Source of the DNA: Actinomycetes bacterium
GTDB lineage: Bacteria; Actinomycetota; Acidimicrobiia; Acidimicrobiales; Acidimicrobiaceae
Assembly (NCBI GenBank): GCA_021785005.1
Contig: JAJYGT010000171.1
Coordinates: forward strand, 1-36,654
DNA length: 36,654 nucleotides
Reading direction: 5' to 3'
Shown piece by piece: positions 1-36,654 of this stretch. The translations under genes and the position numbers were made by a program. A model generated the notes under the pieces. It was not told the DNA's origin, ran no database searches, and saw nothing but the letters and a program-made list of their open reading frames with translations. Numbering within the stretch: position 1 is the first letter of the stretch; each line of letters starts with the position of its first letter.

Positions 1-6
1 CTTTTC

Positions 7-387
7 GTGACTGCAAATTTGACCCCTGAGACCGTACGGCCACTAGCAAGACGGTTAATTTTGCCAAGTACATCGCGGAAACTGGACCTTGTGAAAAAAG
101 ACTTGCACACGACGGCGTGGAAGGGTGTAGCGCCAAAGCGCATCGAGACACTTGGCAAAATATCAAGTTATGTGTTGCTTGCCGTAGTCGCTGCGACACC
201 TTTCGTAATATACCGCGATTTAATAAACGCGCCCACGGTTTCAAGCTCTGGCGGGATATCGTTCGCTTCCTTGATTGTTTTGGGTTTATTGGCCGTATTT
301 GGCATCCTTGTTACCCATTTGCCTAGGGCTCGAATGCACTCCACTAAAACAGCTCAGCAACATAAGAATGGAGATAACCTACCATGA
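7..387 (+). CDS. small membrane protein of unknown function
   Basis: I do not recognise this 126-residue protein. It has a basic N-terminal tail of about 50 residues and two hydrophobic, probably membrane-spanning stretches (about 53-68 and 84-102), followed by a short hydrophilic tail. A GTG at base 7 is the first possible start visible; the gene could begin upstream of the window, so the N-terminus is uncertain. Its stop overlaps the ATG of the next gene by 4 bases (ATGA at 384-387), which implies translational coupling with another small membrane protein of similar length and character. The two may act as a pair. No catalytic motif is visible. Confidence 0.6.
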   Translation: MTANLTPETVRPLARRLILPSTSRKLDLVKKDLHTTAWKGVAPKRIETLGKISSYVLLAVVAATPFVIYRDLINAPTVSSSGGISFASLIVLGLLAVFGILVTHLPRARMHSTKTAQQHKNGDNLP

Positions 388-893
388 AGACAATGTTGAC
401 ACCTGATCAAGAACAATTTTTGGAGAAACCGAAATCGGCGTTACATCCTCATCTTGTAGCCAGCAACAGCTCGCTATTCAATCGCGGGCGGTTGATATTG
501 TTCAAGCGATCCGCGTTTGCGTTCACGTGGTTGGGTATCGCTGGATTGGGAATCGCTACGATGCTTTTTGGACGATCAGCTGCAGGATCCACACTTGGGA
601 TTATTCTGCTTTTCGCTAGTTCGTGGGCAAAGGTCAGCGCAAATTTACCAAGATCTCGTGCAGATCAGACCTTTGTGTTTTTCGTCTTATCAGATGGGGG
701 ATGTAAATTTACGATAGCACTTGGGCTCGCTTTTACGCTTGGAAGGGTAATTCCATTGTCTTTTTCCGCTGCATTTATAGCGGTAGGACTTGGAATATAT
801 TTTCTGGTGATATCAACTAGCTGGGGATTTGGCAAGTTTCACGCTTTTGGGCGCGGACTACCTCAACACTCTGGTCAAGGAGAGTACGTGTGA
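384..893 (+). CDS. small multi-spanning membrane protein of unknown function
   Basis: This 169-residue protein has a hydrophilic N-terminus of about 45 residues and then about four hydrophobic stretches (roughly 46-65, 68-85, 108-126 and 128-148), so it is likely an integral membrane protein. The ATG at 384 overlaps the stop of the preceding gene (ATGA), and GGAG lies a little upstream inside that gene, so the start is well supported. No known family is recognised. Together with the gene before it, it forms a two-gene operon of membrane proteins that ends before the long gap upstream of secA. Confidence 0.65.
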   Translation: MKTMLTPDQEQFLEKPKSALHPHLVASNSSLFNRGRLILFKRSAFAFTWLGIAGLGIATMLFGRSAAGSTLGIILLFASSWAKVSANLPRSRADQTFVFFVLSDGGCKFTIALGLAFTLGRVIPLSFSAAFIAVGLGIYFLVISTSWGFGKFHAFGRGLPQHSGQGEYV

Positions 894-1581
894 AGCGGCA
901 ACTCTTACAGAGACAGGGTGGGAGAAAAAGACGGATTAGAGAGGGCTGTTTGTAAGCGAGCTTCTTTAGTACTAAATCGTATGGCCAAAGTCTGATCTGG
1001 CTGTCGCTGGTCATGCGGCCTGAAACAGGTATCTGGCAAAAGAGTGTACTGTGGTCAAGTGTTGTAGGTTTTTAGAATTACCGAGATTCTCCAAGGCTTG
1101 TACGAAAAGGGCGGTCTAAATATTTACGAACCATCGGTACGACAACTACCTTGTAACATCTGGATGCATACAAGATATCAGTCCTTAGGATTAGCAAGAA
1201 CACATTTTGATCTCCCGATCACACCTTGCAATAGTTGTACGTCGGAATTCGAAAATTCATCTAGGATCCCACCGGCATTTGAAAGTCTTTACCAAGATAC
1301 AAACCGTAAGATAGTTTTAATCAGGTTTAGGAAGTTTGTATGTCGTATCTATTGCCAGTCGAAAAGGGAATGAGTCGCTAGTTTGACCCATATAGGTTGC
1401 CCTCCACGCCAAACGAGTAGGTGTTTTCGGTCATGTAGGTGGTTTTAACTATGCGGTATCTATACGGTTTGGACGTAGAGCGATTTTGGCGCGACTGTCT
1501 AAAATAAAAGAGTGGTTTGCCACCACATCAAATACTGAAATCGAGTGCCTAACTGCATATCTTTACTACGATTGATTAATC
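894..1581 (+). other. 688-base gap upstream of secA, no gene recognised
   Basis: No convincing coding region is found. An open frame with a TTG at 1098 runs to 1373 (91 codons), but it has no ribosome binding site and an odd amino-acid mix, so it is not called. No tRNA-like arm or strong terminator was recognised. The secA promoter must lie here or further upstream. The bases just before the secA ATG (1571-1581) contain no clear Shine-Dalgarno sequence. Confidence 0.5.
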
Positions 1582-4296
1582 ATGAGTCTTTTATCAAAAG
1601 TATTACGCGCCGGAGAAGGAAAAAAGGTACGTCGCCTGTCCGATATCGTACCTTCCATCAACGAACTTGACGGCGAATACGCGTCCTATTCTGATGCCGA
1701 ACTTCGTGCCAAGACTGACCAATTCAAATCTCGAATCGCCCAAGGCGAAACGCTCGATGACATTTTGGTTGAAGCTTTTGCGACTGTGCGCGAAGCAGCG
1801 TTTAGAACGATTGGCCAACGTCACTATGACGTCCAATTGATGGGTGGGATGGCGTTAAATTTCGGATGGATTGCTGAAATGAAAACCGGTGAAGGTAAGA
1901 CGTTGGTCTCAACGCTACCGGTTTACTTAAACGCGCTAGCTGGGCGGGGCGTGCATGTCGTGACAGTCAACGACTACCTTGCCCAACGCGACTCTAGTTG
2001 GATGGGAAGGATTTATGAGTTCTTAGGGCTAAGCGTCGGCTTGGTGCTGCCTGGAGTAGAAGATCCCGTTGAACGACGTGCTGCGTATGCTTGTGACGTC
2101 ACCTACGGTACCAATACCGAATTTGGCTTTGACTATTTGCGTGACAATATGGCGAAAAATGCAGAAGAAATTGTGCAGCGAGGTCACAGCTTTGCGATTG
2201 TTGACGAAGTGGACTCGATCTTGATTGACGAGGCGCGAACCCCGCTCATTATTGCAGGTCCGACAGGCCAACCGCCAAAGATTTATTACGATTTTGCATC
2301 CATCGCTAGGACATTGCGCCCGATTGTTGATTACGAAGTTGACGAAGAGAAAAAGATTGTTTATCCAACTGAAGATGGTATTGACAAAGTTGAAGCGGCG
2401 CTTTCCATTGAGAACCTGTTCGATCCTAGTTCGACACACCTCTTGCATCAATTGAACCAGGCTCTGCGTGCCAAAGAGCTTTTCAAGCGCGATAAGGACT
2501 ATATCGTAGATCGTGGCGAGGTGAAAATCGTCGACGAATTTACCGATCGAATCTTAGAAGGACGGCGCTGGTCTGAAGGTCTACATCAAGCTGTAGAAGC
2601 CAAGGAACGAGTTCGTATCAAAGAGGAAAATCACACCTGGGCCACCGTCACCTTGCAGAATTATTTCAGAATGTATGAAAAATTGGCAGGTATGACGGGT
2701 ACTGCCGAAACTGAAGCTGCCGAATTTGCCTCAACGTATCACCTGCCGGTGGTTCCGATTCCCACGAACGTCGCGCTAGCTAGAGATGACAAAGCTGATC
2801 TGGTTTATAAGACAGAAGCAACGAAATTCGAGGCTGTGGTTGAAGAAATTGCGGAACGTTATGAGATCGGTCAGCCTGTTTTAGTTGGTACTGCTTCAGT
2901 TGCAAAGTCAGAAGTTCTTAGCAAGCTCCTCCACGCGAGAGGTATCAACCACCAGCTTTTAAACGCTAAGCATCACGCGATTGAGGCGCAAATTGTGGCT
3001 CAGGCCGGACGCCTAAAGGCGGTAACCGTGGCTACCAATATGGCGGGTCGTGGCGTGGATATTTTGCTTGGTGGTAATCCAGAAGGTCTTGCAGATTTCG
3101 AACTAACCGCGAGGGGTATTTCTTCTGATGATCAAGATTACCAAAATGTACGAAGTGAATTGATCGCTAAGTTTAAAGAGCAGTGTGCCCAGGAGGCAAT
3201 CGCGGTGCGTGAACTAGGCGGCCTTTACGTTCTAGGTTCGGAGCGTCACGAGTCACGGCGAATTGACAACCAACTTCGGGGTCGTTCTGGTCGTCAGGGG
3301 GATCCAGGTGAGAGCCGGTTCTTTTTATCCTTAGAAGACGATTTGATGAGAATATTTGCCACGGGTGCAGTTTCATCCATTCTTGAGCGCACGTTTCCCG
3401 ATGACTTACCCATTGAAAACAAGATGGTATCTAGAGCTATTGAAAAGGCTCAGAACACCGTTGAAGGACGAAACGCAGAAATCAGAAAAGAAGTTCTCAA
3501 GTACGATGAAGTGTTGAATGAGCAGCGAAAGGTCATTTATGAACTTCGAAGGGCGGTTCTCGACGGTCGTGATCTGCAAGAGCACACGATTGAAGTACTT
3601 GATTCGGTCCTGGACCGGATTATTGACGAGAATTGTAAGGGTGACTTTATCGAGAGCTATGATCTTGCACGAGTACTAACCGAGGTTGGCCAAGTCTTCC
3701 CGACAGAGTTTGATGTCGATGAGTTGAAAAATGCTGAATCGAAGGATCATATATTTGAAAGTCTTCGAGCTGAAGCGATCGCATATTATAGCCAACGCGA
3801 AGCCTTGGTCCCTGGCGGATCTGAAACCATGCGTGCTGTAGAACGTGAAGTGATGCTTAGTGTTCTGGACACCAAATGGCGGGAACACTTAGCTGAGATG
3901 GATTATCTCAGAGAAGGCATTAACTTGCGTGCTATGGGGCAACAAGATCCTTTGGTAGCGTGGCAGCGCGAAGGATTTGCGATGTTTTCCACTTTGGTCG
4001 ACCAAATCGATGAGGAGTACCTTCGCTTCATAATGCGAGTTGAAGTTGTGAACCAACAACAGCCAACGCTTTCCCCTGGTACTGATCTGGCTCAAGCCTT
4101 TTACCAAAGTGCTCAAAGTGAAGTTGCTGATTTAGCTTCCGATGCTTTACCTATTACATCTGGGTTGGCGGCCTTTGATCTGGTTCCGACTGAGACAGAA
4201 AATGACCCAGCCATCAAAAAGCTGGGAAGAAACGATAAGTGCTGGTGCGGGAGCGGACGTAAGTTCAAGCACTGCCATGGAGCTCAAAGCGACTAG
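1582..4296 (+). CDS. secA: preprotein translocase ATPase SecA
   Basis: SecA is the cytosolic motor ATPase that pushes unfolded preproteins through the SecYEG channel. The 904-residue length is typical of the family. Residues 100-107 are the Walker A motif [18 protein letters not shown] follows near 128-137, and the DEAD-type Walker B ([14 protein letters not shown]) sits around 208-221. The second helicase domain carries [16 protein letters not shown] near 485-500 and an arginine-rich [13 protein letters not shown] stretch around 570. The C-terminal SEC-C zinc motif is intact: C887, C889, C898 and H899. The ATG at 1582 gives the family N-terminus (MSLLSKVLR...). It is followed 75 bases later by prfB in the same direction; secA-prfB adjacency is common in bacteria. 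No accessory-SecA2 features are seen, so this should be the housekeeping copy. Confidence 0.98.
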
Positions 4297-4371
4297 GTTG
4301 TATCAAGTACTTTAGCGTGCCATTAGTCGCGCCTTAACAATCGTCGACGTCTAGCTGGGTGGTTTAGCTAC

Positions 4372-5478
4372 TTGCGATCATATTCGGACGAGCTTGAAGC
4401 TCTCATTAAGAGAGTTGAAGAAGCCAAGATTTATTTGAAGTTAAGCCCTAGTTTGGTTCGCATAGCCGAATTGGAGCCGATAGTTTCGTCTGCCGATCTT
4501 TGGAACGATGCCGATTCAGCTAGGAATATTACGTCAGAATATAACAGATTGATAGCGGATCGTGACACGATTGCGTCCACGGAAAAAGCACTAGACGACC
4601 TTCGAGCCCTTGAGGAATTGCTTTCCGAAGAGGATGATGAGAATTTGAACGCCGAGCGAGAGTCAAACTTGGCTAACCTCAACCAGCGGCTTGGCGAAAT
4701 TGAGCTACGCGCGCTGTTTTCAGGTGAAGACGATGAGAGCGACGCAATTTTAGAAATTAAGCCTCGCGCAGGAGGTACTGACGCCCAGGATTGGGCCGAA
4801 ATGGTGCTGCGTATGTATAGCAGATGGGCTGAATCGAGCAAGTTTGATCTCGAGATTGATGACATCTCGCAGGGTCAAGAGGCTGGTATCTTGTCGGCGA
4901 CCTTAATTGTGAAGGGTCGCTACGCGTATGGTATGCTCCAAGGCGAGCGCGGCGTACATCGTTTAGTTAGGATGTCACCGTTTAACTCAAAGCATTCGAG
5001 GGAGACTTCTTTTGCTTTAGTTCAAGTTTTTCCCTTGACCCAAGCCGCTACTGAGGTACACATAGATGAGAAAGACCTAAGAATTGACACGTTTCGTTCT
5101 TCCGGTGCTGGTGGCCAGCATGTGAACGTGACGGACTCAGCTGTTCGTATTACGCACCTACCTACTTCTACTGTGGTGTCTTGTCAAAATGAACGATCTC
5201 AGCACCAAAATAAGGCGCGAGCTTTACAGATACTGGCGGCCAAGTTACTTGATTTAGAAAAAGAGCAAGCACGACAGACGCGGGAAGTGTTGGCTGGGAA
5301 TAGTACTGAAATGAGCTGGGGAAATCAGATTCGGTCGTATGTTTTAGCACCGTATCAGCTTGTCAAGGATTTGAGAACACAAGTCGAAACTGGGAATGTT
5401 GATGCTGTACTTGATGGCGAAATTACATTTTTTATGGAGTCCTACTTGCGCTGGGCTAAGAGCAATTCGAAATCGTAG
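4372..5478 (+). CDS. prfB: peptide chain release factor 2 (RF2)
   Basis: RF2 recognises UGA and UAA stop codons and triggers peptide release. The protein (368 residues) has the SPF anticodon-like tripeptide in RMSPFNSKHSRETSF (near residue 204), which marks RF2 rather than RF1, and the catalytic GGQ loop in SGAGGQHVNVTDSAVR (near 243-258). The start is a TTG at 4372 with a weak GGGTGG 9-10 bases upstream; it gives an N-terminus that matches the usual RF2 length. The frame is open back to a TAG at 4324 with no better start. There is no in-frame UGA near codon 25, so the autoregulatory +1 frameshift found in many bacterial prfB genes is absent. The gene lies upstream of ftsE-ftsX, the usual actinobacterial order. 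Confidence 0.96.
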   Translation: MRSYSDELEALIKRVEEAKIYLKLSPSLVRIAELEPIVSSADLWNDADSARNITSEYNRLIADRDTIASTEKALDDLRALEELLSEEDDENLNAERESNLANLNQRLGEIELRALFSGEDDESDAILEIKPRAGGTDAQDWAEMVLRMYSRWAESSKFDLEIDDISQGQEAGILSATLIVKGRYAYGMLQGERGVHRLVRMSPFNSKHSRETSFALVQVFPLTQAATEVHIDEKDLRIDTFRSSGAGGQHVNVTDSAVRITHLPTSTVVSCQNERSQHQNKARALQILAAKLLDLEKEQARQTREVLAGNSTEMSWGNQIRSYVLAPYQLVKDLRTQVETGNVDAVLDGEITFFMESYLRWAKSNSKS

Positions 5479-5528
5479 TTTTTGATATTTAGATTGATGA
5501 AAATAGTCAAAGGATTTAGGTAATCTGC

Positions 5529-6224
5529 GTGATCAAAGTAGATCGAGTTACAAAATCGTATAAGACCGGACAGTACGCCCTTCGCGACTGCTCATTGTCT
5601 ATCCAACGCGGAGAATTCGTTTTCTTAGTTGGTCCGTCTGGGTCCGGTAAGTCTTCCCTCTTGCGCCTGATGCTACGTGAAGATCGACCCGACGTTGGGC
5701 ACGTATTTGTGGCAGGTAAAGATTTGGGGGCAATGCCCGATTGGAAGGTGCCATTTTTTAGGCGTAATATAGGAGCAATATTCCAAGACTTTAGATTGCT
5801 TCCCAACAAGACGGTCGCTGAAAACGTTTCATTTGCTCTTGAAGTAACCGGTAAGTCGAAGAAGTTAATTGCTACACAGGTTCCACAGATGCTTGAGTTG
5901 GTCGGTTTGGCTGATAAGGCAACTAGGTTACCTACGGAGCTATCTGGTGGAGAGCAGCAAAGGGTTGCCATAGCCCGCGCTTTTATTAATAAGCCGTTGA
6001 TCCTGTTGGCGGACGAGCCCACAGGTAATCTTGATCCAGAGACGTCCTGGGGTGTTATGCGGCTTCTGGAACGAATCAATCGAACCGGCACGACGGTACT
6101 CATGGCTACACATGATGTCGGAATTGTCGATTCGATGCGACGTCGAGTTATTGAACTCGACAAAGGTGTCATTACAAGAGATCAGGTTCGTGGCGTGTAT
6201 GGCATCGGCTCTGAAGCTCAATAG
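5529..6224 (+). CDS. ftsE: cell division ATP-binding protein FtsE
   Basis: FtsE is the cytoplasmic ATPase of the FtsEX complex, which couples the divisome to extracellular peptidoglycan hydrolases. At 231 residues it has the normal size. The ABC motifs are complete: Walker A GPSGSGKS (35-42), Q-loop in FQDFRLLP (about 84), signature LSGGEQQR (138-145), Walker B with D162-E163 in [11 protein letters not shown], and the H-loop ATHD near 195. The GTG start at 5529 has AGGT 7 bases upstream. The 3' end lies 44 bases before the preferred ftsX start, so the two are co-transcribed. Confidence 0.97.
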
Positions 6225-6268
6225 CCAAGAGTCATTGTTTGCAAAATAAAACCTGGGAGGGATTTGAT

Positions 6269-7156
6269 TTGGCATTTTCAGTAGATTATGTAGTGAGAGA
6301 GACAGCGTCGAATTTGTGGCGCAACAGGCTCATGAGTTTGGCCGCAGTACTAACAATTGCTGTCTCTCTGGCGCTCGTAGGATCAGCCCTCTTAATTAAG
6401 CAGGGTGTTACCGTAGCTACATCGCAATGGCAAGGTGGTACGCAACTCTTAATATTTATGGAACCAAATGCGTCCGCGGCGCAAACAGCGGCGATTGCTG
6501 ATCAGCTAAAAGCTACGTCGGCGGTAAAGAGCTTTTTCTATGTAAATCAGGCTCAGTCCTATGTTGAGTTCAGGCGACTTGAGGCAAATCAGCCGGATTT
6601 CTTATCGTCTGTTACACAAAACGACATCCCTCCTTCTTATCGAGTTTCACTTGTTGATCCGGCGGAAGCTCCTGCGGTCGGTCAGATATTCAATCAACAA
6701 GTGGGAGTTAGGAACGTTGTCTTCAATCGCGCTGCGATTGACACGATGTTAAAAATTTCCTCAATCGCCCAGCTAGTAATTCTCGGGTTGGCTACGATAC
6801 TGTTACTTTCAGCGTCAGTACTTATTTTAAATGTTATCCGCGTGGCAATTTTTTCTCGACGACGAGAGGTTATGGTGATGAAGCTCGTTGGCGCTACCAA
6901 CTGGTTTATCCGCGTGCCTTTTATGTTAGAAGGTCTGATACAAGGGCTTTCAGGAGCTGCGGTTGCCGCCTTAGCAGTTATCGGGGTGCGTTCACTCTTT
7001 GGATATATTATCCACCATTACAACGTGCAGCTTCTTTCCTCTTTTGTACTTACGACTCATGACTTAGTTATGACTGAGCTTTTTGTATTGGCTATTGGTA
7101 CCATAGTTGGTGCAACCGGTTCGTTGTTAGCTGTCCGCCGCTATTTAGGTGTCTAA
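6269..7156 (+). CDS. ftsX: cell division membrane protein FtsX
   Basis: FtsX is the membrane partner of FtsE. The frame can also start at a TTG at 6239, but GGGAGG at 6255-6260 sits 8 bases before the TTG at 6269, and this start gives the family N-terminus (M-AFSVDYVVRETASNLWRN). I therefore prefer 295 residues. One membrane segment follows at about 23-45. A large external domain comes next (about 50-160), rich in Gln and Ala as usual, and then three C-terminal membrane segments with the FtsX/MacB pattern (SRRREVMVMKLVGATNWFI near 196-214). In other actinobacteria a secreted M23-type hydrolase and smpB often follow; here two small exported proteins do. Confidence 0.95.
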   Translation: MAFSVDYVVRETASNLWRNRLMSLAAVLTIAVSLALVGSALLIKQGVTVATSQWQGGTQLLIFMEPNASAAQTAAIADQLKATSAVKSFFYVNQAQSYVEFRRLEANQPDFLSSVTQNDIPPSYRVSLVDPAEAPAVGQIFNQQVGVRNVVFNRAAIDTMLKISSIAQLVILGLATILLLSASVLILNVIRVAIFSRRREVMVMKLVGATNWFIRVPFMLEGLIQGLSGAAVAALAVIGVRSLFGYIIHHYNVQLLSSFVLTTHDLVMTELFVLAIGTIVGATGSLLAVRRYLGV

Positions 7157-7322
7157 CACGGTCTTTTGCTGTTCAAGATACGGGAATCGCAGGGGAATTT
7201 TTTGTCTGTGCTGGTGAACCTAACAAATTCATAATCAATTAAACGCTTTCTTTTTATAATCGATCACGACTCTATTACTAGCCATACACCCACTTGGTGA
7301 AATGTGCATGATAGGAGTGACC

Positions 7323-7685
7323 ATGAAAATTAAGAGAAGGTCGAAAATCTTTGCAGTCGGAATGGGACTGTCGTCCGTGTTGCTTGGCGCGTGTTCGGCT
7401 ACTAGCTCAATCGCGCCGACAGCGGCCTCTGCTGGGACATCAGCTAACACTGCGAACCCATCAATCGTTAACCAAAGCGCACCAAATGCGTCGGTTGCGA
7501 ATACTTCTGTGGCCTCAACTACGAGTTCCACGACAACAACGTCAGCAAATGTCGTCGCGTCACAGGCAACAACCGTAACGGTTCCCCAAAGCAGCGTTGC
7601 GTCGATTGACTCTCAACTGAGCGCGCTAAGCGCCACTGTAAACCAAGGCAATTCCGACCTAAGTACCGCCGGAGGTTCTAACTAA
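7323..7685 (+). CDS. small Ser/Thr/Ala-rich lipoprotein
   Basis: The predicted product has 120 residues. It begins with a basic n-region (MKIKRRSK), a hydrophobic stretch and the lipobox LLGAC, so C24 would be lipidated and the protein held on the outer face of the membrane. The rest is low-complexity and rich in Ser, Thr, Ala and Asn up to a short C-terminal segment (ASIDSQLSALSATVNQ), which resembles tails seen in small actinobacterial exported proteins. The ATG at 7323 is chosen over the ATG at 7302 because AGGAG (7313-7317) is 5 bases away and the signal peptide then starts correctly. TATAAT at 7255-7260 may be a -10 box. The next gene follows after 1 base. Function unknown. Confidence 0.8.
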   Translation: MKIKRRSKIFAVGMGLSSVLLGACSATSSIAPTAASAGTSANTANPSIVNQSAPNASVANTSVASTTSSTTTTSANVVASQATTVTVPQSSVASIDSQLSALSATVNQGNSDLSTAGGSN

Positions 7686-7686
7686 A

Positions 7687-8385
7687 ATGAAGATTAAGAA
7701 TAAATCAGCTCTAGCTGTAGCGGCCGTCGTTCCGCTATTTTTGGGATCGACGGCCGGCGCGACGAGCTTGCCAAACAATCTCGCGCAATCCCAAGCGATT
7801 GCCCAGATACAAATATCTAACCGAATTACCAGACTTGACAATCTCACAAACCGCGTGAACATATCACTTACTATTACGGCCTCTGATCGGTCAGCTTTGC
7901 TAGCGATTTATGGCAATTCCTCAACGGGCGATATCGCCGATCTAAATGCGTTGTCCGCGAAAGTCGCGACCGAGACCACTGTTTCGGGGGTTCAGACAGA
8001 TCTTCATACGTTATATTCGACGTATCGAATTTACGCAGTTGTTGCTCCACAGTCAGACCTCGTTTTGGCAGCCGATACAGAGACTTCTGTGATAAATGTG
8101 ATGACTGGTTTAGAACCAGGACTGAGCGCAATTATTAAATCTGGAGGATCGACATCAGCTGCAACCGCTGATTACAACCAGTACCTCGCAGATATTTCGG
8201 CGGCTCAAACCGATGTTGGATCTATTTCTAGTCAAGCTCTTGGCTTGACTCCAGCTCTGTTCAATCAGGATAGAAGTGGTACCATAACTCTAATACAGTC
8301 GGATTGGAAGTCGATAAAAGCGGGACAAGCGTCACTGCTGGCGGCTCGAGCTGAGATCGATGCGATCATTACGTCAGCAGGTTAA
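7687..8385 (+). CDS. secreted helical protein, actinobacterial hypothetical family
   Basis: This 232-residue protein starts with a Sec signal peptide (MKIKNKSALAVAAVVPLFLG, likely cleaved after an Ala near 25). The mature part is predicted all-helical from its heptad-like pattern, with segments such as ASDRSALLAIYG and a YRIYAVVAPQSDLVLAAD stretch. I recall these from a widespread, uncharacterised actinobacterial secreted family. The start has GGAGG at 7671-7675 and lies one base after the stop of the lipoprotein gene, so the two are one operon. Its place directly behind ftsEX, where an FtsX-controlled hydrolase or its partner would be expected, is suggestive only; no hydrolase motif (LytM, NlpC/P60) is visible. 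Confidence 0.8.
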   Translation: MKIKNKSALAVAAVVPLFLGSTAGATSLPNNLAQSQAIAQIQISNRITRLDNLTNRVNISLTITASDRSALLAIYGNSSTGDIADLNALSAKVATETTVSGVQTDLHTLYSTYRIYAVVAPQSDLVLAADTETSVINVMTGLEPGLSAIIKSGGSTSAATADYNQYLADISAAQTDVGSISSQALGLTPALFNQDRSGTITLIQSDWKSIKAGQASLLAARAEIDAIITSAG

Positions 8386-8538
8386 ATACCTGTGTGGAGC
8401 GACAGGCTCGCCTAGGCAAAATCGGCACGAAAGCTAATTATATCAATTTGACGTGATTCGCATGAAGGAAGTTGCTAGCTGACTTTGTGCGGATCACTGC
8501 CAATTTTAAAGGTTTTGCGACCTTATTAGAGGTGCAAT

Positions 8539-9291
8539 TTAGTGATGGAAAATAGCACGGCGGTCAATTAAAGCGCAATTATCCTTTGAACGATGGTCGG
8601 CTTGAAGGGGATTGTTTTGCCGCGCGGCCGTGTCGTAGCGATCCAAGACCAAATTTGTAATTATTGAGCTATTTCCCAGAGGGCCCGCAATCCAAGTTGC
8701 ACCGCAAGAGGAAATAGCAGATTGAAAGCGACCAGGACTCAAAAGATATGACGATACTGCGGTGGTTTTTTTCTCGCAGGCCGCTAAAACGTCAGAGAAT
8801 TTAGGTGTCGCAGATCCCATAAAGCCCACCAATACTGGAACATTTCGAAGACGTGATAGTTGCTCAGCCACCTTTTTTACGTCTCCATTACTTGAGGCGT
8901 CCTTGGATCCAGCTGCAGCCAGAATAATGTTTGCATGTTCGGGGGCTTTTGCCTGTCTAAGTCGCAAGTCGAGTAGCTGAACCAGGCTCGGATCTGGTCC
9001 AAGAGGCTTTGCGGCTGTCAATTTATTTTTAAAGGCTTGTTCATACACGTCGTGGGAAAGATGTAGTCCATGGGTCAGTAGTAACGGAACGACCACCGCA
9101 TCAGTGGCAACCTGAGAGGCAAGTTGGGAATATTGTGGTTCGCGTAATTCAAGATACGACGTATATACCAAGAGGTTGGGTCTGATCGTTCGTAATAGGT
9201 ACGCAAGGTGTTCAACGGAGTATTTGCTTTGATCTAGGCGGCTTCCATGTGCCACGAGAACTAGTGGTCGGTTTGAATTTGCACTATTCAT
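8539..9291 (-). CDS. sirohydrochlorin chelatase, CbiX/SirB type
   Basis: This enzyme class inserts Fe2+ (or Co2+) into sirohydrochlorin; here iron, giving siroheme for the nitrite reductase of the same operon, is the logical product. The 250-residue protein opens with the CbiX motif PLVLVAHGSR and carries the second histidine motif LLLTHGLHLSHDV near residue 97, with a C-terminal half of the same fold (VPVLVGFMGS, AGPLGNSSIITNLV). The ATG at 9291 overlaps the end of the upstream HemD/regulator gene by 8 bases; an upstream ATG at 9330 would give 13 more residues and a 47-base overlap and has no ribosome binding site. It is the last gene of the nitrate operon. Confidence 0.88.
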   Translation of the reverse strand: MNSANSNRPLVLVAHGSRLDQSKYSVEHLAYLLRTIRPNLLVYTSYLELREPQYSQLASQVATDAVVVPLLLTHGLHLSHDVYEQAFKNKLTAAKPLGPDPSLVQLLDLRLRQAKAPEHANIILAAAGSKDASSNGDVKKVAEQLSRLRNVPVLVGFMGSATPKFSDVLAACEKKTTAVSSYLLSPGRFQSAISSCGATWIAGPLGNSSIITNLVLDRYDTAARQNNPLQADHRSKDNCALIDRRAIFHH

Positions 9292-10591
9292 TCTTGATCC
9301 AGCCTTGGCCGATTTTAGAATCTCTATCATTTGGATGACTACCGACTTGGTTTGCTTGCTCTACTTTTACCTGTGACTCAGATTGGTTCGCAGTCTGTAA
9401 ACCAACCCTACGGTGTTGGGGTTGAACTGAATCCTTGCCCATAACCCTCGATCCGGCATATGAGTCACACCGAAGGCGATATCCGCGTTTTACGACCGTT
9501 TGGATGATATTTGGCTCGTCAAGTAGCATTCGTAGCCGAGCGACGGCCATTTCCACTGCGTGCAATCCGCCGTCGTGATTGCCTACGCAGTGCTTTAGCT
9601 CTAATCGAGAAAAAACCTTTCCAGGGTCTTGTGCCAATGCTCTAAGAAGAACCATTGGCATCGGAGGAAGCTCTACCAGTTGATCATCGATTATCACCGC
9701 ATGACCTCGTACTTCAAGGTGCCTACCTGCGGCGACTAGGTTTTTGCTGGTTCGTTTTGGGACCTCTTCGGCAACGGTACGAATCAGCGAACCTAGCCGA
9801 GATCTAGGAGGTAGCACGCTTGGAATGCCGATTCGATCCAGGGGTGCCGAACAAACTGGACCCACGCAAATCGGAATTACGTCATTGAGCATAGCATTTA
9901 TAAGAGGACCCTCGAGACCACTTGATCGGGCAACTTCTAGCAGACCAACGACTGCTGGTGCACTAGTGAATGTGATCGCGTCAATTTGTTTATTTATTGT
10001 GGCTTCAACTAAAGTTCTTACGGCATTTAGGTCATCAGGCGGAACCCATCGATAAACTGGCACGGTAACTACTGTCGCACCTGCGCCTTGTAGGGAGGCG
10101 ACAACGTCGTGCGAAGGCTCACCGTGCAACTGTACCGCTATTCGTTTCCCGCTGATATTTTGTGATCGTAAATGTTCGATGACCTCGCTCATGGATTCAG
10201 AACCAGGTGTCCAGATCTCGGACAGGCCCGATGCTCGGATCGCACCCCGTGCTTTGGGGCCTCGTGCTACTATCTGCGATTTAGATAAGCTGTGACGCAA
10301 GCTTTCGCCAAGACCCCATTCGTCTGCTGCCTCCATCCATCCGCGAAATCCTATTCCCGTGGTGCCTACCACGTAGTCCGAATGAGTTTCTATGCATGTT
10401 ATGGTGGCGCGGTATAGCTCTTCGTCTCGGGCTAATGGCATAATTTGTAGGGTGGAAGCAACCACTACTTTTGCGCCACGTTTTTCGAACGCGGTGCGCA
10501 GTTCTTCTCGTCGTCGCGATGCGGTCACCGCAATGGTGTACCCGCGCAAAGGAATTTCTTGTTCCTCGGTCAATCTAATTTCTTCGGTCAT
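9284..10591 (-). CDS. uroporphyrinogen-III synthase domain fused to OmpR-type winged helix
   Basis: Of 435 residues, about 17-275 form a HemD-like domain (start TIAVTASRRREEL, then IVARGPKARGAIRASGL, AITFTSAPAVVGLLEVA and ICVGPVCSAPL). About 295-375 form a Trans_reg_C winged helix (ending IIQTVVKRGYRLRC). The tail of about 60 residues is hydrophilic. Mycobacteria have the same fusion (Rv0260c, from memory), also next to a CbiX-like gene and near nitrite reductase and narK genes. The role may be regulatory: sensing a tetrapyrrole or nitrogen state and controlling nitrate assimilation, rather than or in addition to making uroporphyrinogen III. The ATG overlaps the nirBD stop by 4 bases (10588-10591). 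Confidence 0.9.
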   Translation of the reverse strand: MTEEIRLTEEQEIPLRGYTIAVTASRRREELRTAFEKRGAKVVVASTLQIMPLARDEELYRATITCIETHSDYVVGTTGIGFRGWMEAADEWGLGESLRHSLSKSQIVARGPKARGAIRASGLSEIWTPGSESMSEVIEHLRSQNISGKRIAVQLHGEPSHDVVASLQGAGATVVTVPVYRWVPPDDLNAVRTLVEATINKQIDAITFTSAPAVVGLLEVARSSGLEGPLINAMLNDVIPICVGPVCSAPLDRIGIPSVLPPRSRLGSLIRTVAEEVPKRTSKNLVAAGRHLEVRGHAVIIDDQLVELPPMPMVLLRALAQDPGKVFSRLELKHCVGNHDGGLHAVEMAVARLRMLLDEPNIIQTVVKRGYRLRCDSYAGSRVMGKDSVQPQHRRVGLQTANQSESQVKVEQANQVGSHPNDRDSKIGQGWIKNE

Positions 10592-13449
10592 GCATTGATC
10601 TCTACTTGGCCGTCACGTACTCTTACCGAATGAATTCCTATGGATACTGTGTCGTCTTCGATACAAACTCCACTTTGTAGATCGAAGGAATGTCTGTACA
10701 TCGGAGAAATAATTACTGGTTTATCAGCCTTGCTGCCTATTAATCCCCTGGCTAAAACATTTGCGCCACTAAAGGGATCAAAGTTTTGTACCGCATATAT
10801 CTCTCCGTCGGTGTGCATTACAACGGCAATCTGATATCCATTTACAATGGCGGCGTGAGGTCTGTCGGGCTGCAAGTCATCCTGGTGGCAAACCGGTGTC
10901 CATTGCGTAATTGGATGCTTGGACACCTTAGGGTTCGCACGGCGTGACAATTTAACCTCGACAGGTTTTATTTGATCGCGTTCTGTTACAAATTCAATAA
11001 GTGGATCTGCTTTATTGGGTTCGTTGATAAAAGAAGAAAAGTATTGTCGTTTTGCTGGATCGTCTAATACAAGTTTCCATTCGTCTGCGTAGTTGCTAAC
11101 GTGGCGTTCGACGAGAGATTCCAGTTCATGGGATAAGCCGAGACTATCTTGTATAACAACTTCTTTTACGTGGTCGAGTCCGCCATCTAGTGATTCGATC
11201 CACGGCGCAGTGCGTTGCAGACGATCAGCTGTTCGTATGTAGTACATGAGAAATCGATCTATGTAACGAACCAGTGTTTCGTTATCTAGGTCGCTTGCTA
11301 GCAATTCGGCATGCCGTGGCGTAAAGCCTCCGTTGCCGCCGACGTACAAGTTCCAGCCGCGATCCGTTGCGATAACGCCCACATCCTTGCCACGTGCTTC
11401 GGCACATTCTCTTGCACATCCCGAGACACCGAATTTCAGTTTATGGGGAGATCGTAGACCCCTATAACGGAGTTCAAGCTGGATCGCCATGCCAACAGAG
11501 TCTTGCACCCCATATCGGCACCAGGTAGAGCCAACACACGACTTTACTGTTCTTACTGCTTTCCCATAAGCATGTCCTGATTCAAAGCCTGCTTGAATTA
11601 AGCGTTCCCAGACATGTGGCAACTGCTCAACCCGTGCTCCTAACAGGTCGATTCGCTGGGCTCCTGTTATCTTTGTGTAGAGATTGAAGTCTTTGGCAAT
11701 TTGGCCAATCGCGATAAGTCCTTCCGGTGTGACTTCGCCACCTGGAATCCGTGGGACTACCGAATAGGTGCCATTTCTCTGAATATTGGCAAGTAAATGA
11801 TCGTTTGTATCTTGTATGCTCGCGTGCTCGCTCTCGAGTGGGTGTGATCCAAAGGTACTCGCCAAAATCGATGCGATCGCTGGTTTGCATAGGTCACATC
11901 CGCGCCCAGCACCATGCTTTTCGATTAACAAGCTAAAGGTTTTAATGCCTTCTACTCGAACTAAATCGCTAAGTTCTTGGCGCGAGTAATTGAAGTGCTC
12001 GCAAAGGGCTTTGGAGATTTCTTTACCAGTTGCTAGCAGTTCCTGTTTGAGGATATCTTTAACTAAAGGGAGGCAGCTCCCGCAACCTGAACCAGCTTTA
12101 GTCATGGATTTTATTGTGCTAATTTCGCACGCGCCATCTTGTGCAATGCATTGTCGGATCGAACCTGCATCTACGTTGTGACAGGAACAAACATTGGCAT
12201 TATCGGGTAAGGATTTAGCACCGATTGGAGCTGCATTTTGAGGCATGAGGTATTGTTCGGGGTCAGCATCAAGCGATTTGTCTGATGCGGCAATTGACCT
12301 CAACAGCGCATAGTTGGTAGCATCTCCGACCATGATTCCACCTCGGAGCTGTTTTGCGTCGTCGCTCAAGACCAGCTTTTTGTAAATGCCACGAATATGG
12401 TCAACAAAAACTACGTCAAGGGATCCCGGGCTAGCGCCAAACGCGTCACCAAAGGTAGCGACTTCGACTCCCAGAAGCTTTAGCTTTGTAGATGTATCGC
12501 CAGATGCGAAATGCTCACGCTCTCCCGATAGATTCTTAGCGACGATTTCTGCCATAGCATATCCCGGTGCGACCAGTCCGTAGGTCTTATCATCAATCGA
12601 AGCGCATTCTCCAATCGCATAGATTTTTTCATCACATGATTGACACATTGAGTTGACAGCAATTCCCCCACGAGCTCCAATGGCAAGCCCCGACGCGCTA
12701 GCTAACGAATGGTCTGGACGAACACCCGTAGCGAATACGACTACCTGAGTTTCAATAGATTGTCCGTCTGATAGGGTGACGCCAGATACATGTCCTGTGG
12801 TGTCGGTCTCAATTTTTGCGATGCTGGTGCTCAGATGTAATTTGAATCCGAGTGCATCTACATGTCGACGTAAGACGTGCCCACCTGCTTCATCCACCTG
12901 AAGCGACATAAGTCGTGGCGAAAGTTCCACAATATGAGTCATAAGCCCTAAAGTGCTAAGAACGTCAGCTGCTTCCAAGCCGAGGAGTCCACCTCCTACG
13001 ACAATTCCAGTAGAACAGGTAGCCAAAGAAATTCGGCTTTTCAAGGCGTCTAAATCTTCAAAAGTTCGATATACGAAGCAACCAATACTGTTTGATCCCG
13101 GGATCGGTGGTACGAATGGTCTAGAACCTGTTGCAAGAATAAGGCGGTCATAATCGAATAGCTCTCCCGCCTTGGTAACGACTTGTTGTTTATCGCGCTC
13201 TATGCGAATGACAGGGTCGTTGCGTAAATATTGAAAATCGCGATAGAAATCTTCATCACATAAATAAAGCGCTTTAGCGTCGTTTGTGCGCGAGTACGAA
13301 CTTAGAGCAACTCTGTCGTACGCCAAATGTGGTTCAGCGCCAATTACCGTAATGTCAAATTGATCGCGTAGGTCGTATTTCTTTGTCTGCTCTAAAAATT
13401 TATGGCCGACCATTCCATTTCCAATTAGTACTAGCTTTTGTTTTTTCAT
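10588..13449 (-). CDS. nirB: assimilatory nitrite reductase, NirB and NirD fused
   Basis: The protein reduces nitrite to ammonium with NAD(P)H. In 953 residues it shows, in order: an FAD/NAD(P)H reductase with GNGMVG (10-15), LATGSRP and GGGLLGLEAAD; a BFD-type [2Fe-2S] domain with CSCHN near 417 and GSGCGSC; a second, more degenerate BFD-like repeat; and the siroheme/4Fe-4S reductase. The cofactor cysteines are SCVGSTWC (about 634) and SGCARECAE (about 672). From about 846 to the end it carries the NirD Rieske-like small subunit (ITQWTPV... to the C-terminus), which lacks the Rieske Cys/His ligands, as NirD does. I choose the ATG at 13449 because AGGAG lies 7 bases upstream; an in-frame start at 13518 lacks this support. 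The gene overlaps the HemD/regulator gene by 4 bases. Confidence 0.95.
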   Translation of the reverse strand: MKKQKLVLIGNGMVGHKFLEQTKKYDLRDQFDITVIGAEPHLAYDRVALSSYSRTNDAKALYLCDEDFYRDFQYLRNDPVIRIERDKQQVVTKAGELFDYDRLILATGSRPFVPPIPGSNSIGCFVYRTFEDLDALKSRISLATCSTGIVVGGGLLGLEAADVLSTLGLMTHIVELSPRLMSLQVDEAGGHVLRRHVDALGFKLHLSTSIAKIETDTTGHVSGVTLSDGQSIETQVVVFATGVRPDHSLASASGLAIGARGGIAVNSMCQSCDEKIYAIGECASIDDKTYGLVAPGYAMAEIVAKNLSGEREHFASGDTSTKLKLLGVEVATFGDAFGASPGSLDVVFVDHIRGIYKKLVLSDDAKQLRGGIMVGDATNYALLRSIAASDKSLDADPEQYLMPQNAAPIGAKSLPDNANVCSCHNVDAGSIRQCIAQDGACEISTIKSMTKAGSGCGSCLPLVKDILKQELLATGKEISKALCEHFNYSRQELSDLVRVEGIKTFSLLIEKHGAGRGCDLCKPAIASILASTFGSHPLESEHASIQDTNDHLLANIQRNGTYSVVPRIPGGEVTPEGLIAIGQIAKDFNLYTKITGAQRIDLLGARVEQLPHVWERLIQAGFESGHAYGKAVRTVKSCVGSTWCRYGVQDSVGMAIQLELRYRGLRSPHKLKFGVSGCARECAEARGKDVGVIATDRGWNLYVGGNGGFTPRHAELLASDLDNETLVRYIDRFLMYYIRTADRLQRTAPWIESLDGGLDHVKEVVIQDSLGLSHELESLVERHVSNYADEWKLVLDDPAKRQYFSSFINEPNKADPLIEFVTERDQIKPVEVKLSRRANPKVSKHPITQWTPVCHQDDLQPDRPHAAIVNGYQIAVVMHTDGEIYAVQNFDPFSGANVLARGLIGSKADKPVIISPMYRHSFDLQSGVCIEDDTVSIGIHSVRVRDGQVEINA

Positions 13450-13550
13450 ACAATTTCTCCTTTGGTCAACTTGCTCGGGCGCCGTAGTCGCGAGCTGGTG
13501 GGACTGGTTATGCGACAACTTGTTCGGATAATTTTTGGAATTGGTTTGTG

Positions 13551-15098
13551 CTACGCGTGCGTGGTTGTTCTCGTAAGCAGCCCACTGTCAAGGTCTTGGG
13601 CAAGTTCATGGACGTCGAACAAGGTGTCAATTGTGGTTTTAACCTGATCTAAACAGCTGCCGCATCCAGTCGCGGCTCGGGTCTGACGAATAACATGTTT
13701 CGTTGCCTCGTCTTTGAAACTCACGTCATTGTCAGTGGTGTTAGCACTGGCCGTTAGATTTTCTTTTAACGCACGTTCAATTTCCCCAACGGTGACGCCG
13801 TTGCATACGCAGATCTTGTCTGTCGCCTCTAGTGAAATTTCTTTTGCGTGCAGATTTATTTGGCGGCCAAAGATCACGTCGTTGGGGTTTGGATTTATTG
13901 CCGCGGCTTCAATCAACTGAAACATTAACCCGACGGCGTGCGGGTTGCCAAGGATTACGCCGGAATGAAGCAAATTGTGCGCGTCGTAAACAAGTTCTTT
14001 GTAAGTTTTGGAAATTGCATTTTTGATTTCGATTGAGTTCGTGCCGAGGTTCGAAGAACATAGCTGTGTGTTTTTCCTGGCAAGGGCAAAATCGACGCTT
14101 GGAAAGCATAAACGCATGGTTTGGATTTGTGATATTGGACTTGATTGATTACCAAGTAGCGACTGTACTAGGTTGTGGATGTCATCAAAGTGCTTTGTTT
14201 TGTCTCTAGAGATTGCACTTTGACGCATGGCACACTCACCAACTGCGTAAATATTTGAGTCGTCTACGAGACTGTGATCGTCACGTGTTGCGTATCCAGT
14301 TTCAGAAATGGTGACGCCGGGTTCAAACTGGAACGGGGTTTTAAAGTGTCCGGCTGCTGCCGTTAATACCGCATCAAATTGCATACTAGTTCCGTTTGAA
14401 AACCACAGAGTGGCGCGAGGAATCGTGCAGTTTGGCTGTTGTGTATTTTTGTTGCACTGAGCTAGCGTTATTTTTGACACGGTAGTGTCCGTGTGCACTA
14501 CGACGCCTTGTCTTTGGAGCGATACCTGTAGCTCGCGCGATGCAGTGGCGCTTAGAATCCTGTGATTGACTTCGTCTGGTAGCACGTAGCTCTGAGACTC
14601 GAAGATTTCAGCTTTTAGACCCTGTTCGATTGCTTTCATGGCGCATTCGATTCCTTTTAGACCACCACCAATCACAGCCACATTACCTGTGACTCCGTGT
14701 GGCAACATTTCTGGTTTGCTAGCTCTAAGCCGTGCGAGCAGTTCGGTGATGTTACGGGGCAAATTCAGTTCGTCGAACTCTGTGTTTTTATGATGTGCCA
14801 GGATCAACTTGTCATATACAATTCTTTGGCCAGTGCTTAGCTTGATTTGTTGATCTTTGCGATCAATTGACATTACGGACGCAAATACAGTTCTGTAGGG
14901 ATTAGAACGGTTCGAGTTTTCCCAAGAGGTGTCACCGCAGCTCTGTTCGTTCAAACTTTGTCGGGCACTGCGATGCAATCCATTCGCCGCGGGTTCAATG
15001 ATCGATGTGAGTTTTGTTGAACTTTGGCGGTCGTTTGAAAGTTCTGTTACAAGTTGTTTTGCGTTTTTTATGGTACCAATAATTACGATTCTGGTCAT
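13551..15098 (-). CDS. NasB-like electron-transfer protein of nitrate reductase, FAD motifs degenerate
   Basis: Position and architecture match the electron-transfer partner of assimilatory nitrate reductase (Bacillus NasB type): a pyridine-nucleotide-disulphide-reductase fold followed by a BFD [2Fe-2S] domain (CVC near 429-431 and GCGSC near 475). The central NAD(P)H motif is good (VAVIGGGLKGIE, 140-151), and IYAVGECA is kept. The first FAD motif reads IIGTIKNAKQ where GxGxxG is expected, and the second reads LILAHHKNTEF where ATGxxP is expected. FAD binding is therefore doubtful. The frame is intact over 515 residues, so this is not obvious decay. ATGA overlap with nasC; 101 bases separate it from nirBD. 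Confidence 0.8.
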   Translation of the reverse strand: MTRIVIIGTIKNAKQLVTELSNDRQSSTKLTSIIEPAANGLHRSARQSLNEQSCGDTSWENSNRSNPYRTVFASVMSIDRKDQQIKLSTGQRIVYDKLILAHHKNTEFDELNLPRNITELLARLRASKPEMLPHGVTGNVAVIGGGLKGIECAMKAIEQGLKAEIFESQSYVLPDEVNHRILSATASRELQVSLQRQGVVVHTDTTVSKITLAQCNKNTQQPNCTIPRATLWFSNGTSMQFDAVLTAAAGHFKTPFQFEPGVTISETGYATRDDHSLVDDSNIYAVGECAMRQSAISRDKTKHFDDIHNLVQSLLGNQSSPISQIQTMRLCFPSVDFALARKNTQLCSSNLGTNSIEIKNAISKTYKELVYDAHNLLHSGVILGNPHAVGLMFQLIEAAAINPNPNDVIFGRQINLHAKEISLEATDKICVCNGVTVGEIERALKENLTASANTTDNDVSFKDEATKHVIRQTRAATGCGSCLDQVKTTIDTLFDVHELAQDLDSGLLTRTTTHA

Positions 15099-17197
15099 GT
15101 TTGGCTACTTCCTGTCGAAAAGGTTTCTGACTTTGCGATAGCCACAGCGCAATTCTTAAACGAAGGCATGGCAGAACTTGGATCAAGCGTTGCGTTGGTT
15201 AAGGAATTGGATCTCGCGTCGCCGCCCCAATGGAACGGTACGAAAATTGTGTCAAGGCGGTTATCTTCGCAAAGTCGAACCCGAAGTCTTGCACTGCCAC
15301 GACGGGTTGTAAGTGTCGCAAAGTCACCGTGTTCGAGGACGAGACTGTGTGCAATTGCGGGATGAATTTCCATATAGGGTTCAACTAATGTTTCGTCAGT
15401 CGTTGTAATGCGTCGGGTTTGTGTTCCGCTTTGATATTGCGAAAGCACACGACCGGTTGTAAGGACATAAGGAAAGCTGCTGTCGGGAACTTCGGCGACG
15501 TTTCTAAATGGTGTTGGCACAAATACTGCCCGATGGTCTTTCGTGTAAAAGCGATCATTAAAAAGTCTTTCTTCGCCCATATCTGCCAAGGAACGACATG
15601 GCCAATAAATTCCGCCATTTTTTTCGATTTTGTCGTAATTAATTCCGAAATAGTCAGCCCGGCCACCTTTTGATGCAACTCTTAGTTCTTCGAATACGAT
15701 CGTGGGATCCGATGGGAACTTGTCGCCGACACCAAGTGCGGACCCAAGAAGCGAAATTATCTCGAGATCGGTTTTGGTTCCTTTGGGTGGTAGTTTTGTC
15801 TGCCGCCTGAGCATAACGCGTCCCTCTACGTTGGTCATCGTTCCGGTCTCTTCTGCCCACTGTGCACAAGGTAGAACTACGTCTGCCAATATTGCAGTTT
15901 CTGACAGGAACGGATCTATGACAACCAAGAAGTCAAGTGCTTTTAGAGCTTCATCAATAAGATTTGCATTTGGTGCTGAAACCACAGGGTTAGACCCCAT
16001 CACCATCAGCGCCTTTACTCCGTCTTTAGCGCCAAGATTCGATAACATCGCAAATGCGTGGGCACGGGGATAGGGGAGGTCAGCTTCTTTTATTTGCCAT
16101 ATTTTGGCAATATGATTGCGGTCATTTAGATCCGTGAGAGATCTATAGCCTGGAAGCTGATCGACTTTTTGACCGTGTTCTCTTCCGCCTTGCCCGTTAC
16201 CTTGACCCGTTATGGTGCCAAACCCAGAGTGGGGGCGCCCGACTTTGCCGAGTCCAAGAGCAAGATTGATAAAAGCATGCACTGTTGCAGTGCCATTAGC
16301 ATGCTGCTCTGCACCGCGGCCGGTAAGAATTGCAACTGATTTTGCCGACCCGATCAGATCCGCAACCTCGTAAAGCGCGGTGGCGGATATTCCAGTGATT
16401 TTTTCCACTCGCTCGGGGAAGTAAGATTGTGCCACATCTTTTGCAAATTCGAAGTCGTTGGTTCGATTTTCGATGTAATCGTGGTCTATGTAGTTTTTCG
16501 CAATTGCGATATTTAACAGCCCAAGTGCAACGGCAAGATCAGTTCCTACCCGGGGCTGCAAATGTAAGGTCGCATTTTTCGCAGTGGGGGTTTTACGAGG
16601 GTCAACTACAATGAGCTTGCCACCGCGGCTACGTTGCTCATTAAAGACCCGCATAACCGGTGGCATAGTTTCTGACAGATTGCTACCGACAAGGAGTATG
16701 ACTTCGGTGTCGTAAAGATCACTTAGGGGAAACGAGAGACCCCTGTCAATGCCGAATGATCGATTTAGCGCAGACGCTGCTGATGACATGCAAAATCGTC
16801 CGTTGTAGTCAATCGAACCGGTCCTAAGGGCAACTCGAGCAAATTTACCGAGCATGTATGACTTTTCATTGGTTAATCCCCCAGAACCATAAACGCCGAC
16901 GGCGTCGCTGCCGTAGATGCTTTGCACTTTTTGAAAATTATCGGCGACTGTGGCGATGGCTTCAGACCAAGAAGCTTCGCGAAACTCTCCGGTATCCTTG
17001 TTTTTAATCAACGGCGAAACAAGTCTTTCGTGGTGGTTGAGGAGCTGTGCCGATGTCCAGCCTTTTTCGCATAGCCCAGACGTTGCTCGGGTAGCATCTG
17101 CTACGGGCTCAGCCTGATGCGAATGCTGGTCGTTACTGGCAGTTACAACCATGCCACATTGGAGCGAGCAATACGGACAAAGTGTGGTTAGGTTCAC
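15095..17197 (-). CDS. nasC: assimilatory nitrate reductase, catalytic molybdopterin subunit
   Basis: This enzyme reduces nitrate to nitrite in the cytoplasm with bis-MGD molybdenum and one [4Fe-4S] cluster. The 700 residues start directly with the cluster motif (C7, C10, C14, C43), with no Tat signal, as expected for the assimilatory type. C136 in NGRFCMSS is the likely molybdenum ligand, and LTGRGAEQHANGT and the ITGQGNGQGGREHG loop fit the NasA/NarB family. The C-terminal molydop-binding domain ends with FVPFHWGG and NALxNATLDP-like sequence. There is no C-terminal BFD domain; that part is supplied by the next gene. The GTG start at 17197 has only a weak ribosome binding site. This is the first gene of the minus-strand operon, divergent from narK. 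Confidence 0.94.
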   Translation of the reverse strand: MNLTTLCPYCSLQCGMVVTASNDQHSHQAEPVADATRATSGLCEKGWTSAQLLNHHERLVSPLIKNKDTGEFREASWSEAIATVADNFQKVQSIYGSDAVGVYGSGGLTNEKSYMLGKFARVALRTGSIDYNGRFCMSSAASALNRSFGIDRGLSFPLSDLYDTEVILLVGSNLSETMPPVMRVFNEQRSRGGKLIVVDPRKTPTAKNATLHLQPRVGTDLAVALGLLNIAIAKNYIDHDYIENRTNDFEFAKDVAQSYFPERVEKITGISATALYEVADLIGSAKSVAILTGRGAEQHANGTATVHAFINLALGLGKVGRPHSGFGTITGQGNGQGGREHGQKVDQLPGYRSLTDLNDRNHIAKIWQIKEADLPYPRAHAFAMLSNLGAKDGVKALMVMGSNPVVSAPNANLIDEALKALDFLVVIDPFLSETAILADVVLPCAQWAEETGTMTNVEGRVMLRRQTKLPPKGTKTDLEIISLLGSALGVGDKFPSDPTIVFEELRVASKGGRADYFGINYDKIEKNGGIYWPCRSLADMGEERLFNDRFYTKDHRAVFVPTPFRNVAEVPDSSFPYVLTTGRVLSQYQSGTQTRRITTTDETLVEPYMEIHPAIAHSLVLEHGDFATLTTRRGSARLRVRLCEDNRLDTIFVPFHWGGDARSNSLTNATLDPSSAMPSFKNCAVAIAKSETFSTGSSQT

Positions 17198-17230
17198 AAT
17201 TCCAATTTATGAACCATCTATTTACATATT

Positions 17231-17246
17231 GTTTCTACGGAGTTAC
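17231..17246 (-). promoter_or_regulatory. GlnR-type box between nasC and narK
   Basis: On the minus strand the sequence is GTAAC-TCCGTA-GAAAC, matching every defined position of the actinobacterial GlnR half-operator GTnAC-N6-GAAAC. It lies 34-49 bases upstream of the nasC start. Two weaker matches in the same orientation are at 17307-17322 and 17363-17378. GlnR itself is not in the window, so the factor is inferred. Confidence 0.55.
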
Positions 17247-17284
17247 GGAACAGTGAAATCGATTGCACAATAGCTACTGGACGC

Positions 17285-17302
17285 TGTGAGATTATCGTCA
17301 CA
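17285..17302. promoter_or_regulatory. inverted repeat TGTGA-N8-TCACA
   Basis: Perfect 5-base arms (17285-17289 and 17298-17302) resemble a CRP/FNR-family site, but the spacer is 8 bases, not the usual 6. It lies about 90 bases upstream of the narK start, so it could still be an operator for the divergent genes. Confidence 0.3.
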
Positions 17303-17390
17303 CATAGTATCACGGTGTTTACAAGGCTGAAATATGCCAGCGATAGCTTGCCCTTAATCTGAGTTCCACTTAAATTACCGGAGGGTTAAG

Positions 17391-18947
17391 TTGTCAGTAT
17401 ATGGTGATCATGCTTCAATGCATTTAGATAGAAAATCTGTAAGAGCTACCGTTGGTTCGCTCTTAGAAGATACCAGCAGTCGTCGAATTGTTGCTTTTGC
17501 AACATTTGCGTTTTTTGCAAGCTTTTTGATTTGGTTTGATATGGCACCTTTTGCGCTTGCAATTGCTAAAGAGCTTCATTTGTCAAAGTTGGAATTAGGT
17601 GCGCTCGCGCTCTCGAATTTGGCGCTCGCGGTGCCTGGGCGAGTTGTTGCGGGAAGATTGCTTGATAAATACGGACCGAGACGCCTTTATGGTCTATTGT
17701 TGATCGGCGCGTTTGTACCTAACACCTGGTTTGCAATGGCGCATAGCTTTTCGGGACTTGTCTTTTCGAGACTTTTGTTGGGACTTGTTGGCTCAGGTTT
17801 TGTAGTTGGGATTCGCCTAGTTTCAGAGTGGGTAAAGCCAGCCCAAATTGGAATAGCAGAAGGAATCTACGGAGGATGGGGAAACTTCGGTTCTGCTGGA
17901 GCAAGTTTAGCTTTGCCAATACTGGTTACTAGTTTCGTCCATGGACCTAGCGCGTGGCGATGGGGCGTATTTAGTGCAGGCGTGATCGGTCTCATTTATG
18001 GGGCAGTATTTTTAATCTTTGTCCGAGACGTCCCAGAAGGTAAGACTTACATATCGGCGCGTAAGGTTTCTGCACTCACGGTTACTTCGCGAAAAGCAGT
18101 CGTTGGGTTAGGCCTATTGCAAGTTCCACTTATTGCGATCCTGGGAATAGTTGCGTCGCGCTTGCATTCAGCTCACGTATTTAATACATTTTCGACGGCA
18201 ATTATCTATCTGGGACTTGGAGCACTATTTATTTACCAACTCGGAGCTGTTGTAACCGCAAATATGGAAACTATCCGTGGGATTGCGTTCGAGAAACCAT
18301 ATTCGTTTAGGTCCGTAGCAATTCTGTCTTTTGCATACGCAGTAACCTTTGGCACTGAGCTGACTATGGTTTCATTGCTTCCGACCTATTTTGGAACGAC
18401 TTTTGGACTTAAAATCGCAGCGGCTGGCATTGCTGGTAGTGCATTTGCGTTTACCAACCTAATTACGCGACCAGGAGGTGGATTATTGTCTGATACGAGT
18501 CGCAGCAGAAAGAATACGCTAATGTGGTTTTTGCTAGGCACGACAATTACGTTTGGAATTTTATCCATGTTAACAAAGTCCTGGCCGCTATCTATTGGAA
18601 TTGCTTTAATTATGCTCGCTTCCGTTTTTATTCAAGGCGGAAATGGAGTGATTTTTTCTATGGTTCCGTTGATAGATCACAAAGTTACCGGTCAAATTGC
18701 GGGTATGGTGGGCGCTTACGGAAACTTTGGCGGACTTGTTCTCTCCTCTTTGCTTTACTATACGGCTACCAAAACAAGCATCGGTAATGTCCACGTGATG
18801 TTCATTGTCATTGCCATAGCAGCGTTGCTGGGAGTAATTTTAGCGAGGTATTTGCCAGTGATATTTGCCGGTGATCGAGAAGAAACAGGCCAGAATGCTG
18901 CCATAGAGGTCGAGCAAGTAACGACATCGATGGGGTTGCCTGGCTAG
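17391..18947 (+). CDS. narK: nitrate/nitrite transporter, NarK/NasA family (MFS)
   Basis: This inner-membrane protein of 518 residues belongs to the nitrate/nitrite porter branch of the major facilitator superfamily. Both nitrate signature motifs are visible: GGWGNFGSAGASLALP (near 161-176) and GMVGAYGNFGGLV (near 438-450). The conserved arginine region (FSRLLLGLVGSGFVVGIRLVSEW) sits near 125-147. About twelve membrane segments are seen. The TTG start at 17391 is supported by GGAGGG at 17380-17385. It is divergent from the nasC operon, with 193 bases between the two starts, and should import nitrate for that pathway. Confidence 0.93.
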   Translation: MSVYGDHASMHLDRKSVRATVGSLLEDTSSRRIVAFATFAFFASFLIWFDMAPFALAIAKELHLSKLELGALALSNLALAVPGRVVAGRLLDKYGPRRLYGLLLIGAFVPNTWFAMAHSFSGLVFSRLLLGLVGSGFVVGIRLVSEWVKPAQIGIAEGIYGGWGNFGSAGASLALPILVTSFVHGPSAWRWGVFSAGVIGLIYGAVFLIFVRDVPEGKTYISARKVSALTVTSRKAVVGLGLLQVPLIAILGIVASRLHSAHVFNTFSTAIIYLGLGALFIYQLGAVVTANMETIRGIAFEKPYSFRSVAILSFAYAVTFGTELTMVSLLPTYFGTTFGLKIAAAGIAGSAFAFTNLITRPGGGLLSDTSRSRKNTLMWFLLGTTITFGILSMLTKSWPLSIGIALIMLASVFIQGGNGVIFSMVPLIDHKVTGQIAGMVGAYGNFGGLVLSSLLYYTATKTSIGNVHVMFIVIAIAALLGVILARYLPVIFAGDREETGQNAAIEVEQVTTSMGLPG

Positions 18948-20055
18948 CAAAGTGTTTCATCTATCGGCGAAAAAAAATTATTGCGGAGTTTGTAGCGATG
19001 GACGCTTAATGTCGCTACGGACTCTGATTGTCGTGTTTGTTGTGGCAATAACGGCGTAAGATGCAAGTTTCGAGTTGGAACCGACGAGCAGCAAGGTGAT
19101 TGGAGCGACGTATTGGAACTTGCGATACGTGCTTTTGGTGTTGATTTTTAGAGACTTGGTCCGTGGCGAAACCGAATCCATCTGCCACGCGCGTCACAAG
19201 TCCTGCACTTGTTTCGCCGCTCATGGTTGTCTTGTGTTACCTGACTAGACGCGGTGGTGTAGGCGATGGGTCGACGCTGTCACTTTTGGGTGCACGGGAC
19301 TGTTTCTGGCGCGGCCGTGCTAGGTCATACCAGTGATAGTCGCCGTGAGCATTTTTACTTGACGCGAGATCTCCATCTCGCGCCCCCAAGTTGGGGAATT
19401 TTTGGAACGACGCCCAGGAACTTTGTGTTTTGGATTGTGCTAACCATTTTCCGTGCTACGGTCAAAAAATACAAAGATGAGCAAACCGCAGAACTAACTA
19501 GAAACTACTTGAACTCTCTAAGATGACAAAAAATCGATTAGGCACGTTATTTTTAGATTGGTTTCGAATCCGCCGATTTTATTAACGAACTGGCGTCTTT
19601 TACGGTTACGTCAAATGCTAAAGTCGACGGGAAAAGTACAAATTTTCAGGTTGCAACATTGGGTTGCGCTATCCATGGCGTGGATTCAGGGATTTCTTAA
19701 GTACTTATACCTATTGTGGAGGCTGCGAACAAAACGTATCGGTAGTACCCGATCGGTTTGGACGCACATTTGTGTCTTTATCGACGGGCGCTTCAAAATG
19801 CGGTATTCAGATTGTTACGCGGCGCGATTGGCTCGCTCTACGCAATTAAGTCAGATTGAGTTGAAGGTTACTTTGCGTGCAGGTATGTTCAAAATTTTAT
19901 AGCTTCTGGAAGGCCGTTAGTGCAATAGTTGATGAATGCTAACGAATAATTTATTGAGATCGAAGTCACTAAAAGTCGTCAGGAATTTTTCGGAATATCT
20001 TAGATGAAGTGATGAGCACCGTTCGTTGTCCTTTTTGTTGAACGAGGAGTCGTGT
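18948..20055 (+). other. 1.1-kb region without an intact gene, possibly decayed
   Basis: Only short open frames occur and none has a good ribosome binding site. Two adjacent frames around 19557-19850 look protein-like and would join across a single-base shift near 19691-19700: ...NFQVATLGCAIHGVDSG in one, YTYCGGCEQNVSVVPDRFGR in the other. This suggests a frameshifted remnant, but I cannot name a family. Perfect inverted repeats occur at 18992-18998/19012-19018 (7 bases) and 19363-19370/19375-19382 (CGCGAGAT, 4-base loop). No transposase motif was recognised. Confidence 0.4.
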
Positions 20056-21444
20056 TTGAAATCAGCAACTTTTTACCCGGATGCGTCACGTTACCGAACT
20101 CGTGAACGCAGCAGCAATCGATCGAATGCTAGATCTGCGCCTTCGCAGCTAGCGTTTAATGTTGCTTTATTGGTTCTTGGCGTGGGACTTGGCGTATCTT
20201 TGGGGCTGCCGCTTGTCGATGGGACCCTTACGGAACTCAAGGGTGCTGGCGGAATAGCAACCTTCATTGGGTCAATAACCGGATTAGTAGGCACCTACTT
20301 AGCTCTTTTGATGGTGGTATTTGCTAGTAGGATGCCGGCGCTAGAAAGAGTTCTTGGTCAAGTGGGTGTAATCAGGTGGCACAGAAATCTTGCACCATGG
20401 CCGATTATCTTGATAACCATTCACGCTGTTTTGATTACCATTGGATACGCCGAAGCTGCCAAACAGGGGTTTTTCGCATATGCAGGAGTTTTGATAAATA
20501 CCTTTCCTCACATTGTCACAGCTACTGTTGCTCTCGCCGTTATGCTCTTTATCGGTATAATTTCGATAAAGCCGATTCGTATTCGTATCGCCAGAGAAAA
20601 TTGGTGGCTTGTACATCTTCTTATGTATGTTGCGCTGATTCTTGCGTTCGCGCATGAGGTTGTTCTCGGTCCGTCGTTTGTCAAGCATCCATTGGCTCAG
20701 TACACCTGGACTGGTGCATGGCTTGTGGTTGCTGGTCTTATTTTGGTATTTCGGATTGGACTGCCAATCTATCGGTCTTTTCGGTACAAACTAAAAGTCG
20801 TAGAAGTGAAACCTGAGGGACCCGGAGTAGTTTCAGTCATCCTAAAAGGCCGCAATCTGGAAAAACTGAAAATTCAGGGCGGACAATTCTTTGAGTGGAG
20901 ATTTTTAACTAAGGGGATGTGGTGGCAGGCGCATCCGTTTTCGATTTCGGCACTGCCTGAGCCACCTTACCTTCGAATGACAGTGCGAGGTGTGGGTGAT
21001 TTTTCCAGGGCATTGTCGGATGTGAAAGTAGGGACTCCGGTGGCGATCGAAGGACCGTACGGTTCGTTTACAGCTGCAAGTACAAAGAACCTAAAGGTGC
21101 TTCTTGTGGCAGGCGGTGTGGGCGTAACCGCCATCAGATCTCTTTTGGAGGATCTTGCGCCAAAATCTAAACCCGTGGTTATCCTCAGAGCGAATAGGGA
21201 GGACGAGGTTATTTTAGGTGACGAGGTGGAAGAGATTGTCCGACACAAAAAAGGGATAGTTCATCGCCTAATCGGTGATATTTCGGAGGTAAGTCTGGAT
21301 GTCATACCCGTCCTCGTCCCTGACATTACTGAGAGAGACGTATTTATCTGTGGGTCTGAAGGTTTTGTGAATCAAGTACAACTAGCAGTTCTGAGGGTAG
21401 GCGTTCCATTCAGAGCTATTCATGAAGAAGCATTTAGCCTATAA
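20056..21444 (+). CDS. ferric-reductase-like transmembrane flavocytochrome
   Basis: An N-terminal membrane domain with about six segments is followed by a cytosolic FAD/NAD(P)H reductase domain. The histidine pairs H109/H123 and H187/H200 (spacings 13 and 12) are the expected bis-heme ligands of the ferric reductase/NOX superfamily. FAD binding is shown by HPFSIS (near 294), and NAD(P)H binding by VAGGVGVTAIRSLL (near 351-364) and ICGSEGFV near the C-terminus. I choose the TTG at 20056 because GAGGAG (20044-20049) is 6 bases upstream; the frame also has a TTG at 20026 with no such signal. It should carry electrons from cytosolic NAD(P)H across the membrane. The next two genes (FMN_bind, ApbE) suggest that its acceptor is a covalently bound external flavin. 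Confidence 0.9.
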   Translation: MKSATFYPDASRYRTRERSSNRSNARSAPSQLAFNVALLVLGVGLGVSLGLPLVDGTLTELKGAGGIATFIGSITGLVGTYLALLMVVFASRMPALERVLGQVGVIRWHRNLAPWPIILITIHAVLITIGYAEAAKQGFFAYAGVLINTFPHIVTATVALAVMLFIGIISIKPIRIRIARENWWLVHLLMYVALILAFAHEVVLGPSFVKHPLAQYTWTGAWLVVAGLILVFRIGLPIYRSFRYKLKVVEVKPEGPGVVSVILKGRNLEKLKIQGGQFFEWRFLTKGMWWQAHPFSISALPEPPYLRMTVRGVGDFSRALSDVKVGTPVAIEGPYGSFTAASTKNLKVLLVAGGVGVTAIRSLLEDLAPKSKPVVILRANREDEVILGDEVEEIVRHKKGIVHRLIGDISEVSLDVIPVLVPDITERDVFICGSEGFVNQVQLAVLRVGVPFRAIHEEAFSL

Positions 21445-21458
21445 CTGAGGTACTAATT

Positions 21459-21947
21459 ATGAAGAAAATGATTACGCTTATCGGAGCTACGATTGGAGGA
21501 TTTGTTGGGGTACTTGTGCTTCATGGACCGACGCAATCGACAACTCTCACTAGCGCGTCCACTAACAAAACTAGCGGAAGCGCAAAACCCCTAACGGCCC
21601 CTACCGCGTCTCCACGGCCTAAAAAATCGACCGTTAGCAATAGCACCATTTCAACTCCATCTCCGGTAAATGGCAGCGCCGTGGGGAAACCAGTGAACTA
21701 TGGATATGGCCAAATGGCAGTTAAAGTAGTCGTGGCAAACAACAAGATCACAGATGTTACCGTAAGCTCGCTGACCACTTTAGAATCGTATTCGGCTCAG
21801 TTAGAGCAACAGGTCGTCCCGGTTTTGAAATCGGAAGTACTTCAAGCAAACGGCACCCACATTCTTTTGTTGACGGGCGCAACTTATACCAGCGAGGCTT
21901 ATGCCACGTCGCTTCAAAGCGCGTTGAACAAACTCCACTTTAAATAG
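21459..21947 (+). CDS. membrane-anchored FMN-binding domain protein
   Basis: The 162-residue protein has an N-terminal hydrophobic anchor or uncleaved signal (about 4-22), a Ser/Thr/Pro-rich linker to about residue 75, and a C-terminal FMN_bind domain. The flavinylation motif is LLLTGATYTSEAY, so T142 is the likely attachment site for FMN by phosphoester bond, as in NqrC/RnfG. It starts 14 bases after the flavocytochrome gene with GAGG 8 bases before the ATG, and abuts apbE. It would act outside the cell membrane, taking electrons from the flavocytochrome and passing them to an unknown acceptor. Confidence 0.9.
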   Translation: MKKMITLIGATIGGFVGVLVLHGPTQSTTLTSASTNKTSGSAKPLTAPTASPRPKKSTVSNSTISTPSPVNGSAVGKPVNYGYGQMAVKVVVANNKITDVTVSSLTTLESYSAQLEQQVVPVLKSEVLQANGTHILLLTGATYTSEAYATSLQSALNKLHFK

Positions 21948-22676
21948 ATGATCCACAGAGCCGAGGAGGCTATGGGCACGGTGTTTGATCTTTTCGCCGA
22001 CGAGAGTGATCTGGGGATTGAAGCGATCAACGCCGCGTTTGAACATGCGTGTAATGAACTTCACGAGCTTGACGACAGGTTCAGTACTTATAAGCCACAT
22101 AGCGAGCTTTCGAGATTTAGATGCGGGGAGATTGATTCACCGTCTGCCTTGTTGGACGAGGTGATCGAGCTTAGCTCACGTGCTTGTGGTATGTCGAGAG
22201 GTTACTTTGATCCATGGGCTATGCCCGGTGGTTTCGATCCTACTGGACTTGTAAAGGGTTGGGCAATTGACCGAGTTGCGAAGATTTTTAGAAGCTTTGG
22301 AATAACTATTGGTGCGGTAAATGGCGGTGGTGATATCGCTGTGATAAATCCAGTGGGGCAAAAAGTTGGCGTTCAACACCCTTTGGACAGGGTGGCGATG
22401 TGTGGGGTTGTGTGGGTAGAGTCAGCAATTGCAACATCGGGTCTTTACGAGCGAGGAAATCACCTTCGCAATCCGTTTGGTGGCGATGTGGCCGCAATTT
22501 CGGCGACGGTAGTTGGTGCGGAACTTGTTTTCTGCGATGTCATGGCCACGGCATTAGCTGTGGGAGGAAAAGAAGTTCTTTATTTGTTGGAGCAAGTAAA
22601 TGACACCGAGGGGTTTTTTATTGATGGCCATGGATCCATGTATAAGACTTCTGGTATGTCGTTTTGTGACCCTTGA
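21948..22676 (+). CDS. apbE: FAD:protein FMN transferase ApbE
   Basis: ApbE moves FMN from FAD to Thr/Ser of FMN_bind proteins. Family motifs are clear in 242 residues: EEAMGTVFDL near the start, FDPTGLVKGWAIDR (96-109), AVNGGGDI (123-130), IATSGLYERG (161-170), and CDVMATALAV (196-205) with the metal-binding Asp and Thr. The ATG directly follows the stop of the FMN_bind gene. The protein is short (E. coli ApbE is about 350) and has no signal peptide or lipobox, so it either modifies its partner before export or relies on another route out. The operon order flavocytochrome, FMN_bind, ApbE makes the substrate obvious. Confidence 0.92.
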   Translation: MIHRAEEAMGTVFDLFADESDLGIEAINAAFEHACNELHELDDRFSTYKPHSELSRFRCGEIDSPSALLDEVIELSSRACGMSRGYFDPWAMPGGFDPTGLVKGWAIDRVAKIFRSFGITIGAVNGGGDIAVINPVGQKVGVQHPLDRVAMCGVVWVESAIATSGLYERGNHLRNPFGGDVAAISATVVGAELVFCDVMATALAVGGKEVLYLLEQVNDTEGFFIDGHGSMYKTSGMSFCDP

Positions 22677-22816
22677 TTGTAACGTACCAACCGTAGGAGT
22701 AACAGACGCCTCAACTGCCCCGACAGTTACCGATATTGACAATGCCCTTTCTTTTTATCGTCACGATATTTCTAACTATAAGCGGCTCCAATGACTATCA
22801 CATTCCGCTTTTTATC

Positions 22817-22849
22817 ACCGGCTCCAAGAGACCGGTAAGGAGTTTTTTT
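22817..22849 (+). terminator. possible terminator after apbE
   Basis: Arms ACCGG-CTC and GAG-A-CCGGT (22817-22836, one bulged base, loop CAA) are followed after 6 bases by seven T residues (22843-22849). It lies 141 bases after the apbE stop. The gap between stem and T run makes it weaker than an ideal site. Confidence 0.45.
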
Positions 22850-23001
22850 GAATGGGTGGAAAGGATTTGGTAAAATATTCACCTTGCGGTCCTGATATCG
22901 ATTGTGCGCCAAAAGTTGTGCAAAATGGCCACAGAATCTTTAAACTCTCTTAACGTTAGGATCTGAATTGGGATCTTTTGTTGACCTTTGATCTATTGGA
23001 A

Positions 23002-23034
23002 TGGATTAAAGGACTTGATTAGACCTTTAATCCA
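23002..23034. repeat. perfect 11-base inverted repeat, 11-base loop
   Basis: Arms TGGATTAAAGG (23002-23012) and CCTTTAATCCA (23024-23034) flank ACTTGATTAGA. It lies about 400 bases upstream of the APC permease start. It has no T run behind it, so an operator or RNA hairpin is more likely than a terminator. Confidence 0.6.
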
Positions 23035-23273
23035 GATTAACGTCCTAGTGGTGAATCGTTAACTGGAATTGGGGACGATTTGCTTTGCGAACCGCTCCCG
23101 TGTCGATTTATAACGTTTTCGCGTTAGCCCCAACGGCAAATGCTTCGCCCACAATGCCTTTGATCCTCCTTGCAATACCCGTTCCAAGGATTGTACGCCA
23201 CGCCAGGTTCGCACTTCCAGCAAGTCTTATATTTTGAACTATTGGCTCAGCGCTCAAGGTAATAATGCAAGGA

Positions 23274-23298
23274 ACCAATTATCTAATTGGTCAGACCA
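23274..23298. promoter_or_regulatory. composite FadR/GntR-type operator
   Basis: A perfect 18-base palindrome, ACCAATTA-TC-TAATTGGT (23274-23291), overlaps a second perfect palindrome, TGGTC-A-GACCA (23288-23298). The half-sites AATTGGT and ACCA match those bound by FadR-subfamily GntR proteins (PdhR, LldR and FadR types). It lies 139 bases upstream of the operon whose last gene is a GntR/FCD regulator, which makes autoregulation likely. Confidence 0.6.
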
Positions 23299-23436
23299 CT
23301 CGGGTTACAGAACATTCATTTCGAAGAAACTAGACCGAAATATGGCTCAGGTAGCTTCTGATGGTGGAATAGTAGTCAGTTGCTGATTAACTGCTAGTCC
23401 AAGCTGGGGAAGGAATAACTAAAATGAGGTTCAGTA

Positions 23437-24837
23437 ATGGCTGAAGGCAATATTACAGTATTCAAAAGACAATTAAATTTACCGGAAACGGTTGCGATGT
23501 CAGTTGCCCTGATGGCTCCTACGACAGGAATGGTGTTTGTTACACCACTTCTGGCAAGTGCAGCGGGATATAACGTTCCCCTGGCATTTGTCGTTTCATT
23601 GGTAGGCATACTGATCATCGGTTTTTCGTTTGGTCGACTAGCACGAAAGTATGCACATGCCGGTTCAGCGTATGGTTTGACCAAAGATACACTTGGTCCT
23701 CGTACTGGCTTATTAGCTGGGTGGGGGTTGATGTTCACGTACACTTTGTTGATCGCCGCACTTCTGGCTGGAACTGGCGCGTTTGCTCAGTTAACTCTTC
23801 TGGAGTTTTTTCACATAAACGCGCCATGGGGATTGTTTGCATTGTTGGGCGCTGGCATAGTATTGATGCTGGCCATTCACAATATCAGACCTTCGATGCG
23901 TCTAATGCTTGTACTGGAGGCCATAAGTATGGCGGCGGTTGTCGTAGTTTGTGTACTCATTATTGGTCACTCGCACCTGACTGCCTCTACATCGGTAAAA
24001 CCATTTATCTTGAACAATCGCGGCATGTCGGGAATTGCTCATGCACTCGTGTTCGGGTTGACAAGCTTTTTGGGATTTGAAGGGTCTGCTACCCTTGGCG
24101 AGGAGTCAAAAGATCCTAAGCGAATGGTTAGGATCGCGATCATTGTAAGCGCCCTAGTAGGTGGCCTCTTTTTTGTGTTTGTTTCCTATAGCCAAACAGT
24201 CGGTTTCGGTTTATCCGCAAAGGGAGTTGCTGATTTCTCAAGTCAACTCACTCCTTTCAATACATTGACTGAGCGATTCCTAAATACTAACTTTGCTGCG
24301 GTAATCAACCTAGGTGCTGCTATTAGCTTTTTCTCGTGTGCATTAGCTGCGGTAAATGCCGGCTCCCACATTCTCTTTGCACTTTCTAGAGACGGGTATG
24401 TACCTCAAACTTTAGGCACCTTGGACGAGCACTCGAATGTACCGAGGAGAGCAATTGCGGTCGTATTTCCGGTCGGTCTCGCTTTGCTTGGGCTTGGGTG
24501 GATACTTTGGACATCGCCGGTGACCGTTATAGGTAACTTGAGCGGATTGGGAACCTTTGGCGCTTTAGTATCGTACGGCTTGGTAGTGGTGGGATCATTG
24601 CGATCGTACTGGCTGTCTGATGTTGCTGAACGGAAGTTTCACGTGATAATACTGCAGATACTTGGGCTTGGCGTTCTATTTTACGTACTGTATGGAAATA
24701 TCTACCCAGTACCACCGTCGCCGGTCAATTTGTTTCCCTATATTACACTTGCGTATTTCTTAGCAACCATGTCGTTTTCGCTCTACTATAAGCAGCGACG
24801 CGAAGTTCCTGTTGTTTCAGTTGAGGCAGCAGCATAA
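23437..24837 (+). CDS. APC-superfamily amino acid/amine permease
   Basis: This is an inner-membrane transporter of 466 residues with about twelve hydrophobic segments. The first carries the APC-like motif PTTGMVFVTPLLASAAGY (about 28-45). HAGSAYGLTKDTLGPRTG (about 74-91) and FLGFEGSATLGEESKDPKR (about 213-231) are characteristic of the amino acid/polyamine/organocation superfamily. The ATG at 23437 has GAGGT six bases upstream. As first gene of the operon, it should import the substrate of the downstream amidase and deacetylase-like hydrolase. The substrate cannot be read from the sequence. Confidence 0.88.
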   Translation: MAEGNITVFKRQLNLPETVAMSVALMAPTTGMVFVTPLLASAAGYNVPLAFVVSLVGILIIGFSFGRLARKYAHAGSAYGLTKDTLGPRTGLLAGWGLMFTYTLLIAALLAGTGAFAQLTLLEFFHINAPWGLFALLGAGIVLMLAIHNIRPSMRLMLVLEAISMAAVVVVCVLIIGHSHLTASTSVKPFILNNRGMSGIAHALVFGLTSFLGFEGSATLGEESKDPKRMVRIAIIVSALVGGLFFVFVSYSQTVGFGLSAKGVADFSSQLTPFNTLTERFLNTNFAAVINLGAAISFFSCALAAVNAGSHILFALSRDGYVPQTLGTLDEHSNVPRRAIAVVFPVGLALLGLGWILWTSPVTVIGNLSGLGTFGALVSYGLVVVGSLRSYWLSDVAERKFHVIILQILGLGVLFYVLYGNIYPVPPSPVNLFPYITLAYFLATMSFSLYYKQRREVPVVSVEAAA

Positions 24838-24854
24838 AACAACCTGAATTCGGC

Positions 24855-24900
24855 CCGCGGAAAGATCTTTGTTATCGAATATGGCTGAGAATTTCCGCGG
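24855..24900. repeat. perfect 9-base inverted repeat between permease and amidase genes
   Basis: Arms CCGCGGAAA (24855-24863) and TTTCCGCGG (24892-24900) enclose 28 bases; the left arm also begins a 10-base palindrome, AAAGATCTTT (24861-24870). No T run follows, so it is not a standard terminator. An RNA processing or attenuation role between permease and enzymes is possible. Confidence 0.6.
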
Positions 24901-24964
24901 ACAATAAAGAATGTACGAATGTCATACTTACAACAAGCCAGTTAAGAAACGAGAAGTTTAAGAC

Positions 24965-25897
24965 GTGTCGATAATTACAACCAAGGCCCATTTGGGTAGA
25001 GAAACAGCTCATCATTTTTGGGATCGGGAAAATGTCCCTGCTCTGCATGTTGAACCGGGGGAGGAATTTAGTTTAGAGTTGCGCGATGGTTCTAATGGTC
25101 AGATTACACCTACGACAACCGCGGGCGATTTGGTAAGTTTAGATTTTCAACAAATGGATCCACTTACTGGTCCCATATGGGTTGAAGGTGCGCGACCAGG
25201 GGACGCTTTATGCGTTGAAATCCTTGACATTTCACTGGCTAAATGGGGATGGTCGGCTATCATTCCAGGTTTTGGGCTTTTGAGCGACTACTTCCCCGAC
25301 CCGGTCGTGCGTGGTTGGGATTTAACATCGGGATTTTTTGAGCTAGTGAATGCAGCTCGATTTGAGTTGAGCCCGATGTTGGGCGTGATGGGAGTGGCGC
25401 CAAAAGAAAATGGCAATTATTCCTCGGTTGTCCCCACAAATGCAGGCGGTAACATCGACGTCAAATATCTTCAGGCTGGAAGTCGGATTTATCTGCCGGT
25501 TTTTAATGACGGAGCATTGTTATCGGCAGGAGATGCGCACGCACTCCAAGGCGACGGCGAATTGAGCGGCACAGCGATTGAGTGCGAGGCGGATGTGGTT
25601 ATTCGCGTTACATTGGCACCATCGATGGATTTGGTAGCGCCTTTCATAGACACTATTGAAGTAAAAGACCCATTGAAAACTAGTTATCGCACGTTTTTAG
25701 GCGTAGGACCAGATCTGTTTGAGGCAGCACGACAGGCAAGTTTGAGAGCGGTGGATGGAGTGGCGAAAGCTCTTGGGGTTGACGCGAGTGAAGCGTACAT
25801 TCTTCTCGGTACGATCGCGGAACTTAGGATCCATGAAATCGTCGATCGACCGAACTGGGTAGTGGGTTGCATGGTTCCAAGTTCTGTATTCAAGTGA
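24965..25897 (+). CDS. acetamidase/formamidase family amidohydrolase
   Basis: The 310-residue protein belongs to the FmdA/AmdA family of metal-dependent amidases, which release ammonia from short amides. Supporting motifs are [20 protein letters not shown] (near 55-74), [15 protein letters not shown] (near 157-171), and [18 protein letters not shown] (near 191-208), which holds the usual Asp/His pair. The start is a GTG at 24965 with only a weak purine stretch upstream. Its TGA overlaps the preferred GTG of the next gene by 4 bases, so the two are translationally coupled. In context, a half-amide or simple amide made by the downstream hydrolase is the likely substrate. Confidence 0.88.
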
Positions 25898-26790
25898 AAG
25901 AGATAAACGTTTGTATTGGCGTTGACGTTGATGCTGTTGCGGGTTGGCTGGGATCCTATGGAGGCCAGGACTCTCCAAATGATATTCAACGTGGAATGTT
26001 CGCAGGTGAGGTTGGTACTCCTCGGTTGTTGAATTTGTTTTCGAAACTAGAAATACCGACAACTTGGTTTATTCCTGGACATTCAATTGAGACGTTTCCA
26101 ACACAAATGCAACAAGTAGTCGACTGCGGGCATGAAGTTGGAGCACACGGTTATTCACATGAAAATCCTGTTCTTCTTAGTCCAGCGCAGGAAGAAGATA
26201 TTCTGGGTCGCTCGATAGAGCTTGTCGTAAAGTTGAGTGGAGAAAAACCTCGAGGATATGTTGCGCCTTGGTGGGAGATGTCCGAGCGAACAGCACACCT
26301 GCTAATGAAGAACGGTTTTTCCTACGATCATTCGCAGAACTACGACGATTTTGTTCCGTTCTATGCGCGCGTGGGCGATACTTGGACAAATATTGATTAT
26401 GACCAGCCGGCTTCTTCGTGGATGACTCCCCTGGTGCGAGGACCGTCGATAGATTTAGTTGAATTTTGCGGCAACTGGTACCTTGACGATTTACCACCGA
26501 TGATGTTTATAAAGCAAGCTCCCAACAGCCATGGATTTGTAAACCCGAGAGACTTAGAAGTTATGTGGCGTGATCAATTCGATTGGGTTTATCGTGAAAT
26601 GGACTATGCAGTATTTCCTATTACGCTTCATCCAGACGTGAGTGGCAGACCTCAAGTACTTTTAATGTTGGAGCGGTTCATTAAATACATATCCAGTCAC
26701 TCGAATGTAACTTTTTCTAAATTTGAAACCGTGGCGCGGGACTTTAGGTTGAAGTTTCCATTTAGCAATATCGCGGGGATTGAACTCTGA
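25894..26790 (+). CDS. polysaccharide-deacetylase-like hydrolase, PuuE/cyclic imidase type
   Basis: The 298-residue protein has a NodB-homology (CE4) fold. D11/D13 lie in [22 protein letters not shown] is near 56-69, and the metal-binding [13 protein letters not shown] gives H85 and H89. The TWFIPGH and [12 protein letters not shown] pattern resembles the PuuE-type allantoinase/cyclic imide hydrolase branch rather than cell-wall deacetylases. There is no signal peptide, so it is cytosolic and unlikely to act on peptidoglycan. The GTG at 25894 forms a GTGA overlap with the amidase stop and is preferred to an upstream TTG at 25867. In this operon it could open a cyclic imide or amide ring to a half-amide for the amidase. 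Confidence 0.82.
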
Positions 26791-27972
26791 GTGTCGCATA
26801 ATCCATACAAGATTGGAATGCTTGTTCCGTCGTCAAATACCGTTTTAGAACCCGAACTAGCACGCTTGGTGCATGATTTGTCGGGTACGACAATCTTTGT
26901 AACGCGAGTACAAGTTACAAGAATCGGTATTGATCAAAGGGCATGCGATCAGTTCGATCCCAATTCCATGGCAGCCGCGGCGCGTTTGGTTGGTGACGCC
27001 AAAGTTGACGTTGTGGTTTGGGCAGGAACGTCTGGCTCGTGGATGGGACGAAAACAAGATGAAGTAATTGTGCAATTGTTAGGTGATGTTACTGGCGTCT
27101 ATGCCACCACCTCAACACTTTCGATGACACTTGCCTGCAGCGCGTTTCGAGTGAAACAAGTAGCGCTTTTTACGCCATATACCCATGATATCGTAGAGTT
27201 GATTTCCCAGAATTTGGAAAAAGCCGGGATAAGTGTCGTTGCAGTTGAAAACCTAGACATCTCTGACAACTACTCGTTTGCTGAGGTGGATCCTGCTTTG
27301 CTTAAGACCTTGTTGAAAAGAGCAAGCACGGTCGAAGGTGTGCAAGCAGTGCTGGTCATGTGTACAAACTTGAGAACGACACCATTTTTAGCAGAACTAG
27401 AAAATGAGCTGGGCGTTTTGATCCTAGATAGCGTTTTAGCTACACTATGGGGTGCCCATGAAGCTGCCCAACGACCAATCGCGTTCAGGGGTGAGGGCAT
27501 GTTGCTCTCCCAGGGGTCAATACGATTGCAAATATTGCAAGTTATTCGAGACCTAATTTTGCGGAAGCAGCTTTTAAGCGTCGGAGTTTACGTCCAATTG
27601 CCGGGTGGCGATCCAATGGTCGATGTCATTGTCTTGGAGGAATTTTTGGATGAATCAACCGGCAAGGCCGTTTTATCGAAGAGGGTTACATCTTGCCGTG
27701 AATGGCTTAGTGTGACCAGCGAGACATTTGGTGTTTCTATTGACGCCTTACTTGATTCGTCACTTACCGAACCGATTCATCATTTAGGCGAAGTCTTGTT
27801 TCCTATTCTAGAAAATGGCACGACCCTTGGGTGGTGGGTGCTTCGCAGCGAAGGGCATCTTATGAATGGCGCAGATGACATTTTGTTTTACACCCGAGCT
27901 AGCAAGAAAGTAGTGGAAGCTGTAAATTTGCTTCAGCCAGCCCGGGCATTGTCGAACCTATTGAAGGACTGA
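26791..27972 (+). CDS. Asp/Glu racemase superfamily enzyme (maleate isomerase/AMDase-like) with extra C-terminal domain
   Basis: Residues 1-245 resemble maleate cis-trans isomerases and arylmalonate decarboxylases: IGMLVPSSNTVLEPEL at the start, WAGTSGSW (77-84), FTPYTHD (127-133) and VMCTNLRTTPF (189-199). The first catalytic position, usually Cys in isomerases and racemases, is Gly (G79-T80-S81), while C191 and Y130 are kept. This is the arylmalonate decarboxylase pattern of one cysteine. Residues of about 250-393 form a second domain whose pattern (YVQLPGGDPMVDVIVLEEF..., LGEVLFPILENGTTLGWWVL) suggests a GAF-like sensor fold. The GTG start directly follows the previous stop. Possible product steps are maleate to fumarate, or a malonate-type decarboxylation. 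Confidence 0.75.
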   Translation: MSHNPYKIGMLVPSSNTVLEPELARLVHDLSGTTIFVTRVQVTRIGIDQRACDQFDPNSMAAAARLVGDAKVDVVVWAGTSGSWMGRKQDEVIVQLLGDVTGVYATTSTLSMTLACSAFRVKQVALFTPYTHDIVELISQNLEKAGISVVAVENLDISDNYSFAEVDPALLKTLLKRASTVEGVQAVLVMCTNLRTTPFLAELENELGVLILDSVLATLWGAHEAAQRPIAFRGEGMLLSQGSIRLQILQVIRDLILRKQLLSVGVYVQLPGGDPMVDVIVLEEFLDESTGKAVLSKRVTSCREWLSVTSETFGVSIDALLDSSLTEPIHHLGEVLFPILENGTTLGWWVLRSEGHLMNGADDILFYTRASKKVVEAVNLLQPARALSNLLKD

Positions 27973-27977
27973 GATAT

Positions 27978-28775
27978 ATGGAGTTAGGTCCAGAAAGAAC
28001 TGCGACTAAGCGGGGTGAACGACGGTATCTATTTGTAGCAGAAGAGATACTGCGAGCTGTTGCGTTGGGAAATTTGACAGTCGGAGACCGACTACCAGAC
28101 GAAAGAGCTTTAGCAGAAGCTTGCAAGGTGGGTCGTTCAACCGTGCGAGAAGCGATATTGGCTCTCGAGTTAGCTGGAGTGGTCGAGGTCAGACAGGGTG
28201 CGGGCTGTTATTTGATTGGAAGTGGGATGGTAGATGGGGCCGGCCTTAAAGTCCGTACCGATGCGTTGCCCAAGCAAATGCTCGAAGTCCGACAGTTGCT
28301 CGAGCCAGAAGCCGCCCGTCTTTGCGCGCTGTATATCACGGCTCAAGAGCTTGATCACTTACAAAAACTTCTAGACGATGCGGAAAAGGCGAGCAAAGAA
28401 CTGTCTGCTGAGAGTCATGAAAGGTTCTTAGCGTTAAACCTTAGTTTTCATCGCGATTTGAGCCGAGCGTGCGGGAACCAGGTCTTATATGATACCGTAA
28501 GTCAAATGGTCAACTCGGAAAACCATCCGCTCTGGGCGTTGGTAGATACCATGGTAGTTCGTAGCGCGGATGTTCGACAACAACAGGTACTTGAACATCA
28601 AGCTATTCTTTCGGCGATCGCGAGTGGCCAGCACGATAAAGCAAGAGAGGCGATGGAGATTCATCTAGAGGCGCTAAAAGGACGAATCTTTGGCTCAGAG
28701 AGACCGCGGACCCGTGTGGTTCGTACCATGCGTCATCCTACGAAGTTGGCGCCAAACAATCAATCTAAGACGTAA
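27978..28775 (+). CDS. GntR-family regulator, FadR subfamily with FCD domain
   Basis: An N-terminal winged helix (about 10-75) contains LPDERALAEACKVGRSTVREAILALELAGVVEVRQGAG, the standard GntR recognition unit written across residues 32-70. A helical FCD ligand domain follows (about 95-225), with FHRDLSRACGNQVLYD and HQAILSAIASGQHDKAREAM holding its metal/ligand-type histidines. Length is 265 residues. The ATG at 27978 follows the racemase-like gene by 5 bases, with GAAGGA 9 bases upstream. As last gene of the operon it most likely senses a pathway acid and acts on the TGGTCAGACCA-type palindrome upstream of the permease. Confidence 0.92.
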   Translation: MELGPERTATKRGERRYLFVAEEILRAVALGNLTVGDRLPDERALAEACKVGRSTVREAILALELAGVVEVRQGAGCYLIGSGMVDGAGLKVRTDALPKQMLEVRQLLEPEAARLCALYITAQELDHLQKLLDDAEKASKELSAESHERFLALNLSFHRDLSRACGNQVLYDTVSQMVNSENHPLWALVDTMVVRSADVRQQQVLEHQAILSAIASGQHDKAREAMEIHLEALKGRIFGSERPRTRVVRTMRHPTKLAPNNQSKT

Positions 28776-29027
28776 GAGATTCAAAGTACCGAGTTGTTAG
28801 CTTTGCGCCAAGTCCTAAAGTAAAGCAAATTTCAATCTAGTGCATTTTGGGGGAAAATTATCTGCTCGCCAACCTATGCAATGGTTGAGAAACTGGATCC
28901 TCGAGTTTGTCGTTTCCTGTCGGCTTAGCCATTTTGTGCTGCGTGGTAAAGGGAACTTTTAGACCAACCTTTATATTGTGGCAAATAGCAAATTGGTACT
29001 GGTCGGCGTTGTTAGAGTCTTTTGCTG

Positions 29028-29402
29028 TTAGCGCCGAGCTAGACGGCGTCCGCTTTCAGTTGAGGCAGGGGTATAGTTCAACTCGAAGTGATGAAATAAC
29101 GCAGATTCATCGGCTCCTGTTAGCTCTTCACCATGAAGTTGTATGTCTGGCGCTGAACGAACTTTGTCTTTAGTCGTAGATACCTGAAGACCATCGGGGC
29201 CAACGTGTATTCCGCCAAGAGGAACAAACGTTAAGTGTCGACCTATAAAACCTTCTTTTACCGTAGCAAATTGTGGCTCGTCGTTTTCAACGTCAACGTA
29301 AACGTCTTGCAATTTTCCAATTTTTTGACCATTGACATCAATGAGCATCTTGCCATGCCATTCGGCGACGTTCCACTTTGCTTCGTTTTCATCTTGTGTC
29401 AC
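29028..29402 (-). CDS. PRC-barrel domain protein
   Basis: A small cytosolic protein (124 residues) has one PRC-barrel domain: MLIDVNGQKIGKLQDVYVD near residues 19-37, then PQFATVKEGFIGRHLTFVPL. PRC-barrels occur in photosynthetic reaction centre H subunits, RimM and many small stress-related actinobacterial proteins; the function here is unknown. A GTG at 29411 gives three more residues, but the AGAAGG at 29411-29416 sits 8 bases before the GTG at 29402, so I prefer the latter. It stands alone on the minus strand. Confidence 0.82.
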   Translation of the reverse strand: MTQDENEAKWNVAEWHGKMLIDVNGQKIGKLQDVYVDVENDEPQFATVKEGFIGRHLTFVPLGGIHVGPDGLQVSTTKDKVRSAPDIQLHGEELTGADESALFHHFELNYTPASTESGRRLARR

Positions 29403-29837
29403 TTGGAGCACCTTCTATTCTATTTGCGTCGAGCGGTTGCGTCGCGCCCGGGTTTTTTTGGGGATAATAATTCGTCAGGGAGCACTTCACTTTGTAATAT
29501 TTTCGCTGAACCGGTTTGTGAGTTGGATTTGTCAAAATCGAAGTTACGCAGTAGCCAATGAAATTTTCTTACTAGTTGAGCCGTGTGTACTTTTTAGCGA
29601 TAACAGAACGATTCCTAATTATATATAATTCGTAATCTAAAAACCAGAAAAAAGTGGTGAGGTTCCAAGAGGTTGGTGAGAGTAATTTCTAAGTGAAATG
29701 CGACTACGTACATTCGACTTCAACCAATAAGTGAAAGTCCTCACAAAGCAGATCGAAATTAATTCGCATGCTTGGTGAGGATTATCGTGTTTTGCGCTAA
29801 GCAATACGAAGTGCCGTAGTCAAGCGCAATTATTGTT
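29403..29837 (-). other. 435-base gap with a large hairpin
   Basis: No gene found. It contains a 14-base AT-only palindrome, AATTATATATAATT (29617-29630), and a strong hairpin (listed separately) close to the end of the DUF6458-like gene. The GTG start and ribosome binding site of the PRC-barrel gene lie at its left edge. Confidence 0.4.
29739..29780. repeat. long interrupted hairpin
   Basis: Over 42 bases, arms CCTCAC/GTGAGG (6 pairs), then after one mismatch AAGCA/TGCTT (5 pairs), then after a small internal loop CGAA/TTCG (4 pairs), close a 5-base loop ATTAA. That is 15 pairs. It is 58 bases past the stop of the DUF6458-like gene on the minus strand, but has no T run on either side. Confidence 0.6.
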
Positions 29838-30095
29838 CTATCGTGTTTCTTCGTGGATCTCTTGTGAAATTCCCTGTCCGTTGGTCGTAGTACGGTCAAA
29901 GCTATGTCGATTTGTAGATTTGCGAGAAATTCCAAAGACAACCGACGACGCTATAAAGCCGATAACGCCGATAATCATAAGTATCACGCCAATCGTCGAA
30001 AGTCGGAATCCCGAACCTTGTGCTGTGATCGCGTAGTACATTACCGCACCAATCGCGGCGGCAATAATGCTAAATACCATTCCTGTAAGTCCCAT
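29838..30095 (-). CDS. small two-helix membrane protein, DUF6458-like
   Basis: The 85-residue product has two hydrophobic segments (about 5-24 and 32-53). The first follows MGLTGMVF and the second contains STIGVILMIIGVIGFIASS, the pattern of the actinobacterial DUF6458 family as I remember it. A charged, Arg/Thr/Ser-rich tail of about 30 residues follows. AGGAG stands 6 bases before the ATG at 30095. Function unknown; often seen near general-stress genes, which fits the nearby PRC-barrel gene, but that is loose inference. Confidence 0.8.
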   Translation of the reverse strand: MGLTGMVFSIIAAAIGAVMYYAITAQGSGFRLSTIGVILMIIGVIGFIASSVVFGISRKSTNRHSFDRTTTNGQGISQEIHEETR

Positions 30096-30517
30096 AATAT
30101 TCTCCTATTGTCTTGTTGATTTGGCGAGTTGCCAAAATTGTTGCTATCTCGATTAGGGCGCCTTGTCCTACATGCTCGATAGATGGATTTAACCTGGAAG
30201 TCGTCGAGAATCGCTCAAGTACCCCTTAACGGTTTCGATTTGAGCCAACGATTTATGCGCTTCGCGAGAGCGACAATATCCATATCTAATACATCGCGTC
30301 GGTTCTACATGTTTGGCAAATGCTGGTAATTGCGATTTCCAACCCTCTATAGAACGGTTGTTATCAGCATCGCGAGAATAAAGAACGTCATGCACCCTAC
30401 CTGTGCCGACTCTAAAAGTTCTCGTGTAGAACTAAAAATCTTTACTGTTATCAGTATATATCGGAAATATAAAACATGATACAGATATCTTGTATTATGT
30501 AACTAGTATTAATAGTC
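30096..30517 (+). other. 422-base gap with palindrome before the winged-helix gene
   Basis: No gene is seen. The right end (30420-30517) is AT-rich and likely carries the promoter of the winged-helix gene. ATACA-GATATCT-TGTAT (30479-30495) is an inverted repeat 23 bases before that ATG and could be an autoregulatory operator. The promoter of the minus-strand DUF6458-like gene should lie near 30110-30180. Confidence 0.4.
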
Positions 30518-30814
30518 ATGGCTTCATGGAGCTTTCTTACAAATCACGCGCGAGTCCTAGTTAAAATTGCTAGTGACCCGTCTATTCGACTGCGAGATTT
30601 GGCCGTGATCCTTAATATCACTGAGCGAAGTGCTTATCGCATCGTTAGAGATCTTGAGGATACGGGATATCTCGCAAAAAAGCGCCACGGGCGCCGGAAC
30701 CAGTATGAAATCTCCTCGGAACTACCGCTAGAAGACCCAGTTGCCGTTGCCAAGCGGATTGGAGAGGTGTTAGAACTCTTTGTTCCCATTGAAAAGCTCC
30801 GCCCACAAGAATAA
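30518..30814 (+). CDS. winged helix-turn-helix DNA-binding protein
   Basis: A 98-residue protein consists almost only of a MarR/IclR-like winged helix: ASWSFLTNHARVLVKIASD, then RLRDLAVILNITERSAYRIV (helix-turn-helix near 25-44), DLEDTGYLAKKRHGRRNQYE (wing). A short C-terminal helix (PVAVAKRIGEVLELF) may be the dimer contact. This compact family is common in actinobacteria. No ribosome binding site is obvious before the ATG at 30518, so a leaderless transcript is possible. The target is unknown; the palindrome upstream suggests autoregulation. Confidence 0.85.
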   Translation: MASWSFLTNHARVLVKIASDPSIRLRDLAVILNITERSAYRIVRDLEDTGYLAKKRHGRRNQYEISSELPLEDPVAVAKRIGEVLELFVPIEKLRPQE

Positions 30815-31195
30815 ACCCAAATTTAGCGCTTTATACGGCTTGATGTTTACGTGCCAGTTTCCAGTTTTGCCCTAGGCGTATTGCTAATTGCATGACCATG
30901 TCGGCGAGCAGGTTTTAGGGGTAGCGGTCACCTTCATTTTTTTCTTGCCATTGGTTGAATCAATATCAAAAAAATCACCATTGATGCTTCATAATATCGC
31001 TTCAGGCAACACTGGATGCGAGTGCGTGGGCGCACCCGAGAAGATTTTTTACAGCACTTGATTGGTGGTCAGCTCAGCAAACTGAGTAAGTGATTTCAGC
31101 ACTTTCGGGTTGTAAATTTAGTGAATCGTATCAGGTGCGGACGCTCAGTGGGGTCGCACGGATTGCCAGCTTGTTTTAAATCGATGGTGACTCAA
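30815..31195 (+). other. 381-base gap between convergent genes
   Basis: No gene recognised. GTGCG...CGCAC inverted repeats occur twice: 31022-31035 (4-base loop, followed 10 bases later by six T residues at 31045-31050, a weak plus-strand terminator candidate) and 31135-31159 (15-base loop). CTCAG-CAAA-CTGAG lies near 31071-31085. Confidence 0.35.
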
Positions 31196-32557
31196 CTAAA
31201 ATGTAACGAGGTTCCAAGTGTTCCCGTTATTCGAACTGGTATATAGTTCGCTCTGTGTGCTTTTTTGATTGACGTCGCCGACCGAACCTAAGATTGCGAA
31301 TAAATTGTTTGCACCTGAATATTCTAGATCGCCGACTGGCATACCCTCTTGGCCTAGTTGATTTCCATTGAAGCTAAAGGTATTCCATGTAGCACCGCCG
31401 TTGGTCGTCGAGTAAATCCACGATTCACCAGACGCTGCAGCGAATGCGAGGTCTGAGGACGAAGACGCTGCAACTGCAGTTATTACACCAGGATTCGGTA
31501 AAGACGTGAGCGCGGTCCAAGTCGATCCTGCGTTATTGGATATGTCAATCTCCTTGCTCGAAGAGCCTGCAGCTACGCCGAGAGTGCATGCTATCGCCAC
31601 TCCGGGTTCAGAATTTGCAGTTTGAGCGAGATAGAGCGATCCACCTGCAATGGAGGGACTACCAAACTGATCCTGAGACGTTGTGCATGGCACCGTTAAA
31701 GCCTGCCACCGAGATGCTGCTTCAGATTGGAACGAGATTGTGGAAGTACCCCCCGATTGGTTCAAAAGTAGGGATCCAAGTGAGTTCCCGAACAGTGTTT
31801 GTTCTGGGGAATTAGGGTTGGGGTTTGTTTGGCTCGTGAATTGCGACGGTGCGTTGAGGTTTGCAGAGATAAGGGATGTAGTTGCCGTTGGATTGGCTTG
31901 ATTTGTAGGCACTATTAATGCAGTTATCACGTTGTTTGATCCAATTACGTTGATAACTGATAAATTCGTTCCAATCCCCGGAAACCCTGGCACCGCTACC
32001 GGCGTAAAACTTGCTCCACCGTTGGTGGTAATGTAAAACCCAGGATCGTATATGTACCCGATTTGTTGAGTAATAAAGTGAACCTTTGAGACCAATGTTG
32101 CATTCACGGTAGAAGTCAAACTTGATTTGGGGGCGATTTGCAAGTTGGGCAAATTTATGCCCGTAAAGGTTTGTCCGCCATTTGTGGTCGTAGCTAGTAC
32201 GGCACAGAAGGTTGTTCCTTGGCAGGGTACTCCACCAAGAACGAAACCAGTAGATGGATCCAAAAACGACGCCCAATTTGGTTGAAAGTTGTTCAACGCT
32301 ACGGTAGAGGCGGAACCGGTGGTAGTAGTAGCTTGGGCGGTAGTAGTTGCTTGGGCGGCAGTAGTAGCTACTTGCGTGGTAGTAGGAGCAAGTATTGTGG
32401 TCACCGATCCGTTCGCTTGTTGGCTTTTTGGATTGGTCGCTGTGGTGAATCTTGTGACCAAAACCACCGCCGTTGCGATCACAACCGCAACGATACCGCC
32501 GATGATTGCGAACCGAATAACTGGAGTTGAGTTGTGTTTTGTATTATCTTGGCTCAT
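31196..32557 (-). CDS. membrane-anchored extracellular beta-propeller with Asp-box repeats
   Basis: The 453-residue protein has a short cytosolic N-terminus, one membrane segment (about 14-36), a Thr/Ala-rich linker (about 50-85, with TTTTQ-like runs) and an external domain. The latter has at least five Asp-box/BNR-like turns: TTTNGGQTF, YITTNGGASF, ISNNAGSTW, YSTTNGGATW and TSSNNGNTW. This resembles sialidase-like or Ycf48-like propellers, but no catalytic residues of sialidases are recognised. GAGG is 7 bases before the ATG at 32557. A glycan-binding or assembly role at the cell surface is possible; the gene is unnamed. Confidence 0.82.
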   Translation of the reverse strand: MSQDNTKHNSTPVIRFAIIGGIVAVVIATAVVLVTRFTTATNPKSQQANGSVTTILAPTTTQVATTAAQATTTAQATTTTGSASTVALNNFQPNWASFLDPSTGFVLGGVPCQGTTFCAVLATTTNGGQTFTGINLPNLQIAPKSSLTSTVNATLVSKVHFITQQIGYIYDPGFYITTNGGASFTPVAVPGFPGIGTNLSVINVIGSNNVITALIVPTNQANPTATTSLISANLNAPSQFTSQTNPNPNSPEQTLFGNSLGSLLLNQSGGTSTISFQSEAASRWQALTVPCTTSQDQFGSPSIAGGSLYLAQTANSEPGVAIACTLGVAAGSSSKEIDISNNAGSTWTALTSLPNPGVITAVAASSSSDLAFAAASGESWIYSTTNGGATWNTFSFNGNQLGQEGMPVGDLEYSGANNLFAILGSVGDVNQKSTQSELYTSSNNGNTWNLVTF

Positions 32558-32651
32558 TGAAACACCTCGAACATCTCTTAAAAAGTCGTCTCTCTATGGT
32601 CGACACTATCGCACCCATTACTTAGTAGGATTCAAAAATATAAATGAGTTG

Positions 32652-33548
32652 CTATTTTGCTGCAATGTTGTCTCTATTAACGTTGCGACTTACTCGATTT
32701 GACTCCACATGCTTTACGGCGTGCACGGCTGAAACGCCGCCAATAATTGGCACTGAAATTACGACCAACAAAAGTCCGATATTTATCGAATCGAGATTCG
32801 GTACATGGATACCCGTTGGGATTGAAAAACCTGCCAAATGTGGAAATGCTAATACAAATACCGAACCCAAAACGAAGGCTATTCCACCTAGGCCAAGTGT
32901 GGCCGACGCGATAGTGCGTCCAATATAGTTTCTCGCTTCCTGGTTATATCCCCTGGTTGAAATGAATTTTCCAAAGGCTGAGCCAAAGGCTACTTGGGCA
33001 AATAACGTGCCTAATCCAAAAAGAGCTCCGGGAACCCAACCAATATACGCAGATCCCATGACTGGTGCAATTGCGGTATACAGGATCGCAGCGAACGGCC
33101 CGGTTCCCATTCCAGCTACTAGACCGTGAGCAAAAGCGAGTTTAAAAGGTGGTGGCTTCGAAGAATCCATCGGAGGTAATACGCGCTCTATTACCTTTAA
33201 CAGTCGAACTTCGCTCTTATTTGCCCGAAGGAGAAGACCCGATACTACCATAAGTAAACCAACGCCAAGATATACAAACGCTTCTGCAGTTTGGTTGCTC
33301 AAAAACGATGTCAAGGTGAAATACGCAAGTTCGGAAACGATGGCGCGCTGTAGAGTGAATCCCAGGGAAAAATAGAGTCCAGACTTGAACCCGCCTTTCG
33401 TTGAGTAGCTCCCAATCGAATACGAAAAAGTTATTGGCCAGGTATGTTCATCCGGTGTGACACCGTGAATCATACCAAGTGTTAGCGCGATGAGCAATAA
33501 TACCAAGACAGGATCGTGGCCTGGATTGAAAATTGAAGCGAGTATCAT
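32652..33548 (-). CDS. NicO/NiCoT-like metal transporter
   Basis: This multi-spanning membrane protein of 298 residues has about seven hydrophobic segments. Near the N-terminus GMIHGVTPDEHTWP gives H28, D33 and H35, close to the HX4D-H metal signature of nickel/cobalt transporters (HAxDADH). A second conserved stretch is FAHGLVAGMGTGPFAAILY (near 139-157). Its ATG overlaps the stop of the Fur-family gene by 4 bases (33545-33548), so it is co-expressed with that repressor. With a Zur-like box upstream, the metal is more likely zinc than nickel, but the sequence alone cannot decide, nor whether it imports or exports. Confidence 0.72.
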   Translation of the reverse strand: MILASIFNPGHDPVLVLLLIALTLGMIHGVTPDEHTWPITFSYSIGSYSTKGGFKSGLYFSLGFTLQRAIVSELAYFTLTSFLSNQTAEAFVYLGVGLLMVVSGLLLRANKSEVRLLKVIERVLPPMDSSKPPPFKLAFAHGLVAGMGTGPFAAILYTAIAPVMGSAYIGWVPGALFGLGTLFAQVAFGSAFGKFISTRGYNQEARNYIGRTIASATLGLGGIAFVLGSVFVLAFPHLAGFSIPTGIHVPNLDSINIGLLLVVISVPIIGGVSAVHAVKHVESNRVSRNVNRDNIAAK

Positions 33549-34012
33549 AGTGTTTTCCTAACCGCTGAGTTGCTACAATCGCTGCAGGTCCCAAAGATTT
33601 CTAGACGATGTCCACTAGAGGCAAAGTCGACAATTTTTAGAGTATTGAAATCGCACTGATCAAAGTCTCTCATTTTGAAACAAGTTGTACATACAAGATG
33701 ATGATGGTGGCTTGGTTTGCAGAGTCCGTAGCGCAGCTCCCCTTGAACTAGGAAGACTTCGACGAAGTTATTCTTTAGGAGAGTCTCCAATAGGCGATAG
33801 GTTGTGGTGAGGCCGACTTCGGCGTGTTTGGACGACATGTTATGCAACTCATAAGGTGTGAGCGCTTTATCGCTTTCAAATAAAGTTGTAATCAGCGCTT
33901 CGCGCTCTTTAGTTATTCGTTGTCCGGCCTCGCGCAAACTTTGGTAGATGTGCTCTGGTACAGTTTGGCGGTCGGTTTCTGTGGCGTGTTTAGCCAATGT
34001 CGAATTAGTCAC
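33545..34012 (-). CDS. Fur-family metalloregulator, probably Zur
   Basis: The 155-residue repressor has a winged-helix N-terminus (about 15-95, with GLTTTYRLLETLLKNNFVEV as recognition part), the metal-site motif SHHHHLVC and the two structural zinc pairs CTTC (about 111-114) and CSDC (about 143-146). The GTG at 34012 has AAAGG 6 bases upstream. The Zur assignment rests on the box GAAAATCATTTTC 15 bases upstream, which resembles actinobacterial Zur sites, not on the protein, which could also be Fur or Nur. It heads an operon with the transporter and is probably autoregulated. Confidence 0.85.
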   Translation of the reverse strand: MTNSTLAKHATETDRQTVPEHIYQSLREAGQRITKEREALITTLFESDKALTPYELHNMSSKHAEVGLTTTYRLLETLLKNNFVEVFLVQGELRYGLCKPSHHHHLVCTTCFKMRDFDQCDFNTLKIVDFASSGHRLEIFGTCSDCSNSAVRKTL

Positions 34013-34023
34013 GAAATTCCTTT

Positions 34024-34042
34024 ATTGAAAATCATTTTCTAT
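34024..34042. promoter_or_regulatory. Zur/Fur-type box
   Basis: A perfect 13-base palindrome, GAAAAT-C-ATTTTC (34027-34039), extends to ATT...TAT with one mismatch. It resembles actinobacterial Zur boxes (TGAAAATnATTTTCA). It overlaps the predicted promoters of both divergent genes. Confidence 0.75.
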
Positions 34043-34053
34043 AGGTATATAAT
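34025..34053 (+). promoter_or_regulatory. promoter of the hydroxyacid dehydrogenase gene
   Basis: TTGAAA (34025-34030), 17-base spacer, TATAAT (34048-34053): a near-perfect vegetative promoter. Its -35 box lies inside the Zur-type palindrome. The predicted transcript has a leader of about 120 bases. Confidence 0.65.
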
Positions 34054-34065
34054 CTATTTGTTCAA
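34038..34065 (-). promoter_or_regulatory. promoter of the Fur-family gene and transporter
   Basis: On the minus strand: TTGAAC (34065-34060), 16-base spacer, TATAGA (34043-34038). The -10 box overlaps the right arm of the Zur-type palindrome, a classic repressing position. Confidence 0.5.
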
Positions 34066-34178
34066 CAATTCATTCCCGCACGTGTTTGAGCTGCGGGTGC
34101 GAATGTTTAAGCGTTGTTTTCCCAAAGTTCGCGAACCGCCTTCTATAGTGCTCATAAAGGGACTTGGAGAGGTAATCA

Positions 34179-35291
34179 TTGGGGAACGTCGGAAAACCAC
34201 GGGAACGAAAAGGTGTCGAAAATTATTACTTTGGTGGTTCCGGCACCGAAGAGACTTTACGTGCGAATAAGCGAGCATGGGAGTTTTTTGCGCTGCGGCC
34301 TCGGGTCTTGGCCGCGCCAAAAACTGTGAATTTGGGAACCGTTATTTTGGCACGACCAGTTCCCAGCCCAATTGTCGTTGCTCCAATGGCATATCTTTCT
34401 CTTCTGGAAGACGACGGAGAGCTTATTATGGCTCGTCGGGCGGCCAAGAGCGGCTTTAGTTTTTGTTTATCTATGAGAAGCGCGGTACCCCTTGAAAAAG
34501 TTGCGACTGTTTTCTTTGCCAATTTGGCAAAACAGGATTCGCAGTGCAGGCCGCTATTGCTTTTTCAGCTCTATCTATTGCGTGATAGAGGCATTAGTGA
34601 GTCATTGGCTAGGCGAGCGCGTGCAGCGGGATTTGACGGCTTGGTTGTTACCGTCGATACACCTTACCTCGGACTTAGACGAAGGGATCGGCTTAATCAA
34701 TTTGTAGTGCCAGAAAAATTTCGCACTGCAAATATCACGGATGAATTAAGCCTACGAAGCCAGACGACAAGTGAAGATGGTACCGTTTCTGCTTTTGGTG
34801 TGTCTTTTGAGTCAAATATCACGAGTTATGCGCAGGATCCAACCGCTACCTGGCAAGATGTCGCAAATTTTCGTAACGAGTTCCCGCAGTGGCCAATCGT
34901 TTTAAAAGGTGTTAGCCAGGTACATGATTTGTCTAGCTCGAGCGAAATTTCCGATGGTGTAATTATTTCAAATCACGGGGGCAGACAGCTAGACGGAAGC
35001 GTGTCAACTGCGGTGGTTTTGATGGAGTTGGGGATCTTGGACGTTGCAAAAAGCCTTACTTTAATGGTAGACGGAGGAGTTGATTCGGGCGCTGACGTCG
35101 TTCGTGCGCAGTGTCTAGGAGCTGATGCAGTCTTGATTGGTCGTTTTTTTGCCAAGGCGCTATTTCGATCCGGCGAGGCAGGATTAAAGTTGGCAATGAT
35201 GACAATTAAAGAAGAAACTTGGCTCGCAATGAATTTTCTCGGAGCCCCGAACCGCGAATCGCTCGATAGAAGCCTTATTCGATTCCCGTAA
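34179..35291 (+). CDS. FMN-dependent alpha-hydroxyacid dehydrogenase/oxidase
   Basis: The 370-residue enzyme belongs to the lactate/glycolate/mandelate dehydrogenase family. Motifs: ENYYFGGSGTEETLRAN near 14-30, VAPMAYLSLLEDDGE (67-81), LFQLYLLRDR (128-137), VTVDTPYLGLRRRD (157-170), VLKGV with K243, SNHGGRQLD with catalytic H266 and R269, and the phosphate loop VDGGVDSGADVVRAQCLGADAV around 296-317 (shown in parts: VDGGVDSGADVV). The TTG start at 34179 has GGAGAGG 6 bases upstream. There is no membrane segment in the usual loop region, so it may be a soluble oxidase or dehydrogenase. Substrate unknown. Confidence 0.9.
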   Translation: MGNVGKPRERKGVENYYFGGSGTEETLRANKRAWEFFALRPRVLAAPKTVNLGTVILARPVPSPIVVAPMAYLSLLEDDGELIMARRAAKSGFSFCLSMRSAVPLEKVATVFFANLAKQDSQCRPLLLFQLYLLRDRGISESLARRARAAGFDGLVVTVDTPYLGLRRRDRLNQFVVPEKFRTANITDELSLRSQTTSEDGTVSAFGVSFESNITSYAQDPTATWQDVANFRNEFPQWPIVLKGVSQVHDLSSSSEISDGVIISNHGGRQLDGSVSTAVVLMELGILDVAKSLTLMVDGGVDSGADVVRAQCLGADAVLIGRFFAKALFRSGEAGLKLAMMTIKEETWLAMNFLGAPNRESLDRSLIRFP

Positions 35292-35351
35292 TGCAAGATA
35301 GGACAATCATTAGGTGTATCGGACAATTTTCACCTCTAGAATTGCAAAGGC

Positions 35352-36149
35352 GTGAGTAGGCAACCCTTAGGAATATTCGACAGTGGATTTGGCGGCCTGA
35401 CCGTATTGCGAGCAATTACCGATCTATTGCCTAACGAGGATTTGGTGTATTTTGGAGATTCTGCCAGGTACCCGTATGGTCCTAAATCCAAGGAACAAAT
35501 TGTAGACTACTCGGTGGAGATTGCGCGTTTTCTTGTCGAGCGATTTGACGTAAAAATGCTGGTGGTGGCGTGTAATACAGCAAGTGCATTTGCATTACCG
35601 GAATTAGAACAAACGCTTGAGATCCCCGTGGTTGGGATGATTGAGCCAGGAGCCCGAGCACTCGCATCGCAAGGAACCGGTGAGAGAATAGGTGTAATTG
35701 GGACAATCGGAACTATTTCGTCTGGCGCGTACCAGCAAAAGTTGAGAGAATTAGCTCCTGATAAAGCCCTGACCTGCGCTGCCACGCCGGGTTTTGTGGA
35801 ATTTGTGGAGCGTGGTGAGGTTGATTCTGAGCAACTTTTGGTTTTAGCCGAGCGACTTCTTCGTCCAATTGCCGACGCAAAGGCAGAATCACTTCTTCTA
35901 GGATGCACTCACTATCCGTTCATAGCTCGGTGCATACAGAGCGTACTTGGAACTCAAGTGCTTTTGGTTTCATCGGCCGAAGAGACTGCGTTCCAAGTTC
36001 GAAATGACCTATTTAGTCTCTCGATTCGAAGTGAGACAAACGATCCGGGTCAGATAATATACCTGACAACTGGAGATGTGGAAGAATTCAAACGCATTGG
36101 AAAAAATCTTTTAGGGATAGATTTGAAGAACGTCTTACGGCCATGGTGA
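35352..36149 (+). CDS. murI: glutamate racemase
   Basis: MurI converts L- to D-glutamate for peptidoglycan. The 265-residue protein opens with PLGIFDSGFGGLTVLRAI and has both catalytic cysteines: C74 in VVACNTASA and C185 in LLGCTHYPF. Other family residues are YFGDSARYPYG (33-43) and VGMIEPGARA. The GTG at 35352 gives the usual N-terminus, although AAAGG is unusually close. It is followed 180 bases later by rph, a common actinobacterial order. Confidence 0.96.
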   Translation: MSRQPLGIFDSGFGGLTVLRAITDLLPNEDLVYFGDSARYPYGPKSKEQIVDYSVEIARFLVERFDVKMLVVACNTASAFALPELEQTLEIPVVGMIEPGARALASQGTGERIGVIGTIGTISSGAYQQKLRELAPDKALTCAATPGFVEFVERGEVDSEQLLVLAERLLRPIADAKAESLLLGCTHYPFIARCIQSVLGTQVLLVSSAEETAFQVRNDLFSLSIRSETNDPGQIIYLTTGDVEEFKRIGKNLLGIDLKNVLRPW

Positions 36150-36329
36150 TTTATTAATTTTTCTCACATGCAGCTGCTAGTCTGAAAAGAATCTGAGAAT
36201 TTGACATCGAGTGCTTTTGGTATCGCGTTTATTGCAACGGGTCTACACATGAAGCTACGACGCGACTCATCTATAGGTTGCTTGCTTGCTGAGACTTGAA
36301 AATTAGAAAATTAAAGGTGGTATTTATTA

Positions 36330-36654
36330 ATGAGGTCATTTGATCGAGAAGCTGATGACTTGCGACCGGCCATGCTTGAGCGCGATTTTACAGAAATGGC
36401 TTTAGGTTCAGCGTTAATTACCATGGGTAAAACAAAAGTTTTGTGTACAGCATCAGTTGAGGATCGTGCACCAGCTTGGCTTCGGGGAACTGGTAAAGGA
36501 TGGGTAACGGCCGAGTACTCGCTGCTACCTGGATCGACTCCGGAAAGATCAACACGAGAAGCATCAAAAGGTAAGCAGTCTGGGCGAACTCTTGAGATCC
36601 AAAGATTAATTGGAAGATCTTTACGATCAGTTGTAAATCTTCAAAGTCTCCCTG
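36330..36654 (+). CDS. rph: ribonuclease PH, 5' part only
   Basis: The open frame begins at the ATG at 36330 with AAAGGTGG (36313-36320) upstream, and runs off the end of the window. RNase PH trims tRNA 3' ends with phosphate. The visible 108 residues contain the characteristic [54 protein letters not shown] and the arginine-rich [16 protein letters not shown]. The start [12 protein letters not shown] fits the family start R-DGR--D-LRP, with Phe where Gly-Arg is usual. Confidence 0.95.

Follow-up and report, generated by a model that had tools for sequence, protein, structure and literature searches.

Which protein reads the overlapping palindromes that precede a five-gene operon in a bacterium of the family Acidimicrobiaceae, and which genes does it control? 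The window, meaning the whole stretch of DNA analysed (36,654 nucleotides), carries at positions 23274-23298 the 25 bases ACCAATTATCTAATTGGTCAGACCA, which the original prediction described as an overlapping double palindrome likely bound by the FCD regulator encoded at the end of the operon. Judging from sequence comparison, the segment 23285-23301 is very probably the operator of this FCD-type GntR regulator (27978-28775), from which a dimer would repress the five-gene operon until released by a metabolite. The features concerned are the following.

23274..23281 (+): extra half-site, ACCAATTA, an 8-bp perfect mirror of TAATTGGT at 23284-23291; not conserved
23285..23301 (+): candidate conserved operator, AATTGGTCAGACCACTC, with core TGGT-CAG-ACCA at 23288-23298 and centre at 23293; recurs beside homologous regulators and fits the FadR-subfamily consensus
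23437..24837 (+): amino-acid/amine permease of the APC superfamily, first gene of the operon (Pfam AA_permease/AA_permease_2)
24965..25897 (+): acetamidase/formamidase-family amidase (Pfam FmdA_AmdA, 3.4e-54)
~25885..26790 (+): polysaccharide-deacetylase-fold hydrolase, kin of PuuE allantoinase (Pfam Polysacc_deac_1; PDB 3qbu, 5.6e-135)
26791..27972 (+): arylmalonate decarboxylase (AMDase)/maleate isomerase/EutA-like enzyme with an extra C-terminal region (Pfam Amdase, 3.4e-21; PDB 4fq7, 1.8e-13)
27978..28775 (+): GntR regulator of the FadR subfamily (winged HTH plus FCD), proposed operator binder (Pfam GntR, 1.8e-17; FCD, 1.9e-24)

The palindromic site and its rarity

The arrangement is present exactly as described: a perfect 8+8 inverted repeat (ACCAATTA at 23274-23281, TC at 23282-23283, TAATTGGT at 23284-23291) is overlapped on its right arm by TGGT-CAG-ACCA, equivalent to TGGTC-A-GACCA, at 23288-23298. 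Both palindromes lie about 140 bases 5' of the permease ATG, inside a 760-bp intergenic region, and a sigma-70-like promoter could not be made out in their surroundings. The supposed likeness to FadR-subfamily operators also holds, the core fitting the published consensus of that subfamily, the palindrome TKGT-N3-ACMA with its 3-nt spacing (PMC4494728), and the regulator gene is indeed the last of the operon, being the final gene of a co-directional run from 23437 to 28775.

Perfect 8-bp inverted repeats with a spacer of 0-4 are not rare by themselves (5 in the window versus 3.0 expected from shuffles), whereas TGGTN3ACCA is the rarer pattern, occurring twice versus 0.37 expected, its second copy lying at 23673 within the permease gene. 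In dinucleotide shuffles, the overlapping pair turned up 0 times out of 200 for the whole window and once out of 5000 for the intergenic region of 760 bp, in agreement with the earlier view that three half-sites in 25 bases are unlikely to be a chance product, these figures concerning a pattern picked after the fact, for which conservation is the independent evidence. Across its own genome, ACCAATTANNTAATTGGT with zero mismatches is found solely at 23274-23298, while ATTGGTYNGACCR has two copies in the 2.6-Mb assembly, the second of them set in an open reading frame between unlike flanks and probably a chance occurrence. A wider regulon within this genome was considered and set aside: TGGTCNGACCA is present at 5 places versus 4 for a reversed-pattern control, and the four remaining places are all inside open reading frames as called, so that we claim no further targets there.

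The regulator at the end of the operon

The protein encoded at 27978-28775 combines an N-terminal GntR winged helix-turn-helix (PF00392, 63.2 bits against a cut-off of 27) with a C-terminal all-helical FCD effector domain (PF07729, 86.9 bits against 24.3), and its relatives in the PDB are 6az6, 2di3, PdhR and NanR. At the metal-site positions of the FCD domain (Asp/His/His/His), the three histidines are conserved as His158, His207 and His229, and the first position is occupied by Asn154, with Ser, Gly or Asp in relatives. The helix-turn-helix sequence is close to that of relatives having the same site. A search with the regulator through an even draw of the phylum (E<=1e-45) returned its own genome only, and among viral contigs one distant relative was matched.

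Recurrence beside homologous regulators

Homologous regulators were gathered by searching whole genomes and by scanning 85,000 species genomes, and a matrix was built from 5 sites, namely those of the window, of a paralogous regulator in the same genome and of three order-level relatives. On held-out loci it reached 14.9-25 bits, against second-order Markov shuffles whose mean maximum was about 7-11 and whose largest values were 13-18. The high scorers were Actinacidiphila oryziradicis, Actinacidiphila soli, Nocardioides acrostichi, Gordonia hankookensis and metagenome-assembled genomes (MAGs) from Subtercola, Acidobacteriota and Actinomycetes, with the Subtercola MAG scoring lowest (14.9; its own largest shuffle, 13.3). 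The core ATTGGTCNGACCR was found at 11 of 25 near loci (regulators of 36-51% identity), a count that includes near-duplicate assemblies and stands for about 7 independent lineages, versus 1 of 55 loci with distant regulators; two more near loci carry it with a single substitution in the spacer (L031, TGGTTAGACCA; L048, TGGTAAGACCA). In each of three genomes sampled from the order (G036, G083, G125), ATTGGTYNGACCR occurs once genome-wide, always beside the regulator, and at L013, L014 and L018 the site lies 5' of transporter genes near the regulator.

Conservation before orthologous operons had been named beforehand as a check on the prediction, and it was found: the five genes are all present, in unchanged order, at the locus of Actinacidiphila oryziradicis (L033), with identities of 61% for the permease, 63% for the formamidase-like protein, 74% for the deacetylase, 36% for the AMDase-like protein and 50% for the GntR regulator, and a pair of GAATTGGTCAGACCG copies, separated by 88 bp, lies 5' of the permease. 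The alignment of 14 sites gives AATTGGTCAGACC(G/A)CTT, in which TGGT and ACC are invariant. Because related regulators elsewhere are accompanied by this same site, we read the site in the window as the very probable docking site of the regulator at the operon's end.

Near the regulator of Aciditerrimonas ferrireducens (L042/L016; 46% identical) no recognisable site was present, and the two genome-wide motif matches of this species are both away from the regulator. The homologue of a Mycobacterium MAG (51%) had no match in a 3-kb contig that begins inside the deacetylase gene and thus excludes the operon promoter. Inspection by eye showed a diverged form, AGAGGTCTAACCTCT, at the start codon of the regulator gene itself in Pseudonocardia (homologues of 36-43%), and in Alphaproteobacteria (homologues of ~31-36%) it showed TTGGTYNGACCAA-like pairs, spaced about 31 bp, that lie roughly 3 kb upstream of the regulator. 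In Pseudonocardia and related loci (L044-L051, L058; positions ~7950-8000), AGAGGTCTAACCTCT sits just 5' of the apparent start codon and another site, resembling GGTCNGACCA, follows immediately 3' of it, about 23 bp from the first, an arrangement in which autoregulation over a leaderless start is possible.

One palindrome or two, and which regulator

The proposal that the FCD regulator binds here is supported after one correction: the right-hand palindrome is conserved but the double palindrome, with its third half-site, is not seen elsewhere. None of the 13 other sites compared has ACCAATTA next to it, and ACCAAT stands at that place in 0 of 13. The left palindrome was set aside as the operator because its arm is not conserved, and two coequal operators are unsupported, only the right-hand palindrome being conserved.

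Both palindromes could in principle function if two dimers, or a dimer and an extra subunit, bound the three half-sites cooperatively. This reading draws on the perfect 8-bp match of the ACCAATTA arm to the reverse half-site, on the rarity of the overlap under shuffling, on the weaker half-site that often flanks FadR-subfamily sites 7-12 nt from the centre (PMC4494728), and on the two full sites often present in homologous operons, spaced 88 bp in Actinacidiphila, ~23 bp in Pseudonocardia and ~31 bp in Proteobacteria. However, besides the arm being missing at all other sites compared, its ACCA is 16-19 nt away from the centre of the core at 23293, outside the published range, and the halves of ACCA-N10-TGGT point away from each other, unlike those of a FadR operator, so that we consider cooperative binding unlikely. 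The arm ACCAATTA may offer a weak hold on an additional subunit or be there by chance.

Control by another FCD regulator of the same genome, in trans or jointly with the operon's own, is improbable. The main candidate is the paralog C18, which is 46% identical, has a similar recognition helix and carries at its locus (L018) a similar site, the perfect version AAGTGGTTCGACCACTT; yet this site differs from that of the window in spacer and flank, and the orthologous Actinacidiphila operon has a linked regulator together with the same AATTGGTCAGACC sequence. The paralog locus also contains an FCD-domain fragment with an in-frame TAG (G000:C18:6396-6497; L018 6396-6497), adjoining the paralog operator at 6573; the fragment is apparently a decayed relic of a further regulator copy. 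Readings of the site as a hairpin or terminator in RNA, or as a palindrome that arose by chance and has no regulatory role, are very hard to credit even with perfect 8-bp inverted repeats being common in the window, as no terminator-like site was found in the region and the conservation of the core contradicts a chance repeat, which would not recur beside homologous regulators.

Operon genes and likely substrate

The gene content suggests that the operon serves to import a small amide and hydrolyse it. Its deacetylase-fold protein is very close to Helicobacter pylori HP0310 (3qbu; 453 bits), for which the authors of the structure reported no activity on polysaccharide substrates, proposed a small-molecule substrate and described a relationship to PuuE allantoinase (PMC3084791). 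HP0310 carries the name peptidoglycan deacetylase. Judged by its gene neighbourhoods in the window and at L014, L033 and L037, the deacetylase-fold protein would have a small cyclic amide or ureide, not peptidoglycan, as its substrate. The PDB entry matched by the 26791-27972 protein, 4fq7, is a maleate isomerase; among 395 genomes of the class, no ortholog of this protein was found besides that of its own genome.

At L014, an operon-like run 3' of the site (1697-11863) encodes an NMT1-type ABC transporter, a uricase-family protein, a malate synthase, a deacetylase homologue (HP0310-like, 73%), an AMDase homologue, a fumarylacetoacetate-hydrolase-family protein and an AtzD/TrzD-family ring-opening hydrolase. 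This content favours the breakdown of a cyclic amide, imide or ureide without naming the exact compound, and the substrate of the window's operon is probably a small molecule of one of these three kinds. At the Actinacidiphila soli locus (L034, 5132-5928), the match to the permease breaks off at residue 241 and that to the formamidase picks up again at residue 287, a pattern suggestive of a deletion that fused the two genes. None of the papers searched linked the regulator with cyanuric-acid, barbiturate or hydantoin genes, and the set of controlled genes appears to be undescribed.

Proposed mode of action

FadR-subfamily proteins act as dimers on such palindromes, and a small carboxylate or related ligand alters their binding (PMC4494728). 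In the window, a regulator dimer would place one winged helix on each half of the site, TGGT and ACCA, across the 3-bp spacer. Sitting at 23285-23301, roughly 140 bp 5' of the permease ATG, it would repress the operon of permease, amidase, deacetylase, AMDase and regulator, until a small metabolite of the substrate pathway bound the FCD domain and released the repressor, inducing the operon and, with it, the regulator itself. The operator assignment is built on the sequence of the site and how rare it is, on its repeated presence next to homologous regulators and upstream of an orthologous operon, and on the domains of the regulator. From these we infer binding, repression and not activation, autoregulation and a small organic ligand. 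Repression relieved by a pathway metabolite, autoregulation included, is the most likely mode of action, and the ligand probably derives from the breakdown of a cyclic amide, imide or ureide.

Comparison with known systems

A guess made from sequence alone has become a testable regulator-operator pair, and ATTGGTYNGACCR provides a short search pattern, nearly unique per genome, that leads to genes of one catabolic theme and helps to assign a function to an operon whose 'deacetylase' annotation fits poorly. Tentatively, and with somewhat more doubt than confidence, we propose that AATTGGTCNGACCRCTT and its FCD regulator define an undescribed regulon of actinobacterial lineages and an Acidobacteriota MAG, devoted to the breakdown of small cyclic amides, imides or ureides and having an HP0310-like hydrolase as its core enzyme; if true, this suggests that the "peptidoglycan deacetylase" enzymes named after HP0310 would act on small molecules.

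The operator type itself is well known. NanR is likewise an FCD-GntR regulator with more than two half-sites, its operator consisting of direct repeats of GGTATA that take up three dimers, whereas the window has an inverted-repeat core (PMC8012715). The additional half-sites of the GntR family resemble the window in that one more half-site accompanies a palindrome of the FadR type, but lie at 7-12 nt (PMC4494728), while the extra half of the window lies at 16-19 nt and is unconserved in homologous loci. Closest in form are the operators of FadR, PdhR, LldR and GlcC, which have a 3-nt spacer (PMC4494728), share with the window the TGGT-N3-ACCA core and an A/T-rich flank on one side, and likewise stand before an operon containing the regulator; unlike these, the window site has group-specific flanks and spacer and is asymmetric (AATTGGTCAGACC(G/A)CTT), and the genes under its presumed control are different ones.
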